Assembly: GCF_000697965.2 (NCBI RefSeq)
Contig: NZ_CP015881.1
Coordinates: 62,001 to 126,000 of the forward strand
DNA: 64,000 nt
Direction of reading: 5' to 3'
Source: Ensifer adhaerens
GTDB taxonomy: Bacteria; Pseudomonadota; Alphaproteobacteria; Rhizobiales; Rhizobiaceae
In this document: one piece after another, positions 1 through 64,000 of the stretch
Position numbering within the stretch: the stretch's first letter is position 1
Layout: each line of letters opens with the position of its first letter
Notes under the pieces: model-generated
The model's input: only the letters and a program-made list of their open reading frames with translations
The model's database searches: none
What the model was told of the DNA's origin: nothing
Translations under genes and position numbers: made by a program

Positions 1-1389
<1,389 letters not shown>

Positions 1390-1436
1390 CTCGTTTCCTC
1401 CGTCAGATGCTGCGCGTATCTTAGTTGGTCGTCGGG

Positions 1437-2636
1437 TCAGTCGGGCCAGCGCAGCAGGCCGGCGAAGCGGCGTGCGTTGCGTTCGGCGAGCGACGTGGCG
1501 ATGATCTCGTTCGAGGCTCTCGCCTTGTCGAGCTCCTCGGCGAGGCGGCTGGCGACGATCTTCTCCTGGCCCGGATGCAGGTTACAGGGGTCGAGGTAGA
1601 AGTAATTGTGCTCGGCCTCGTGGTCTCGCACGATGATCGGCGGCGCGCCGCGGGCCAGCGCATCGGCGAGATCCCAGGCGGTGATATGGGCTTCCTGCGG
1701 GTCGATGTTGACGCGCAGCCGGTCGAGCGGGTTGTTGGTCGGGTCGGCCTCGATCACCGGCTTGATGCCGGGACGGCCGTCGAGCGTCTCGCGCCAGAGG
1801 TTCAGGTAACCGGTTTCGCGCTCGCGGATGCCGGCATGGTCGCGGGTTTCCCAGGCTTGAAGTGCCGCCATCACGCCGAGCATGCTTTCCTTGCCCACCT
1901 TCATGCCGCGGCCGATGCCGAGGTTCTGCAGGAAGGTGTTGCGCACCATTTCCTTTTTGCCGGCGACGATGCCGGAGGTCGGGCCGCCCAGAAACTTGTG
2001 GCCGGAATAGAGCACGATGTCGGCGCCCTCATCGAGGAAGATGCGCAGGTCGTATTCGGAAGCGGCGTCGACGATGACCGGCACACCCTTCGAATGGCAG
2101 ACCTCGGCAAATTCCCTGAGGCCGACGAGACCGTATTGCACCACGTGATGCGAGACGACGTAGACGGCGCAAGCGGTGCGCTCGTTGATCGCGCCTTCGA
2201 TATGGTAGCGATAGGCCGACGTCGCCTGGCCGACGATCACCGGCTTGGCGCCGGCAAGCCGGATCGCCTGGTCGACGGGCGCGCCGTAGCTGACCACATG
2301 GCCCATCTGCAGAATGACTTCATTCTTGAGGCCGGTCGTATCCGGCAGGCGCTCGATGGCGGCAAGGTCGCTTCCGGTCATGGTGCCGGCAATGGCGAGG
2401 CTGATGCCGGCGGAGCAGGACGCCGTGATGAAGCCGGCCTCGGCACCCGTCAGCCGAGCAATCACCGGGCTCACCTTGCGCTGCAGGTCGTTGATCTCGA
2501 CGAACTGCGGCAGTATGCCTGTCATGGCCGCGATCGCTTCCGGGACCACGATCGATGCGCCGAGGCTGGTCATCGTGCCGGAGACGTTGATAACGGGACG
2601 AAGTCCGAGAGCTTCGCGAATGTCACGGTCAGGCAT
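1437..2636 (-). CDS. SelA/DgaE-like PLP-dependent enzyme
   Basis: A 399-residue fold-type I PLP enzyme of the group that includes selenocysteine synthase SelA and D-glucosaminate-6-phosphate ammonia-lyase DgaE. The PLP lysine is expected in [12 protein letters not shown], and the Asp of [10 protein letters not shown] would contact the cofactor nitrogen. The start at 2636 is preferred over ATG 2648 because GGAG lies six bases before it. It is not the true selA, which is at 46605-47981. Its neighbours are an amidohydrolase and a RidA protein, a set typical of cog3964 clusters. Inference: it eliminates ammonia or another leaving group from an amino acid or amino sugar released by the amidohydrolase, giving an enamine/imine that RidA would hydrolyse. 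The exact substrate cannot be read from the sequence. Confidence 0.85.
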
Positions 2637-2672
2637 AGTGGTCTCCATATGATTTTCTGGCGGTCGAAGCGG

Positions 2673-2720
2673 GTAGACTATTCCGTCTTCGCGGAATATC
2701 TACCATAGTAATGAAGTATG
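2673..2720. promoter_or_regulatory. Candidate IclR operator between divergent genes
   Basis: The 190-bp gap between the SelA-like gene and the IclR gene holds a dyad. TATTCCG (2679-2685) and CGGAATA (2692-2698) are separated by six bases, flanked by GTAGA (2673-2677) and TCTAC (2699-2703). Next to it is CCATAGTAATG (2703-2713). The same CCATAGT(A/T)ATG string and TATTCC/GGAATAT half-sites recur before the binding-protein gene at 8884-8925. Control by the adjacent IclR protein is an inference. Confidence 0.5.
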
Positions 2721-2826
2721 AGTGAGGCTTTGCGCTATCTGACGCGGCCGCCATCGGCGGCGCGGCGGCAGCGGAAGCCGAGATTTTACCGGCAGCACGC
2801 CCTTCGAGCGGTGCAGGAGTGAAGCA

Positions 2827-3645
2827 GTGGACAAGACGATGACCGGCGTCGAGCCGACCGACGATATGGAAACGACCGGCAAGCCGCGCCGCTCGCGCGT
2901 GAGCGGCATGGATCGCGCCTTGCAGGTGCTCGATTTCCTTTATGAGACGGGTTCCCCGAGTGGCGTCTACGCGATTGCCAAGGCTGTCGGCGCGCCGCTG
3001 TCGACCGCTTATGTCATCGTCGACGACATGGTCGAAAAGAACCTGCTTAGCCGCGATGCCGATGGGCTCGTCTGGCTCGGCGACCGGCTCTATCACTATG
3101 GCCTTGCCTATGCCCGCTCGCTCGATTTCCTCGGCGTCGCCACCCGCGAGATGCACGACCTCGGCCGTGAAGTTGCCGAGACGATCCAGCTTTGCGGCCG
3201 CGACGGCGACTACATGCAGGTGCTCGCCATGGCCGATGGTCCCGGCCATTTCCAGGTGACCTCGCGCGTCGGTACCCGCGTGCCGCTCAACTGGACGGCG
3301 TCGGGCCGTCTTCTGGTGGGGCATCTGCCCGCCGACGAACGGCTGGAGCTGTTCCGCCGCTGCGCACGAACCTCGCCGACCGGCCGCGCCGATATCGATC
3401 CGGCCGCGCTCTCCGCCCAGGCTGAAAGCGCGCTTTCCGCAAGGCTGTCGATCCAGGCGGGCGAATCCGACTATGCCGTCGCCTGCGTCGCAGCCCCGAT
3501 CCTCGACGATAAGGGCAATTGCGCTGCCACGATCTCGATCGTCCTGCCCGAGCAGAAAATCCTCGACGACCGGGCGTTCTACGCCGATCACGTCAGGGTT
3601 TCCGCCGAGCGGATCGAAAAAATGATGGGCTGGCGCAGCCACTGA
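2827..3645 (+). CDS. IclR-family transcriptional regulator
   Basis: A 272-residue regulator with an N-terminal winged helix-turn-helix (about residues 20-85, with SGVYAIAKAVGAPLSTAYVI) and a C-terminal IclR effector domain. GTG 2827 is taken as the start because AGGAG at 2815-2819 sits seven bases before it; ATG 2839 is a weaker choice. It is divergent from the SelA-like/ATPase operon and convergent with the RidA gene, placing it between two operons that look functionally linked. It most likely controls both in response to the transported substrate or a breakdown product. Confidence 0.9.
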   Translation: MDKTMTGVEPTDDMETTGKPRRSRVSGMDRALQVLDFLYETGSPSGVYAIAKAVGAPLSTAYVIVDDMVEKNLLSRDADGLVWLGDRLYHYGLAYARSLDFLGVATREMHDLGREVAETIQLCGRDGDYMQVLAMADGPGHFQVTSRVGTRVPLNWTASGRLLVGHLPADERLELFRRCARTSPTGRADIDPAALSAQAESALSARLSIQAGESDYAVACVAAPILDDKGNCAATISIVLPEQKILDDRAFYADHVRVSAERIEKMMGWRSH

Positions 3646-3660
3646 TCCGACCTCCCGTCG

Positions 3661-4176
3661 TCACTCGTGCAGAGCGACGATCGCCTCGATCTCGACGGTG
3701 ATGTTGCCGGGTAACGACCCGAAACCCACCGCCGAGCGCGCATGGCTGCCGGCCGCTCCAAAAACGTCCATCATCAGGTCCGAGCAGCCGTTGATGACGC
3801 GCGGATGTTCGGCAAAATCCGGAACGGCATTGACCATGCCCAGGATCTTGACGATGCGCTTGACCTTTCCGAGGTCTCCGAGCGCATCATGCATGACCGC
3901 AAGCAGGTTGATGCCGGTTAACCGTGCGTGGTCATAGGCGCTGTCGATGTCGACATCGCCGCCGACCTTGCCGGCGTAGAGATGACCGTCGGGCTCGCGT
4001 GGGCCCTGGCCGGAGAGATACAGGATGTTGCCTTCGCGCACATGCGTCACGAAATTGGCGATCGGCGGTGGCGCAGGCGGCAGGTTGATGCCGAGGGCCT
4101 GAAGGCGTTCGTAGGGTGAGACAGCGACGGGGCTGTCGTTTTTCGGGTCCATACTGTTCACGCGTTGTCCTGTCAT
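3661..4176 (-). CDS. RidA (YjgF/YER057c/UK114) family protein
   Basis: A 171-residue RidA-like protein, longer than the usual 125-130 because of an N-terminal extension. The family core starts near LPPAPPPIANFVTHVREGNILYLSGQGP and ends with VGFGSLPGNITVEIEAIVAL. RidA proteins hydrolyse reactive enamine/imine intermediates made by PLP enzymes. The usual catalytic arginine after the C-terminal SARSAVG-type segment is present only as HARSAVGF, so RidA-type deaminase activity is not certain. The start could be ATG 4176 or ATG 4152. It lies 22 bp after the amidohydrolase stop and is the last gene of the operon beginning at 8869. Confidence 0.85.
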   Translation of the reverse strand: MTGQRVNSMDPKNDSPVAVSPYERLQALGINLPPAPPPIANFVTHVREGNILYLSGQGPREPDGHLYAGKVGGDVDIDSAYDHARLTGINLLAVMHDALGDLGKVKRIVKILGMVNAVPDFAEHPRVINGCSDLMMDVFGAAGSHARSAVGFGSLPGNITVEIEAIVALHE

Positions 4177-4198
4177 TTCTGTATTCTGTCGCCCTGGC

Positions 4199-5410
4199 TT
4201 AGCGGTAGCTGAAGCCGTGGCTGTGGTCCGGGCACTCGATATGCTGCGGCTGGTAACGATTGGCGGCAACCACGTGGGTGCCCATGACCGCGTAGCGCGG
4301 CTCGAAGAGGCGGTTGAGGTGCGCTTCGGCGCCGAGTGAATCGAAGACCCGAAGCTCGCTATCGACGAGGTCGAAGAGGGTGAATTCGGCGCGGGCGCCG
4401 ACGGTAAGCAGATTGTCCATCGGCAGGCGGATGACCGAGGCGGGCGCTTGGGTCACGGCCTCGACCACCTTTTCGAAAGGCATGCCGACGCTCAAGAGCT
4501 TCGACATGGTGGTGCCCAGGTCCCAGACGGACTGGTTCATGCTGCGCAGGTGCACGTCGGTGGAGATCGAGAAGGGGAGCAGACCGCGGGCGATCGCCAC
4601 TTCCGCCACGCGGAAGGAGAACGAGGCGCCGCCGTGGCCGATGTCGAGGCGGATGCCTTCGCCGGCGCAGCGTTCGGCAAGCTCAAACAGGTCCTCGTCC
4701 TCGATGATGCTGGAACCGGCCTTGCCGTTGAAGCAATGGGTGACGATGTCGCCGGGCCCGAGGATTTCCAGAACCTCGTCATAGAGCGCCGGCGGCTCGC
4801 CGACATGCACCATGACAGGGATCTTCAGGATTTTGGCGATCTTCTTGCCGAGCTTCACCGGCGTCACGCCCCAGGAACCGGTGATGACGTGGCTGGCGCG
4901 CACCTTCAGGCCGACGATGTGCTCGCGGTTTTCCTGGTAGCAGGCGATGATACGGTCGATGTCGATCGAGCGGATGTCGGAGAGTTCGCTGACGCGGTTG
5001 CAGGCGACAAGCCCGATCGAGCCGAGATTGAGGAACGCCTTGATGCGCTCGCGCGACGGCTCGATGATGTATTCGCGAAAGCCGTGGAAATTGGCTTCAC
5101 CGGCCGAACCCGCGTCGACGATCGTGGTGACGCCGCGCTCCATGCCGCAAAGCTGCGGGCGCACAGAAATGTCGGTGCCGCCGTGCCAGACGTGGGCGTG
5201 CAGGTCGATCCAGCCGGGCGAGATCCAGGCGCCCTTGCCCTCTATGCGACGCACGTCGCCTGATGCCTCCAGGTTCGGGCCGAGGGCTGCGATGCGGCCT
5301 TCGTCGTCGACGAGGATGTCGGTGGTTTCAGCCGGCGCGGCCATGCCGAAGGCGACGGGCTTCACCTGCCGGATCAGCACCGGACCGGCGTTCGATGTTG
5401 CGGTCGTCAT
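4199..5410 (-). CDS. Amidohydrolase/deacetylase family metallohydrolase (cog3964 type)
   Basis: A 403-residue amidohydrolase-superfamily enzyme. Metal ligands can be followed: HAHVWHGG (HxH) after the first strand, the likely carboxylated lysine in VGLKVRAS, the histidines of MVHVGEP and VTHCFNG, and the aspartate of ISTDVH. The order and spacing resemble the cog3964 group, long misannotated as dihydroorotase. Studied members of that group hydrolyse acyl esters or amides of (R)-hydroxy or D-amino acids. It is three bases downstream of the permease gene and upstream of the RidA gene, so the enzyme probably deacylates the imported compound in the cytoplasm. No signal peptide is seen. Confidence 0.88.
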   Translation of the reverse strand: MTTATSNAGPVLIRQVKPVAFGMAAPAETTDILVDDEGRIAALGPNLEASGDVRRIEGKGAWISPGWIDLHAHVWHGGTDISVRPQLCGMERGVTTIVDAGSAGEANFHGFREYIIEPSRERIKAFLNLGSIGLVACNRVSELSDIRSIDIDRIIACYQENREHIVGLKVRASHVITGSWGVTPVKLGKKIAKILKIPVMVHVGEPPALYDEVLEILGPGDIVTHCFNGKAGSSIIEDEDLFELAERCAGEGIRLDIGHGGASFSFRVAEVAIARGLLPFSISTDVHLRSMNQSVWDLGTTMSKLLSVGMPFEKVVEAVTQAPASVIRLPMDNLLTVGARAEFTLFDLVDSELRVFDSLGAEAHLNRLFEPRYAVMGTHVVAANRYQPQHIECPDHSHGFSYR

Positions 5411-5413
5411 GAC

Positions 5414-6283
5414 TTACAGGTCCTTTCTGAGGCGGGGATCGAGCATATCGCGCAGGCCGTCACCGACCATCTGCAGCGACAAGACCGAAAGCACGATGGC
5501 GATGCCGGGGAAGAGCGTTACCCAGTCGGCCTGGCCGATATATTGACGCCCCGAGGCGATCATCGTGCCCCAGGTCGGGATTTCCGGGCTGACGCCGACG
5601 CCGAGGAAGGAAAGCCCGGCTTCGGCAAGCATCGCATGGGCGAAGAGGAAGGTGCCCTGCACGAGGACGGGCGAAAGCAGATTGCGCAGCACGTGACGCG
5701 TCATGATGTGTGGCGTCGAGATCCCGAGCGCGCGGGCCGCCTCGACATAAGGAAGCTCGCGGATGACCAGTGTCGAGGCGCGCACCACGCGGGCGAGCCG
5801 CGGCGCATAGACGATGCTGAGCGCGATGATGACGGTCGTCAGCGAGGGGCCCAAGGCCGCGACCAGCGCGATCGCAAGCAGGATGTCCGGGAAGGCCATC
5901 ATCGCGTCGATGACGCGGGCGATCGGCGTGTCGAGCTTCGGAAAGAAGCCGGCGAGCAGACCGAGCACGACGCCGATCACGGTTGCAAGCGTGACGACCG
6001 CCGCACCGACAAGCAGCGACAATCGGCCGGCATAGATGGTGCGGGAGAAGACATCGCGGCCGAACTCGTCGGTGCCGAAGAACCATTGCAGGCTCGGCGG
6101 CTGCAGCCGGTTGACGATCGACAGCTTGCCGGGCGCATAGGGTGCGATCAGCGGCGCGAAGACGGCAAGCAGCACGAAGACGGTGAGCACGATCAGGCCG
6201 AAGGCAACGGTTTTGCGCTTCAACAGCCGGCGGACGAACTTGCGGCCTTCGCTCTCGGTGGGGGCAGATACGGTGATAGACAT
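5414..6283 (-). CDS. ABC transporter permease, DppC/OppC type
   Basis: A 289-residue inner-membrane permease. It has an N-terminal OppC-N segment with the first membrane helix (TVAFGLIVLTVFVLLAVFAP), the motif GTDEFGRDVFSR, and a binding-protein-dependent transport domain with the EAA-type loop EAARALGISTPHIMTRHVLRN. It pairs with the DppB-type permease upstream; their genes overlap by one base (TGATG), suggesting translational coupling. The amidohydrolase follows after three bases. Import of a peptide-like or acylated amino acid substrate is inferred from context. Confidence 0.93.
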   Translation of the reverse strand: MSITVSAPTESEGRKFVRRLLKRKTVAFGLIVLTVFVLLAVFAPLIAPYAPGKLSIVNRLQPPSLQWFFGTDEFGRDVFSRTIYAGRLSLLVGAAVVTLATVIGVVLGLLAGFFPKLDTPIARVIDAMMAFPDILLAIALVAALGPSLTTVIIALSIVYAPRLARVVRASTLVIRELPYVEAARALGISTPHIMTRHVLRNLLSPVLVQGTFLFAHAMLAEAGLSFLGVGVSPEIPTWGTMIASGRQYIGQADWVTLFPGIAIVLSVLSLQMVGDGLRDMLDPRLRKDL

Positions 6284-7224
6284 CAGTAGCGCACCCTTGG
6301 ATCAACGAGGAGATAGAGCATGTCGATCACGAAATTGATCAGCACGTAGAGCGCGGCAATGACGAGCAGCGCGCCCTGGATGACGGGATAGTCGCGGCGA
6401 AGCACGGCGGAGACGACGAGATTGCCGACGCCGGGCAGGCCAAAGACGGTTTCCGTGACAACCGCACCCGAGATCAGCACGGCGGCGGTGAGGCCAATGA
6501 TCGTCAGGATCGGGATCAGCGCGTTTTTCAGTGCGTGCTTCATCACCACCTTGCGTTCGCCGAGGCCTTTGGCGCGGGCGGTGCGGATGAAATCGTCGCC
6601 GAGCACGTCGAGCATCGATGCACGGGTAAAGCGCAGGATCAGCGCCGAGGAGACGACGCCGAGCGCGATCGCCGGCAAGGTCAGGTGATACATGCGCTCG
6701 GTGAAGGAGGATCCGGGGCCGCCATAGCCGGAGACCGGGAACCAGCCGAAACGCACGGCAAAGACCTGGATCAGGATCAGGCCAAGCCAGAAACTCGGTA
6801 TGCTGGCGGCGAGCATGGCAAGCGTTGTTGCCGCCTGGTCGACGAAGGAGCCGCGCCTGTAGGCGGCATAGATGCCGATCGGCAGCGCGATGGCGCAGGC
6901 GATGACGATTGAGAACAGGGTCAGGAAGAAGGTCGGCTCGGCACGCTCCGCCAGTGCTGACGTGACCGGCTGGTTGAGGAAGATCGACTGGCCGAGATCG
7001 CCCTGCAGCAGTTGTCCGATATAGTAAACATATTGCAGGCCGAGCGACTGGTCGAGGCCAAGCCGGCTGCGCAGCGCCGTAATGTCTTCCTGGGTTGCTT
7101 CCGGACCGAGCATGACGGCGGCGGGATCGCCGGGCGTCACGCGGACGATGACGAAGACGATCGTGACGACAATCGCCATGACGACGATCATGCCCATCAG
7201 CCGTTGGAAGATGTAGCGTAACAT
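6283..7224 (-). CDS. ABC transporter permease, DppB/OppB type
   Basis: A 313-residue inner-membrane permease that starts with MLRYIFQRL, the standard DppB beginning. ATG 7224 is chosen because GAGG lies five bases upstream, whereas the longer reading adds an atypical charged leader. Family marks include VRVTPGDPAAVMLG near the N-terminus, the EAA-type loop TARAKGLGERKVVMKHALKNALIP, and GAVVTETVFGLPGVGNL near the end. It forms the transmembrane pore with the product of the overlapping downstream gene. Confidence 0.93.
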   Translation of the reverse strand: MLRYIFQRLMGMIVVMAIVVTIVFVIVRVTPGDPAAVMLGPEATQEDITALRSRLGLDQSLGLQYVYYIGQLLQGDLGQSIFLNQPVTSALAERAEPTFFLTLFSIVIACAIALPIGIYAAYRRGSFVDQAATTLAMLAASIPSFWLGLILIQVFAVRFGWFPVSGYGGPGSSFTERMYHLTLPAIALGVVSSALILRFTRASMLDVLGDDFIRTARAKGLGERKVVMKHALKNALIPILTIIGLTAAVLISGAVVTETVFGLPGVGNLVVSAVLRRDYPVIQGALLVIAALYVLINFVIDMLYLLVDPRVRY

Positions 7225-7339
7225 GGTGGCCTCGAACCTTTCCTGTGCGCTCCGCCGCAAGGGTGGAGTGACGCGCCCCTTCGAGCGGGCGCCAGGCGCA
7301 TGGCCCGGCTGCCCGCCGAAGTCCCTTGGGAGGGGGAGC

Positions 7340-8869
7340 TTACTTCTTGATCGAAGCGTTCCAGAAGTACGGCCACGGGGCCGGCGAGACGCCGTCGAGC
7401 GACTTCGACTTCGCCGAAAGCGCGTTGAAGTCGCCGATCTTGATGAATGGCACTTCCTCGAAGATCACCTTCTGCACGTCTGCCCACAGCGCCACGCGCT
7501 TGGCCGAGTCGGATTCGGCGTTGAAGGCATCGACCGCCTTGGCGCGCGCCGGCGTATCCCAGTTGCCGGGCGCCTTGGTCGACATCATGCCGATGAGGGC
7601 CGGTTCCGGCAGGAAGGGGCTGTGGGTGATGTAGATGTCCCAGAGCGTCGGGTCGGCACGGCGCTGGGTCAGCGTCGCCCAGTCGACCACCTGCAGATCG
7701 ACGGTAAAGCCGGCGAGCTTCAGATACTCGGCCGCGACCTGCGCCATCTTGTAATGGAACTCATACTGGCGGCTCGTCAGGATGCGCAGCGGCTCACCCT
7801 TGTAGCCGGCGGCCTTCAGGAGTTCGCCAGCCTTTTCCGCATCGGCGATGTTGTAGGCGCCTTCGGTGCCGGCATCGGTCCGCCAGGTAAACTGCGACGG
7901 GTAGAGAGCGGCGTCGAGCGCATAGAAGTCTGTGGTGCCGAAGGCTGCCGCCATCATGTCTTCCATGCTGAGCGAAGCGCGGATCGCCTTGCGCAGGTCG
8001 AGGTTCTTGGTCATGCCGTTGCCGGAGTTCAAGACGAAGACAGGCCAGCCGAAGGGCTGCAGCATGACGGGTTCGGAAGCGCTCGAACCCTTGACGCGTT
8101 CGAAGGATTCGACCGGCAGAGAATCGACATAGTCATACTGGCCGGAAACGGCCGCTTCGACGCGGGTGTTCGGGTCCGGAACCGGCACGAAGCGGATTTC
8201 GTCGGCATATTGGTGGCGGACGCCGCCATAGCCGTTGGCTTCGCCTTCCGGCGATTTGTAGGCATCGTAGCGGGTGAGCTGGATGTACTGGTCCGCCTTG
8301 CGTTCCTTCAGCTGGTAGGGGCCGGTGCCGACGAAATCAGTCATCGGCTCGGCCTGCTTTTCGGAAGGAAGCACGATCGCCGCGGAGTTGTTGAAGGCGA
8401 GCAGCGAAACGAGCGGCGCGTAAGGGGTGGTGAGCGAGATCTTCACCGTCAGCGGGTCGATCGCTTCGATGCCGGAAATCGTCGTTGCCGTCTGCTTGCC
8501 GCGCGAGGCGACCTTGGTCCAGCGCTCGAGCGAGGCGACGACGTCCTTCGAGTCGAGATCGGTGCCGTCGTGGAACTTGACGCCCGAGCGCAGCTTGATC
8601 GTGTAGGTCTTGCCGTCGGCGCTGATCTCCGGAAGTGCTGCCGCCAGAAGCGGGGTCGGCTTCCAGTCCTTGTCGAAGGTGTAGAGCGTCTCGAAGATGT
8701 GTTGCGAGACTATGCCGACGAGGTCGGCCGTCGATGCCATCGGGTCGAGGGTCGGCGGCTCACCGACCGTCGCGACGTTGATCACGCCGCCCTTTTCCTG
8801 CGCAAAGGCGAGAGTTGCCGATGCCACCAATGCGGTTCCAATAAGCAATGCGAGTTTAGTCGATTTCAT
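7340..8869 (-). CDS. ABC transporter substrate-binding protein, family 5 (DppA/OppA type)
   Basis: A 509-residue periplasmic binding protein. A Sec signal peptide (KSTKLALLIGTALVASATLAFA) precedes a family 5 domain with GEPPTLDPMAS, then LRSGVKFHDGTDLDSKDVVASLERW, the usual 'vkFHDG' landmark. It is the first gene of the operon that continues with two permeases, the amidohydrolase and the RidA protein. A 115-bp gap separates it from the permease gene, allowing extra mRNA for the binding protein, as is common. Members bind oligopeptides, but many rhizobial ones bind opines, glycosides or modified amino acids. Confidence 0.93.
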   Translation of the reverse strand: MKSTKLALLIGTALVASATLAFAQEKGGVINVATVGEPPTLDPMASTADLVGIVSQHIFETLYTFDKDWKPTPLLAAALPEISADGKTYTIKLRSGVKFHDGTDLDSKDVVASLERWTKVASRGKQTATTISGIEAIDPLTVKISLTTPYAPLVSLLAFNNSAAIVLPSEKQAEPMTDFVGTGPYQLKERKADQYIQLTRYDAYKSPEGEANGYGGVRHQYADEIRFVPVPDPNTRVEAAVSGQYDYVDSLPVESFERVKGSSASEPVMLQPFGWPVFVLNSGNGMTKNLDLRKAIRASLSMEDMMAAAFGTTDFYALDAALYPSQFTWRTDAGTEGAYNIADAEKAGELLKAAGYKGEPLRILTSRQYEFHYKMAQVAAEYLKLAGFTVDLQVVDWATLTQRRADPTLWDIYITHSPFLPEPALIGMMSTKAPGNWDTPARAKAVDAFNAESDSAKRVALWADVQKVIFEEVPFIKIGDFNALSAKSKSLDGVSPAPWPYFWNASIKK

Positions 8870-8883
8870 ATTTGCTCCTCCTC

Positions 8884-8925
8884 ATATTCCATAGTTATGC
8901 TATGTCGTTCTTTATTTTGGAATAT
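8884..8925. promoter_or_regulatory. Candidate operator upstream of the binding-protein operon
   Basis: ATATTCC (8884-8890) and GGAATAT (8919-8925) face each other. Between them, CCATAGTTATG (8889-8899) begins a short dyad CATAG-N5-CTATG (8890-8904). These are the same words as in the IclR-side intergenic region (2673-2720). The site lies just upstream of the binding-protein start and before the divergent racemase gene, so it could control both. Control by the IclR protein is inferred. Confidence 0.45.
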
Positions 8926-9091
8926 AAAAAGGCACGAAGCCGGAAATGTCAACCGGCTGTCGTCGTCTTGTCACAACCGCCGGCAGCGGCGGGCCGGAAC
9001 CCTTGTCCTGGAGGGTGCATAAGTGGGCGGGAGCTATCGCGAAGGCGCGGGATTTGTTAGCCCGGAGTCCGGATTGAAAAGGGAGAAGAGA

Positions 9092-9790
9092 ATGAAGGTC
9101 ATCGGCCTGATCGGCGGCATGAGCTGGGAGAGCTCGGCGGAGTATTACCGCATCATCAACGAGACGGTTCGCGCGCGCCTCGGCGGCGTGCACTCGGCGA
9201 AATCGCTGATGTGGTCGATGGACTTCGGCGAGATCGAGCGCCTGCAGCATCACGGCGACTGGCCGGCCCTGACGGGAGAGATGATCGCCGCAGCGCGACG
9301 TCTCGAGGCAGGCGGCGCCGATTTCCTGATGATCTGCACCAACACCATGCACAAGATGGCGGCGGACGTTTCGGCAGCCGTCTCCATTCCGCTGCTGCAT
9401 ATCGCCGACCCGACGGCGGAGAAGATCAAGGCGGCGGGCCTTCGCAAAGTCGGCCTGCTCGGAACGGCCTTCACCATGGAACAGGACTTCTACAAAGGTC
9501 GCTTGGCGGAAAAATTCGGTCTCGATGTGCTGGTGCCGGAGGCGGAAGACCGGGCGAAGGTGCACGAGATCATCTACCGCGAACTCGTTGCCGGTATCGT
9601 CAAAGACAGCTCGCGCGACGCCTATCGCGCCATCATCGCGCGGCTTGTCGATGCGGGCGCGGAAGCGATCATCATGGGCTGCACCGAGATCATGCTTTTG
9701 ATTTCACAGGCTGATAGCCCGGTCCCGGTGTTCGATACGACCGAGATCCACGCGCTTGCTGCGGTCGACCTCGCGCTCGGGGACGCCTGA
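9092..9790 (+). CDS. Aspartate/glutamate racemase family protein
   Basis: A 232-residue cofactor-independent Asp/Glu racemase-family enzyme. The start at 9092 follows GGGAGAAGAG. The N-terminus KVIGLIGGMSWESSAEYY is the YgeA/RacD signature. The two catalytic cysteines are in CTNTMHK (first half) and GCTEI (second half). Family members interconvert D- and L-aspartate, glutamate or related amino acids. It is divergent from the binding-protein operon and shares its promoter region, so it may convert the D-amino acid released by the amidohydrolase, or feed the PLP enzyme. That link is inferred. Confidence 0.9.
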   Translation: MKVIGLIGGMSWESSAEYYRIINETVRARLGGVHSAKSLMWSMDFGEIERLQHHGDWPALTGEMIAAARRLEAGGADFLMICTNTMHKMAADVSAAVSIPLLHIADPTAEKIKAAGLRKVGLLGTAFTMEQDFYKGRLAEKFGLDVLVPEAEDRAKVHEIIYRELVAGIVKDSSRDAYRAIIARLVDAGAEAIIMGCTEIMLLISQADSPVPVFDTTEIHALAAVDLALGDA

Positions 9791-9818
9791 CCACGGCCGA
9801 CTGGCCGTCGGCCGTGGT
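9790..9818. terminator. Hairpin between convergent genes, probable terminator
   Basis: A perfect 12-bp inverted repeat, ACCACGGCCGAC (9790-9801) and GTCGGCCGTGGT (9807-9818), with a five-base loop. It begins on the last base of the racemase stop codon and lies before the converging small gene. No T-run follows, so it may act as a weak or bidirectional terminator or protect 3' ends. Confidence 0.55.
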
Positions 9819-9826
9819 TGCAAGGG

Positions 9827-10120
9827 CTAGTGCAAGGTGAATTCCCGGGGTTCGCCCGGAAACAGGCTGAGAAGTGCTATGCCCTGCTGCAAAAGCAGTT
9901 CGGCGGCTGGCAAGTCGCCGACCACCAGGTCGTCCGCACAGCCGATGATGATGTTGGCGAGGCTGATCGAGTTCTCGGCGAACCGGTCGTCGCCGATCTC
10001 GTAGGCCTTCTCGGCCGTTGCCTCGAGCGCTTCCGCTACCAGCGCCATCATGTTCGAGCGTTCATCCAGCGTCATGGCATCCAGTGTCTTGGCGTCGGGA
10101 GTTTTGGCAGTTGTCTGCAT
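9827..10120 (-). CDS. Hypothetical protein, 97 residues
   Basis: I do not recognise this family. The ATG at 10120 is preceded by GGGAAGG at good spacing, which supports translation. The protein is mostly helical in appearance and acidic: a polar N-terminus (residues 1-25), then an alanine- and glutamate-rich helix, a hydrophobic stretch ISLANIIIGCADDLVVGDL, and LLLQQGIALLSLFPG near the end. There is no signal peptide. It is convergent with the racemase gene and apparently monocistronic. Confidence 0.6.
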   Translation of the reverse strand: MQTTAKTPDAKTLDAMTLDERSNMMALVAEALEATAEKAYEIGDDRFAENSISLANIIIGCADDLVVGDLPAAELLLQQGIALLSLFPGEPREFTLH

Positions 10121-10353
10121 GATTACCTTCCCTATTGTTCAAGCCGAAATGGCCGCGCCGGCCGAAGCCGGGGGAAAAGTCTACGACTGGGGTGAGTCCA
10201 GGAGGGGAGCCGGCGTCGAACGCGGCTTCTCCAATAAGATCGTGCGTTGCGGCGCGATATGCAAGGAATGGCTACTATGCGGCCAGCGCATGGGTCCGCG
10301 GAGGGCGGCCGCCGGGGTAGCACGTCAAGGGAGCCCGTTGACCGCCGGATGCG

Positions 10354-11313
10354 TTAGGCCGTGATATGGGGTGGCCTTGCCGGCCATGCCAGGCTTTCGT
10401 CGATCGCCAGGCGATCGGCGGCGCATTCCTGGGCAAGAAAGTCGATGAAGGTGCGAACGGAGGGCAGTAGCCCGCGCCGCGAAGGAAAGACGGCGTGCAC
10501 GACGCCGGACGCCGGGCGCCATTGCGGCAGCACGGGCACCAGCGTGCCGGCTGCCAGGTCCTTCCAGATCATCATCGTCGGCAGTTGCACGATGCCGGCG
10601 CCGTCGAGCGCCGCTTCGCGTAGCGCCGCCATATCGTCGGTCAGGAAACGTGGCTCGTGGCGGATGACGGCCCGTTCTCCATCGGCGCTTTCCAGCCGCC
10701 ATTCATAGGTGTGCGTGGCCGAAGTCCAGGCAAGACTCGGCAATCCCGTCAGTTGCGCGGGCTCGGCGATCGGCGCCTTCAGAAATCCGGGCCTGGCGAC
10801 GAGATATTGCGAACTGTCGTCGAGCTTGCGCATCACCAGCTCGCTTTTTTCGAGCGGCGGGAACCGGACACGGATCGAAACGTCGAAACCTTCGGCGATC
10901 ACATCCACGCGCCGGTTGGTGCTTTCCAGCTGCAGGCCGATCCGCGGATGGGCGGTCATGAACCGGGCAAAGAGCCGGCCGAACTGGAACGAGATCAATG
11001 CGGTCGGGCAGCTCACCCGGATGATGCCCTGCGGCTCTCCCTGATGCTGCGCGATGAAGGCATCGGCCGCTTCCGCCTCGATTAACACCGCGACGCAGCG
11101 CTGGTAATATTCGCGGCCGACATCGGTAACGAAGAACCGGCGCGGCGAACGCTGGATCAGCCGAACCCCGATCCGGTCTTCCAGCATCGCAATGCGCCGG
11201 CTCAGCCGGGATTTCTGCGTACCGGTTGCCCGTGCCGCAGCCGCAAAGCCGCCATGATCCACGACTTGGACAAAATAATAGAGGTCGTTCAGGTCCTGCA
11301 TCGTTCTATTCAT
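10354..11313 (-). CDS. LysR-family transcriptional regulator
   Basis: A 319-residue LysR regulator. The N-terminal helix-turn-helix (about residues 8-65, with FAAAARATGTQKSRLSRRIAMLE) is followed by a substrate-binding domain with GIIRVSCPTALISF. ATG 11313 or ATG 11301 could be the start; neither has a strong ribosome-binding site. It is divergent from the YcaC-like hydrolase gene at 11442, which is the usual arrangement for a LysR protein and its target, so it probably controls that gene. Confidence 0.92.
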   Translation of the reverse strand: MNRTMQDLNDLYYFVQVVDHGGFAAAARATGTQKSRLSRRIAMLEDRIGVRLIQRSPRRFFVTDVGREYYQRCVAVLIEAEAADAFIAQHQGEPQGIIRVSCPTALISFQFGRLFARFMTAHPRIGLQLESTNRRVDVIAEGFDVSIRVRFPPLEKSELVMRKLDDSSQYLVARPGFLKAPIAEPAQLTGLPSLAWTSATHTYEWRLESADGERAVIRHEPRFLTDDMAALREAALDGAGIVQLPTMMIWKDLAAGTLVPVLPQWRPASGVVHAVFPSRRGLLPSVRTFIDFLAQECAADRLAIDESLAWPARPPHITA

Positions 11314-11441
11314 AGGACGCTGCGTCGAAATTCACAATCTTTTGGCGGCAACGGTCCTGCAGTAGCTTACGTTCAATCACAGCAGATCGGCAACGAAGGC
11401 CGCTGGCGGTGATGAAAACAAAACGAAGGAAAGGACTTCCG

Positions 11442-12068
11442 ATGACCAAGCCCTACGTACGCCTCAACAAGGATGATGTTGCCGTCCTGCTCGTCGACCA
11501 TCAGACCGGCCTGTTGTCGCTGGTGCGCGACTTCGACCCGGACAAGTTCAAGAACAATGTCCTGGCGCTCGGTGATCTCGCCAAGTACTTCAAGCTGCCG
11601 ACGGTTCTCACAACCAGCTTCGAGGATGGCCCGAACGGCCCGCTGGTTCCGGAGCTGAAGGAACAGTTTCCCGATGCGCCCTTCATTCCCCGTCCGGGCC
11701 AGATCAACGCCTGGGACAATGAGGACTTCGTCAAGGCGGTGAAGGCCACCGGCAAGAAGCAGCTGCTGATCGCCGGCGTCGTGACCGAGGTCTGCGTGGC
11801 GTTTCCGGCGCTTTCGGCGATCGAGGAAGGCTTCGAGGTCTTCGTGGTGACGGATGCTTCCGGCACCTTCAACGAGGTGACCCGCGATTCCGCCTGGTCG
11901 CGCATGACCGCCGCCGGCGTTCAGCTGATGACCTGGTTCGGCGTTGCCTGTGAGCTGCATCGCGACTGGCGCAACGACATCGAGGGTCTCGGCACGCTAT
12001 TTTCGAACCACATCCCGGACTACCGCAACCTCATCACCAGCTACAACACCATGGCGGCGCGCAAGTAA
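11442..12068 (+). CDS. Isochorismatase-family hydrolase, YcaC-like
   Basis: A 208-residue cysteine hydrolase, the same length as E. coli YcaC. The catalytic triad can be traced: Asp in VLLVDHQTGL, a Lys in the FVKAVKATGKKQLL region, and the nucleophilic Cys in AGVVTEVCVAF. ATG 11442 follows AAGGAAAGG; an upstream in-frame ATG at 11409 adds only a lysine-rich leader. YcaC-type proteins form ring-shaped assemblies; the substrate is unknown. It is divergent from a LysR gene and followed by a strong terminator. Confidence 0.88.
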   Translation: MTKPYVRLNKDDVAVLLVDHQTGLLSLVRDFDPDKFKNNVLALGDLAKYFKLPTVLTTSFEDGPNGPLVPELKEQFPDAPFIPRPGQINAWDNEDFVKAVKATGKKQLLIAGVVTEVCVAFPALSAIEEGFEVFVVTDASGTFNEVTRDSAWSRMTAAGVQLMTWFGVACELHRDWRNDIEGLGTLFSNHIPDYRNLITSYNTMAARK

Positions 12069-12091
12069 GACACGCCAGACGATGAACGACG

Positions 12092-12121
12092 AAAGCCCCG
12101 GCCTGGGATGGCCGGGGCTTT
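12092..12121 (+). terminator. Rho-independent terminator
   Basis: A perfect 12-bp stem, AAAGCCCCGGCC (12092-12103) and GGCCGGGGCTTT (12110-12121), with loop TGGGAT and a following T. It ends the YcaC-like gene, 24 bases after its stop. The A-rich left flank means it could also stop transcription coming from the convergent MFS gene. Confidence 0.88.
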
Positions 12122-12145
12122 TCGTGTTGTCTGTTGCCGTGGCCT

Positions 12146-13333
12146 TTATGCGCGGCTGGCGGCCTGCTGGGCGTCGTCTTGCACGTCCAGACGGGCCGCG
12201 GGCTTGAGCCGGCCGGTCAAGAGCAGGCTGACGGCGAGGAAGGGCACGAGCACGCCAAGACCGAAGCGCATGCCGCTGTATTCGGCGATCAGGCCGATCA
12301 GCGGCGGCCCGAGCAGGAAGCCGAGCAGCGCGATGAAGGACAGAATGGCGACACTCGCGGCCGCCGGCCGGTCCTTCTGGTCGGCAGCGGCGGTGACGGC
12401 GAAGGGAAAGCCGACGGATACGCCGAAGCCCATGGCAGAAAAGCCGAGAAGCGCTGCCCAGGCGGCGGGGCTTACCACCACGAGAATGAGCCCGCTAATG
12501 CTGGCGATACCGCAGGCACGTGCCACCGCAACCGGGCCGTAGCTCGCCTTCAGCCGGTCGCCGGCAAAGCGCCCGGCAGCCACCATGAAGGCGAAGATCG
12601 AGTAGCCGAAACCGGCGCTGGCGCTGGAAAGCCCGAAGATGTCGCGCAGGAAGACCGCCGACCAGTCGGCGACGGCGCCTTCGGTCATGGTGATGCCAAA
12701 GACGAAGAAGCAGACGCCAAGCAATGCCCAGCCCGGCAGCTTGCGTCTGGAGGGCGCCGCTTCGGCAGCCGCGGCCTCGCCGGTCTTCAGGAGCGGCAGC
12801 TTCCGGGCGAAGTAGACGCTGATCGGCAACATGCCTGCCGCCGTCAGCGGCACCGCCCATTCCGGTGCCACGTGCAGCGCCGCGAAGCCGACGCCAACCA
12901 GGCTGCCGGTCATGATGCCGAGGCTCCAGAAGCCGTGGCAGGTGCTCATGATCAGCTGCCCGGAGTGCTTCTCGATCGCGTCGGCCTCGACATTGAGGCC
13001 GAGTTCGAGCGTCGTCAACGCTGCGCCGACGATGGCGAGCGCCACGAAGAGCACCTCGATGTTCGGGGCCCATGTCGGTAGCCAGACGAGCGCCAGAAAG
13101 ACGACGAAGCCGTAGAGGATGGTCGCACGGCCGCCGATCCAGGCGACAAAACGGCCGGCAAACGGCAGGGTCAGCAGAATGCCGACGGGCATGCCGAGCA
13201 GCGCGATCGCCAGTTCCGCCGGGCCGAGGCCGAGCCTTTGCTGCACGTCGGGAATACGCGGCAGCCAGGCGCCGAAGGCGATCGGTTGCAGGAAGAAGAT
13301 CAGCATGATGAGCCGTTGGTTGGTCATGCGCAT
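12146..13333 (-). CDS. MFS transporter
   Basis: A 395-residue major facilitator protein with about 12 membrane helices. It starts MRMTNQRLIMLIFFLQPIAFGAW and carries a loop 2-3 motif (GRFVAWIGGRA) and a helix 4-5 region LELGLNVEADAIEK similar to YbjJ/FucP-like permeases. A cytoplasmic loop rich in Ala and Glu (about residues 190-205) divides the two halves. The substrate is unknown; the YbjJ-like group is often annotated as sugar or efflux transporters. A palindrome lies about 90 bp upstream of the start. Confidence 0.9.
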   Translation of the reverse strand: MRMTNQRLIMLIFFLQPIAFGAWLPRIPDVQQRLGLGPAELAIALLGMPVGILLTLPFAGRFVAWIGGRATILYGFVVFLALVWLPTWAPNIEVLFVALAIVGAALTTLELGLNVEADAIEKHSGQLIMSTCHGFWSLGIMTGSLVGVGFAALHVAPEWAVPLTAAGMLPISVYFARKLPLLKTGEAAAAEAAPSRRKLPGWALLGVCFFVFGITMTEGAVADWSAVFLRDIFGLSSASAGFGYSIFAFMVAAGRFAGDRLKASYGPVAVARACGIASISGLILVVVSPAAWAALLGFSAMGFGVSVGFPFAVTAAADQKDRPAAASVAILSFIALLGFLLGPPLIGLIAEYSGMRFGLGVLVPFLAVSLLLTGRLKPAARLDVQDDAQQAASRA

Positions 13334-13421
13334 TGTTCCCCGGATAGCGTGTCGCGCGATGCACCCTCGGCAGCGGGCGGGAGCCGTCGAGCCGATGCGG
13401 TATGTGAAGGAATTCTGATAT

Positions 13422-13440
13422 TCTGAAAATTGTTTTCAGA
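13422..13440. promoter_or_regulatory. Perfect palindrome in the MFS/DUF2000 intergenic region
   Basis: TCTGAAAATTGTTTTCAGA is an inverted repeat with 8-base arms around a TTG centre. It lies about 90 bp upstream of the MFS start, inside an AT-richer stretch. The surrounding interval (13334-13637) shows no gene I can support. The site is probably an operator for a dimeric regulator not encoded next to it, though it could also be a weak hairpin. Confidence 0.45.
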
Positions 13441-13637
13441 GCTTGTCGCGCAGGGTGGGTCCCGTCAAGGCGAGAAGAGGCCGTCAAGTCGGAAAGCGCT
13501 GCCTTTCCGAGCGAATGGCTGTTGGTGTTGCGAATGTGTCGCCACCAATCCTGACATTGGTCTGGTTGCGGTGAAAAAAATGTACACGCCGGAAGCGGCG
13601 GGCCCCGACCCGCTGTGCCGTTGCGCGTGTTTTTGCC

Positions 13638-14054
13638 CTATCGCAGCAATTTCAGCGATCCCGTCAGCGATCTGACCCACTTCAGGTCGCCGGCAAGACC
13701 GACGCCGTCAATCGTCTCCTGCGCGAGATCCCGTTCCGGAAATTGCGTCTCGTAGTCCGCATAGCTGTGCAGCGAACGCGCGAAGGCTGGAAACGGCACG
13801 ACGACACGATCGTCTTCTTTCGGCAGTGCCTTCAGGAGCAGTGCACGGATCGTTGCGCCATCGGCCTGGAGGATCGGCACGGGCCGGTTGGAGCTGATGT
13901 CGATGGTGTTCTGCCTGCTGTCCGTCAGCCGCTGGTTACCGAGACCGGGCATCGCCGAGCCGATGCCGATGCAGATCGCTGCGATCGTGTTGGCGAGATG
14001 ACCGGGTGTCAGTTCGGGATTGACGATGATGGCGAGGCGGGTGTCCTGAAGCAC
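13638..14054 (-). CDS. DUF2000 family protein
   Basis: A 138-residue protein of the DUF2000 family, judged by LAIIVNPELTPGHLANTIAAICIGIG at the N-terminus and the FAxxLxSYADYE region. GTG 14054 is the likely start because AGAGGA lies about ten bases before it; an ATG at 14153 would add a non-family arginine-rich leader. The function is unknown. It is divergent from an Lrp/AsnC regulator, a pairing seen often in proteobacteria, so the regulator probably controls it. Confidence 0.8.
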   Translation of the reverse strand: MLQDTRLAIIVNPELTPGHLANTIAAICIGIGSAMPGLGNQRLTDSRQNTIDISSNRPVPILQADGATIRALLLKALPKEDDRVVVPFPAFARSLHSYADYETQFPERDLAQETIDGVGLAGDLKWVRSLTGSLKLLR

Positions 14055-14197
14055 GTGGTCTGTTTCCTCTCTGTTTCTCAAAGGCTGCTGTCGGCCGGGA
14101 GAATAGACCGTGTGGCGAGGCAGTATCTTTCTGATGTTGCGAGAAATTGCCAAGATGGGGTAGATTCATCCCGATAGAGCCGAAAATAAGATAGAAG

Positions 14198-14683
14198 ATG
14201 CCCGCCACCCTGACACCCGCCGATGTAAAGATCCTGACCGCGCTGCAAAGTGACGGGCGCCTGAGCAACCAGGCGCTTTCGGAGGAGGTTGGCATGTCGA
14301 CCTCGCCCTGCTGGCGGCGGGTACGGCAACTGGAGGACGACGGTGTCATCCAGGGCTACATGGCGGTACTCAATCGCCGGGAAATCGGCCTTGGGGTGCT
14401 CGCCTTCATCCGGGTAAAGATCGACAGCCATACGGAGGCGGAGGCGGACGCCTTCGCCGAGGAGGTGATGAAACTCGACAGCGTCGTTGCCTGCTACAGC
14501 ATTGCCGGCGATGCGGATTTTCTCCTCCAGGTCGTCTCTGCCGATCTCGATTCCTATTCGGATTTTGCCATGAAGGTCGTGCGGCGCCTGCCGTGCATCA
14601 AGGAGATGCAGACGACCTTCGTGCTGAAGGAGATCAAGGCCTATGGCGGGCTGCCCCTGCGCGCCTCGGCCGGCCAGCGCTGA
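14198..14683 (+). CDS. Lrp/AsnC-family transcriptional regulator
   Basis: A 161-residue Lrp-type regulator. The winged helix-turn-helix covers about residues 5-60 (LSNQALSEEVGMSTSPCWRRVRQLEDDGVIQGY) and the ligand-binding RAM domain follows, with VVACYSIAGDADFLLQVV. It is divergent from the DUF2000 gene across 143 bp and convergent with a LysR gene. It probably senses an amino acid and controls the DUF2000 gene. Confidence 0.92.
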   Translation: MPATLTPADVKILTALQSDGRLSNQALSEEVGMSTSPCWRRVRQLEDDGVIQGYMAVLNRREIGLGVLAFIRVKIDSHTEAEADAFAEEVMKLDSVVACYSIAGDADFLLQVVSADLDSYSDFAMKVVRRLPCIKEMQTTFVLKEIKAYGGLPLRASAGQR

Positions 14684-14695
14684 CCCAAACGACGG

Positions 14696-15601
14696 TCAGG
14701 AGGCGGAGGCCATCAGCGGGTCTTCCCGGACCACCTGGACAAGGAAATCGAGAACGGTGCGCACGCGTAGCGGCACGTTTCTGCGCGAGGGATAGACGAC
14801 GCTGATCGGCAGGCGCGCCGGCGGGAATGCCGGCATGACGTTGACCAAGCGGCCAGCCTCGATGTCCGGGCAGGCCAGGATATGGGAGAGGATCGCAAGG
14901 CCGTTGCCGGCGAGCACCGCGCGATGCACGGCCACGGCACTGTTGGCGACGAGCCGGGGCGCGATGCGCACGAAAACGTCGCCGGAGCCGTCGGAAAACG
15001 TCCACTGGCGGCCGTCGCCGGCGCGGCTGTAGCAGATGCATTCATGCTTCCCGACGTCGTCGGGAATCTTTGGCGCGGGGCGCCGGTTCAGATAGTCGGG
15101 TGCCGCCACCAGAAACGCGGTCGTCCAGCCGATCCGCCGGCAGATCAGGCCGCCCTCCGACACCGGACCCAAGCGAACCTCCAGATCGATGCCCTCCCCA
15201 ACCAGTTCCGATGGTTCCTCGCGAAACAACATCTCTACGGAAAGCCCCGGATGACGGGCGAGCAGGGCGGCCAGGCGATCGCTCAGATAGAGCCCGAGCG
15301 GCGCGGGCACGGTGAGCCGCACGCGGCCCGCCACGAGGCCGGTCTCGCCGCAGGAAGCCTCGTTCAGAGCATCGACCGCCTCGACAACTTTGAGCGCCAT
15401 CGGGATCATGTGTTCCCCCTCGGCGGTCAGCGCCAGCGCATTCGTCGTCCGGTGCAGAAGACGCATGCTCAGGTGCTCCTCGAGTGCCGAGACCTGGCGT
15501 GATACCGCCGGCTGGGTCAGGCCGAGATCGTTGGCAGCCGCGGAAAACGAGCCGGTCTCCGCCACCCGCAGGAAGGCTCTGAGCGCAGAAACGATGTCCA
15601 T
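14696..15601 (-). CDS. LysR-family transcriptional regulator
   Basis: A 301-residue LysR regulator with an N-terminal helix-turn-helix (MDIVSALRAFLRVAETGSFSAAANDLGLTQPAVSRQVSALEEHL) and a C-terminal effector domain of the CrgA-like group (RVRLTVPAPLGLYLSDRL). It is divergent from the CMD/AhpD-like operon, with 130 bp between starts. That interval also holds two dyads assigned here to the Rrf2 protein, so the LysR protein may be a second controller or may act elsewhere. Confidence 0.92.
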   Translation of the reverse strand: MDIVSALRAFLRVAETGSFSAAANDLGLTQPAVSRQVSALEEHLSMRLLHRTTNALALTAEGEHMIPMALKVVEAVDALNEASCGETGLVAGRVRLTVPAPLGLYLSDRLAALLARHPGLSVEMLFREEPSELVGEGIDLEVRLGPVSEGGLICRRIGWTTAFLVAAPDYLNRRPAPKIPDDVGKHECICYSRAGDGRQWTFSDGSGDVFVRIAPRLVANSAVAVHRAVLAGNGLAILSHILACPDIEAGRLVNVMPAFPPARLPISVVYPSRRNVPLRVRTVLDFLVQVVREDPLMASAS

Positions 15602-15677
15602 CCGGCTTCCCCCAAACGTTTCGACATAAGCCTTATGCGCCGAGTTTACCCCCGGCGCGCTTTACTGTCCATCGATT

Positions 15678-15715
15678 AAGGATATCTTGTATCCATAAGG
15701 ATAACAGATGTCCTT
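15678..15715. promoter_or_regulatory. Two tandem Rrf2-type operator dyads
   Basis: Site one is GGATA-N5-TATCC (15680-15694). Site two is AAGGATAACAGATGTCCTT, that is GGATA-N5-TGTCC (15699-15713) with longer arms. The centres are 19 bp apart. Both lie just before the CMD/AhpD-like gene. A third dyad of the same form stands before the Rrf2 gene itself (18161-18175), so this is the probable target of that regulator. Confidence 0.65.
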
Positions 15716-15731
15716 AATTAGGAGCAAAGCC

Positions 15732-16211
15732 ATGACCCAGCGCCTCAACTACGCCCAGCAGTCACCCGAGTTCTTCAAGAAAATCTCCGACTTCAGCCTC
15801 AGCCTGAAGGACAGCGTCATCGAGCAGACAATCCGCGATCTCGTCAATCTGCGGGCTTCGCAGATCAACGGCTGCGCGTTCTGCGTCGACATGCATGTGA
15901 AGGAGGCGAAGATCCACGGCGAGAGCGAATTGCGCCTCTACCACGTGGCAATCTGGCGGGAATCGAACCTGTTTGCGCCGCGCGAACGCGCAGCACTTGC
16001 CTGGACCGAGGTGCTGACGAAATTGCCCGAGGGCGGCGTTCCGGACGAACTCTATGAGCGCGTGCGCGGCCAGCTTTCGGAAAAGGAGATCTCCGATCTG
16101 ACCTTTTCCATCATGGCCATCAACGCCTGGAACCGCGTCAGCGTCGCGTTCAAGTCCGTGCCCGGTTCGGCCGACAAGCTCTATGGGCTCGACAAGGCCG
16201 GGCTCAACTGA
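15732..16211 (+). CDS. Carboxymuconolactone decarboxylase/AhpD-family protein
   Basis: A 159-residue protein of the alkylhydroperoxidase AhpD-like branch of the CMD family. The redox CxxC motif with its histidine is INGCAFCVDMHVKEA (about residues 40-55). ATG 15732 follows AGGAG at seven bases; a longer reading from 15708 would begin inside an operator dyad. Such proteins reduce peroxides or act as reductases with a thiol partner. It heads an operon with an NmrA-like protein and an exported cupin, controlled most likely by the Rrf2 gene at 17623-18111. Confidence 0.88.
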   Translation: MTQRLNYAQQSPEFFKKISDFSLSLKDSVIEQTIRDLVNLRASQINGCAFCVDMHVKEAKIHGESELRLYHVAIWRESNLFAPRERAALAWTEVLTKLPEGGVPDELYERVRGQLSEKEISDLTFSIMAINAWNRVSVAFKSVPGSADKLYGLDKAGLN

Positions 16212-16267
16212 GCCCGCAGCAACCGTCATGCACGGCGGCGCGATGGGCGCCGCCGATGGAGGATCCC

Positions 16268-17020
16268 ATGAAAATCGTCATCATCGGCGGAACCGGCCTC
16301 ATCGGTTCGAAGACGGTCGAACGCCTGCGCAAGCGCGGACACGAGGTGATTGCCGCCTCCCCGAACACCGGCGTCAATACGATCACGGAAGAGGGGCTCG
16401 CCGAAGCGCTCAGCGGCTGCGACGTCGTCGTCGACCTCGCCAACTCCCCCTCGTTCGAGGACAGGGCGGTGCTCGAATTCTTCGAGACGTCGGGCCGCAA
16501 TCTGCTTGCCGCCGAAAAGGCTGCCGGCGTCAAACACCATATCGCGCTTTCCGTGGTCGGAACCGAGCGGCTGCAGGAAAGCGGCTACTTCCGCGGCAAG
16601 CTTGCGCAGGAAAAGCTGATCGAGGCCGGTGGCATCCCCTACACGATCGTGCACTCGACCCAGTTCATGGAGTTCCTGAGCGGGATCGCGCAATCGGGAA
16701 CCGTCGGCGACCTCGTGCGCCTGTCGCCGGCTTATGTGCAGCCGATCGCGTCAGACGATGTTGCCGATGCCATGACCGACGTGGCGCTTGCCGATCCCGT
16801 CAACGGCACGATCGAGATTGCGGGTCCGGAGCGCTCGCGCCTCAGCGATCTCGTCGCCCGCTATCTCAAGGCGATGGGCGACAATCGCAAGGTCGAGCTG
16901 GACCGGGAGGCGCGCTATTTCGGCGCTCTGCTCGAGGATGGCTCGCTTGTTTCCGACAACAATCCCCGCCTCGGCCGCATCACCTTCGAAGAGTGGTTCG
17001 CAACGGCACCCCGCAAGTAA
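16268..17020 (+). CDS. NmrA-like NAD(P)-binding protein (atypical SDR)
   Basis: A 250-residue Rossmann-fold protein. The dinucleotide-binding motif is KIVIIGGTGLIGSKTV at the N-terminus. The short-chain dehydrogenase Tyr-Lys catalytic pair is not clear, so it belongs to the atypical NmrA/NAD(P)H-azoreductase-like group that senses or uses NAD(P)H. The start at 16268 is preceded by GGAGGA. It sits 56 bp after the CMD/AhpD-like gene and 54 bp before the cupin gene, in one probable operon connected with redox or electrophile stress. Confidence 0.85.
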   Translation: MKIVIIGGTGLIGSKTVERLRKRGHEVIAASPNTGVNTITEEGLAEALSGCDVVVDLANSPSFEDRAVLEFFETSGRNLLAAEKAAGVKHHIALSVVGTERLQESGYFRGKLAQEKLIEAGGIPYTIVHSTQFMEFLSGIAQSGTVGDLVRLSPAYVQPIASDDVADAMTDVALADPVNGTIEIAGPERSRLSDLVARYLKAMGDNRKVELDREARYFGALLEDGSLVSDNNPRLGRITFEEWFATAPRK

Positions 17021-17074
17021 CCGAACCGGAGGCGCGCGCGTCGCGCATCTCCCTCATCTGAAAGGATTTTCGAC

Positions 17075-17482
17075 ATGATCAAGTCTCTCCTCACCACCCT
17101 CGCCGTTACCGCAACCCTGTTCGGGACCGCCGTCGCCGGTGACGCTGCCAAGGTGACGCTCGTCTATGAGCATGAATTGCCGAACGTTCCGGGCAAGAGC
17201 ATTAAGGGCGTTCTGGTGGAATACGGGCCTGGCGGCTCGTCCGATGCGCACACCCATGCGAGCACGGCCTTCATCTATGCGACGGTGCTCGAAGGCTCGA
17301 TCCTCAGCCAGGTCAATGATGGTCCAGTCAAGGAATACAAGGCCGGCGAGAGCTTCTCCGAGAGGCCGGGCGACCGTCACGGCGTCAGCGCCAACGGCAG
17401 CAAGACCGCGCCCGCCAAGCTGCTGGCGGTCTTCGTCGTCGACACCGCCGAAAAGGAACTGACCTTTCCGATGACGAAGTGA
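17075..17482 (+). CDS. Exported cupin-domain protein
   Basis: A 135-residue protein. A signal peptide (IKSLLTTLAVTATLFGTAVA) precedes one cupin barrel with the metal-binding pattern HTHASTAFIYATVLEGS and a second motif PGDRHGVSANGS. Single-domain cupins of this kind may bind a metal and act on small molecules in the periplasm; the reaction is not known. It is the last gene of the CMD/AhpD-NmrA operon and is followed by a terminator. Confidence 0.87.
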   Translation: MIKSLLTTLAVTATLFGTAVAGDAAKVTLVYEHELPNVPGKSIKGVLVEYGPGGSSDAHTHASTAFIYATVLEGSILSQVNDGPVKEYKAGESFSERPGDRHGVSANGSKTAPAKLLAVFVVDTAEKELTFPMTK

Positions 17483-17491
17483 CGCCATGCC

Positions 17492-17528
17492 AAGGGCCGA
17501 CTGCCGATCGCGCAGCCGGCCCTTCTTT
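17492..17528 (+). terminator. Rho-independent terminator after the cupin gene
   Basis: A 13-bp stem with one mismatch, AAGGGCCGACTGC (17492-17504) and GCAGCCGGCCCTT (17512-17524), with a seven-base loop, followed by CTTTC. It closes the CMD/AhpD-NmrA-cupin operon before the converging Rrf2 gene. Confidence 0.75.
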
Positions 17529-17622
17529 CGGCCCAACCGTTGGGGCCAGCCAAGTTTGCCGAGCATCTGCCGGCGCAGGCCTATCTCTACGCTTCGCCTG
17601 CTGAAACCGCGGCCGGCGCCGC

Positions 17623-18111
17623 TCATCCGGCGCGTTCTAGAACCCAGGCAAAGCTTCGCTTCGAGAGATCGGCGGGAATTTCCTTCGAGAGGATTTCCAT
17701 CAGGTCGGACAGGCGCACGCTTCGCAGCTTGTCGCGCCAGGCTTCGTCCGCCTCCCACATGATGCGCGCCACCGCACAGGGGGTCTCGTCGCAGTAACCG
17801 GGCGCCCGGCAGGGATTGTTAGCCCGGATATTGGTGCAGACGAAGGTGCGTGACCTGCCTTCGACCGCCTCGACGATATCGAGGAAAGTCAGTTCCGCCG
17901 GCGCTTTCGCCAGCCGGTAGCCTCCCGAAGGACCGAGGGTCGTGTGGACGAGGCCCGCCTGTGACAGGCTCTGCAGCGCCTTCGACAGATACTCCTTCGG
18001 AAGTCCGTGGAATTCGGCCAGCGCCTTGGTCGATAGGTAGCGGCCCTCGGGCAGGCCGGCGAGAATGGCGCAACAGTGCAACGCCCATTCGACTTGGCTC
18101 TTAAGGATCAT
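17623..18111 (-). CDS. Rrf2-family transcriptional regulator
   Basis: A 162-residue Rrf2 protein starting MILKSQVEWALHCCAILAGL. The winged helix covers the first 80 residues (STKALAEFHGLPKEYLSKALQSLSQAGLV). Three cysteines, CTNIRANNPCRAPGYCDETPC, are spaced as in members that bind an Fe-S cluster or sense redox state. ATG 18111 is preferred because the upstream ATG at 18153 adds an unrelated basic leader. A dyad of the same form as the two before 15732 lies in its own promoter, indicating autoregulation and control of the adjacent operon. Confidence 0.9.
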   Translation of the reverse strand: MILKSQVEWALHCCAILAGLPEGRYLSTKALAEFHGLPKEYLSKALQSLSQAGLVHTTLGPSGGYRLAKAPAELTFLDIVEAVEGRSRTFVCTNIRANNPCRAPGYCDETPCAVARIMWEADEAWRDKLRSVRLSDLMEILSKEIPADLSKRSFAWVLERAG

Positions 18112-18158
18112 ACGCTCTAACGATCTTTTTCGTCCGGCAGATGCCGTCCGCATCTATT

Positions 18159-18175
18159 AAGGACAGAAAATATCC
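18159..18175. promoter_or_regulatory. Rrf2-type operator dyad in the Rrf2 promoter
   Basis: AAGGACAGAAAATATCC holds GGACA-N5-TATCC (18161-18175), matching the two dyads at 15680-15713. It lies 48-64 bp upstream of the Rrf2 start codon and 50 bp before the divergent M23 peptidase gene, so either promoter could be touched. Confidence 0.6.
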
Positions 18176-18224
18176 CTATTTTTTCCCTGTGTAAACAGCG
18201 CCGTCATGTGCAACAGGAGGGATC

Positions 18225-19127
18225 ATGGTCGTTGTCGTCGGTTTTCTGCTTGTTCTCAGCATCCTGCTGCCGCTTGCCTTCATCTGGCGGCTATGGCGGC
18301 TGAATGAACCGACGCGGCTTGGCTGGCTGCTGGCGCTTGCAGAGACCGTCGTGCTGCTCACCCTGATCGGGCTTCTCAACCGCTGGGACATCGCCGGCTT
18401 CTGGACCCGGGCGGCGCTGGCCGCGCTCGCGGTCGCGGCGTCTTTGGTTTCGTTGCCCCGACATTGGCGCCGGCCCTGGCTGTCGCTGGATCGCGGAGCA
18501 TTGGCGCGCAGCCTGGTGCCGACCGTAGCCTCTCTTTTCGTCTTCGGTGCAGCACTCGCCTATGTCGCCTGGGGCATCGGCGCGCAGCACGATCCGCGCG
18601 GGCTATCGTTTCCGCTGGTCGGTGGTCGCTTCGTCGTCGCGCAGGGCGGCGGCATCGGCGTGCTCAATCATCACAGCGATCACCCGGCGCAACGGCATGC
18701 CCTCGACATCACGGCGATCGGCGAGACCGGCTTCCGGGCGTTCGGACTGTTGCCTAGGGATCCCGCCGACTACGCCATCTTCGGCAAGACCGTCGTCAGC
18801 CCGTGCGAGGGAGAGATCGTCGCGGCAGTAGATGGGCTGCCCGACCTGCCCCCGCCCGAGGCGGATCGGGGCAACCCGGCTGGAAACCACGTGATCGTTG
18901 CCTGCGACGGCATGCGGGTGGAACTGGCGCATCTGCGCAAGGGGAGCGTGACCGCCTTGATCGGGGCGCGGGTTCTCGCCGGCGATCCGATCGGCGCTGT
19001 CGGCAACTCTGGCAACAGCACGGAGCCGCATCTGCACATTCATGCCGTCGATGCCGGATCCGGAAAGGCTGTTCAACTGTCCTTCGACGGGCGTGTTCCT
19101 TCACGCAACGTGCAATTCGTCAGATGA
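18225..19127 (+). CDS. Membrane-anchored M23 (LytM-type) metallopeptidase-like protein
   Basis: A 300-residue protein. Four hydrophobic helices fill the first 110 residues (for example VVVVGFLLVLSILLPLAFIW). A LytM/M23 domain follows at about residues 135-290. The zinc motif HLHIH near the end is intact; the first histidine-aspartate pair appears as RHALD rather than the usual HxxxD, so the metal site needs checking. The start follows AGGAGGG. M23 domains cut peptidoglycan cross-links or act as activators of amidases. It is divergent from the Rrf2 gene. Confidence 0.8.
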   Translation: MVVVVGFLLVLSILLPLAFIWRLWRLNEPTRLGWLLALAETVVLLTLIGLLNRWDIAGFWTRAALAALAVAASLVSLPRHWRRPWLSLDRGALARSLVPTVASLFVFGAALAYVAWGIGAQHDPRGLSFPLVGGRFVVAQGGGIGVLNHHSDHPAQRHALDITAIGETGFRAFGLLPRDPADYAIFGKTVVSPCEGEIVAAVDGLPDLPPPEADRGNPAGNHVIVACDGMRVELAHLRKGSVTALIGARVLAGDPIGAVGNSGNSTEPHLHIHAVDAGSGKAVQLSFDGRVPSRNVQFVR

Positions 19128-19207
19128 AAGCCGATGCGAGGTTGAGCGGGCGGTGCTTTACACGTTCGATCTGAACGGCCAAAGATAGGCCGGGGAGGAG
19201 CTCGTTC

Positions 19208-19852
19208 ATGGACATCAGCACCATGGCTGCCTTTGCGGCCGTCACCTTCATCGCGGTGGTCACGCCCGGCCCGGACGTGATCCTGGCGATGGCCAATGGC
19301 TCTTGTTTCGGCATGAAAAAGGCGGTCGCCGGGATGATCGGCGTGCTCCTTTCCGACTTCTTCCTGATCGCCGCCGTGGCAGCGGGCCTCGGCGCCATCC
19401 TTGCCGCGTCGGAGTTCTGGTTCTCGGTCGTCAAATATTCGGGTGCCGGCTATCTCGCCTGGCTCGGCTACAAGATGCTTCGGCCCGGTAGAGCCGAGAA
19501 AGCGGAAACGCAAGGCGCCGAAAACGGCGATCTCGTTCGCACGGAATCCGCGCTCGCGATCTGCCGCCACAGCATGATCGTGGCCATCACCAACCCCAAG
19601 GCCTACCTGTTCTTCTCCGCATTGCTGCCGCAGTTCATCAACCCGGCCGCGCCGCAACTGCCGCAGTTCTTGGCGCTTACCGCCGTGTTCACCGTCGTCG
19701 AGTTTGCCGTCATGTTCGGTTACGCTCTTGTCGGCTTCAAGACGACGCAGTTTGCCGCCTCGTCGATGCGGCGCTGGATGGAACGAGGCTGCGGCGGCGC
19801 CTTGCTTGTCTCGGCTGCCTCGCTCGCGCTGGTAAAGCGCGTCAACGGCTAG
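19208..19852 (+). CDS. LysE-family amino acid exporter
   Basis: A 214-residue inner-membrane protein of the LysE/RhtB family with about six helices. The family signature PGPDVILAMANGSCFGMKKAVAGMIG sits near residue 20 and NPKAYLFFSALLPQFI in the middle. The start at 19208 follows GGGGAGGAG. Members export amino acids or homoserine lactones; which one cannot be told. It stands 80 bp after the M23 gene and may be co-transcribed. Confidence 0.92.
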   Translation: MDISTMAAFAAVTFIAVVTPGPDVILAMANGSCFGMKKAVAGMIGVLLSDFFLIAAVAAGLGAILAASEFWFSVVKYSGAGYLAWLGYKMLRPGRAEKAETQGAENGDLVRTESALAICRHSMIVAITNPKAYLFFSALLPQFINPAAPQLPQFLALTAVFTVVEFAVMFGYALVGFKTTQFAASSMRRWMERGCGGALLVSAASLALVKRVNG

Positions 19853-19911
19853 GCGGCGGGTCGCGATAACGGGGTGCCCGGCCGATCGTTCGTTTTCGGG
19901 ATGCGAAAGGT

Positions 19912-21186
19912 TCAGGAGCCGGTGGGCCGCCGTGTCGCAGCACTGCTTCTGGCAGGGCTTAATGATAGAAGCGTCGCCGCCGTTCCGGCGGGTGCGATCG
20001 AGCCCGCTGCAAACTGCGGCACGCCCGACGGATCATCCGACCAAACGCTGTTTCTGCCGGCGGCCTTCGCGGCATAAAGCGCGGCGTCGGCGGCGGAAAT
20101 GATCGCGTGCACATCCTTGTGCCGGTCGGCAAAGGCAATGCCGATGCTGACCGTTGCCGACAGCACGCCCTTGGTCGTGCTCAGCCGGCGCGCTTCGAGC
20201 GCGGTGCGAATGCTGTCGGCAATGGCGATCGCGTCGGCGCGATCCGCCTGCGGGAGGCAGGCGGCGAATTCTTCCCCGCCCATGCGCGCGATCAGGGCGT
20301 CACGCGGCACGGCCTTCGAGAGGATCCCGGCAAATTCCACGAGCACCTGGTCGCCCACCGCATGGCCGTAGCGATCGTTGATCACCTTGAAGTGGTCTAT
20401 GTCGAGATAGAGCAGTGCTCCCTTGGCCGGTTGCGTGGCGAGATGGGTCTCCAGCTGCGCAAGGAACGAACGGCGGTTCGGCACACCCGTCAGCGCGTCG
20501 GTCTCCGAGGCGAGCTTGTAGCGTTGCTGGGTTCGCTCCTTGACCATGGCGAAGAAGGCGAAGCCACCGGCGAGGCTGTGAAAAAACAGCTCGAAGGTCA
20601 GCAACTGGTACCAGAGCGGCTGCGAAGTTCCCGCGGCCGTGTTGCCGGCGAGCGGCCAGATCAGGATCAGCGGGATGCGGGCGAGATAGAGCAGGCCATG
20701 GGTGGCGAACACGAAGGCGACGATGTAGGAGCTCGGGAGCTTGCGGAAATTCTCCGAGCGGAAGATCTCGTGCGCGATCAGCGCCGAATAGGCGAAGATC
20801 AGGATCGAGTAGAGCACGATCCGGCTTGTGACGCTCTCGCGAACATAGTCTGAAGAATAGGTGACGACGATCCACAGGAGCGGCCCGACGAGCGCGGAGG
20901 CGATCTTGAGCGGCTGATTGTCAAAGGCGCGCAAGCCCAGCCAGATCATCGCGAGCCCCAGCACCGCGAGCGCGTTGCCGAGCGAGATGGTGATGAAGTT
21001 GTAGCCGTCGCCGCGCAGCGTCAACAGGACGAAGCCGACTGCGCCGATGGCGAAGGCCAAGGACCACAGAAGCAGTTCGAGGCTTTTGCGCTCCTGCCGC
21101 CAGGCAAAACCGAAGAAAGCGGCGAAGATCACCAGCGTTACGAACGAACTGAGCATGATCGTCGGGGTATGCAGGATGTCCACCAT
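19912..21186 (-). CDS. Membrane-bound diguanylate cyclase (GGDEF domain)
   Basis: A 424-residue protein. Seven or so membrane helices occupy about residues 1-235, then a GGDEF domain carries DALTGVPNRRSF, DIDHFKVINDRYGH and the active-site motif GGEEF. No RxxD inhibitory site stands at the usual place before GGEEF, so product inhibition may be absent. It makes cyclic di-GMP, typically tuning motility and biofilm growth. Start 21186 is preferred because AGGAG precedes it; further upstream starts (21213, 21336) add residues that look non-native. A tail of about 45 low-complexity residues ends the protein. Confidence 0.9.
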   Translation of the reverse strand: MVDILHTPTIMLSSFVTLVIFAAFFGFAWRQERKSLELLLWSLAFAIGAVGFVLLTLRGDGYNFITISLGNALAVLGLAMIWLGLRAFDNQPLKIASALVGPLLWIVVTYSSDYVRESVTSRIVLYSILIFAYSALIAHEIFRSENFRKLPSSYIVAFVFATHGLLYLARIPLILIWPLAGNTAAGTSQPLWYQLLTFELFFHSLAGGFAFFAMVKERTQQRYKLASETDALTGVPNRRSFLAQLETHLATQPAKGALLYLDIDHFKVINDRYGHAVGDQVLVEFAGILSKAVPRDALIARMGGEEFAACLPQADRADAIAIADSIRTALEARRLSTTKGVLSATVSIGIAFADRHKDVHAIISAADAALYAAKAAGRNSVWSDDPSGVPQFAAGSIAPAGTAATLLSLSPARSSAATRRPTGS

Positions 21187-21373
21187 CGTCTCCTGATGTT
21201 CGCGCGAAACCATGCCCGACAAGCGTAAAGCTTTCGCAAATGACGGCATTTGGTGGCGTGCGCGGCTCCGGGCAATCTGTGCCAAAACGGCGGTCGCGTA
21301 GGCAGGAAACGGGTTGAATTCGGCGGCGTCCTGCACGATTTTTGAGGGAGGCGTACAAGTGGAGGCGAGGCCG

Positions 21374-21943
21374 ATGGGTCAGGCGATGCATCGTTATTTC
21401 ATCTTTGAGACCGCGGCCGGTTTCTGCGGCATCGCCTGGAACGATGTCGGCATCACGCGCTTTCAACTGCCGACCGGCACGCTAGAGGCGACCGAGCGGC
21501 TGTTGCTGCGGCGGCTGCCTTCCAGCGAGGCGTCGGAGCCGACGCCGGTAATCCGGGCGGCGGTGGAAGCCGTGCGGCACTACTTCGAGGGCAGGGAGGT
21601 CGATTTCTCCGGCTTCGCGGTGGATCTGCAAGGCCAGGATGAATTTTTCCTGCGCATCTATGCGGCCGCGCGGGCGCTGCGCTGGGGCCAGACCACGACC
21701 TATGGCGGGCTTGCCAAGGAACTGGGCGTCGGGCCGGAAGCAGCACGCGATGTTGGCCAGGCCATGGCGAAGAACCCGGTATCGCTGATCATCCCCTGCC
21801 ACCGGGTGCTGGCCGCCGGCGGCAAGATCGGCGGGTTTTCAGCGCCGGGCGGTTCGACCACCAAGACGCGCATGCTCGAACTGGAAGGCGTCCATTTGGA
21901 GGAGCAACAGGCCAAGCCCGCACAGCAGTCTTTCGGCTTCTGA
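21374..21943 (+). CDS. ogt: Methylated-DNA-[protein]-cysteine S-methyltransferase
   Basis: A 189-residue suicide repair protein that removes O6-alkyl groups from guanine. The acceptor cysteine is in NPVSLIIPCHRVLAAGGKIGGFSA, the helix-turn-helix and arginine-finger region is TTYGGLAKELGVGPEAARDVGQAM. The start at 21374 follows GGAGGCGAGG. It is divergent from the diguanylate cyclase gene with about 190 bp between starts. Confidence 0.93.
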   Translation: MGQAMHRYFIFETAAGFCGIAWNDVGITRFQLPTGTLEATERLLLRRLPSSEASEPTPVIRAAVEAVRHYFEGREVDFSGFAVDLQGQDEFFLRIYAAARALRWGQTTTYGGLAKELGVGPEAARDVGQAMAKNPVSLIIPCHRVLAAGGKIGGFSAPGGSTTKTRMLELEGVHLEEQQAKPAQQSFGF

Positions 21944-22073
21944 GGTGAGGCTGCTCCAGCGCGTGGCGCCTAAAGCCTGTCGCGTCACAAAGGATTCACA
22001 CGCCAGACTGTAAGCTCTTGTTTTTATGCGTCTCGTTGCCGCAAAACCGATGCACAGTTTTGCGCGACATGCA

Positions 22074-23339
22074 TTAGCCTTTGGAGCGCTGCTCGGCCTC
22101 GCGTGCGTAAACCGCGAGGAAGGCCTTCCCCATCAGCGAATTCTCGTTCTCGATGCTCTTTCGCAGGACCGCGGCCCGAATTGCCTGAATGGCCCGGTCG
22201 TCGGGTGCGGCTGCGCTGGCGAATTCCACGAGTTGCACCGCGAGGCGAAAATTCCCAGCCTCCGATAGGTGCGTGGCCCGCTCCGCAAGCTTTTCGGCGC
22301 CGCCGGCAAGAGCGGCCAGTTCCGATGCGAGATCGGCAGTCCTCGGCGGCTTGAGATGGGCCGCGTCACCATCGAACCAGCCGGCATAGAAGTGATAGAT
22401 GCCGCGGACGAGGAATTCCGGGTCGTCGTACTTCGCTGCCAGATAGGGCTTGCCCAGATATGCCTCGGGCACCTTCACCGCATGCAGAACCGCGTCGAGG
22501 CTGGCGCCCCTGTTGAGGAGCGCGAGCGTTTCACGCACGAGATGCTCGAGCGCCTCTGCCCCGTGGCGCAGCATCTCGGCCGCGCGCTCTTCGCCAAAGA
22601 CGACCGGACCGTGACCGGGAATGAGGACCGCCGGAGCGAGCGCCTCCATCCGCCGAAGTGCCGTCGCCCAATCGGCTGCATAACGCTGCACCTTGCGCGG
22701 ATTGCCGGCGTTCGGAAACACCCAGATGACGAAATCGCCGCTCGCAAGGACACGTCGTTCCGGTAGCCAGACGAACGTGGCATCGTCGGTTTCGCCTCTG
22801 CCGTGAAAAAGTTCGATCCGCTCGCCACCGACGGACAGTGACAGGGTATCGTCATAGACCGCGTCCGGTCGCCGCTGACCGATTGGGTAGATGTAGCCCG
22901 GTTTGTTGAACTGCTGGCTCTGCGCGATGCTGTTGTAGCCATGCGAAGCCTCGTAGCGCTCCATCCGCCGCTTCACGTTGCGGTGGGCGACGATCCGCGG
23001 GCGCGCTAGCCCACGCGCATCCGCTTCCTGGTCGATGACCGTGATCCCGCTGGTATGGTCGATATGGCCATGCGTGAAGATGACGGTGTGTATGGGGCTG
23101 TCGTCCCAGGAGCGTATGACGTCGAGGGTCTGCTTTGCCGTTTCCGGCTTCGCGGTGTCGATCAGGACCAGACCTTCGCTGGTACGGATGGCCGTCACGC
23201 TGCCGCAGAAGTAGGTCGTGTGGACGGTGATGATGTTGTCGGCGACATGGGTGATGGCGCCGTGCGAGACCGCGGCGGTCCATTCTTCCATCTGAGCCGT
23301 GCCGTCCCACAGACGCTCGAACAACGGGTCGTGTCTCAT
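22074..23339 (-). CDS. Metallo-beta-lactamase fold, alkylsulfatase-like hydrolase
   Basis: A 421-residue enzyme. The metal motif THGHIDHTSG identifies the metallo-beta-lactamase fold, with PGHGPVVFG as a later histidine motif. The C-terminal part (about 295-410, with YHFYAGWFDGDAAHLKPP and KLAERATHLSEAGNFRLAVQLVEFA) matches the alkyl-sulfatase dimerisation domain. It lacks the SCP2-like third domain of full-length SdsA1/BDS1 enzymes (about 650 residues) and has no signal peptide. It may hydrolyse an alkyl sulfate or another ester in the cytoplasm. Confidence 0.85.
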   Translation of the reverse strand: MRHDPLFERLWDGTAQMEEWTAAVSHGAITHVADNIITVHTTYFCGSVTAIRTSEGLVLIDTAKPETAKQTLDVIRSWDDSPIHTVIFTHGHIDHTSGITVIDQEADARGLARPRIVAHRNVKRRMERYEASHGYNSIAQSQQFNKPGYIYPIGQRRPDAVYDDTLSLSVGGERIELFHGRGETDDATFVWLPERRVLASGDFVIWVFPNAGNPRKVQRYAADWATALRRMEALAPAVLIPGHGPVVFGEERAAEMLRHGAEALEHLVRETLALLNRGASLDAVLHAVKVPEAYLGKPYLAAKYDDPEFLVRGIYHFYAGWFDGDAAHLKPPRTADLASELAALAGGAEKLAERATHLSEAGNFRLAVQLVEFASAAAPDDRAIQAIRAAVLRKSIENENSLMGKAFLAVYAREAEQRSKG

Positions 23340-23461
23340 GGTCTTTCTGTCCTCGAAGCAATCGCCGACAGCTTTAGCATTGCCGGCCGTGGTTGGAAGC
23401 CGGCACGTGTGGTCTTGTGGACATGCCTCAGGTTTTGGGCTGCATCATCTGAGACGCTCGC

Positions 23462-26400
23462 TCATTGAAGAAGCTTGAACAGCTTTCCCAAAGTGCCGCT
23501 GTCCTGTGCCGGTTGCTCGGCTTCTGCAGCGGGTTGCTGATCCGGCTGCGGCGTCTCCGGCGCGGGCTGTTCCACCGCCGTGTCGGGCGGAACTTGCCCA
23601 TCGACGGGCGGTGCCGCCTCGGGCTCGGTGCCGCCACCGCCGATGATCTGCTCGATGGAGAGCTCGCTGCCTTCGTCCTTCGGCTGCTTGCCGATCGCAC
23701 CGCTGAGGATGTCGCGAAGCTTTCCTCCCTTGCCGTCCCCGGACAGAAGCTCATCGAGCCCCAGCTTGCCGGTCGGCAATCCGAGCTTCTTCAAGGTCGA
23801 AAGCGCGGCATCGGGGTTTTTCAAAAGGCCCGAAAGGTCGGGATAGATGCGCGGAGCGGCAAACGACCCTTCGATGACGACTGGCACGCCGATGCCTTCG
23901 GTGGCGATGTCGGCACCCTGGCCCTGCAAGGATGCGACCACGCGGGGATCGAGGCGGAAGTTCAACTGGTCCTCCGGCAGGTTTGCCTCGCCTTTGCCGC
24001 TCATCCGCACGAGGGGGCCGACGAGCTTGATGTCGTCGGTGCGCGCAACGCCGTTCTCGATGGCAAAGGATGCCCCGAGTTCGGTAAAGCCGGTCGCCTT
24101 GTTGTCGTTCTGCTTGAAGCCGGAGGACATCAGGCCGACGAGATTGTTGTAGACGTCGGCAACGTCGATCCCGCGAATGGCGCCGTCGGAGAAACGGACC
24201 TCAGCCGTGCCCTTGAGCGATCGCTTGAGCGTGCCGGTCGTGCCGCCGGCGCCTGCAATGTCGAACGTCGTCTGCAGCGCGCCTTCGAGATGCTTGAAGT
24301 TCGCAAGGTCGGTGAGCAGTGGTGCGGCCGAGGCGCCCGATATCGAGGCCTTCACGGCGATAGACGGCTCCGTGCCGGATCCGTCGGCGGTCAGGCTCGC
24401 GGCCACCTGGCCGCCATAGAAGGGGCTATCCGGAATGTCGAGGTTCGCAATGCCCTCGGAGATCTTCAGGGAGGTTGCGACCGGCCCGGCGACGACGCGG
24501 CCGTAGGCGAGTTTTTCGGCATCGACCTTGATGGAGGCATCGATAGAGCGAAGTGCGGACAGATCCAGCGGAGCATCCGTTGCAGGGCCACCACTCGCTT
24601 TGCTTTTGGCCTTCGCCTGCGGCGCGGCCGAAGGCGCGCCGGCCAACCGCGCGAGGTCTAGTTCCTTGAAATGGAGCGCGCTCGAAATTTTGAGCGGTGT
24701 CCCGAGTTCGACCGCGCCATTACCGCTTCCTTCGACCCCGTTGACCGAGAGCGTGGCCTTCTGGAATGCGACGCCCGCAGCGCTTGCCTTCACGTCGCCA
24801 TTGAAGGCGAATTGCGTGATGCCGCCCGCGTCGGCCTGACCGATCCAGGCAAGAAGCGATCGCAGGTCTGCGGCCGCGAAGTTCACCTTGCCGGCGTAGC
24901 TGCCCGCAAGCGCCGCCTTGCCATCCAGCGCAAGCGTCGCTTCCTTCGTGCGCAGGTCGAGCTTCAGCGGGATGTCGCCCGCACGGGCATTGGCGTCCAT
25001 GAGCAGGTCGCGGACCGGTAGGGTAAGATCGATCTCGGCCGGTTTGCCCCGCCACACGAGGCTGCCCGCAAGACGCATTGGCTTGGCCAGGCCCTCGATC
25101 TTGAGGGCGAGTTTCTTTGCCTTCACCTCGGCCATGGCCGGATCGGCGATGCCGGGAATGACGATGGTCGCGTCACGCAGGCTTGCGCCGCCGGTCACGT
25201 TGATCGTCTTGCGCACAGAGTTCGCGCTTAGTCCGCGAAACGCGAAGGCCGTGTCCATCGTCACGGTTCCCGACAGCGGTACCGATTGGCCGGCCAGAGC
25301 CGCGAGTTTGGAAACGTCGAGCCCGTTGCTGACGACGCGGCCCTGGAAAATCGGCTCGGCGGCGCCGACGTCGGCGGCGAGATCGGCGGCAACACTGCCG
25401 GCGTCGATGCCGAGATGCTCGAGCCGCCCGGTCAACTGCCCGTCCTTGAGGGTCGCCGTCAGCGCGACGTCGGATGCGGAAATGTCACCAACTGCAAGGG
25501 CGCCGACATTGACGCTGATATCGGCGTCAAAACCGGCCAGCGCCTGCAGGCCTGCAGCTGCCTTGGCCTTGTCCGTCCGGCCTGCCGGTTCCTCGGGCTG
25601 CGAGGAGGATGCGGCCGTCTCGCCGTCATCGAGAAATGCGCTCAGATCCAGCCGCTCGGCGTTGAGGTCGGCGAGGAACCGCGGGCGGCTGCCCGGCACG
25701 AACAGCGCGTCGAGCCCGAGCGCTTCGTCGCCGATCGTAAGCTTGCCGCCGCGGATCTGGTATCCGCCATTGGCATTCAGCGCCACCTGGCCGCTGGCGG
25801 TCAGTTCGGTGAGCCCGGCCGCAAGCTGGGGCTCGGCCTCCAGGGAAAGGCTGAGTTCGGCAGGCTTGTGCTCGAGCAGCGGACGCAAAGGCGAAACGGC
25901 AAGCGTGACATCGTAGCGCCGGCCATCGACGCCGGCGCCGGCCGAGAGCGACAATTCGCCATCGATATCCGGAACGGCGAGCGTAAGATTGAGATCGCTG
26001 ACGACGTCGACCGAACCGCCGGCGCCCTCCTGCCGCAGCGTTCCCTCGCTGATCGAGATCTTGTCGATGGCGCTTTTCTCGAGGAAGGCGACGAGGGCGG
26101 CGAGCGGATCGCGCGTTTCGCCCGTGCTCGCCTGTCCCGCCTCAGCCCCCCCGTCTTGCGCAACCGCTGCGGCCTCTGCCTTCGGCCGCAGCGCCACGAC
26201 AGGGCGTACAAGCCTTACTTCCCTCACGTGCAGGCGGTCGGAGCATAGCGAGGAGAGCGTCACGGAGCCCGCGACTTCGCCGATCTCGGCGGTCATGCCG
26301 TCGGCATCGAGCGAGACGTTTTCGGCCACCACCGCCAGATGCGGGACGACGGAAAGTCTGACCGGGCCGTTGAGCGCGATCGCGCTGCCGGTCGCGTTCG

Positions 26401-26518
26401 AGAGTTGCCGTCCCAGTTCGGCGCGCATCCAGTCGCTCGAAACGAAGCTGGGCAGGATCATGACTGAAACGACAGCGAGGACGCCGAGCGCCAGCAGGCA
26501 AAGAAAGAAACGCCGCAT
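23462..26518 (-). CDS. AsmA-family protein
   Basis: A 1018-residue protein with one N-terminal membrane helix (RRFFLCLLALGVLAVVSVMIL) and a long periplasmic beta-rich body of AsmA type. The N-terminal AsmA part includes SSDWMRAELGRQLSNATGSAIALNGPVRLSVVPHLAVVAENVSL; an AsmA-like C-terminal part has GTAEVRFSDGAIRGIDVADVYNNL. A Pro/Glu/Gln-rich tail ends it. AsmA-like proteins are thought to move or organise lipids between membranes. The DUF817 gene lies 100 bp upstream in the same direction. Confidence 0.9.
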   Translation of the reverse strand: MRRFFLCLLALGVLAVVSVMILPSFVSSDWMRAELGRQLSNATGSAIALNGPVRLSVVPHLAVVAENVSLDADGMTAEIGEVAGSVTLSSLCSDRLHVREVRLVRPVVALRPKAEAAAVAQDGGAEAGQASTGETRDPLAALVAFLEKSAIDKISISEGTLRQEGAGGSVDVVSDLNLTLAVPDIDGELSLSAGAGVDGRRYDVTLAVSPLRPLLEHKPAELSLSLEAEPQLAAGLTELTASGQVALNANGGYQIRGGKLTIGDEALGLDALFVPGSRPRFLADLNAERLDLSAFLDDGETAASSSQPEEPAGRTDKAKAAAGLQALAGFDADISVNVGALAVGDISASDVALTATLKDGQLTGRLEHLGIDAGSVAADLAADVGAAEPIFQGRVVSNGLDVSKLAALAGQSVPLSGTVTMDTAFAFRGLSANSVRKTINVTGGASLRDATIVIPGIADPAMAEVKAKKLALKIEGLAKPMRLAGSLVWRGKPAEIDLTLPVRDLLMDANARAGDIPLKLDLRTKEATLALDGKAALAGSYAGKVNFAAADLRSLLAWIGQADAGGITQFAFNGDVKASAAGVAFQKATLSVNGVEGSGNGAVELGTPLKISSALHFKELDLARLAGAPSAAPQAKAKSKASGGPATDAPLDLSALRSIDASIKVDAEKLAYGRVVAGPVATSLKISEGIANLDIPDSPFYGGQVAASLTADGSGTEPSIAVKASISGASAAPLLTDLANFKHLEGALQTTFDIAGAGGTTGTLKRSLKGTAEVRFSDGAIRGIDVADVYNNLVGLMSSGFKQNDNKATGFTELGASFAIENGVARTDDIKLVGPLVRMSGKGEANLPEDQLNFRLDPRVVASLQGQGADIATEGIGVPVVIEGSFAAPRIYPDLSGLLKNPDAALSTLKKLGLPTGKLGLDELLSGDGKGGKLRDILSGAIGKQPKDEGSELSIEQIIGGGGTEPEAAPPVDGQVPPDTAVEQPAPETPQPDQQPAAEAEQPAQDSGTLGKLFKLLQ

Positions 26519-26617
26519 GTTTCCCCTCGTTGCGAAAGCGATTGATTCGGTATCGTTTTCCAGCGCGCGCCGTTTTGCAACTCCTGGGGCGATCTGCCTT
26601 CTCGTCGTACGGTTGCG

Positions 26618-27562
26618 CTATCGCGCGCCGACACCCTTTCCGGCGACGGCTGCATCGCTTATCTCGACGGCTGTACTCTCGGCCACGGCTGCCGGAGCGG
26701 CAACCGCGCGCGGACGATGCACGAGCGTGACCAGCACGAACGACAGGATCATCAGCAGATACCAGGCGCCGAGCTTTTGCACGGAGACCAGCGTCCAGCC
26801 GGCATGCTGCGAGGGATAGATCCAGGCCCGCGACCAAGTGCCGATGTTTTCGGCGAACCAGATGAAGAGGGCGACCAGCAGGAAGCCCACGAGCAGCGGC
26901 ATGCGGTGGCGAAAGCGGAAGACGCGATAATGCACCGTGGTGCGAAGGAAGAGGATCGCGGTCAATCCGAACAGCGCGTAGCGAAGGTCGATGATGTAGT
27001 GGTGGCTGAAGAAGTTGACATAGATGGCAAGGGCCAAAAGCAGGGTCGCGATGAGCGGCGGATAGTTGCTGTAGCGCGTGTCGAGAATGCGGGTCACGCG
27101 CGCCAGATAGGAGCCGACGGCGGCATACATGAAACCCGAAAACAAAGGCACGCCGCCGATGCGGAAGAAGCTTGGCTCCGGATAGATCCACGAGCCGACG
27201 GAGGTCTTGAAGATTTCCATCAGCGTGCCGACGACGTGGAAGATCAGGATGACCTTGGCCTCGGCGATGGTCTCGAGCTTGAAGACGAGCAGTGAGATCT
27301 GGATGGCGATGGCGCTCAGGAACAGGAAGTCGTAGCGGGCGAGACCACTACCTTCGGGCCAGTAGAATTTCGTTGCCAGCATCAGGGCCAGCATCGCGCC
27401 GCCGAAGAGGCAGGCGAAGGCCTGCTTGATGCCGAACACCAGAAATTCGGTCAGGCCGCCAAGGAAGCCGCTTGCCGGAAGCCGGTCGAGCACGCCATGC
27501 GCCGCAGCGTCGATGCGCGCCTCAAGGCTCGTAAACCGCCTCTCCTCGGGTTGTCCAACCAT
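26618..27562 (-). CDS. DUF817 family membrane protein
   Basis: A 314-residue inner-membrane protein with about eight helices, recognised as DUF817 by the core EAKVILIFHVVGTLMEIFKTSVGSWIYPEPS and FSGFMYAAVGSYLARVTRI. The start is taken at ATG 27562, eight bases after AGGAGG; ATG 27568 lies too close to it. The function is unknown. The short hydrophilic C-terminus is alanine- and valine-rich. It is upstream of the AsmA gene and may be co-transcribed. Confidence 0.87.
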   Translation of the reverse strand: MVGQPEERRFTSLEARIDAAAHGVLDRLPASGFLGGLTEFLVFGIKQAFACLFGGAMLALMLATKFYWPEGSGLARYDFLFLSAIAIQISLLVFKLETIAEAKVILIFHVVGTLMEIFKTSVGSWIYPEPSFFRIGGVPLFSGFMYAAVGSYLARVTRILDTRYSNYPPLIATLLLALAIYVNFFSHHYIIDLRYALFGLTAILFLRTTVHYRVFRFRHRMPLLVGFLLVALFIWFAENIGTWSRAWIYPSQHAGWTLVSVQKLGAWYLLMILSFVLVTLVHRPRAVAAPAAVAESTAVEISDAAVAGKGVGAR

Positions 27563-27723
27563 CCGCATCGCCTCCTTTTGCCGTCGCTGCTGCGATGGCC
27601 TGACAATGCGGTTGAATTGTGGATGGCCGGAAACCGGGCCGTGTGGAGGTGGCTGCCGCGCATCCGCCACCGCCGGCGGCAGCAGGATTGCGGCATGCCG
27701 TCGTCTGCGCTCGTGGCGGGTGA

Positions 27724-28206
27724 TCAGCGCGGGAAGGCGTAGCGGTCGACGATCGCCCAGATTTCCCGGTTGACCTCCTGCAGCTGCTCGATCACCTCGT
27801 TGATCCGCGCGATCTCCGCCTCGTTGATCTGCTCGATCTTGCCGTACTTGATCGTGTCCTTGCTGTCGAAGATCGCCATCAGTTGCGTGCTCGCCTGGTC
27901 GCCGGTTTCGTCGAAGGAATAGATGCAGTGGCTGTATTTGTTGCGGAGTTTTGCCTGCCGGCCAAGCTGTTGGGTAATCGAAAGAATTTCTTGCCGCTGC
28001 GCGGCAGGCGTCTTTCCCATCTTGGTCAGCCGCTCGACGAGTTCGATGCGGGCCCGCGTCGTGTTCAGCGTCAGGAAGATGACGATCGCGGTTTCCTTGT
28101 CGACCCGGGCGAGGCCGGCGATGAGGTAGATGAGCAAACTCTCCGTATTCGTCCACGTGTAGTTGAGTTGTCCGATTAAGAGGAGGATTTCGTGAAATCT
28201 TGCCAT
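27724..28206 (-). CDS. Hypothetical protein, 160 residues
   Basis: I do not recognise a family. The product starting MARFHEILLLIGQLNYTWTNTESLLIYLIAGL has an amphipathic N-terminal half and a charged helical C-terminal half with a coiled-coil look (IEQINEAEIARINEVIEQLQEVNREIW). GGAAGG precedes ATG 28206; ATG 28266 is another possible start. There is no signal peptide. Codon use and composition resemble the neighbours less strongly than usual, so it may have been acquired. Confidence 0.6.
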   Translation of the reverse strand: MARFHEILLLIGQLNYTWTNTESLLIYLIAGLARVDKETAIVIFLTLNTTRARIELVERLTKMGKTPAAQRQEILSITQQLGRQAKLRNKYSHCIYSFDETGDQASTQLMAIFDSKDTIKYGKIEQINEAEIARINEVIEQLQEVNREIWAIVDRYAFPR

Positions 28207-28748
28207 GGGCCTTCCAGTGCTCGCCGGTTGCCAAATGCCACACCACTGCTCGTCAGAATACTGCATTCCCGCGTCCAGTAAATTCGTTCTGACGATGGTC
28301 GCGCAGGCCCGGAAATGCGGCGCTCGGGCCCTCACCGGCGCCTGGCCAGCCGTCGGTTGACGGCCATATTTTGCCTAGCCCACGGGTGAAGGTTTCTGCG
28401 TCTGGTCGCTAGCCCGCGAAGGTTAGCCCGAACTGACAACTTACAATGCGTGTCGGTTTTAGACAGAGTCTCCTCTGCAACCGGCGAGCAGGACGCACTC
28501 AGGCCCCCTTTGGGCAAGCACTGCATCGAATGGAATACCCAGTTGGGAACCTGTTCCGGTCCTCTCGACCAAGTAAGGGGAGAGGCAAGAAAAAGCGATC
28601 AAAGTATCGACAGATGGGCGACTAGGCGCCCGGAGGAAAACACCGTTACTGAGTTCAACAAGTCCAACACGTAGCCCGCGCATGGCCCAAATCCGCGTAA
28701 GAGAAGAATGCGGCTCGGCTGTCGCGGCCTCAACTCGAGGTAATCGTC
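28207..28748. other. Intergenic region upstream of the repeat-protein/secretion operon
   Basis: About 540 bp without a gene I can support. It is lower in GC than the neighbouring genes. It must contain the promoter of the operon starting at 28749 and the divergent promoter of the 160-residue protein. GAGGTAA at 28736-28742 is the ribosome-binding site of the repeat protein. I see no clear sigma-70 pair or palindrome. Confidence 0.5.
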
Positions 28749-30491
28749 ATGAGTAAGGACAAGAATATCCTGTGGCCATGGGATGACAGCCAGTCTCAAG
28801 ATCAAGACCAGGGACAAGGACAGGGCCAGGGTCAGGGACAATTGCAGGCGGAGCTGCAAGGCCAGCTTCAGGGACAGGGACAAGGCCAGGGCCAGGGGCA
28901 AGACCAGGGACAGGGCCAGGACCAAGGTCAGGGCCAGGATCAGGGACAATCGCAGTACAGCGAGTCCTACAACGGCAATCTCAACGGCAACGGCAACCTC
29001 AATGGTAACGGCAACGCCAATGCCAACGGGAACGGCAACCTGAACGGCAACGGCAATGCCAACCTGAACGGCAATGGCAACGCCAACCTGAACGGCAATG
29101 GCAACGCCAACCTCAATGCCAACCTCAACGAAAACAGCACCCATGTCGACGTCGACAGCAAGACGACCGTCGACGTGGACGTCGATCTCGATCTGAGCGG
29201 CTACAAGCCGTCCGACGACGACTTTGCCGATATCGACAACTCCTCGATCCACGGCATGGCGAATACGAGCTTCAAGGACATCCTGAACGGCTCGATGAAC
29301 GGCAACAGCAACGTTGCCAACGTGTTCAGCCAGAACGCCATCATGTCGGATGACGACAGCGCCTCTGACATCAACAACAGCGGCACGCTTAACCAGAACG
29401 GCAACGCCAATGCCGGCGACGCCCGCTCGGGCGACGGCATTCAGGCCGGCGCAGACGGTGGTGAAGGCGGAAGCAAGGCCTATGCCAATGGCGGCGACGG
29501 CGGCGATGGCGGCCATAGCGTTGGTGGCTTCGCGGGCGCTGGCGACGGCGATGGCGGCGACGCAGACAACAATGCCGATGCGACCGGCGGTGCCGGCCTT
29601 GGCGGCATTGCAGCCAGTGTTGGCGTTGGCGGCGGCAGCTCCAGCGGTGACGCGAACGGCGGTACGGCGACAGCCGGTGCCGGTGGTGCCGGTGGTGCCG
29701 GTCTCGGCGTCGGCCTCGGTCTCGGTGTCGGCCTTGGTGTCGGCGCGGCAGCCGGCGGCGACGGCGGCAGCAATGGTGCCGGCAACGGTGGCACAAGTGG
29801 CGACGTCACGAGCGGCCCGGCAGGGTCTTCGGATGCAGGTGACGGCGGCGATGCCGGCGGCTTCATCCTTCCAATCCTGAACCTCGGTGGCGACGGTGGC
29901 GACAGCAACGGTGGCAACAGCGTAGCGGTTGGCGATACCGGCAGTGCTGACGGTGGTGATGCCGGCGATGCCGGCGACGGCGGCGGCGCTTTGGGTGCTG
30001 GTCTTGGCGCGGGTGCTGGCTTCGGCGCCGGTGCAGGCGTCGGCGGTGCCGGCGGCGGTGGTGGCGATGCCTATGCCGGTGGCGGCTCTACGGGTGACTC
30101 GACCGGTGGTGACGGTACCGGTGGTGCAGCGACCGGTGGTCACGGCCTCGGCGGCCTCGCGCTCACGGGTTCGTGGGCAGCCGGCGGCGACGGTGGCGAT
30201 GCCTACGGTGGCCATGCAATCGGTGGTGCCGGCGGTGCCGGCGGCGCGGGTGGCTTCGCGACGAACGGTGATGGCGGTGCAGGTGGCAGCGCCGGCATGT
30301 GGGGCTCGTACAATGGTGACGACAGCTTCGTCGAAGGGCTCTCCTCGGCTTCGGCAGACGCAGTTATCGACACCAACGCCTTCAACCAGCAGATCGTGCT
30401 CGGCGCGAACCTGCAGGGCAACACGATCGACATGACGGTCGTCGGTGGTGATTACACGACCACTGCCGTCGGCGACGACGACAACACCTGA
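28749..30491 (+). CDS. Gln-Gly/Asn-Gly/Gly-rich repeat protein, putative type I secretion substrate
   Basis: A 580-residue, strongly acidic low-complexity protein. In order: a short leader MSKDKNILWPWDD; a Gln-Gly/Asp block (about 15-68); an Asn-Gly block with NLNGNGNA units (about 74-127); an acidic linker DVDVDLDLSG; then about 350 residues rich in Gly, Asp and Ala (GGDGG, AGAG, GLGVGLGLG types); and a C-terminus with FNQQIVLGANLQGNTIDM ending in GDDDNT. There is no Sec signal peptide and no cysteine. The canonical RTX nonapeptide is absent. Type I transporter and adaptor genes follow in the same direction, so it is probably exported in one step to the surface, perhaps as a matrix or adhesin protein. 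The role is inferred. Confidence 0.85.
   Translation: MSKDKNILWPWDDSQSQDQDQGQGQGQGQGQLQAELQGQLQGQGQGQGQGQDQGQGQDQGQGQDQGQSQYSESYNGNLNGNGNLNGNGNANANGNGNLNGNGNANLNGNGNANLNGNGNANLNANLNENSTHVDVDSKTTVDVDVDLDLSGYKPSDDDFADIDNSSIHGMANTSFKDILNGSMNGNSNVANVFSQNAIMSDDDSASDINNSGTLNQNGNANAGDARSGDGIQAGADGGEGGSKAYANGGDGGDGGHSVGGFAGAGDGDGGDADNNADATGGAGLGGIAASVGVGGGSSSGDANGGTATAGAGGAGGAGLGVGLGLGVGLGVGAAAGGDGGSNGAGNGGTSGDVTSGPAGSSDAGDGGDAGGFILPILNLGGDGGDSNGGNSVAVGDTGSADGGDAGDAGDGGGALGAGLGAGAGFGAGAGVGGAGGGGGDAYAGGGSTGDSTGGDGTGGAATGGHGLGGLALTGSWAAGGDGGDAYGGHAIGGAGGAGGAGGFATNGDGGAGGSAGMWGSYNGDDSFVEGLSSASADAVIDTNAFNQQIVLGANLQGNTIDMTVVGGDYTTTAVGDDDNT
28797..28952 (+). repeat. Short tandem repeats encoding Gln-Gly/Gln-Asp
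   Basis: Imperfect 6-base units of CAGGGA/CAAGGA/CAGGGC type repeat through this stretch in the same frame, encoding alternating Gln-Gly with some Gln-Asp and two GQLQ interruptions. Third-base variation between units shows selection on the protein rather than recent expansion. Such a tract may still vary in length between strains by slippage. Confidence 0.8.
29037..29108 (+). repeat. Three 24-bp tandem repeats encoding NLNGNGNA
   Basis: Units 29037-29060, 29061-29084 and 29085-29108 begin AACCTGAACGGCAA and differ only at a few third positions. Degenerate copies flank them on both sides (28970-29036 and 29109-29130). The near-identity points to recent unit duplication within the gene. Confidence 0.8.
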
Positions 30492-30504
30492 TCGGTGAGG
30501 GGGC

Positions 30505-30566
30505 GTCGATCCGCGTCTCGCGGAATCGACCCGAGAATGACTGCGCGGGAAGCTCTCGCGCAGTCA
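30505..30566 (+). promoter_or_regulatory. Two tandem intercistronic hairpins
   Basis: Hairpin one pairs GTCGATCCGC (30505-30514) with GCGGAATCGAC (30520-30530), with one bulged base. Hairpin two is a perfect 10-bp stem, TGACTGCGCG (30538-30547) and CGCGCAGTCA (30557-30566), with a nine-base loop. Neither has a T-run. They lie between the repeat-protein gene and the next gene of the operon, where they could stabilise the upstream mRNA or limit read-through, giving more repeat protein than transporter. Confidence 0.6.
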
Positions 30567-30620
30567 GGCACGACCCGCCAAGCCGGCGGGGACTGCCGAC
30601 GACAAGAGGAGGGCCTGACC

Positions 30621-32657
30621 TTGTATTCCGCAAAGATCACCGAGGCCATTGCCCATTTCATCGGTCTCTTCGAACTCTCTACCGAAGAGGCGCGTCTGCG
30701 TGAAATCCATGAGAAGTTCGACCCGGATCGCGACGTCCACAAGGATCCGAAGGAGCTCGTTTCTGCGCCGGTCAAGGTGCACGCACCTTACGATCTCGAC
30801 GACTTCAACCCCGACGTCCCGTACAAGCCGGTCGGACCGGACATCTTCATGCCGATACCGGACGGCTATGCTGGGGTGTCCTTCCCCGAATACCCGATTT
30901 TTGGCGGCTCCCTTGGCCGCGCCAGCTCGGAAGCCTTCCTGCAGGGCGCATCGCCGAGATCGGCCTCGCAGGTGGTCGAGCCGCACATCAACCCGCCGGG
31001 CTCGGTGGTGGTCTACAGCAACCAGACCGCCGAGCTTTCGGACAATGATTTCGTCAGTGTCGGCGGGCATGGCCTGAAGTCCGGCCTGCAGATCGACAAC
31101 AGCGCGACGATGGCCGAGCTCATCGACGCGACGCAGAGTATTTCGCTGCTCGGCGAGACGGATGTCGCCGGCTCCAGTGACGCGATCGCCAGCCTCGTTG
31201 TCGGCACGGCCGAGAGGCTTGAGGCATTCTCCACCGGCGGCGAAGCGGAGGCCGGGGGGCTGAGCGTCACCCATTTTTCAGCCAGGGCCAGCACGCTCGA
31301 AGGCATCTATGTGAACGGCGTGATCGTTGAGGAAGCGCCGGTTCTCAAGGATCACCTGCCGGACCCGGACGAGGCTTCCGATGCGCCGGACGAGCCCGAA
31401 CTGTCGAACGACGGGGTCGAAGTCGAGGGCGGCATCGCCTATGGCGAGGGTGCCGTCGCGGTCGACACTTCGGTCGAGCTGGAAGCGGGCAGCAACACGC
31501 TGGTCAACTCCGTCGTCATCACCAGCGACTGGCTGCAGGCCGAAGTGCTGGCGGTGGCCGGCGACCACGTCGAACTCAACGCGATCGTTCAGGTCAACAC
31601 CCACTATGACAGCGACCTCGTCAGTTCCGCGCTGAGCGGCAACAATATTGAGCAGCATGCTACCCAGGCGTTCAACATCGCCATGTTCAAACATGTCGAG
31701 CCGGCGCAGACGACGCATGCCGACACCGCCGACTTCCCCAAGGTCTGGGCCATCACCGAGGTCAAGGGCGACCTGATGATGGTCAACTGGCTCCAGCAGT
31801 TCACTTTCATGTCGGACCAGGACACGGCGATCCTCGCGGCTTCGGGCTCGAAGCTTTCGATCGTCGGTGGCGACAACACGGCGGCCAACCAGATATCGCT
31901 GCTGGAGCTCGGATACCGCTTTGACCTGATCTTCGTCGGCGGCAGCGTCTTCGACGCCAACATCATCCAGCAGACGAACATCCTGCTCGACAACGATCTG
32001 ATCGGTGCGGTCGGCGGCTTTCACACCAGCGGCGGCGGTTCGGTCTCGACCGGCGGAAACCTGCTTTGGAACTATGCCGGAATCGTCGAAGCTGGCAGTG
32101 CAGGCCCGGTCAATCCGATGTCGGACGGTTACCTGTCCGCGCTGCAGGATCTGTCGGAAGGCAAGAAGCCGTCGGGCGACGACTTTCTGCATGATCCCGC
32201 CTTTGCCGGGCTGAATGGCCTGAGGGTGCTCTACATTTCCGGCGACCTCATCAGCCTCAACTACATCCAGCAGACCAACATTCTCGGCGACAGCGATCAG
32301 GTGACGCTGGCGATGAACGCGCTCGAGGCGCGCCCGGACGCGGACTGGACCATTTCCACGGGCTCGAATGCTCTGCTGAACTATGCCGGGATCGTCGATG
32401 TCGATACGGGCAAGACGATCTATGCCGGCGGCGGCGCCTATTCGGACGAGGTGCTCATCCAGGCGGAGCTGGTCAAGAACGATCCCTATCTCGGTAGTCA
32501 GAACCCGGATGCGCTGGTCAGCGAAGCGGTCGTCTTTCTCGGCGACGACATGCTCACTCCGGATTTCGGCCACCAGCCGCAGGATCAGATCTCGCCGAGC
32601 CATGGGCACGGCATCGATACGGCCAGTGCCGACCCCATGCACAGCATGGTCGCCTGA
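30621..32657 (+). CDS. Putative type I secretion-associated repeat protein, 678 residues
   Basis: TTG 30621 is taken as the start because AGGAGGG (30607-30613) is seven bases upstream and the family-like sequence begins there; the open frame reaches further up but without a ribosome-binding site. The first 110 residues are charged (FELSTEEARLREIHEKFDPDRDVH). The rest is beta-rich, with four copies of G(D/G)xxxxNxIQQxNxxxDxD at about residues 314, 383, 440 and 541 and with paired GxNxLxNYAGIV segments near 475 and 582. There is no signal peptide and no cysteine. The operon position suggests either a second type I substrate or a partner of the repeat protein. No named family is assigned. Confidence 0.8.
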   Translation: MYSAKITEAIAHFIGLFELSTEEARLREIHEKFDPDRDVHKDPKELVSAPVKVHAPYDLDDFNPDVPYKPVGPDIFMPIPDGYAGVSFPEYPIFGGSLGRASSEAFLQGASPRSASQVVEPHINPPGSVVVYSNQTAELSDNDFVSVGGHGLKSGLQIDNSATMAELIDATQSISLLGETDVAGSSDAIASLVVGTAERLEAFSTGGEAEAGGLSVTHFSARASTLEGIYVNGVIVEEAPVLKDHLPDPDEASDAPDEPELSNDGVEVEGGIAYGEGAVAVDTSVELEAGSNTLVNSVVITSDWLQAEVLAVAGDHVELNAIVQVNTHYDSDLVSSALSGNNIEQHATQAFNIAMFKHVEPAQTTHADTADFPKVWAITEVKGDLMMVNWLQQFTFMSDQDTAILAASGSKLSIVGGDNTAANQISLLELGYRFDLIFVGGSVFDANIIQQTNILLDNDLIGAVGGFHTSGGGSVSTGGNLLWNYAGIVEAGSAGPVNPMSDGYLSALQDLSEGKKPSGDDFLHDPAFAGLNGLRVLYISGDLISLNYIQQTNILGDSDQVTLAMNALEARPDADWTISTGSNALLNYAGIVDVDTGKTIYAGGGAYSDEVLIQAELVKNDPYLGSQNPDALVSEAVVFLGDDMLTPDFGHQPQDQISPSHGHGIDTASADPMHSMVA

Positions 32658-32678
32658 TGGGAGTGCGGGAGGATAGTC

Positions 32679-35144
32679 ATGACCGACCGCACGAATCCGT
32701 CTCGGCCAGTGTCTGCCGAAACCGGCGCCGATGCCGCTTCGCGTGCGGAGGAAAACGGAACACGGCCGGAAGCATCCGGCGCCGACGCCGCGCGACGGCA
32801 GTTTCTGCGCAAGCTCAATCATCAGGAACACGTTCTGGACCGTGCTGTTAGGGAGATCGACGGGGTGGCGGACCAAATAAGAAGAGTGGCGGCAAACGGC
32901 GCCGGCGAGGATGGCAACTGGACCCCTTCACCCGTTTCGCCTCTTCCCGGATCGGGCGTTGCCGCAAGGCCGGTACAGATCACCGGTCCGACACCCGGCC
33001 TCGCACCGGCGCGCGCTGCTGCACCGGCCGCACCGATCGGGGCAGCGCAGGCGTCACGCGCACAGATGGGAACGCCACGGGCGGATGCCGCTGAGACGGT
33101 CAACGTCACGTCGCGGCCGTGGCCTCCAAAGACCGAGCCCGTGGCCAGACCCGAGCCGGCTCTGCGCGGCGAGGCGACGGTCGAGCGCCGCCCGTTGCAG
33201 GAGGAACCAAAGCCGGCACCCTGCATCGAAAAGCCGGTCGGAAAACCGGTTGCCTGGCCGACCGCGGAGATGAAGGAGAGATATTCGCCTTCGGGCATGG
33301 TGGTGATCGAAGCCGACCGTGGGCCGATCAAGGCCGAGCCGCGGTCGCCCGACAAAGGTGGCGGATCGTCCGACAAGGGCGGCGGCGGAGGCGGTGGAGG
33401 GGGCGCGTTCCACAAGCGCCTTGGCCCGGTCGATTTTTCGGCGAGCCTCAGCGCTGGTCTCAAGGCGATCCGGCAGAACCTGATGATCGTCATGCTGTTT
33501 ACGATCGTCACCAACATCCTCGTGCTTTCGATCCCTGTTTATCTGTTCCAGATTTCGGACCGGGTGCTGACCAGCCGCTCGGTCGACACGCTGGTGATGC
33601 TGACGGCGATCATCGTCGGCGCGGTGCTGCTGCAGTCGGTTTTCGACGCCATTCGCCGCATGATCCTGATGCGCACCGCCGTGGAGGTGGCCGCGCAACT
33701 CGGCGCGCCGATCCTGAGCGCGGCAGCGAGAGCCGCCCTGCATAGCAACGGGCGCGAGTACCAGACGCTTGGCGACCTGCAGCAGCTTCGCTCCTTCCTC
33801 GTCTCCGGCACGCTGCTTTCGTTTCTCGATGCGCCGATCGCGCCGCTCTTTCTGGTGGCGGTCTTCCTCATCCATCCGCATCTCGGGATAATCGTCGTCA
33901 CCTCAGCCGTTCTCCTCCTCATCGTTACGCTGTTGAACCAGAAAGCGACGGCTGCAGCGTTCGGCGAAGCGACCAATTTCCAGACCAAGGCCAACCTTCA
34001 CCTCGATTCGATGTCGCGCAACTCCCAGATCATCAACGCACTGGCGATGATCCCGGAGGCCGTGCACATCTGGGGCAAGGACATGGCCGGTTCGCTCAAG
34101 GCCCAGGTGATGGCGCAGGACCGCAACATCGCCTTTGCTTCGCTGTCCAAGGCGGTGCGCCTCCTGACGCAGGTGACGATGCTTGGTTGGGGTGCCCATC
34201 TCGCCCTCAATGGCTCGCTCACCGGTGGCATGGTGATTGCGGCCTCCATCATCGCGGGCCGCGCCCTTGGGCCTATCGAGGGCGCGATCGAGGGATGGAG
34301 CCAGGTCATCCAGTCGCGTGCTGCCTACGGGCGCATTTCCGCGCTGCTGAAGACGTCACCGCTCAATTTCGAACGGTTGAAGCTGCCGCGGCCCGAAGGG
34401 CGCCTCGATGTCGAGCGCCTGCTTTTCGTTCCGCAGGGCACCAAGCGCGTGGTGCTCAACGGAATTACCTTTGCGCTGGAGCCCGGCGATTCGCTTGCCG
34501 TGATCGGCAGTTCCGGTGCCGGCAAGACGACGCTCGGCAAGATGCTGGTTGGATCCATCCTGCCGACGTCGGGCAACGTCCGGCTGGATCTCATGGACCT
34601 GAGGAACTGGGACCAGCGGCAGTTCGGCGAAAGCATCGGCTACCTGCCGCAGGATGTGCAGCTGTTTCCCGGCACGATCAAGGCCAACATCGCCCGCATG
34701 CGCGAGGATGCCACCGACGCCGACATCTACGCCGCTGCCAAGCTTGCCGACGTTCACGACATGATCGCCATGCTGCCGCACGGATACGAGACCGTGGTGG
34801 CCGCCGACGGCTCGCCTCTATCGGGCGGCCAGAAGCAGCGCGTCGCCCTTGCCCGCGCCTTCTTCGGCAACCCGCGCATGGTTGTGCTCGACGAGCCCAA
34901 CTCCAATCTCGATACCGCCGGCGAGGCGGCGCTGACGCGGGCGCTGACGCACGCCAAGCGCGAGAAGATCACGGTTGTCACCATCACTCAGCGACCGGCG
35001 CTTTTGAACAGCGTCGACAAGGTTCTGCTGCTCGTCAACGGCACGGTGGCGCTCTTCGGCATGCGCCAGGACGTTCTCAAGGCACTCGCTTCGCGTGGGG
35101 TGAATACCGAAGGCAACCCGCTCGAACAAAACCAGCTTCCGTAG
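32679..35144 (+). CDS. Type I secretion system permease/ATPase with long N-terminal extension
   Basis: An 821-residue PrtD-type ABC exporter. About 240 N-terminal residues form an Ala/Pro-rich disordered extension with a short helical segment (RRQFLRKLNHQEHVLDRAVREID) and a poly-Gly linker just before the membrane domain. Six membrane helices follow (about 260-530). The ATPase domain has Walker A GSSGAGKTT (about 610), signature LSGGQKQR (about 714) and Walker B MVVLDEP (about 734). No C39 peptidase domain is present. It should energise one-step export of the proteins encoded just upstream. The start follows GGGAGGA, 21 bp after the preceding stop. Confidence 0.92.
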   Translation: MTDRTNPSRPVSAETGADAASRAEENGTRPEASGADAARRQFLRKLNHQEHVLDRAVREIDGVADQIRRVAANGAGEDGNWTPSPVSPLPGSGVAARPVQITGPTPGLAPARAAAPAAPIGAAQASRAQMGTPRADAAETVNVTSRPWPPKTEPVARPEPALRGEATVERRPLQEEPKPAPCIEKPVGKPVAWPTAEMKERYSPSGMVVIEADRGPIKAEPRSPDKGGGSSDKGGGGGGGGGAFHKRLGPVDFSASLSAGLKAIRQNLMIVMLFTIVTNILVLSIPVYLFQISDRVLTSRSVDTLVMLTAIIVGAVLLQSVFDAIRRMILMRTAVEVAAQLGAPILSAAARAALHSNGREYQTLGDLQQLRSFLVSGTLLSFLDAPIAPLFLVAVFLIHPHLGIIVVTSAVLLLIVTLLNQKATAAAFGEATNFQTKANLHLDSMSRNSQIINALAMIPEAVHIWGKDMAGSLKAQVMAQDRNIAFASLSKAVRLLTQVTMLGWGAHLALNGSLTGGMVIAASIIAGRALGPIEGAIEGWSQVIQSRAAYGRISALLKTSPLNFERLKLPRPEGRLDVERLLFVPQGTKRVVLNGITFALEPGDSLAVIGSSGAGKTTLGKMLVGSILPTSGNVRLDLMDLRNWDQRQFGESIGYLPQDVQLFPGTIKANIARMREDATDADIYAAAKLADVHDMIAMLPHGYETVVAADGSPLSGGQKQRVALARAFFGNPRMVVLDEPNSNLDTAGEAALTRALTHAKREKITVVTITQRPALLNSVDKVLLLVNGTVALFGMRQDVLKALASRGVNTEGNPLEQNQLP

Positions 35145-35150
35145 GCGATC

Positions 35151-36491
35151 ATGAGCGACATGGCCAAAGTGCAGGATCTGACCTGGTACGCAGAGGTTCC
35201 GCGTTCAATCTGGCAGCATACGATGATCGGCCTGGTGCTGATCGTCGTGACCTTCGGCGGCTTTGGCCTTTGGGCCTTCACCGCGCCTTTGGCGGCAGCC
35301 ATCATCGCCCAGGGCAGCTTTGTCGCAACCGGGCAGAACAAGGTGGTCCAGCACTTCGAAGGCGGGATCATCAAGGATATTCTGGTGAGCGAGGGCGACC
35401 GCGTAACCGTGGATCAGCCGTTGGTGCGGCTGGACGAAACGGCCGCACAAGCGAACGAGAGGCAGTATTTTCTGCGCTGGGCGCGGCTGGAGGCGATCGT
35501 CGCCCGGCTGACCGCGCAGGCGCACGGTTTGAAGCAGATCGTGCTGCCCGCGGTTCTCACGGAGCATGTCAAGAAAGATCCTGAGATTGTCCCGATCGTG
35601 CAGAGCCAGGAGCTCAATTTCCAGACCTGGAGGAGCAAGCTCGACAGCGATATCGGACTGTTGAAGCGGAATATCGAGAGCCTGGAGTTCCGCTCGCAAG
35701 GTTTTCAGGAGCAGCTGAAATCGGTGCGCGAGCAAAGAGTCCTGCTCGAGGAGGAATACATCGGCAAGAAGACGCTTTTGGCCAAGGACCTGATCCGCAA
35801 GACGGAGATCAAGACCATCCAGCGCGCGATCGCCGATGCAGAGGGCCAGATTGGCCGTCTGATGTCCGAAGTCTCGGAGACCGGCTCCCAGATCCTCAAG
35901 CAGCAGCAGCAGGTCAACCAGACCGAACAGAGCTACCAAGAGGCTGCGCTCGACGAATTGCAGAAGGCCGAGGGTGAACTGGACACAGTGCGTGAACAAT
36001 TGCGCGGCGCCACCAATGTGCTCCGCCGCGCGACGATCAACGCGCCGGTGACCGGCACGGTCATCAGGATGCATTTTCATACGTCCGGCGGCGTCATCGA
36101 GAGCGGCAAGCCGATCATGGAAATCCTGCCGGCCGATGTACCGCTCATCATCGAGGCGCAGGTGCTGCGCACCGACGTCGACAATATCCGGGTCGGCGAG
36201 AAGGCGACGGTGCGGCTGACCGCGCTGAACCAGCGCACGACGCCGGTCCTCAATGGGCAGGTCTTCTACGTGTCGGCGGACGCCCTGCCGGTGCAGACGC
36301 ATGAGGGCACGCGCGAAGTCTACCTGGCGCGCGTCAGCCTTCCGGCAAGCGAGCTTGCAAGAGTTCACAATTTCGTCGTGACCCCCGGCATGCCGGCGGA
36401 AATTCTGATCCAGACGGCGGAGCGGACCTTCTTCGACTATCTCACCAAGCCGATCCGCGACAGCATGGCGCGCGCCTTCATGGAAAACTGA
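35151..36491 (+). CDS. HlyD-family type I secretion periplasmic adaptor
   Basis: A 446-residue membrane fusion protein of the PrtE/PrsE type. One membrane helix lies at about residues 22-45, then the lipoyl half-motif AQGSFVATGQNKVVQHFEGGIIKDILVSEGDRV, a long coiled coil (about 120-290), the second lipoyl half (ATINAPVTGTVIRMHFHTSGGVI) and a beta-barrel end. It connects the ABC exporter, six bases upstream, with an outer-membrane TolC-type channel, which is not in this window and must be supplied from elsewhere. Confidence 0.93.
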   Translation: MSDMAKVQDLTWYAEVPRSIWQHTMIGLVLIVVTFGGFGLWAFTAPLAAAIIAQGSFVATGQNKVVQHFEGGIIKDILVSEGDRVTVDQPLVRLDETAAQANERQYFLRWARLEAIVARLTAQAHGLKQIVLPAVLTEHVKKDPEIVPIVQSQELNFQTWRSKLDSDIGLLKRNIESLEFRSQGFQEQLKSVREQRVLLEEEYIGKKTLLAKDLIRKTEIKTIQRAIADAEGQIGRLMSEVSETGSQILKQQQQVNQTEQSYQEAALDELQKAEGELDTVREQLRGATNVLRRATINAPVTGTVIRMHFHTSGGVIESGKPIMEILPADVPLIIEAQVLRTDVDNIRVGEKATVRLTALNQRTTPVLNGQVFYVSADALPVQTHEGTREVYLARVSLPASELARVHNFVVTPGMPAEILIQTAERTFFDYLTKPIRDSMARAFMEN

Positions 36492-36724
36492 CGGTTTCGC
36501 GCGGCAGCAGCGCCTACGCCGTCGGAATACGGGCGGCGTGAAACCCGTTTCCGCCTGCCCGCGTGTCGCCTGAAAGCACTCGCGTTTCGCCGGCATCACC
36601 GGCCGTTCGATCGCATTTACGGCGGCTCTGGACCGATGCGCCGGTATTGCGCTGCGCGCATAGCGCATAGCTGGCTTGCACAAAATCCGCCTACGATTTG
36701 GGCAGAAACCCTGTATATTCACCT

Positions 36725-36882
36725 CATCGAAGCAATGCATCTCCTCCCGCAGAGCTTCGATGCGGTGAACGATCTCCTCCTCCCATGGATCGTTCACGAG
36801 ATCAGCGCCACTCCTCCTCCCAGGCTGCTGATCGATTTTTAGAGAGCCTGCCGCTCCTCCCGCGGCGGGCTCTTTTGTTTTT
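36725..36882 (+). ncRNA. Small RNA with four anti-Shine-Dalgarno hairpin loops (alpha-r14/cuckoo-like)
   Basis: Four consecutive hairpins. Hairpin one: CATCGAAGC (36725-36733) with GCTTCGATG (36754-36762). Two: GTGAACGATC (36765-36774) with GATCGTTCAC (36788-36797). Three: GATCAGC (36800-36806) with GCTGATC (36827-36833). Four: GAGCCTGCCGC (36844-36854) with GCGGCGGGCTC (36862-36872), followed by a T-run. Every loop exposes TCCTCCC, complementary to ribosome-binding sites. TATATT at 36714-36719 is a fitting -10 box for a start near 36725. The architecture matches the alphaproteobacterial alpha-r14 ('cuckoo', NfeR-type) RNAs, which base-pair with mRNA translation start regions. The strand is set by the terminator. 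Confidence 0.82.
36844..36882 (+). terminator. Rho-independent terminator of the small RNA
   Basis: An 11-bp stem with one G-T pair and loop TCCTCCC is followed by TTTTGTTTTT. It would define the 3' end of the small RNA while also presenting an anti-Shine-Dalgarno motif in its loop. Confidence 0.88.
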
Positions 36883-37013
36883 CGGCAGACGCTGCCGGCA
36901 ATTGCGTCCTTCAAGTGTCGAATTCGTCGACGCCACGCCCCCGTGATCAACAATGCATGCCCGCGCACGGAACCAAAGTACCCGGTTAGCGGTTACCCCT
37001 GTGGAGGTGCGTG

Positions 37014-37424
37014 ATGTCTATCCGGCACGTGAAATCCGATCCGCAGTCGAAACCACAGCGCTGGGCGTTTCACCATGGCGCAGGGCGCCTGCGGGCAGGA
37101 GACGCGACCCGCGACGGGTCCACGACGCAGGAACGGTTGTCGCCCGTGGTCGACGCGGGCGACGGCGGCCTGGTGGCGCCGGATCTTTCGGGATCTCTCG
37201 CCCCTCATCGCAACCGGCAGCCGCCGCCGCACGACTACAGCCGTCCGGCGGTCGGTCGCGATGCGCTGGCTTCCATCCGCGACATGCGCGACGAAGACTG
37301 CAGCGGCGGGCCGATCTGGGTCGCCTTGCTCGGCGACAATACGAGCGAGGGCATGCGGCAGTTTATGGGGCTCGTGCTCGCCTTCATCTTCCTGTCGGCC
37401 GTTTTCTTCTGGTTTCTTGCCTAG
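37014..37424 (+). CDS. Hypothetical protein with C-terminal membrane helix, 136 residues
   Basis: Not a recognised family. ATG 37014 stands six bases after GGAGG. The first 105 residues are polar and basic with low complexity; the end is a clear membrane segment, FMGLVLAFIFLSAVFFWFLA, so the protein would be tail-anchored in the inner membrane with its bulk in the cytoplasm. It lies between the small RNA and the aldo/keto reductase gene; no partner is evident. Confidence 0.65.
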   Translation: MSIRHVKSDPQSKPQRWAFHHGAGRLRAGDATRDGSTTQERLSPVVDAGDGGLVAPDLSGSLAPHRNRQPPPHDYSRPAVGRDALASIRDMRDEDCSGGPIWVALLGDNTSEGMRQFMGLVLAFIFLSAVFFWFLA

Positions 37425-37535
37425 GACGTATGAGGCAACTAAGCCGCCGTGGCCGTGACATTTTCCCGGTTGACGGTCGATCGCTGAAGCCTAGATAACC
37501 GGCGGTACTCCTTCCCCAATGCCAGCGAGAGCGCC

Positions 37536-38507
37536 ATGCACTACAGAACCTTCGGCCGTACGGGCCTGCGCATTTCCGAAATCGGTTACGGTGCCTGGGG
37601 CATCGGCAAGAGCCATTGGCAGGGCGCGCGCGACGACGAGTCCGCCCGCGCCCTCAACCGCGCGGTCGACCTCGGCCTCAATTTCATCGACACCGCACTC
37701 GGCTACGGCCAGGGCCACAGCGAGAAGCTGATCGGCGCCTTGCTGCGCGAGCGGTCGGAGACGATCCATGTCGCCACCAAGATCCCACCGAAGAACATGC
37801 AATGGCCGGCGCACGCCGGCACCCCGGCCGAGCAGACCTTCCCGGCCGACCACGTGATCGCCTGCACCGAGACGAGCCTGCGCAATCTCGGCGTCGAGAC
37901 GATCGACGTGCAGCAGTTCCATGTGTGGTCGGACGAGTGGGTAGGCCGCGGCGACTGGCTGAAGGCTGTCGAGCGGCTGAAGCGCGACGGCAAGATCCGC
38001 TTCTTCGGCGTTTCGATCAACGACTACGAGCCGGACAATGCGCTCCGGCTGATCGAGACCGGCGTCGTCGACAGCGTGCAGGTGATCTACAACATCTTCG
38101 AGCAGGCGCCGGAAGAAAAACTGCTGCCCGCGTGCCTGAAGCACAATGTCGGCGTCATCGTCCGCGTGGCGCTCGACGAAGGTGGTCTGACCGGCCAGAT
38201 TCGCGCCGATACCGTCTTTCCCGAGGGTGACTTCCGGGAAACCTACTTCCGGGGCGAGCGCAAGCGCGAGGTCGAGGAACGAACGCAGAAGATCGTCGAG
38301 GATCTGGAAATCAAGCCCGACGCACTGGCCGAGACGGCGCTGCGCTTCGTTCTCAGCCACCCGGCCGTATCGACGGTCATTCCCGGCATGCGTTCGGTGC
38401 GCAACGTCGAGCGCAACTGCGCCATCGGCGACGGTGCCGGCCTGCCGGATGCACAGCGGGCGAAACTGACCGCCCACCGCTGGCGGCGCAACTTCTATCG
38501 GGATTGA
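37536..38507 (+). CDS. Aldo/keto reductase family oxidoreductase
   Basis: A 323-residue TIM-barrel NADPH-dependent reductase. The catalytic Asp and Tyr are in [18 protein letters not shown], the Lys in VATKIPP, and the NADPH-binding end is [21 protein letters not shown]. The N-terminus [23 protein letters not shown] is typical. It probably reduces an aldehyde or ketone; the substrate is unknown. It appears monocistronic. Confidence 0.93.
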
Positions 38508-38629
38508 AGCCGCCGTTTCGCCGCCTGTCATCGACGCTCCCAGGGATCTGTCGGCTGCGTGGCCGCGTCTTCAGTGCCTCGCCCGTCCGGATATGCTATC
38601 CATAGGGGTGCTGGAGCCTGGGGGCGCCG

Positions 38630-40361
38630 ATGGAACAAAAGCTCTCCGTCATCATGGCCGCGGACGTGGTCGGCTATAGTCGGCTGATGGAGCTCGACGA
38701 GAAGGGCACGCTTGCGACCCTCATGGCTCACCGGCAGGAGCTGTGGGACGTCGCGGTCGCCGCGCATCACGGGCGCATCGTCAAGCTCATCGGTGATGGC
38801 ATGCTGATGGAGTTTCGTGCCGTGGAAGACGCAGTTCTCTGCGCGGTCGAGATCCAGCGGGGAATGCAGACGAGGAACGCCGGTACGCAGCGGGATCGCC
38901 GGATCGAATTTCGCATCGGGATCAATCTCGGCGATATCCTGTTTGACGACGGTGACGTTTACGGTGACGGCGTCAACGTGGCGGCTCGCATCGAGAGCCT
39001 CGCCAGGCCGGGGTGGCATACCCGTCTCCGCCTCGGTTCACGACACGCTGGGCGGTCGCCTGGACATCCGCTTCGAAGACACGGGCGCACAGCCGTTGAA
39101 GAACATCGGCCGCCCCGTCCACATCTACAATATCGTCATCGACGACGGCGGATCGGAGGGGGCGGCGCTGATGGCGCCACCGACACAGGAGGTACGGGAA
39201 AATCCCCCCGTCAAGTCGAGCCGGACGCTTCTCTATGTGTCGCGCTTTGCGAATTTGAGCGGCAATCCCGATGAGGATTATTTCGCGGCCGGCATCACGC
39301 AGGACGTCGTCGCGGCATTGTCGCGGTTCTCCGGTTTGAACGTGATCGTTCGGTTGCCGCGTCCCGAGCCGCAACCTCAGGCACGCACAACCTACTACAC
39401 GCTCGAAGGCAGCGTCAGGCGCGCTGCCGACCGGGTCAGGGTCAATGCCAGTCTGACCAATGCCACTGGCGAACACATCTGGGCGGAGAAATACGATTTC
39501 GACCTTGTCGACATGTTCGATGTCCAGGACGAGTTGTCCCGTTCCATTCCGGCTGCCTTGAATGTCAAAATCGAAGAGGCCGAACGATACCGGATTCTCG
39601 CCGAGCCGCTCAAAGGATCAAGCGCCTACGATTTCTATCTGCGTGGCCGGCACATTGAAAAAAGCCTGAAACCGGATGAGGTCAGGCGGGCAAAGGAGAT
39701 GTTCCTGGCCGCGGTCGACGCTGATCCAGCCTACGCCCGCGGATATCTCGGGCTGGCCTGGCTGGATATACGCAAACTGAAATGGAACGAGCGTGCCGAC
39801 ATGGAAGCGACGCTTGCCAGTGCCTTCGCATCGGCAAGCAAGGCTTTGGAGCTCAGTCCCTGTGACGCCGATGTTCACTGGGCGCTCGGCGTCGTCCATT
39901 TGTGGAGGGGAGAGGCAGAACGCGCCATCGGTTGTTACGAGCGTGGGCGCGAACTGGCGCCGAACAATTGCGATCTTCTTGCGGAATATTGCGATGCCCT
40001 GGGGTATCTCGGTCTGTTGGAGGACGCGATCAGGATCGGGGAACTGGCCTTGCGGCTGAACCCCAGTCGTCCGGACTGGTATTTCTGGAACATCGCGGCT
40101 GCCAGGTATCTCTCCGGCCAGTACACCGAAGCGTTGGCTCTGCTGGAGAAGATGGCCGATCTTGGTTCGGCCTACCGTTTGCTGGCGGCGACCTACGCGC
40201 AACTCGGGCACCTTGAGGATGCACGTCGCGCCGCGGCGGAACTCCTGAAACTCAATCCGGAATTCTCGATCGAGCGATACGGTTCCCGTGCACCCTACCG
40301 GGATAAGGCCTTGCTTGCGCGTTACGTTGAAGGATTGCGGCTGGCCGGACTGCCGGAGTGA
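38630..40361 (+). pseudogene. Class III adenylate cyclase-TPR protein, disrupted by a one-base frameshift
   Basis: The first frame from 38630 encodes a class III cyclase catalytic domain (VIMAADVVGYSRL with the first metal Asp; LIGDGMLMEF with the second; VNVAARIESLARPG). It then derails at the run of four G at 39010-39013. Removing one G restores ARPGGIPVSASVHDTLGGRL, and the next frame continues without stop through RFEDTGAQPLKNIGRPVHIYNI, a TolB/FlgO-like segment (FAAGITQDVVAALS) and TPR repeats to 40361, about 576 residues in all. The rest is well preserved, so the break is recent, a sequencing error, or a recoding site. Intact relatives make cAMP. Confidence 0.82.
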
Positions 40362-40419
40362 GTTCGGAACGGCGTGAGGGAGCCGCATCGGCCGGCCGGG
40401 TTTACTTGGAGGAAAAGCA

Positions 40420-40800
40420 ATGTCGGAAACAGTCAATGTCCGCTACATGGTCGACGACGTCGAGGCGGCGATCGCCTGGTACACGACCCACCTCGGCTTT
40501 TCGCTTCTGTCGAGCTATGCACCGGCTTTCGCGGATGTGCAGCGCGGTGCGCTGCGGCTGCTGCTGAGCGGACCGACGAGTTCGGCCGGCCGGCCGATGC
40601 CGGACAGCGAGAAGCCGGGGCCGGGCGGCTGGAACCGCATCCATCTCCTCGTCGATGACCTCAACGCCGAAGTGGAGCGGCTGCGCCGTGCCGGCGTCAT
40701 GTTCCGCAATGACATCGTCACCGGTCCCGGAGGGGCGCAGATCCTTTTGATCGATCCCTCCGGAAATGTTGTCGAACTGTTTCAGCCTGCGCGACGATAG
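40420..40800 (+). CDS. VOC (glyoxalase/bleomycin resistance) family protein
   Basis: A 126-residue vicinal-oxygen-chelate protein with the two-repeat beta-alpha-beta pattern (VRYMVDDVEAAIAWYTTHLGFSLL and the metal-site ending IDPSGNVVELFQP). The start follows GGAGGAAAAG. The family includes dioxygenases, lyases and drug-binding proteins; nothing here fixes the activity. It lies 58 bp after the cyclase-TPR gene, perhaps co-transcribed. Confidence 0.88.
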   Translation: MSETVNVRYMVDDVEAAIAWYTTHLGFSLLSSYAPAFADVQRGALRLLLSGPTSSAGRPMPDSEKPGPGGWNRIHLLVDDLNAEVERLRRAGVMFRNDIVTGPGGAQILLIDPSGNVVELFQPARR

Positions 40801-40822
40801 CGACCCGCGCGCCCGCGGGTCG
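40801..40822. terminator. Hairpin between convergent VOC and OsmC genes
   Basis: CGACCCGCG (40801-40809) and CGCGGGTCG (40814-40822) form a perfect nine-base stem with a four-base loop right after the VOC stop codon. No T-run follows, so it is a weak candidate terminator. Confidence 0.4.
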
Positions 40823-40866
40823 TCGATGCGCTCGCACCGCTGGGGATGCGAGCGCCAGGTCGGCTC

Positions 40867-41292
40867 TCAGCCGGCGCTGGTGTCGACCACTTCGAAATCG
40901 TGGGTGATCGTCGCGGTCTTGGCGAGCATGGCCGAGGCCGAGCAGTATTTCTCGATCGAGAGCGAAACGGCGCGCTCGACCTTGTTGACCGCAAGTCCGC
41001 GTCCCTTGACGATGAAGTGCATGTGGATGCGGGTAAAGACGCGCGGTTCCGTATCGGCGCGGTCGGCGTCGAGTTCGACGACGCAGTCTTCCACCGGCTC
41101 GCGGCCCTTCTCCAGAATGTGCACGACGTCATAGGCCGAGCAGCCACCGGTGCCGATCAGCACCAGTTCCATCGGGCTCGGTCCCGGGGTGCGCCCCTCT
41201 TCGCCGAAGGCGGTTCCCAATACGACTTTGTGGCCGCTACCAGACTCTCCGACGAAGGTCCGGTCTTCCACCCATTTGACGCGTGCTTTCAT
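40867..41292 (-). CDS. OsmC-family protein
   Basis: A 141-residue OsmC/YhfA-type protein. The two redox cysteines are in GTGGCSAYDVV and EKYCSASAML; the first begins the central helix. OsmC proteins reduce organic hydroperoxides with these cysteines. The SPMELVLIGTGGC context fits the YhfA-like branch, whose role is less defined. It is convergent with the VOC gene. Confidence 0.9.
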   Translation of the reverse strand: MKARVKWVEDRTFVGESGSGHKVVLGTAFGEEGRTPGPSPMELVLIGTGGCSAYDVVHILEKGREPVEDCVVELDADRADTEPRVFTRIHMHFIVKGRGLAVNKVERAVSLSIEKYCSASAMLAKTATITHDFEVVDTSAG

Positions 41293-41465
41293 GTGTCTCG
41301 TCCTGTTGTAGCCATGGCATGATCACGGACCCAGACGGAGCCGATGATCCCCCGTTCACATAGCGTCTTGGAGGGTTTTCGCAAATGGCCCGCGTCCGCT
41401 AAAATCGCAGCCAGCGCCATCGGTGCGGGAACGGACGGCGCGGAAACCAGGCAAAGGGTGTTTTG

Positions 41466-41948
41466 ATGAACGAGACGACGGGAAATGCGCCTGACCGTTC
41501 CGGCGCGGTGATCCATCCGCCGATCGCCTGGGTGATGTCGGTGGGCGGTGGCCTCGTGCTCGACCGGCTCTACCCGTTGCCTTTCGTGCCCGCGATGGTG
41601 CCGGACGCCCTCGTCGGCGGCATCATTTTTCTCGCCGGTCTCGCGCTTTTGATCTGGGCGGCGGTGAGCTTCAGGCGTGCGGGAACCGAAATCCAGATCC
41701 ATCGCCCGACATCGGCGATTGTCGAAGCCGGTCCCTACCGCTTCACCCGCAACCCGATCTATACTGGCATGTTTCTCGGCCTGATCGGCTTTTCCATCGT
41801 CTTCGACAGCCTGTGGCTGCTGATCCTGCTGGTGCCTTTCTACCTTATCATCCGCTATGGCGTCGTGGCGCGCGAGGAGGCCTATCTCGAGCGCAAGTTC
41901 GGCGACGTCTATCGGGTCTACAAGGCGCGCGTCAGGCGCTGGCTCTGA
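41466..41948 (+). CDS. Isoprenylcysteine carboxyl methyltransferase-like membrane protein
   Basis: A 160-residue inner-membrane protein with four helices. The C-terminal motif PYRFTRNPIYTGMFLGLIGFSI and the later EEAYLERKFGDVYRVYKARVRRWL are the marks of the ICMT/PEMT methyltransferase superfamily, in which this region binds S-adenosylmethionine. The real methyl acceptor of bacterial members is mostly unknown. ATG 41466 is the start; an adjacent TTG at 41463 is less likely. Confidence 0.85.
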   Translation: MNETTGNAPDRSGAVIHPPIAWVMSVGGGLVLDRLYPLPFVPAMVPDALVGGIIFLAGLALLIWAAVSFRRAGTEIQIHRPTSAIVEAGPYRFTRNPIYTGMFLGLIGFSIVFDSLWLLILLVPFYLIIRYGVVAREEAYLERKFGDVYRVYKARVRRWL

Positions 41949-42159
41949 TTGCACAAATCGGCATGCTCCGCGGCGATGAAACGGGTCCGGACGTCGCGTC
42001 GCAGCACTCGCGATTTCGGGTGGATGAGTCGGCAGGCCCTCGATTGATCATAGCCGAGGCGGCTGCGCGTGTGCCTAGGGGGTATTGCCGGGATGGACTT
42101 GAACGAGCGTCCATCCCGCTGGAACACGAAAGGTGGTCTTTCGTGCAGAAGGTCGGGCC

Positions 42160-42306
42160 TTATCTCGGCGCTACGATCCCGTGATAGTAGTCGCCGTCAC
42201 CAGCTTCATAATCGGCGGCGTAGCCGCCACCGCCACCGCCGCCGCCGCCGGTCTGGGAGCATCCGGCGAGGGCGAGAACCATTGCCAACAGGATTGTAGC
42301 GCGCAT
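42160..42306 (-). CDS. Small glycine-rich lipoprotein, 48 residues
   Basis: A short frame, MRATILLAMVLALAGC then SQTG. The lipobox LALAGC at residues 11-16 would give a mature lipoprotein with only about 33 residues: a run of nine Gly followed by YAADYEAGDGDYYHGIVAPR. AAGG lies about nine bases before the ATG. Small lipoproteins of this kind are common in rhizobia and often unannotated. No function is assigned. Confidence 0.6.
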   Translation of the reverse strand: MRATILLAMVLALAGCSQTGGGGGGGGGYAADYEAGDGDYYHGIVAPR

Positions 42307-42535
42307 TTATTCTACCTTTCAGTTGAATGATCACGACAGAGGCTGCCGAGTTGCTGCCATACCTAACACGCCCGGTGGAGTATGATCGAGCGCGTGTGGC
42401 GATGTGTGCCTATGGCAATGCGCCGCGCCTCAAGCGCGCGATCGCCTGTCGACGGCGATCGTTAGCGCCAGGCCACAAGCCCTTCTTCATACGGCCGTAT
42501 CTCCTGTGCCCACCTCTTTCAGGTAGGTTGCTGTG

Positions 42536-42560
42536 AAGGGCCATAGACTATATGGCCCTT
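42536..42560. promoter_or_regulatory. Perfect 10-bp inverted repeat before the gluconate permease gene
   Basis: AAGGGCCATA (42536-42545) and TATGGCCCTT (42551-42560) are separated by GACTA, ending 28 bp before the permease start. With no T-run it is more likely an operator, or an mRNA leader hairpin, than a terminator. No regulator gene stands next to this operon, so the controller is unknown. Confidence 0.5.
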
Positions 42561-42588
42561 GACCTCACTTCCGGAACAAGGAGGACAC

Positions 42589-43965
42589 ATGACTTCGATC
42601 GAACCCGCCTACGGAACCGCGACGCTCCTGCTGATCGCGGCGGCAGCCGTTGGCCTGCTTCTTTTTCTTATCCTCCGGTTGCGCCTGCATGCCTTCGTCG
42701 CTCTGGTTTTGGTCAGCCTCTTGACGGCGCTGGTGACCGGCATCTCCTTCGCGGACGTGGTCCCGACCCTCCTGCAGGGCTTTGGCTCGACGCTTGCCTC
42801 GGTGGCGCTGCTCGTCGGTTTTGGCGCGATGATCGGGCGGATGCTGGAGGTCTCCGGTGGCGCGCAGGTGCTCGCGGATCGGCTGATCGGCCAGTTCGGA
42901 CCTGAGCGCGCGCCTCTCGCGCTCGGCGTCGCCTCGCTGCTGTTCGGCTTTCCGATCTTCTTCGACGCCGGCCTCGTGGTCATGCTGCCGATCATTTTCA
43001 GCGTCGCAAGCCGCTTCGGCGGCTCGGTTCTGCTTTATGCGCTGCCTTCGGCAGGCGCCTTTGCGGTCATGCACGCATTCCTCCCGCCCCATCCAGGCCC
43101 GGTGGCCGCCAGCGAATTGCTGGGGGCGGATATCGGCCTGCTCGTGCTCGTCGGCCTCGTCGTGGCGCTGCCCACATGGTATCTCGGCGGCTATCTCTTC
43201 GGCCTATGGGCAGGCAAACGCTTCGAACTGCCGGTGCCAACCCTTCTCGGGTCGCCGAACGAGGCGGCGCACGACGAAGTGCCCCCGTCTTTCGGCACGG
43301 TGATGCTGGTGCTGCTGCTGCCGCTCGTGCTGATCTTCCTCAATACCGGCCTATCGACGCTGGCCGCCGCCAAGATGATCGACGGCGGCGCATTGTGGGT
43401 CAGCATCCTGCGCATGGCCGGGCAGACGCCCGTCGCCCTGCTGATCACTGTGCTCGTCGGCATGTGGGTCCTCAGCGGCGAGCGTACGCTCAAGGACATG
43501 GAAAAGCTGATGGACGGGGCGCTAGGCCCGATCTGCGGCATCATTCTCGTTACCGGAGCCGGCGGCATGTTCGGCGGCGTGCTGCGAGCAAGCGGCATCG
43601 GCCAGGCGCTCGCCGGCAGCCTCGAGGCGATCGGCATGCCGCTGATCGTCGCCGCCTTCCTCATCTCCACGGCCCTGCGTGTGGCGCAGGGGTCGGCGAC
43701 CGTGGCACTGACGACGACGGCGGGCCTTCTCGCTCCAACGGTCGCGGCAACGACGGGGCTTAGCCCCTTCGACCTGTGCTTCCTCGTGATCGCCATCGCT
43801 TGCGGCGCGACGGTGCTGAGCCATGTGAACGATTCCGGCTTCTGGCTCGTCGGCCGCTTCCTTCAGATGGATGAGCGGACGACGCTCAAGACCTGGACGG
43901 TAATGGAAACCCTGCTCGGGGTGATTGGTTTCGCCTTCGCGCTTGTGGGATGGTGGCTGCTATGA
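42589..43965 (+). CDS. Gluconate:H+ symporter, GntP family
   Basis: A 458-residue inner-membrane permease with 12-14 helices. Family marks include SLLTALVTGISFADVVPTLLQGFGSTLASVALLVGFGAMIGRMLEVSGGAQVLAD near the N-terminus and ACGATVLSHVNDSGFWLVGRFL near the end. The start at 42589 follows AAGGAGGA. Its stop overlaps the gluconokinase start, so uptake and phosphorylation of gluconate are coupled. Confidence 0.93.
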   Translation: MTSIEPAYGTATLLLIAAAAVGLLLFLILRLRLHAFVALVLVSLLTALVTGISFADVVPTLLQGFGSTLASVALLVGFGAMIGRMLEVSGGAQVLADRLIGQFGPERAPLALGVASLLFGFPIFFDAGLVVMLPIIFSVASRFGGSVLLYALPSAGAFAVMHAFLPPHPGPVAASELLGADIGLLVLVGLVVALPTWYLGGYLFGLWAGKRFELPVPTLLGSPNEAAHDEVPPSFGTVMLVLLLPLVLIFLNTGLSTLAAAKMIDGGALWVSILRMAGQTPVALLITVLVGMWVLSGERTLKDMEKLMDGALGPICGIILVTGAGGMFGGVLRASGIGQALAGSLEAIGMPLIVAAFLISTALRVAQGSATVALTTTAGLLAPTVAATTGLSPFDLCFLVIAIACGATVLSHVNDSGFWLVGRFLQMDERTTLKTWTVMETLLGVIGFAFALVGWWLL

Positions 43966-44471
43966 GTGAGGACCTTCAGCATATCGTGGTGATGGGCGTA
44001 TCCGGCAGCGGGAAGACCACTGTCGGCGAGGCGCTGGCCGCAAGGCTCGGCTGGCGTTTTGTCGAGGGCGACAGCTTTCACCCGCCGGAGAACGTCGCCA
44101 AGATGTCCGCGGGCATTCCGCTCGACGACAATGACCGTGAACCCTGGCTGCGGGCGCTGGCCGCAGAAATTGCCAAGGACGAGGCGGCTGGCAGCCCTTC
44201 GGTGGTCGGGTGCTCGGCCCTGAAACGGTCCTATCGCGACATCCTGCGCACGGGCGCGCCGCGCGTCTGCTTCGTGCATGTGCACGGCGACCGCACCGTG
44301 CTGGCCGACCGGCTCTCGCATCGGGCGGGACACTTCTTCCCTGCTTCCCTGCTCGACACTCAGCTTGCGACCCTCGAGCCGCTCGGTCCGGACGAGGATG
44401 GCGTCGTCGTCGACGTGGCTCTTCCAACAGCTGAGCAGGTCGATCTTGCCATCCAGGGGCTGGGCAACTAG
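43962..44471 (+). CDS. gntK: Gluconokinase
   Basis: A 169-residue kinase of the GntK/thermoresistant type. P-loop GVSGSGKTTVGEAL near the N-terminus, the substrate segment EGDSFHPPENVAKMSAGIPLDDNDREPWL, and ALKRSYRD are all characteristic. It makes 6-phosphogluconate for the Entner-Doudoroff or pentose phosphate pathway. The ATG at 43962 overlaps the permease stop (ATGA), indicating translational coupling. Confidence 0.94.
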   Translation: MSEDLQHIVVMGVSGSGKTTVGEALAARLGWRFVEGDSFHPPENVAKMSAGIPLDDNDREPWLRALAAEIAKDEAAGSPSVVGCSALKRSYRDILRTGAPRVCFVHVHGDRTVLADRLSHRAGHFFPASLLDTQLATLEPLGPDEDGVVVDVALPTAEQVDLAIQGLGN

Positions 44472-44607
44472 CCCAGCCGCGCTTGCGCTTCTCACTTCGG
44501 CGGACAGTCGCTGTACGGCGGGGACGGGGCGTGCAATCGCGCATTGAAGGCGAAGCGATCCCTGAACGTCCGCGCATCCCGCAGCCTGAGCTCCAATGCG
44601 TGAGCGC

Positions 44608-44703
44608 TGGCGGAGGGGAGTGGGGGTCGAACCCACCCGGGACAGGCTCGCTGCCCCAACCGGATTTGAAGTCCGGCCGTCCCACCGGAGACGATTCCCT
44701 TCC
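44608..44703 (-). tRNA. selC: tRNA-Sec (anticodon TCA), CCA encoded
   Basis: Read on the minus strand the 96-nt gene starts GGAAGGGAATCG, has a long D stem, the anticodon arm GGACTTCAAATCC with TCA, a long variable arm, the T-loop GGTTCGACCC and ends GCCA... with CCA encoded at 44608-44610. The acceptor stem has eight pairs with one A-C mismatch. The length and sequence match bacterial selenocysteine tRNA. Its first base directly follows the selB stop codon, so the two may be one transcript. It serves the UGA codon in fdoG upstream. Confidence 0.93.
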
Positions 44704-46608
44704 TCAGCGCTGAAACAGGTCGCTGCGATGGGGATTTATGCGACGCAGATCTCCCCTGCGCAAGGTCAGGCCGAGCCGGTCGTAGAAATCGAGGACCTCG
44801 ATGGCGACCTTGCGGCCGTTGTGGACCCGGTCGCGAAAGCTGGGCGCGGTGAACCAGCCGTCTTCCGCCTGTGCCGCCACATCGAGCACGATGGCCGCCA
44901 TCTCCTCAACGACCGCGCGGGCGAAAAAATGGTCGTGCGCGATCTCGTGGGTCTGCCCGAGCCTCTGGGCGAGCTTCAGCACGCGCCGTATGTCGCGCTC
45001 GTCGGCATTGAGAAGGGCCGCGAAATCGCGCACGCGCGGTGGCCGGAAGCGGCTATCGTCGACGAGGTGCGGATGGATCCGCTGCCACAGGTCCTCGTCC
45101 GCCGGCGACAGCCGAACCTCGTGGCCCGGCAGGCGCAGGAAGGCGCCGTCAAGCACGATTCGACCTGCCGCGGCTTCGTCTCGGAGGAACGCGAGGAAGC
45201 TTGTCGTCGGCAGGCGCGGTTTGAGCAGGAGCCGCAACCGTTCGCGGCCGATGCCGGCAAGCTCCGGGTTTTCTGCGTGGAAGGCTGTGAGTGTGTCAGT
45301 CAGGTTCGCCCGCAATCCGTCCGCTGCTGCGGACGAGAGCGCGTGGTCGCCGATGGCCCTCGCCCCGGCGGCAATCAGCAGCCCGGAAAGCGTGTCCTCG
45401 CCCAGGCCACGGTCGCGCAGGAAGGCCGCAAGCTCGATCGGTGCCAGGTCGGACAGGTCGGAAAGGGCCGCCGCCGGGTCCTCGTTGCCAGAAGCGGTAA
45501 GGAAGGCCAGTCGCTCCGGCGTGCCACGCTTTCGCGCCGGCGGGCGCAGATCGAGAAAACGGCCACCGCCGATGGTCCGGATGGCCGAGGTGTCGCGCAG
45601 GATGAAGTGGTCGCCGATGGTCGCGGCGATGGGGCGGTCGAGGACCAGTTGCACGAGGCCTTGTGTCCCGGGATCGAGCGGGCCGGCAAGAGGCACGATC
45701 CGCGCACCGACCTCTGTCGCATGGGTGTGCAAGCGTGCGGGAAACCAGGTGCCGATCGGCTTGGCCTCCGAGGCAAGCACGCGGACCTCCGCGTCGATCC
45801 GGTCCGTCGGTGCATGCAGTGCCGGGGCGAGGACCACGTCGCCGCGCCGGATCGCGTCCTTCGTCACCCGTTCGCCGGCGATGTTCAGCGCGCAGCGTTG
45901 GCCGGCAAGCCCCTCCGCTGCTTTCCGGTTCTGCGCATGGATCCCGCGTATACGGGCGGTCAGGCCGGACGGGCTGACCGTGACGCTATCGTCGAGCTTC
46001 GCACGGCCGCCGAGCACCATGCCGGTCACGACCGTGCCGGCGCCCGCAAGCGTGAAACTGCGATCGACGGCAAAGCGCAGCAGGCCGGCATCGTTGCGTG
46101 CGGCGGTTTCCGCTTCGGCGGCGGCGAGCCCCGCGCGCAGGACCTCGATGCCTTCGCCGGTAAGGGCGGAGACGGCAAGGATGGGCGCCTTTTCCAGACC
46201 GGTGCCGGCGAGGGCGGTCTGGATCTCCGCGGTTACCTCCGCGCGCCGCTCAGGCCCGGCCAGATCGGCCTTGGTGAGCGCAACGAAACCTCTGGTGATG
46301 CCGAGCAAGTCGAGGATCGCGAGATGCTCGCGCGTCTGCGGCATGATGCCGTCGTCGGCTGCGACCACCAGCAGCGCGAAATCGATGCCGCCAGCGCCGG
46401 CAAGCATCGTATGGATCAGCCGCTCGTGACCCGGCACGTCAACGAAGCCGGTGACCGTCCCGCCGCCGAGGTCGGTATAGGCAAAACCGAGGTCGATGGT
46501 GATGCCGCGGGCTTTTTCCTCGGCAAGGCGGTCGGCGTCCGTGCCGGTCAGGGCCTTCACCAACGCCGTCTTGCCGTGGTCGATATGCCCTGCCGTCCCG
46601 ACGATCAT
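44704..46608 (-). CDS. selB: Selenocysteine-specific elongation factor SelB
   Basis: A 634-residue GTPase, slightly longer than E. coli SelB (614). The EF-Tu-like domain begins [22 protein letters not shown] (G1), with [13 protein letters not shown] (G3). C-terminal winged helices that bind the SECIS hairpin follow (about 380-630). It delivers Sec-tRNA to UGA in fdoG mRNA. ATG 46608 overlaps the selA stop as ATGA; the 3' end touches the tRNA-Sec gene. Confidence 0.95.
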
Positions 46609-47981
46609 AGTGCTGCCAGGGCCGCGATGAGCATCTCGTCGCTTTCCAGGCAACGCAGATCGAGGACCAGCGCGCCATCACGGATATGGCCGACGACCGG
46701 GATGGGCAGGGCGCGAAGCCGTGCGGAAAGCCGTTCCGGCGCGTCGCCGCCGCTGCCTGTCAGCCGCAGGCCGGCGCTCGGGATCGTATCGACCGGCAAG
46801 GCGCCGGAGCCGACCTGGCTCTGGCACGTGCAAGCTGCTGCCGAATAGCCGTGCGGCTTGAGCAGCGCATCGATTGCCGGAGCGAGACGGGCCGCCTGTG
46901 CGCCGATGTCGACCTCCGGCCGGGAAAGAAAGCGCAGCGTCGGCAGCCGCTCCTTCAGCCGATCGGGATCGCGATAGAGCTTCAGTGTCGCTTCGAGCGC
47001 GGCGATGCGGATCTTGTCGAGACGAACGGCGCGTTTGAGCGGATTGCGGTTGATGGCGGCGATGAGATCGCGCCGACCGACCACGAAGCCCGCCTGGGGG
47101 CCGCCGAGCAGCTTGTCGCCCGAAAACGTGACGAGATCCGCGCCTTCGGCGACGGCTTCCGCCACCGTCGGCTCGCGTCGCAATCCGAAGATGGAGAGAT
47201 CGATGAGTGAGCCCGAGCCGAGGTCGTTCAAGAGCGGGACACCGGCCCTGCGGGCAATCTCGGCCAGTCTTGGCGCCGGCACCTCGGCGGTAAACCCTTC
47301 GATCCGGTAGTTGGAGGTATGGACCTTGAGGATGACGCCGGTCTCAGGCCCGATCGCGCCCTCATAGTCACGCGGATGGGTGCGGTTGGTGGTGCCGACC
47401 TCCACCAGCCTGGCGCCGGCGCGGGCCATGATGTCGGGCATGCGGAAGGCGCCGCCAATTTCGATCAGTTCGCCGCGCGAGACGATCGCCTCGCGTCCGT
47501 CGGCCAGGGTATTGAGCGCAATCAGCACGGCGGCGGCATTGTTGTTGACGATTGTGGCGTCCTCGGCGCCGGTCAGTTCGCAGAGCAGGCCACGCAGATG
47601 ATCGTCGCGCTGACCACGACCGCCGCCGTCAAGGTCGAACTCCAGCGCCAGCGGGTTGGCCATCGCGGCGCTTGCGGCGCTGACGGCTTCTTCGGCCAGA
47701 ATGGCGCGGCCGAGATTGGTGTGCAGCACGGTGCCCGTGAGATTGATGAGCGGGCGAAGGGCGGAGCGGGCGGCAGCCGCCAGCTCCTCGGCGATGCGGC
47801 GCGGCAGATCGGCCGCAAGCGTTGCCCCATCGTCGCCCGCACGGATTTTTTCCCGCGCGATCTCAAGCCCGGCGCGGACGGCGGTGACGACGGCGAGACG
47901 GCCATGTTCTTCCGTCAGCGCCAGTCCCTCTGGCGAGGTCAGCACCTGGTCGACCGAGGGGAGCACGCGAAAATCCTGCAT
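46605..47981 (-). CDS. selA: L-seryl-tRNA(Sec) selenium transferase SelA
   Basis: A 458-residue PLP enzyme, close to E. coli SelA (463). The PLP lysine is expected in [33 protein letters not shown] is the usual N-terminus. It converts Ser-tRNA(Sec) to Sec-tRNA(Sec) with selenophosphate from SelD. Start 47981 shares one base with the fdhE stop (TGATG). It is the fifth protein gene of the fdo-sel operon. Confidence 0.95.
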
Positions 47982-48892
47982 CAATACCCCGCGAGATAGG
48001 GGTTGAAGCCACCTCGGCGAAACTCGGTCTCCTTCATCAGGATATCGAGGCCAAGGCTGCCGACGTCGTCGGCGATCGGCTCCAGGCTCGGATTTTTCAC
48101 CTGGTAGAAGATCTTGACCCAGGCATGGCATTCCCGACAGGTCTCAGCCTTTACCGTCGCCTCCGAGGTCTCGACCGAACGATAGCTGATGCCCTTGGTC
48201 GAACCGCAACAGAGGCACTTCACCCGCACCTCGTTCCATTGCGTGGCGCAGCAGGCGCAGGCGGCATAGCGCACGTTCTCGACGCCCTGTGTACCCACGA
48301 CCGACGACGTCGCCGGCCGGCCGCCGCAGGCGGGACAGACGCCGAGGCTGACAGGGACGAGGGCTTCCGCATCGAGCGTCGCGGCGAGCCGCGCCATGTG
48401 CAGCTGCACCGCGGCCGCGACGAAGAGATGGGGAGCGGCGCTGTCTTCCGGAACCCGATCCGATAGGATGTTGGCGAGCAACCAGTGCCGGTCGCCGTCC
48501 TCTGCTGCGCGTACCGCATCGAGCGCCAGGCGGGCGGGGTCGGGCATGGCGAGATCGGCAGCGCCTTCGAGAAGCGCGTCGAGGGTTGCGGAAAGGCCGG
48601 GGTCATCGACAAGCGCCATTCGGTCGAAAGGCGGCATGGCGGCGCGGGCGGCCTCGGCGAGGCGCGCCGATGTGGGCGCCGCGACGGGCGGAAGGGTTAC
48701 CGCCAAGCGAGCCTGGAGTTTGGAGAGCGCCGCGAGGAAGGTGAGATAAGGCGCAAGCGCGTTGCTTTCGGCGAGAAACGCGAAGCGGCGTGCGCGTGTC
48801 TGGAACAGTTTGACCGGCTCGGGCAGGAAGGCCAGCGGCGGATTCGGCACGCCGCCGATGAGGGAGGGATCGGGTTGTATGTCTTCTGCCAT
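47981..48892 (-). CDS. fdhE: Formate dehydrogenase accessory protein FdhE
   Basis: A 303-residue cytoplasmic protein with the four paired-cysteine motifs of FdhE: CPAC, CACC, CLCC and CREC, which bind iron. The N-terminal half is helical. FdhE is needed for activity of respiratory formate dehydrogenase, probably at maturation of the catalytic subunit. ATG 48892 is the start; an upstream in-frame ATG at 48928 is less likely. It lies about 100 bp after fdoI. Confidence 0.93.
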   Translation of the reverse strand: MAEDIQPDPSLIGGVPNPPLAFLPEPVKLFQTRARRFAFLAESNALAPYLTFLAALSKLQARLAVTLPPVAAPTSARLAEAARAAMPPFDRMALVDDPGLSATLDALLEGAADLAMPDPARLALDAVRAAEDGDRHWLLANILSDRVPEDSAAPHLFVAAAVQLHMARLAATLDAEALVPVSLGVCPACGGRPATSSVVGTQGVENVRYAACACCATQWNEVRVKCLCCGSTKGISYRSVETSEATVKAETCRECHAWVKIFYQVKNPSLEPIADDVGSLGLDILMKETEFRRGGFNPYLAGY

Positions 48893-48995
48893 CGCATCTC
48901 CGGCAATCCGGCCGCAAGGCCCGATCATGCAGCATTACAAGGTGCTACGGCAACCTTTGCGCGCCTGATAGGACGCGCGGCGCTGTAGGAGACGT

Positions 48996-49685
48996 TCATT
49001 TTGACGGGTCGGAGCCCTGGCGTCCAGCCAGTTCGCGCAGCCATTTGCGATGATGCCGAAAGGCCCAGCCGCCGGTGACGGTGCCGCGGGTCATGGCCCT
49101 TATCGTGCCGCGCGTCCAGATTGCCGCATAGACATGGACGATGAAGATCAGGATCGTGAAAAGCGCCGCCAGCGCATGCACCGCGACCGCGATGCGGCGA
49201 ACGGGGATGGAAACGAGGTCCGGGAAGTACTGCTCCCAGATCATGATGCCGGTCGTCACGAGCACGACGATCAGACCGGACATGCCCCAGAAGACCATCT
49301 TCTGGCCGGCATTGTATTTTCCGAGTTCGGGCAGGCTCTCTTCGTTGCCTTGGAGTAGATCACCGAACTTGCGGCTCCATTCCACATCCTCGCGCCGCGG
49401 CAGATTGAGCTTCCACATCTGCGCAAACAGGAGGAGGAAGCTTGCGACGAGGATAAGTCCGACGATCGGATGCAGCCATCGCGTGGTCTGGCCGCCGCCG
49501 AAGAGGCCGGTCAAGAAAAACAGCGACGGGTGGAAGAAGGAAAGTCCGGAGATCAGAAGCACGATCATGCAGGCGGCGGTGACCCAATGGTTGAGACGGG
49601 TATAACCACGATAGCGATTGACGGTGACCGGATGCTTCGTCTCGATCCTGTCGCCGGGGGCCGAATAGATACGTTTGTCAGCCAT
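48996..49685 (-). CDS. fdoI: Formate dehydrogenase cytochrome b556 (gamma) subunit
   Basis: A 229-residue membrane protein with four helices. Family marks are RYTRLNHWVTAACMIVLLISGLSFFHPSLF (a heme His) and a later HALAALFTILIFIVHVYAAIWTRGTIRAMTRG with more heme ligands. It passes electrons from FdoH to the quinone pool. The ATG at 49685 shares a base with the fdoH stop (TGATG). Confidence 0.95.
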   Translation of the reverse strand: MADKRIYSAPGDRIETKHPVTVNRYRGYTRLNHWVTAACMIVLLISGLSFFHPSLFFLTGLFGGGQTTRWLHPIVGLILVASFLLLFAQMWKLNLPRREDVEWSRKFGDLLQGNEESLPELGKYNAGQKMVFWGMSGLIVVLVTTGIMIWEQYFPDLVSIPVRRIAVAVHALAALFTILIFIVHVYAAIWTRGTIRAMTRGTVTGGWAFRHHRKWLRELAGRQGSDPSK

Positions 49686-50671
49686 CACGCCTCCCTGCCG
49701 CCTTGCGGGCGGTTGCGATCCTCGACGAGTTCCTCCGCCTCGCCTTCCTCATGGGCGGTCACCTCGTTCGGCCGGGCGAAGATGCCGTGCAGCACGGCGC
49801 CGGCGGCGGCAAGTCCGGCAACGGCGAGGCCGACGGTCTTAGCCGGACCCTTCCAACCGCGCACCACCGGCGAAATCTGCGGATCCTCCGGCAGCCCGGA
49901 ATAGAGCGACGGTTGATCGGCATGGTGCAGCACATACATCACATGCGTTCCGCCGACGCCTTGCGGGTCATAGAGGCCGGCATGATCGTAGCCGCGCGAC
50001 TTCAGGTCCTCGACGCGCTCGTTGGCAAGCGTGACCATGTCTTCCTTCGTGCCGAAGGTGATCGCCTTGGTCGGGCAGGCCTTGGCGCAGGCCGGTCCTT
50101 GTCCAACCGCCACGCGGTCCGAGCAAAGCGTGCATTTCTTCGACACATGCGCGGTCTTCGAGATACGCGGAATGTTGAAGGGACAGCCGGCGATGCAATA
50201 GCCGCAGCCGATGCAGTTGTCGGAGATGAAATCGACGATGCCGTTGGAATATTGCACGATGGCGCCCGGTGCCGGGCAGGCCTTGAGACAGCCGGGATCG
50301 GCGCAGTGCATGCAGCCGTCCTTGCGGATCAACCACTCGAACTCGTTGGTAACCGGGTTCTCGTATTCAGCAAACCGCATCAGCGTGAACATATCAGCCG
50401 TCAGGTCATGCGGGTTCTCGTAGACGCCGACATTTTCCTCCAGGTCCGGATGGGTGTCGTTCCATTCGATGCAGGCGGACTGGCAGGCCTTGCAGCCGAT
50501 GCATTTCGACACGTCGATCAGCTTGGCGACCGGGGTCAGTTGTCGTTCGGGTGTCGGCACGTTGCTTGTTGCCGAAGCCTTGACGACGTCGCTCGGCAAC
50601 AGGTTCGACGCCAGCGGTTGCAGCGGCGGGTTGGCGGCGGCCGTTACCGGTTCCGGTGCGCGTTCGCTCAT
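49685..50671 (-). CDS. fdoH: Formate dehydrogenase iron-sulfur (beta) subunit
   Basis: A 328-residue protein with four [4Fe-4S] motifs: [43 protein letters not shown] and [23 protein letters not shown]-terminal membrane helix ([19 protein letters not shown]) anchors it to the periplasmic face. It links FdoG to FdoI. ATG 50671 overlaps the fdoG stop as ATGA. The longer upstream reading lies inside fdoG. Confidence 0.95.
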
Positions 50672-53600
50672 GCCGAAGCTCCTTCTTCCGCCGCCGGTTC
50701 GATGTTGACCAGGAAGGCCTTGAACTCCGGCGTGTCGATATTGGCGTCGCCGACGAAGGGGGTCAGGCTGTTCGGGCCGAAGCCCTTGCGGGCCGCACCC
50801 ATGAAGCCCCAGTGCAAGGGAATGCCGACCACATGGACCGGCTTGCCGTTGCAGATCAGCGGACGAATTCGCTTCGTCACCACTGCCTTCGCCCAGACCT
50901 CGCCACGTGCGCTCCACACGCGCACCCGCCCGCCCTTGGTGATGCCGCGTTCAGCCGCCAGCTCCTCGCTGATCTCCACGAAGAATTCCGGCTGCAGCAC
51001 GGCGTTGACACGGCTGTGCTTGGTCCAGAAGTGGAAATGCTCGGTGAGGCGGTAGGATGTGGCAACGAAGGGGAAGTCGGTGCTCGTGCCCAGCTGTTGC
51101 AGGTCGCCTGGAAAGATGCGCGCTACGGGATTGCCGCGAAGTTTGGCGTTGAACGGATTTTCGACCGGGCTTTCGAACGGCTCCATATGTGTTGGGAACG
51201 GCCCGTCCCGCATCAGCTTGCGGGCAAAGAGGCGGGCGGTGCCCTCCGGCGTCATGATGAACGGCATCACCGCCTCGGGCTTTGCCGTCACCGCTATGTC
51301 GGGCACGTCGAAGCCGGCCCAACGCTCGCCGTTCCATTCGATCAGTTTACGCGCCGGATCCCAGGGTTTGCCCTGGAGATCGCAGGACGCGCGATTGTAG
51401 AGGATGCGGCGATTGGCCGGCCAGGCGAAGGTCCATTTGAGGAAGGTGCCGACATCGCCCGGATCGCTGTTGTCGCGCCGGGCCATCATGTTGCCTTCTT
51501 CCGTCCAGGACCCGGCATAGATCCAGCAGCCCGACATGGTGGAACCGTCGTCACGCATCACGCCGAAGTTCGGCAGGAGCTTGCCCGCCTCGACCAGCAC
51601 CTTCGTCGGATCGGTCGGGTCATAGAGCGTCTGCAGCGCGCGTCCGTTCATCTCCTGGGCAAGCTCGGCCGGTTCCGGCTCGTAAGGGTCCTTGTAATCC
51701 CAGGCAAGGTTCAGGATAGGCTCGGGACAGACCCCGCCTTCCTTGCGGTAGAGTTCACGCACCCGCAGGAAGATGTTGGCCATGATCCAGGTGTCGTGCT
51801 TGGCGTCACCAGGCGGTGTCGCCCCCGGCCAGTGCCATTGCAGCCAGCGGCCCGAATTGACAGTGGCGCCCTCGTCCTCGGCAAAGCAGGTCGCCGGGAG
51901 TTGCAAGACCTCCGTCATGATCTTGGCGGAGTCCACCTGGTTGTAGATACCGTGGTTTTCCCAGAAATGCGCCGTCTCGGTCTGCAGCGGGTCGATTGTC
52001 ACGAGCAGTTTCAGCTTCGACAGACCCTCGGTCAGCTTCGCCCGATTGGGGAAGGACAGAAGCGGGTTGAAGCCCTGGCAGAAGTAGAGGTTCACTTCGC
52101 CGCGGCTCATCATGTCGAACATCCTGAGGATGTCGTAGTAGGGGACATCGAGCTTCGGCAACCAGTCGAAGCCCCAGTCGTTTTCCTTCGTGGCAGCGCT
52201 GCCCCACATGGCCTTCAGGAAACTGACCATGAATTTGGGGGTGTTCTGCCAATAGCTTGTCTGGCCGGGAACGAGCGGCTTGTTGCCGCGCGTCGACATG
52301 TAGGTGGTGTAGTCCGTCTCCTTTTCCGTCGCGAGGTTCATGTAACCCGGCAGGGAGTTGGAAAGCAGGCCGATGTCGGTCAATCCTTGGATGTTGGAGT
52401 GACCGCGTAGCGCGTTGACGCCACCGCCCGGCAGGCCGACATTGCCGAGGATGAGCTGCAGCATCGCCATGCCGCGGATGTTCTGGGCGCCTTTCGAATG
52501 CTGCGTCCAGCCGAGCGCGTAGAGCGAGGTCATCACCTTGTCGCGCGCCGACGTCGCGCCGATCATCTCGCAGATCTTCAGATAGCGATCCTTGGGCGTG
52601 CCGCAGATATTTTCCACGAATTCCGGTGTGTAGACCGCGACATGCTCTTTCAGGAGGTTCCAGACACAGCGCGGGTCCGTGAGAGTCGGATCGGTTTTGA
52701 CCGTTCCGTCCTCGTTGAGTTGGTAGTCCCAGGCGGTACGATCGTAGTCGCGCTTCTCCTCGTCATAGCCGGTGAAGAGACCATCGGCCCAGCCGAACTC
52801 CGAGTTCACCAGATAGGTGGCGTTGGTATAGTTCTTGACGTAGTCCCACTGCACCTTGTCGTTCTCGATGCAGTAGCGGATCGCGCCCATCAGGAAGGCG
52901 ATGTCGGAGCCGGGGCGGATCGGCGCATAGACATCGGCGACCGAGGCCGTGCGGTTGAAGCGCGGATCGACCACGATCAGCCGGGCGCCGCGATGATGCT
53001 TGGCTTCCGTCACCCATTTGAAGCCGCAGGGATGAGCTTCGGCCGCGTTGCCACCCATGACGATGACGAGGTCGGTGTTCTTGATGTCGGTCCAGGCGTT
53101 CGTCATGGCGCCGCGGCCAAATGTTGGAGCCAAACTGGCTACCGTGGGGCCGTGTCAGACGCGTGCCTGGTTGTCGAAGCCGACGACTCCCATAGACCGG
53201 ACGGTCTTGTAGGTCAGCCATCCCGTCTCGTTGGTGCCGCCCGACGCCGCAAGGAAGCCCATCGTCGTCCAGCGGTTGACGGTCACGCCGGCCGCGTTCT
53301 TCTCGATGAAGTTCTTGTCGCGGTCGTCCTTGATCGCTCGGGCGATCTTGTCGAAGGCATCTTCCCAGGAGATGTCCTGCCAGGTGTCGGCGCCCGGAGC
53401 GCGGTGACGCGGCTTCGTGGCGCGGGTCTCGGACTTCACGAAGTCCTTGAGCGCCGCGCCCTTGGGACAGAGCGTCCCGCGGTTGGTCGGATGATCGGCA
53501 TCGCCCTCGATATGGATGAGCTCCGCCTTCTCGCCGGCGGAAAGATCACCCTTCGAATACATCAGGATGCCGCAGGCGACCGAACAGTAAGTGCAGACGT

Positions 53601-53754
53601 TGCGGGTCTCGGTGGTGCTTGCGAGTTTGAAGGCACGCACATGGGCGGCTGTTGCGGCCTCGGCTGCTCCGAAGCCCATGGCGCCGATCGTGGTGGCCGC
53701 GGCTCCTGCGCCAGCGAGCTTCAGGAAACTGCGGCGGGAAAGATCGATGTTCAT
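50668..53754 (-). CDS. fdoG: Formate dehydrogenase alpha subunit, selenoprotein (in-frame UGA = Sec)
   Basis: A 1028-residue molybdopterin enzyme read through UGA at 53155-53157. The order is a twin-arginine signal ([10 protein letters not shown], residues 6-15), [4Fe-4S] cysteines [12 protein letters not shown] and TLCPKGA, then [29 protein letters not shown]. The last segment equals the selenocysteine context of E. coli FDH-N/FDH-O. Residues after the UGA continue the family to 50668, with no other break. A SECIS-like hairpin follows the UGA, and selA, selB, selC and selD are all adjacent. It oxidises formate to CO2 in the periplasm and passes electrons to FdoH. An annotator treating UGA as stop would split it in two. 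Confidence 0.95.
53126..53157 (-). promoter_or_regulatory. SECIS element and Sec UGA codon of fdoG
   Basis: On the minus strand the UGA (53157-53155) is followed by a hairpin GGUAGCCAGUUUGGCUCC (53143-53126). It pairs GG and AGCC on the left with GGCU and CC on the right, leaving a bulged U and loop AGUUU that contains GU. Bulged U and loop GU are the SelB contacts known from E. coli fdhF/fdnG. The position just downstream of UGA is as expected. Confidence 0.82.
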
Positions 53755-53939
53755 TGGAGGTCATCCTCTTCCATGCGTATCGGTCTTACCGGGATGGTCG
53801 AACCTCAAGGCCCTGGTGTCAAGAAGGAATTGAATGGCATTTGCCCCGAAAAGTCATGGTCTTGCCCGGGATCATCGGTCATGATCGCGAGCTGCGACAG
53901 GGCCGCCTTTGACGCAACCGTATGAAGGGAGTTCCAACC

Positions 53940-54995
53940 GTGAGCAGTATTTCCGCTTCTGCCGAACCGCGCCTGACCTCGCTTGCCCATGGCGGCGGCT
54001 GCGGCTGCAAGATCGCCCCGGGCGTGCTTCAGGACATTTTGCGCGGACGGGTACAACTGCCGGTCCCGCCGGAACTTCTGGTCGGCATTGAGACCTCGGA
54101 CGATGCAGCGGTCTATCGCCTAAACGATCACCAGGCGGTGGTCGCCACCACGGACTTCTTCATGCCTGTTGTCGACGACCCCCACGATTTCGGCCGGATC
54201 GCCGCGACGAATGCCATCAGCGACATCTACGCCATGGGCGGAACGCCGATCTTCGCACTGGCGCTGGTCGGCATGCCGGTCAACGTGCTCTCGACGGAAA
54301 CCATTGGCGCCATCCTCGACGGCGGGGCGGCGGCCTGTCGGGCGGCCGGCATTCCGATCGCCGGCGGCCACACGATCGATTCCGTCGAGCCGATCTACGG
54401 TCTCGTCGCGATCGGCCTCGTCGATCCGGCCCATCTCAAGCGCAACAGCGGAGCCGAGCCGGGTGACGTGCTGATCCTCGGCAAGCCGCTCGGCGTCGGC
54501 ATCTTTTCCGCGGCGTTGAAAAAGGGCGCGCTCGATGAAGCCGGCTATATCAGGATGATCGAAAGCACCACGCGCCTCAACACGGCCGGACCCGATCTCG
54601 CGCGGCTTTCCGGCGTGCATGCCATGACGGACGTGACGGGTTTTGGCCTTGCCGGCCACGCGCTCGAAATGGCGCGCGGGTCGAACTGCCAGGTCCGGGT
54701 CGACTGGTCCGCCGTTCCCCTTCTGGAAGGTGCTTTCGATCTGGCTGCCGCCGGTTTTGTCACCGGCGCCTCCGGGCGGAACTGGGCAAGCTATGGGCAG
54801 GACGTGGCCTTTGCCCGCGAGATGGGCGCGATCGACAAGGCGCTGCTTTGCGATCCACAAACGAGCGGCGGCTTGCTCGTCGCCTGTGACCGGTCGTCCG
54901 CGCAGGCGGTGCTCGACCTGTTCGACAAGCACGGTTTCGGCGCGGCGGTGATCGGGGAAACTGTGGCCGGGCCGGCGGGATTGGTGATCGCGTAG
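53940..54995 (+). CDS. selD: Selenide, water dikinase SelD
   Basis: A 351-residue enzyme that makes selenophosphate from selenide and ATP. The catalytic Cys (not Sec) is in LAHGGGCGCKIAPGVL, the ATP-binding segments are TSDDAAVYRL and TTDFFMPVVDDPHDFGRIAATNAISDIYAMGG. GTG 53940 is preferred because AAGGGAG lies eight bases before it; ATG 53922 has no ribosome-binding site. It is divergent from fdoG over about 185 bp and completes the selenocysteine pathway beside selA, selB and selC. Confidence 0.94.
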   Translation: MSSISASAEPRLTSLAHGGGCGCKIAPGVLQDILRGRVQLPVPPELLVGIETSDDAAVYRLNDHQAVVATTDFFMPVVDDPHDFGRIAATNAISDIYAMGGTPIFALALVGMPVNVLSTETIGAILDGGAAACRAAGIPIAGGHTIDSVEPIYGLVAIGLVDPAHLKRNSGAEPGDVLILGKPLGVGIFSAALKKGALDEAGYIRMIESTTRLNTAGPDLARLSGVHAMTDVTGFGLAGHALEMARGSNCQVRVDWSAVPLLEGAFDLAAAGFVTGASGRNWASYGQDVAFAREMGAIDKALLCDPQTSGGLLVACDRSSAQAVLDLFDKHGFGAAVIGETVAGPAGLVIA

Positions 54996-55117
54996 CCTTT
55001 GGCGCTTACCCGGCCCTGCCGAGCTTGGCTGCGTCTCTCTAAGCCAAATCTCGCGTCGACCAGAGTGGTCGCAACGTCTTTCGTCGGGACGGGTTGGTCC
55101 CGGCGATGATCGGTGTA

Positions 55118-55143
55118 TTGCGGCCGGGCTGTGTCGGCCGCAA
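55118..55143. terminator. Hairpin between convergent selD and amidohydrolase genes
   Basis: A perfect nine-base stem, TTGCGGCCG (55118-55126) and CGGCCGCAA (55135-55143), with an eight-base loop, about 120 bp after the selD stop. No T-run follows. It is a candidate terminator of either transcript. Confidence 0.45.
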
Positions 55144-55207
55144 CAAGATGGATGCGGAGGCACGATCTCGCCACGCCGTGACGGTTGGGGTGCGCTTCTG
55201 ACCCCGG

Positions 55208-56902
55208 CTATTGCTCGGCAGACCGGAGCGCGCCGGCATCGTACACGACCTTGCCGCCAAGCAGGGTCAATACCGATCGGATGGTATCGATCTCGTCGAC
55301 CGGCATCGTCATGTAGGGCTTGTCGAGCACTGCGAGATCGGCGAGCTTGCCGGCGGAAAGCGTGCCGCGATCCTCCTCGGCAAAGGCGATCCATGCTGCG
55401 TTTCGCGTGTAAAGCCGCAGCGCCTCTTTGCGCGTGAGCAACTGGTCGCTCGCCTTCTGCACCGTGCCTCCAAGCGAACGCCCCGTCAGGTGGTACTCTA
55501 TCGCCTGCCAGACGCCGGCGACGCCGATGCGTGTGGAGTCGGTGCCGCCGGCGACAAGCAGCCCCTTGTCGATGGCAAGGCGCGTCGGTGGTGAAACGGC
55601 TGCGACAGCCGTGCCATTGGCGCCTGCGATGGCCGCTCCCTCGAAATAGGGACCCATCTGGACGGTGTAGGCGAGACCCATCTTTTGCATCCGGTCGAGG
55701 GTCCGTTCCGATCCGGTGTTGAGGTGGGCGATCGACCACCGGAGGTCGTTGAGCGGGTGCGTCTTGTGCACCTCTTCGAAAACGTCGAGGATGGCGCTCG
55801 CGGCGTCATCGGTATAGGCGTGGATCTCGACGGGGATACGCCGTTCCGCAGCGAACTGCGCGACTTTCAAGAGTTCGTCGCGCGCTTCCTTTGGCGGAGC
55901 GAAACCCGGCCCCATCTGCACGCCGTCGTTCATCGCAAAGACCAGGGATTCGCCAAGACCCAGGAAGCTCAGCGTGCCGTCGTCGTGGACGGCGGGACGG
56001 AACGACATGATTTCGCGGAACCATTCGGCTTCTTTGCCGGGATGGGCCGCCGGAATTCGGTAGCCGGCCCTCAGTGTCAGGCCGCCTTCGTCCCTGAGCG
56101 CGAAGAACGGTTCATAGCCGACGGCCGGCCCTGCGGAAGGGTCGATGAAGCCGGTGACGCCGACCGCGTTCAGATGCGAAAAGAAGACCTTCAGGTTCGC
56201 CTTGCGCTCGTTCTTGCCGATTGCACTGAGTTGTCCGAAGAGCACGTTGAACGAGCCGATGTTGCCGAAGAGCCTGCCCGTTGCGCGGCTTTCTTCGTTG
56301 CGCTCGATCGTGATGCCGGGCGGCAGCTTCGGCGCAGCACTGTCGAGAGCAAGCAGCTCGATCCCCTTGGTGTTCACGAGCGCGTAGTCGTAGAGATATT
56401 GCACATAGGCCGGCGTCTGCGGGAGGGTCTTGTCGAGGTCGGCGACGTCAGGCGCTCGGCGCTCGGCGAACTGGTCCGGATGCCAGGAGCCGACGACCGC
56501 GACCCACTGGTCCCTGGCACGATCCCGCGCCGCAGTCTTCAAGGCTTCAAGCGCGCTCGCAAGGCTCGTTTCGTCATGCCAGTAGGTCTCGAACGGATAA
56601 GTCTGGCCGCCGCGGATCGCGTGGATATGCGTATCGACAAGGCCGGGAATGACCGTGCGGCCGCCAAGGTCCAGGACCTCCGTATCAGGTCGCACCAGGT
56701 TCTCGATGTCCTCGTCGCTGCCGACCGCCACGATGCGGCCATCGGAAATGGCAAGCGCTTCCGCCGCCGGTCGAGCCTCGTCCATGGTGACGATCGTCCC
56801 GTTTCTGAGCACGAGGTCGGCACTATCGTTTGCCAAGGACGATTGCGTGAAAACGGCAAGCTGCGCCGCGGCGAGGCAGAAGGTCGAAAACCGGCGGATC
56901 AA
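55208..56902 (-). CDS. Exported amidohydrolase family protein (YtcJ-like)
   Basis: A 564-residue metallohydrolase. A signal peptide (FSTFCLAAAQLAVFTQSSLA) is followed by an amidohydrolase composite domain. Metal motif VIPGLVDTHIHAIRGG (HxH) near residue 90, a YtcJ-like insert, and later VEIHAYTDDAAS and WSIAHLNTGSE supply further ligands; AGGTDSTRIG holds the final aspartate. The substrate is unknown; YtcJ-like enzymes act on amides or esters. It is convergent with selD. Confidence 0.9.
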   Translation of the reverse strand: MIRRFSTFCLAAAQLAVFTQSSLANDSADLVLRNGTIVTMDEARPAAEALAISDGRIVAVGSDEDIENLVRPDTEVLDLGGRTVIPGLVDTHIHAIRGGQTYPFETYWHDETSLASALEALKTAARDRARDQWVAVVGSWHPDQFAERRAPDVADLDKTLPQTPAYVQYLYDYALVNTKGIELLALDSAAPKLPPGITIERNEESRATGRLFGNIGSFNVLFGQLSAIGKNERKANLKVFFSHLNAVGVTGFIDPSAGPAVGYEPFFALRDEGGLTLRAGYRIPAAHPGKEAEWFREIMSFRPAVHDDGTLSFLGLGESLVFAMNDGVQMGPGFAPPKEARDELLKVAQFAAERRIPVEIHAYTDDAASAILDVFEEVHKTHPLNDLRWSIAHLNTGSERTLDRMQKMGLAYTVQMGPYFEGAAIAGANGTAVAAVSPPTRLAIDKGLLVAGGTDSTRIGVAGVWQAIEYHLTGRSLGGTVQKASDQLLTRKEALRLYTRNAAWIAFAEEDRGTLSAGKLADLAVLDKPYMTMPVDEIDTIRSVLTLLGGKVVYDAGALRSAEQ

Positions 56903-57323
56903 GGCACTCTCCTCAACAGGATCGGTGAAACCAAACTGGCGGAGGGCGCGGGTGGTTCGCGTTGCTTTCTCCGGCAGGTGCGGCGTCGGATGGTGGCCGA
57001 GCCGTCTTCGCCACGCCTGAGATAGCGGGCCTAAAAAAGATACGGACGCTACAAACCGGCGGTAGGCGCCGAAATCGAGCCACAGCGTCTTAAAAATAGG
57101 ACAAGGATTTCGACGATTGCCGATCCAGACTGCGATCGCAGGTGGAGCCGGCGAGGCGAAGGCCGGCGATCACTTGCTTCCGATGGCGCGCTGAAAGTCC
57201 ACGCCGAATTGGACGATAGTCCACCAAAAGAGCACACTTGGACCTCATCTCCACCGGAACGGCAAGCTACCAATCTCTCGGCAGGATGAGGAACCCGCCA
57301 GATCAGAACCAAGGGAGCGAGAA
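56903..57323. other. Intergenic region between divergent amidohydrolase and acyl-CoA dehydrogenase genes
   Basis: About 420 bp without a supportable gene. It must hold the promoters of both flanking operons. GGGAGCGAG just before 57324 is the ribosome-binding site of the acyl-CoA dehydrogenase gene. A GCCGGC repeat pair (about 57148-57168) could form a small hairpin. No clear operator was recognised. Confidence 0.5.
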
Positions 57324-58568
57324 ATGATCCACGCCGATGACGGCTCACTGTCCCAGGAACAGCGAATGATGCGCGACAGCTGCCGCGCCTTCGTCGACGA
57401 CGCGGTGACGCCTTTCATTCGATCGAACTGGCAGCGCGAATGGGACATGAGCCCGGGTGAGCGGCTGCCGCGCTCGATCCTGGAGGGCGCCGAAACGATC
57501 GGCGTCCGCACGCTCGGCGTGCCGGAAGCCTATGGCGGCGTCGACCTGGAGCGCGAGACAGAGGTTAGAACCTTCGCGCTGATCTCCGAAGAAATCGCTC
57601 GTGGCGACTCCGGCCTTGCCGACAAGCTGGTGCAGAACTGGAAGGTTTCGATCCTCCTGCGCGAATTCGCGCCAAGGCACCTGCAGGACAAGTGGTTTCC
57701 GCGCCTTCTGGCGGACCCGCAGTTCCTGCTGGCCCATTGCCTTACCGAGCCGCGCGGCGCTTCGGACCGCTGGCTACCCTACAATGTGCCCGAGGCGGCG
57801 ATGCACACGAAGGCCGTGCTCAAGGACGGGCACTGGGTGATCAACGGCCGCAAGCAGTTCATCTCGAACGGCTTCGATGCGAGCCTCTACGTCGTCTATG
57901 CCAATACGGACTCCTCCGTCGGCATGCTGCAGGGAACCTCGAGTTTCCTCGTGCCGCGCGACACGCCGGGCCTGACGGTGACGAAATGCAACGAGACCAT
58001 GGGCTGCCGTTTCATGAACAACGGCGAGCTGGTGTTCGAAGACTGCCGGGTGCCGGCGGATCACCTTCTCGTCCAGAACACAGCCCTTGGCAGCGCCGGG
58101 CAGTATTTCCGCGCCGGCAAGATCATCCAGGCGGCCAAGAACCTCGGCGTCGGCGTCGCCTGCTTCGAGCGCACGGCCGACTATGTCCAGAACTATGTGC
58201 AGGGCGGGCGTATTCTCATCAAGCACCAGGCGGTGGCGCTCAGGCTCGCCGACATGGCGACCCGGATCGAGGCGGTGCGCGCGCTGATCGAGCGGGCGTC
58301 GAGGGCCGTCGACGAGCGGCATCCGGACATGGATATTCTTTGCAACATGGCCAAGGTCTACGCGTCGGAGGAGATCATGAAGGTCGCGACCCACGCGCTG
58401 GAACTGCATGGCGGCAACGGCGCAATGCTGGAGTTCGGCATCGAGAAGCTGTTCCGCGACGCCGCCATCTTCCTGCACATGGACGCGACCGTCGATGTCA
58501 GCCGGATGAAGATCATCAAGACCATGTTCCCGGCAACCGCCGGCAAATACGCAGGCCCTGAAAACTAG
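57324..58568 (+). CDS. Acyl-CoA dehydrogenase family protein
   Basis: A 414-residue flavoprotein. N-terminal helices, a beta-domain with LAHCLTEPRGASD (FAD contact) and a C-terminal helical domain with HALELHGGNGAMLEFGIEKLFRDA are all present. The usual catalytic glutamate motif (YEGT) is replaced by HMDATVD, putting Asp in the place of Glu, and no alternative base is evident in the helix-G position. It may act on an unusual CoA ester. It is the first gene of a module with EtfB, EtfA, an AraC regulator, an aldehyde dehydrogenase and ETF:quinone oxidoreductase. Confidence 0.9.
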   Translation: MIHADDGSLSQEQRMMRDSCRAFVDDAVTPFIRSNWQREWDMSPGERLPRSILEGAETIGVRTLGVPEAYGGVDLERETEVRTFALISEEIARGDSGLADKLVQNWKVSILLREFAPRHLQDKWFPRLLADPQFLLAHCLTEPRGASDRWLPYNVPEAAMHTKAVLKDGHWVINGRKQFISNGFDASLYVVYANTDSSVGMLQGTSSFLVPRDTPGLTVTKCNETMGCRFMNNGELVFEDCRVPADHLLVQNTALGSAGQYFRAGKIIQAAKNLGVGVACFERTADYVQNYVQGGRILIKHQAVALRLADMATRIEAVRALIERASRAVDERHPDMDILCNMAKVYASEEIMKVATHALELHGGNGAMLEFGIEKLFRDAAIFLHMDATVDVSRMKIIKTMFPATAGKYAGPEN

Positions 58569-58607
58569 GACCTGTCGGAGGAGTTGGCGGGCAAGGGAGG
58601 ACGAAGG

Positions 58608-59360
58608 ATGAAGATATTGGTCGCGGTGAAGCGCGTTGTCGATCCGAACGTGAAGGTGCGGCTACGGGCGGATGGCAGCGGTCTCGACCTTGCCGCCGCC
58701 AAGATGACGATGAACCCGTTCGACGAGATCGCTGTCGAAGAGGCGGTCCGTCTCAGGGAGGCGGGCATCGCCTCCGAGGTGGTCGTCGTTTCCGTCGGTC
58801 CCGAAAAGGCGACGGAGACATTACGCACTGCACTGGCGATGGGGGCCGATCGCGGCCTCCTCGTCCGGACGGAGGCGACGACCGAACCGCTGGCGGTCGC
58901 CAAAGCGCTGAGCGCCGTCGCCGGCGAAGAACAGCCGGCCCTGATCCTTCTTGGGAAGCAGGCCGTCGACGATGATTGCAATCAGACCGGACAGATGCTG
59001 GCCGCAAAACTCGGTTGGCCGCAGGCGACCTTTGCCTCGCAGCTCACCGTCAATGGCGATCGCGCCACTGTCATTCGCGAGGTCGACGGCGGATCGCAGA
59101 CGCTCGCGCTCGCCCTGCCGGCAATCGTCACGGCGGATCTGCGCCTGAACGAGCCGCGCTACCCGTCGCTGCCGAACATCATGAAGGCCAAGAAGAAGCC
59201 GCTGGAGGAAAGGCAACCTTCGGACTACGGCCTGGTCATCGAGGAGCGCCTGGAAGTCGTCCGCCTCGAAGAGCCGCCGACAAGGGCCGCCGGCATCAAG
59301 GTGAAATCGGTGGCGGAGCTTGTCGAACGGTTGAAAACGGAAGCGGGAGTGCTGGCATGA
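58608..59360 (+). CDS. etfB: Electron transfer flavoprotein beta subunit
   Basis: A 250-residue EtfB starting [20 protein letters not shown]; the AMP-binding family segment [29 protein letters not shown] and the ACAD-recognition loop region [22 protein letters not shown] are intact. It accepts electrons from the upstream acyl-CoA dehydrogenase. Start 58608 follows GGGAGGACGAAGG. Its stop overlaps the etfA start (ATGA). This copy is probably specific to this pathway, as rhizobia usually carry another. Confidence 0.94.
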
Positions 59361-60298
59361 GCGTGCTTGTCTTGGCCGAACACGGCAATGCGCAACTGGA
59401 TGAGGCAACGGCAAGGGCGGTCAGCGCCGCGCTTTGCCTCGGCAACGACGTTCACGTGCTCGTCGCGGGCAAGGGGTGTCACGACGCAGCCCTGGCTGCC
59501 GCCGGTCTCGACGGCATCTACAGGGTCCTGGTCGCGGATGGGGAAAGCCTTGCCAACCAACTTGCCGAGCCGCTCGCCGACCTGATCGTCGCCTTGTCGG
59601 GAAACTACGATGCCATCGTCGCGGCATCCACCTCGACCGGCAAGAACGTGATGCCGCGCGTCGCGGCACTGCTCGACGTCATGCAGATCTCGGACGTGAT
59701 TGCGATCGATGGTCCTGACCTGTTTCGCCGTCCGATCTACGCCGGCAACATCGTTCAGACGGTGCGCTCGAAAGACCCGAAGCGCGTTCTGACGATCCGG
59801 GCGGCGGCATTCCGGCCCGTGGGTCAGGGGAAGGCGAAGCCAATCGAGGTAGTCGACGTTGCGCCGGGCTCCTGCCGTTCGACATTCGTCGCCAATGCTC
59901 TAGCGGCTTCGGAGCGGCCCGAACTGACCTCGGCGCGCATCGTCGTGTCCGGCGGGCGCGGTATGGGCTCGGCAGACAATTTCGAGACGGTGCTCGCGCC
60001 GCTCGCCGACACGCTGGGGGCGGCATTGGGTGCGAGCCGCGCGGCCGTTGACGCCGGCTATGTCTCGAACGACCTTCAGGTCGGCCAGACCGGCAAGATC
60101 GTCGCTCCCGACCTCTACATCGCCTGCGGCATTTCCGGCGCGATTCAGCATCTGGCGGGCATGAAGGATTCGAAGGTGATCGTCGCGATCAACAAAGACG
60201 CGGAGGCACCGATCTTCCAGGTTGCCGATTATGGTCTCGTCGCCGATCTCTTCGAGGCGGTTCCCGAGTTGAAAGGGACGCTCGCAAGCGCGACTTGA
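59357..60298 (+). CDS. etfA: Electron transfer flavoprotein alpha subunit
   Basis: A 313-residue EtfA starting [25 protein letters not shown]. The FAD-binding C-terminal domain has [13 protein letters not shown] and the [58 protein letters not shown] block. It forms the FAD-containing heterodimer with EtfB and passes electrons to ETF:ubiquinone oxidoreductase, encoded at 63123. Confidence 0.95.
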
Positions 60299-60337
60299 GC
60301 AGGTGGCATCGGCACTGAGGCAAACAGGGGGGACGAG

Positions 60338-61354
60338 ATGGCAAGGACAGATGGGCAGCCGGGCGGCGATCCGGATCAGGACGTGGACGACACCCTGTCG
60401 GCGCCCTTTCGTTCCTACGCGCTCGAACGGGCCGATGCGCCTCGCTTCCACATTCGTCTGGTCGAAAAGACACAAAGGCTCTATCCGGCGCACAAGCACG
60501 ACTACTTCCAGATCGTCTATTTCATGACCGAAGCGCCGACGGCGCGCGTCGGCCTCAGATCCTACAAGCCGCAGCCGGGCTCGGTTTATTTCATCGCGCC
60601 GATGACCCCGCATCAGATGCGCTTCAGCAGCGCGTCGCGGTCCGTCGTGATCTACTTCGACCTCGATTTCCTCCGGCCGGGCATCACGCGCTCTTATCCG
60701 ATACAGGAACTGGTGCGCATTGCCCCCGAACTCACGCCCTTTGCCTGGCAGGGGCACATCGACTTTAACCTGGACGAAGCCCAGGCGGCGCGCGTCGAGG
60801 AGGCCTGCCGGGTGATGATCCTTGAGCATGCCGAGGATCGGATCTGCACGGGGGAGATCATTCGCGCCGAGCTGACGCTGATGCTCGGCAGGATCTGCCG
60901 GGCCTATGAGGATCGTTTCGACGAGTTGTCACCGGTTCTGCCGGCGATCGGCCGGGACAGCGGACATATGCGCCGGATCTCAGATTTCATCGCGGAGAAT
61001 TACCTGCGCTCGCCGACCCTCGATCAGGCGGCCGCCTACGCCAGGCTTTCCCGCAGCCGCCTCTGCGCGCTGTTGCGGCAGCATACGGGCACCAGCTTCA
61101 ACGCGCTCATCCGCGAGATGCGCATCGATGACGCGCGCGAACGCCTGGTGCTGACCGACGAGCCGATCGGGCAGATCGCCTATGCGGTCGGCTACACCGA
61201 CGAGAAGTATTTCCTGCGAGCGTTTCGAAAGTCGGTCGGAATGACGCCGACGGCCTATCGGGTGAAACGGTTGAGCGACCTCGCCGTACCCGCGACGACG
61301 CGGCGCGGTCTCGGTGCGCGGGCCCCGGGCCTGATGCCAAGGAGCAGGAGCTAG
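60338..61354 (+). CDS. AraC-family transcriptional regulator
   Basis: A 338-residue regulator. An N-terminal cupin-like ligand domain (PAHKHDYFQIVYFMTEAPTARV) is followed by a C-terminal double helix-turn-helix (YARLSRSRLCALLRQHTGTSFNALIREMRIDDARERLV and IGQIAYAVGYTDEKYFLRAFRKSVGMTPTAYR). It sits 39 bp after etfA inside the oxidation module and probably activates it when the substrate is present. Confidence 0.92.
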   Translation: MARTDGQPGGDPDQDVDDTLSAPFRSYALERADAPRFHIRLVEKTQRLYPAHKHDYFQIVYFMTEAPTARVGLRSYKPQPGSVYFIAPMTPHQMRFSSASRSVVIYFDLDFLRPGITRSYPIQELVRIAPELTPFAWQGHIDFNLDEAQAARVEEACRVMILEHAEDRICTGEIIRAELTLMLGRICRAYEDRFDELSPVLPAIGRDSGHMRRISDFIAENYLRSPTLDQAAAYARLSRSRLCALLRQHTGTSFNALIREMRIDDARERLVLTDEPIGQIAYAVGYTDEKYFLRAFRKSVGMTPTAYRVKRLSDLAVPATTRRGLGARAPGLMPRSRS

Positions 61355-61463
61355 CGGATCACACGGAACCAGCCGGACGACGGGATTGTCCGACGGACAG
61401 AGAAAAGCCTGACCGGGATGCGGTCCGGCATGTGCGGTTGATTGCAACATGGGAGGAGTAGCA

Positions 61464-62966
61464 ATGCTTAAGAATGTCGAGGATCAGGCGCGGGCGCCGC
61501 TCCGGATGTCCGGCCTGTTCGTGGGTGGGGAATTCCTGGACGACGGCGGCGCCACCACGTTCAGCGTCGAGGAGCCGGCAACCGGGGCGACGATCGCGCA
61601 TGTGACCAATGCATCGGAGGCCGACGTCGACCAGGCAGTCAGAAGCGCCCGCGGCGCCTTCCAGTCCTGGCGCGACCGTTCCCCGCGCGAGCGCGGCCAG
61701 ATCCTGCGCGAAGTCGCCGCCCATATTCGCAAGCATGTGGACGAACTTGCCGAGATCGAGGCGCGCGAAGTGGGCAAGCCACGTCGCGATGCGCTCCGCT
61801 TCGACGTGTCGTTCTGCCATGCCTGCTTCGACTATTTCGGCGGTCTCGCCGACACGATCCACGGCGAGATCCTCGATCAGGGACCGATCGAGGCGCGCAT
61901 CAACTACGAGCCCTATGGCGTAGTGGCCGCGATTCTGCCTTTCAACTGGCCGCCGATCCACTTTTCCAAGAAGTGCGCGCCGGCGCTCGCCGCCGGCAAC
62001 ACCGTCGTCATCAAGCCCGGCGAGCAGGCGCCGTTGACGGTGTTGCGCCTCGTCGAACTCGCCAATGAGATCCTGCCGCCGGGCGTTCTCAACGCGGTCG
62101 CCGGCATGGTCTCCGGCCCGGCACTTGCCGCCCATCCGCTGGTCGAGCGCATCACCTTCACGGGATCGACGATGACGGGCCGGCGCGTGCTGCAGTCGGC
62201 CGCGCAGAACCTCACCTATGCCACGATGGAGCTTGGCGGAAAGAACGCGCTGATCGTGCTTCCCGATGCCGATCTCGACGTCGCGATCAACGTTGCGCTC
62301 GAAGGCATGTTCTACAATCAGGGAGAGGCCTGCACATCGACATCGCGCATCCTCGTGCACGATAGCCTCCATGACCGGTTCCTGGAGCGGTTCGCGCGGG
62401 CGACCGAGAAGCTGGTCGTCGGCGACGGACTTGATCCGGCGACCGATATCGGCGCGATGGTCGATGCGAAGCACCGCGACAAGGTTCTGTCCTATCTCGA
62501 CATCGCGCTGAAGGAAGGAGCCCGCCTCGTCACCCAGGGCAGGTTGCCGACCGACGAGAGATTGAAGGACGGCTACTGGGTCGCGCCGACGGTTCTTGCA
62601 GATGTTACGCCTGACATGACCCCGGCGCGCGAAGAGATGTTCGGTCCGATCGCCAGCATCATGCGGTTTTCGACCGAGGAAGAGGCGATCCGCATCGCCA
62701 ATGACAGTGAATACGGCCTGACGGCGGCGATCTGCACGACCGACGAGGCCCATGCCGGCAAGATCGCAGCCAAGCTCGAAGCGGGCATGATCTTCGTCAA
62801 CAACTACATGCGCCGCGCCTTCCTCGGCTCGCCCTTCGGCGGCCAGAAGGGAAGCGGTTTCGGCCGGGAAAATACGGCGGAAACGCTGCGCGAGTTCATG
62901 CGCTCAAAGAACGTCCGGTTTCCGTCGGGCCGGGGGAGCATCCCGACCTGGCCACCGAAGGAGTGA
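61464..62966 (+). CDS. NAD(P)-dependent aldehyde dehydrogenase
   Basis: A 500-residue aldehyde dehydrogenase. The catalytic Cys is in NQGEACTSTSRILVH (about residue 290), the Glu in MELGGKNALIV, and coenzyme contacts in FTGSTMTGRRVLQSA. ATG 61464 follows GGAGGAG. It probably oxidises the aldehyde formed from the acyl-CoA dehydrogenase substrate or its precursor. It is 110 bp after the AraC gene and upstream of the ETF:quinone oxidoreductase. Confidence 0.93.
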   Translation: MLKNVEDQARAPLRMSGLFVGGEFLDDGGATTFSVEEPATGATIAHVTNASEADVDQAVRSARGAFQSWRDRSPRERGQILREVAAHIRKHVDELAEIEAREVGKPRRDALRFDVSFCHACFDYFGGLADTIHGEILDQGPIEARINYEPYGVVAAILPFNWPPIHFSKKCAPALAAGNTVVIKPGEQAPLTVLRLVELANEILPPGVLNAVAGMVSGPALAAHPLVERITFTGSTMTGRRVLQSAAQNLTYATMELGGKNALIVLPDADLDVAINVALEGMFYNQGEACTSTSRILVHDSLHDRFLERFARATEKLVVGDGLDPATDIGAMVDAKHRDKVLSYLDIALKEGARLVTQGRLPTDERLKDGYWVAPTVLADVTPDMTPAREEMFGPIASIMRFSTEEEAIRIANDSEYGLTAAICTTDEAHAGKIAAKLEAGMIFVNNYMRRAFLGSPFGGQKGSGFGRENTAETLREFMRSKNVRFPSGRGSIPTWPPKE

Positions 62967-63122
62967 GTTCTTCCTGATCCAGATCTATTGAACCGAACCT
63001 CCAGCACGGTGACGACGCCCCGTCTTCGGCTCGTCGCCGTGCGAACTTCTAGCGGTCCTCGGCGAGGGCGGCCGTCGCGTTTCGCGCGGCTCGCCTCAGT
63101 AGGGCCGCCAATTGATAGGCGC

Positions 63123-64000
63123 ATGCAGATGGTTGAACGCGAGAGCATGGAGTTCGACGTTGTGATCGTGGGTGCGGGGCCGGCGGGTCTTGCGGCGGCG
63201 ATCCGGCTGAAGCAGGTCAATCCGGAGCTTTCGGTCGTCGTGCTCGAAAAGGGCGCTGAAGTCGGTGCGCATATCCTGTCGGGCGCCGTCGTCGATCCCA
63301 TCGGCATCGACCGCTTGCTGCCGGACTGGCGCGCCGACGCCGACCATCCGTTCAAGACCGAGGTGACGGACGATCATTTCCTGTTCTTGGGACCCGCCGG
63401 CTCGATCCGCCTGCCGAACTTCCTGATGCCGCCGCTGATGAACAATCACGGCAACTACATCGTATCGCTTGGGCTCGTCTGTCGCTGGCTGGCGACCAAG
63501 GCGGAGGAACTCGGCGTCGAGATCTATCCGGGTTTTGCCGCCACCGAAGTGCTCTACAACGACGAGGGTGCGGTCATCGGGGTTGCCACCGGCGACATGG
63601 GCATCGAGCGGAACGGCGAACCGGGCCCGAACTTCGCCCGCGGCATGGCGCTCTTGGGCAAATACACGCTGATCGGCGAGGGCGTGCGCGGTTCGCTCGC
63701 CAAGCAGCTGATCGCCAAGTTCGATCTCTCGAAAGACCGCGACGTCCAGAAGTTCGGCATCGGCCTGAAGGAGCTCTGGCAGGTCAAGCCCGAGAACCAT
63801 CGTCCGGGCCTGGTGCAGCACTCCTTCGGCTGGCCGCTCGGCATGAAGACCGGTGGCGGCTCCTTCCTCTACCATCTCGAAGACAACATGGTCGCCGTCG
63901 GCTTCGTCGTGCACCTCAATTACAAGAACCCCTATCTCTTCCCCTTCGAGGAGTTCCAGCGCTTCAAGACGCATCCGGCGATCCGCGGCACGTTCGAGGG
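63123..64000 (+). CDS. Electron transfer flavoprotein-ubiquinone oxidoreductase (partial, 3' end outside window)
   Basis: The first 292 residues are visible. FAD-binding DVVIVGAGPAGLAAAIRLK, then the ETF-QO signature EKGAEVGAHILSGAVVDPIGIDRLLPDW. The frame runs to HPAIRGTFEG at the edge; the [4Fe-4S] domain would follow outside. It moves electrons from EtfAB to ubiquinone. ATG 63123 is the first good start; ATG 63129 or 63147 are alternatives, each with only weak ribosome-binding sites. Confidence 0.92.
   Translation, partial: MQMVERESMEFDVVIVGAGPAGLAAAIRLKQVNPELSVVVLEKGAEVGAHILSGAVVDPIGIDRLLPDWRADADHPFKTEVTDDHFLFLGPAGSIRLPNFLMPPLMNNHGNYIVSLGLVCRWLATKAEELGVEIYPGFAATEVLYNDEGAVIGVATGDMGIERNGEPGPNFARGMALLGKYTLIGEGVRGSLAKQLIAKFDLSKDRDVQKFGIGLKELWQVKPENHRPGLVQHSFGWPLGMKTGGGSFLYHLEDNMVAVGFVVHLNYKNPYLFPFEEFQRFKTHPAIRGTFE

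Follow-up and report, generated by a model that had tools for sequence, protein, structure and literature searches.

A conserved four-gene type I secretion unit in Ensifer adhaerens, possibly for a two-component cross-beta surface matrix

Which proteins leave the cell through the type I exporter encoded in this DNA of Ensifer adhaerens (the window, a stretch of 64,000 nucleotides of contig NZ_CP015881.1), and what might they form outside? Four genes are concerned, which all have the same direction, as a first-pass annotation had reported:

28749-30491, + strand: gene A (P0001), an acidic protein of 580 aa with low complexity; first predicted cargo
30621-32657, + strand: gene B (P0002), a repeat protein of 678 aa carrying N/Q/D signatures; second predicted cargo
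32679-35144, + strand: ABC exporter (P0003), 821 aa, PrtD type, with an N-terminal extension of about 260 aa
35151-36491, + strand: HlyD-type adaptor (P0004), 446 aa, TIGR01843

The exporter matched TIGR01842 with 709.2 bits (cut-off 510.15) over a core of aa 261-803 and is thus of the PrtD type; the adaptor matched TIGR01843 with 389.4 bits (cut-off 208.65) and thus belongs to the HlyD family. Gene B starts with TTG, and a purine-rich gaggaggg is located just 5' of it. No gene for an outer-membrane channel was found within the unit. A literature search on such a locus yielded no paper; most subscription journals and all bioRxiv preprints were outside its scope, which makes the negative result weak evidence.

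The annotation had proposed a dedicated type I secretion operon, an idea with which homologues away from any transporter would be at odds, and had suggested a search of homologous loci for the same gene order. The proposal was supported, since the homologues stay with the transporter: the order A-B-ABC-HlyD was present in all 61 well-flanked genome loci (from the best 80 of 271 relatives, i.e., the closer part of the family) and in the 13 plasmid loci examined (of 31 plasmid records; one is a copy of the window). A further 18 distinct genomes all had it too (20 were picked by hand, mostly divergent ones, and two repeated earlier loci). Because relatives share descent, these counts are not independent events. 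Among 297 genomes of the window's family, B was found in 67 and A together with B in 66 of these; the one genome with B only has a fragment frame of 146 aa and is 85% complete, in 1070 contigs. All 68 places of A in these family genomes had B directly downstream. Carriers are many soil and marine alphaproteobacteria, plant-associated species among them, and the unit occurs also on plasmids of Rhodobacterales. As judged from these sequences, A, B, exporter and adaptor are a conserved unit. The proposed link to secretion had been drawn from gene order; the unit itself is now marked by more than that, namely by signatures, a stem-loop, an H-loop Gln and synteny. Counts of distinct loci given below refer to 108 distinct of 114 loci, a single copy of each being used and the frame-broken L032, L035 and L088 being omitted.

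In the exporter, Walker A, LSGGQ and Walker B are intact, and the H-loop His is replaced:

34989-34991, + strand: H-loop Gln (aa 771) of the exporter, in place of the switch His

This Gln was present in 106 of 106 readable distinct linked exporters (2 more were cut off); the 21 unlinked PrtD-type exporters that were read all contained His. On sequence criteria, the linked exporters are a distinct PrtD-type group with H-loop Gln. From the stop codon of B to the exporter core there are 84-705 codons (114 loci, broken and duplicate ones counted). The N-terminal extension was rejected as a unique mark of this exporter, because frames of 793-831 aa also occur in some PrtD-type exporters that are unlinked.

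Protein A contains 29% Gly overall, with the following parts:

28785-28958, + strand: QG alternating stretch (aa 13-70), period-2 power 12.6 versus 0.27 in shuffles, reached by 0 of 2000
28959-29138, + strand: NG/NL alternating stretch (aa 71-130), period-2 power 13.1 versus 0.26, reached by 0 of 2000 shuffles
29331-29357, + strand: Q-x5-D-x-D signature (aa 195-203), its Q and both D invariant in A2 as in A4; matched by profile to the Q-arms of B
29424-30293, + strand: glycine-rich stretch (aa 226-515), 43% Gly, missing in short A proteins
30294-30488, + strand: conserved C-terminal 65 aa with GANxxxN

The earlier description of A as almost wholly composed of QG, NG and Gly-Asp-Ala repeats overlooks two regions, approximately aa 131-225 and aa 516-580, which are the parts conserved in the family. 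Of 98 distinct A proteins, 97 contain the pattern Q-x5-D-x-D and 94 have GANxxx[NT] close to the C-terminal end. The extreme composition is also not a defining feature, because the A protein of Sinorhizobium meliloti Ak57 (183 aa) does without it. No strong single period was detected in the Gly-rich stretch, and polyglycine-II triplets were ruled out, a period-3 signal being absent (474 of 2000 shuffles reached the same value). A hydrophobic N-terminal segment was not found in A, and A and B of the window are free of cysteine, as had been noted. The reported absence of canonical RTX nonapeptides is correct for B (0 matches of the strict pattern) and for tandem arrays, and RTX families gave no match for either protein of the window; A does contain two single matches, never in tandem. 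AlphaFold2 (alignment of 38 of 57 listed loci) returned A as disordered, with an uninformative mean pLDDT of 37.

Could the low complexity of A be neutral replication slippage and functionless? Tandem Repeats Finder reported 13 rows over gene A, mostly imperfect DNA arrays with 66-100% matches; the repeat stretches differ in residue type among relatives (QG, QE, EN, DA, SE) and are missing from short A proteins. Against this, synonymous codons are mixed inside the repeats, 57 of 100 relatives show the alternating pattern again (L031, L032, L035 and L088 left out), and the flanking signatures are near-invariant. Since codons are mixed and signatures conserved, slippage appears most improbable, though imperfect arrays are present.

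The residues which are invariant in B make up two strand signatures that recur along the protein, G-x-N-x3-N and Q-x5-D-x-D:

31011-32297, + strand: five Q-arms of B (aa 135, 324, 393, 451, 551)
31488-32381, + strand: four N-arms of B, G-x-N-x3-N (aa 290, 417, 478, 581)
32631-32654, + strand: C-terminal tail of B, DPMHSMVA, candidate type I export signal

Exactly five Q-arms were found in 89 of 108 distinct relatives and 1 to 7 in the others; the density of Q-x5-D-x-D was 7.1 per 1000 aa in B versus 0.02 in ABC plus HlyD (the same four loci left out). Alternate positions are conserved, in the Q-arms with 0.86 for even versus 0.63 for odd positions (2 of 20000 permutations). AlphaFold2 placed strands on the arms (pTM 0.65; alignment of 67 of 80 loci, 12 being dropped by the start pattern and L088 skipped), and B is predicted as long beta-strands with the invariant N, Q and D on one face. 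Such conservation resembles the Asn/Gln frameworks of functional amyloids.

Protein A contains one copy of each signature, with the glycine-rich stretch between them. Its middle segment matched four B arms (best P 7e-4) and its C-terminal segment matched B with P 0.013; 0 of 60 column-shuffled controls reached the score of either segment. At the level of sequence, A and B have two residue signatures in common. The previous guess of an amyloid-like nature has gained support at the sequence level from the one-faced N/Q/D residues, the arm matches and the predicted strands; the formation of fibres is something we infer. No Pfam or NCBIfam family was above cut-off for A and B of the window, and a search of the B profile against PDB gave nothing of note. 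Among A relatives, isolated matches to TrAA12 (one, 2.4e-5), ClfB (one, 0.0011) and ArfC (one, 0.0026) are read as probable effects of composition.

The serralysin-like C-terminal export motif consists of an acidic residue followed by hydrophobic ones. In the tail of B, 88 of 108 distinct relatives have Asp at position -8, and 104 have it there or at -9. Positions -6, -3 and -2 are mostly hydrophobic (again without the four loci). The N-terminus of B has a single moderately hydrophobic 12-mer (mean 1.56) within a predicted helix. Perhaps only A is cargo, and B assists its assembly in the cytosol or envelope, as a chaperone or anchor: it is A that forms the disordered chain, the N-terminal helix of B is conserved, B is placed between cargo and exporter, and one of 13 B proteins matched weakly the chaperone FapA (NCBIfam; E 0.18, 12 versus 110 bits). 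This is quite unlikely in view of the conserved tail of B, which is of the type I cargo kind, the lack of cysteine in the window's B, and the several signature copies in B against one, at a conserved place, in A.

We consider the chances about even that the four genes, as a self-contained type I secretion unit, serve to build a cross-beta extracellular or surface matrix of two components. Both proteins would be unfolded in the cytosol and would exit via ABC-HlyD and an outer-membrane channel encoded elsewhere. Outside the cell, B would fold to stacked cross-beta rungs held by Asn/Gln ladders, with calcium possibly at the D-x-D pairs of the stack; A could dock on or join this stack by its single copies of both signatures, and its disordered Gln/Asn/Gly chain might serve as filler or hydrogel. 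The likely role would be that of a cell-surface or biofilm matrix, perhaps together with exopolysaccharide.

A and B might instead be exported adhesins or matrix lectins, folded monomers that bind exopolysaccharide or calcium, similar to rhizobial Rap or S-layer proteins and without any fibre. The rhizobial type I exporter PrsDE carries adhesins and EPS glycanases (PMC2275737), and the unit has polysaccharide genes as neighbours on its flanks in two records of Shinella and one of Sulfitobacter. The top match of the B model in Foldseek was a tapirin adhesin domain, although insignificant; the S-layer domain SlpA_D2 was matched weakly by two of 13 B proteins (best E 0.03), the B of the window not being one of them. 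We regard this explanation as doubtful, since there is no RTX array, no adhesin or lectin family was above cut-off in A and B of the window, and the one-faced conservation of N, Q and D suits stacked rungs more than a binding site.

The proposed cross-beta matrix can be compared with known systems. In Fap of Pseudomonas, FapB and FapC have imperfect repeats with a conserved N/Q/G framework, the same repeat in two proteins and variable linkers (PMC12392863), and A and B are alike in these respects. Unlike Fap, a type I ABC unit instead of FapF adjoins the genes, B has a D-x-D pair per Q-arm, and the spacing of arms is variable; none of A, B, ABC, HlyD and the linked protein q203 (see below) matched a Fap component above cut-off. 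The curli proteins CsgA and CsgB contain alternating strand motifs N-x-hydrophobic-x-hydrophobic-x-Q (PMC12822426). B has alternating strand motifs as well, and a LuxR-type regulator is often nearby in relatives; in contrast to curli, the unit has a type I exporter and no CsgG channel, and the curlin repeat family had no Pfam match up to E 1 among 13 B and 11 A proteins. The S-layer protein RsaA is an abundant surface polymer whose gene is directly upstream of its own ABC and adaptor genes (PMC3034196). The genes for A and B are positioned likewise, but RsaA and RTX cargoes differ by their nonapeptide array, whereas here there are two predicted cargoes and an exporter that has an N-terminal extension and Gln in its H-loop.

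Between A and B a stem-loop was detected:

30538-30566, + strand: A-B stem-loop, perfect stem of at least 9 bp

Of 101 distinct loci, 86 have a perfect stem of at least 9 bp between A and B, against 2 of 515 shuffles (comparison of 103 of 105 gaps with 30-250 nt, the four loci left out); the stem-loop of the window was the sole match of its pattern genome-wide. Termination is not a general function of this stem, because a T-run, by the pattern used, followed only 3 of 88 stems. It probably protects or trims the message, which would leave A in excess. An apparent fusion of A and B in Rhodobacter CZR27 was rejected; the C-terminal domain of A is in a separate frame there, and the case is therefore a frame break. 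A further stem follows the unit:

36841-36875, + strand: intrinsic-terminator-like stem with T-run, 14 pairs followed by TGTTTTT

Its designation as terminator is only suggestive, since 9 terminator-like sites were found in the region versus 5.8 (sd 3.2) in shuffles.

The first-pass annotation had mentioned neither the common signatures, the A-B stem-loop and the H-loop Gln, nor a linked gene for about 160 aa and the LuxR-type regulator of relatives. The linked gene is:

27724-28206, - strand: q203, linked protein of about 160 aa with the motif RNKYSH (R-x4-H)

None of the 61 well-flanked genome loci (from the best 80 of 271 relatives) lacks q203, which is either upstream and divergent or downstream, and of the 18 further distinct genomes 17 have it; two genomes contain q203 without B, one with E 1.2e-4 (G477) and one 68% complete (G532). 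R[NH]xxxH was present in 90 of 93 distinct q203 proteins (L119, L120 and L133, in which the start motif was not found, were dropped beforehand). The motif of the HEPN superfamily is R-x4-6-H, to which q203 conforms. A weak match to the profile HEPN_Cthe2314 was obtained for 1 of 15 members (E 0.043); the best profile for the window's q203 was DUF2857 (E 0.0015, below cut-off) and its best PDB match had E 0.39. In a 203-aa reading, q203 matched weakly the membrane-protein family TIGR04561 (17.1 versus 30 bits); the maximal 19-residue hydropathy of 1.34 in a simple test points to no clear transmembrane segment.

The constant presence of q203 in the 61 loci and its weak membrane-family match could suggest contact-dependent killing similar to Cdz of Caulobacter, with A and B as aggregate-forming toxins and q203 as immunity protein. 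Cdz is likewise alphaproteobacterial and comprises two proteins that leave by a type I exporter of their own, one of them forming surface aggregates, and a linked immunity gene (PMC5380434). However, CdzC (86 aa) and CdzD (84 aa) have glycine zippers and are far smaller than A and B with 580 and 678 aa; CdzI has three predicted transmembrane segments (PMC5380434), whereas q203 has no clear one, and its RNxxxH motif is more nuclease- or regulator-like. Killing of this type is very unlikely.

A more extended form of the matrix reading, unlikely as a whole, would combine a widespread, as yet undescribed class of matrix, functional-amyloid-like, with one-step type I export and co-polymerization of A and B by the same N/Q/D rung. 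Stacked D-x-D pairs would make folding calcium-dependent, so that the proteins would remain unfolded inside; the H-loop Gln would slow or re-time ATP turnover for threading of a low-complexity chain; and q203, as a HEPN-type RNase, would act on the A-B stem-loop and set the ratio of A to B. If the matrix reading is true, a matrix-forming system whose cargoes are both still unnamed would be present in more than one fifth of the sampled family genomes (67 of 297) and on Rhodobacterales plasmids. Cross-beta surface fibres could then be reached by type I export in one step, besides the routes of curli and Fap, and nature would provide an ABC exporter with Gln replacing the switch His in both sites. 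Q-arm, N-arm and H-loop Gln should be clean markers for finding and testing members of the A/B family.

The LuxR-type regulator is not found beside the window's own unit; in relatives, its HTH scored with NarL and CsgD, far below the cut-offs of both.

The four genes proposed by the first-pass annotation as a type I secretion unit were present as described, with coordinates that agreed in the window: A, coding for a low-complexity protein of 580 aa, B, coding for a repeat protein of 678 aa, a PrtD-type ABC exporter and a HlyD-type adaptor. Exporter and adaptor both scored above their own family cut-offs in Pfam/NCBIfam; for A and B no match above a family cut-off was found in either database. 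The contig comprises 1.74 Mb of a genome of 7.27 Mb (3 contigs), and plasmid unnamedA of Ensifer adhaerens Casida A-T305 contains a stretch 100% identical to B.

Features of the window
23462-26518, reverse strand, AsmA/YhdP-like protein, 1018 aa, upstream of the unit
26618-27334, reverse strand, DUF817 family protein, adjoining q203
27724-28206, reverse strand, q203, a linked protein of 160 aa
28749-36491, forward strand, A, B, exporter and adaptor, in this order
30538-30566, stem-loop between A and B, with a pattern that matches nowhere else in the genome
44608-44704, reverse strand, selenocysteine tRNA gene, sole tRNA found by ARAGORN in the window

Relatives of B were scanned with one genome per species. 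Among the best 80 of 271, A was found in 79/80, the exporter in 80/80 and the adaptor in 79/80; the gaps (L061, L087) are both at locus ends. In the 61 of these loci with at least 5.5 kb on each side, A, exporter and adaptor were each found with B in 61/61, which bears out the suggested gene order; q203 was likewise present in 61/61, and a LuxR-type regulator was located upstream in 43/61, with none beside the window's own unit within the stretch examined. A, exporter and adaptor occurred in 13/13 plasmid records examined of 31 (one being a copy of the window); Paracoccus, Sulfitobacter, Cereibacter and Shinella are among the plasmid hits. A hand-chosen set of 20 genomes, 18 of them distinct from the earlier loci, had kept the gene order in 18/18 and q203 in 17/18. 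Within the family, B was detected in 67 of 297 genomes and the C-terminal domain of A in 66 of those 67, the one exception being a frame of 146 aa from a fragmented assembly; at 68/68 A places B follows in the same orientation, and a median of 138 nt separates the matched parts. Genomes beyond the family seldom carry the unit (2/385 class-drawn genomes; 8/398 phylum-drawn genomes, all 8 inside the class; own genome included in both). Judged from sequence, secretion of A and B by this dedicated exporter is very likely.

Some loci deviated. In Rhodobacter sp. CZR27 (L032, 4566-9119) A and B are annotated in one frame; a true fusion was rejected, since the C-terminal domain of A lies in another frame, indicating a frame break. 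All four frames are broken in Rhizobium sp. RCAM05350 (L035/L088), a copy either decaying or poorly sequenced. In a distant relative from another family of the class (L118, 3997-6006), B is preceded by two A-like frames, and q203 had no match there.

Walker A, signature and Walker B motifs of the exporter were intact in all 110 loci read. The H-loop residue was Gln in 106/106 readable distinct loci (97 TQR, 9 TQK; L087 and L113, cut at this point, are outside the 106). Of the PrtD-type exporters listed as matches in the own genome and in relatives, a subset of 32 was read: Gln was present in 11/11 B-linked proteins and His in 21/21 others. The H-loop His of HlyB has been termed a linchpin (PMC8277102), and wild-type-like transport has been described for MRP1 with Gln at this place in its second site (PMC7756269). 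On these grounds, the B-linked exporter probably remains active and would differ in its timing. The distance from the B stop to the ABC core was 84-705 codons (114 loci); Mesorhizobium exporters of the B-linked group (L083, 10026-13820) carry very long N-terminal extensions, which reach some 700 codons ahead of the core at most. Four PrtD-type exporters (L168, L170, L173, L174; long frames of 793-831 aa, H-loop His) had no B in the flank examined.

The invariant residues in 68 aligned B proteins belong mostly to two signatures recurring along the chain, G-x-N-x3-N (N-arm) and Q-x5-D-x-D (Q-arm). Exactly five Q-arms were present in 89/108 distinct relatives, and their conservation alternated (mean 0.86 for one parity, 0.63 for the other; reached by 2/20000 permutations). 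The B C-terminus reads D-x-M-Q/H-T/S-x-L-A or close variants, with Asp at -8 in 88/108 distinct loci and at -8 or -9 in 104/108. In A, Q-x5-D-x-D was found in 97/98 distinct proteins and GANxxx[NT] close to the end in 94/98. Each pattern appears in 4-6% of shuffles of the window's own segments, and weight is therefore placed on profiles and invariance. The profile of the A middle matched four B arms (best P 7e-4, probability 26%), that of the A C-terminus an N-arm region (P 0.013, probability 3%), and neither score was reached in column shuffles (0/60); whole profiles gave a probability of 1.6%. At the level of sequence, A and B have both signatures in common.

The low-complexity residues of A differ between relatives, with a strong period of two in 57/100 proteins, no cysteine in 95/100 and mixed codons. 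Sinorhizobium meliloti Ak57 has a short A, of 183 aa, in which both signatures are kept and the low-complexity parts are absent. In L124 and L131, NDNS- or EDSLNDNS-like repeats replace QG and NG, so the type of low-complexity part differs between lineages. The end of A is acidic and differs from the B tail; the conserved 65 aa of A are likely its export signal.

AlphaFold2 (68 sequences) placed long strands over the arms of B, at a pTM of 0.65 and a mean pLDDT of 66 (<50 at 183/678 residues); none of the structural matches was significant. Solenoids are over-predicted by AlphaFold2 for perfect repeats (PMC11795689). Asn/Gln frameworks, as described for FapC and CsgA (PMC12392863, PMC12822426), are of the same sort as the invariant residues of B. 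The best single reading would be a cross-beta surface matrix, for and against which the chances appear about equal; control of the A:B ratio and calcium would be details of such a model.

The A-B gap has a median of 129 nt (105 loci). Perfectly paired stems with 9 bp or more occurred in 88/103 loci (86/101 distinct), compared with 2/515 dinucleotide shuffles, and the 88 stems comprised 55 different arms. Since few stems are followed by a T-run, they more probably protect the A message or serve in its processing than act as terminators. A may be produced in excess.

The protein q203 is linked in nearly all loci; it contains R[NH]xxxH in 90/93 distinct cases, a motif of the kind found in HEPN proteins. 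In profile searches a HEPN family (HEPN_Cthe2314, E 0.043) was hit by 1 of 15 members, the best hit of the window's own q203 was DUF2857 (E 0.0015, below the cut-off), and the best PDB match had E 0.39. The HTH of two LuxR-type regulators from relatives scored best with NarL, then CsgD, both far below the cut-offs. Polysaccharide genes were located within 20 kb of the unit in 3 of only 4 records examined (two Shinella, one Sulfitobacter); the fourth, from Paracoccus, had lipid A genes.
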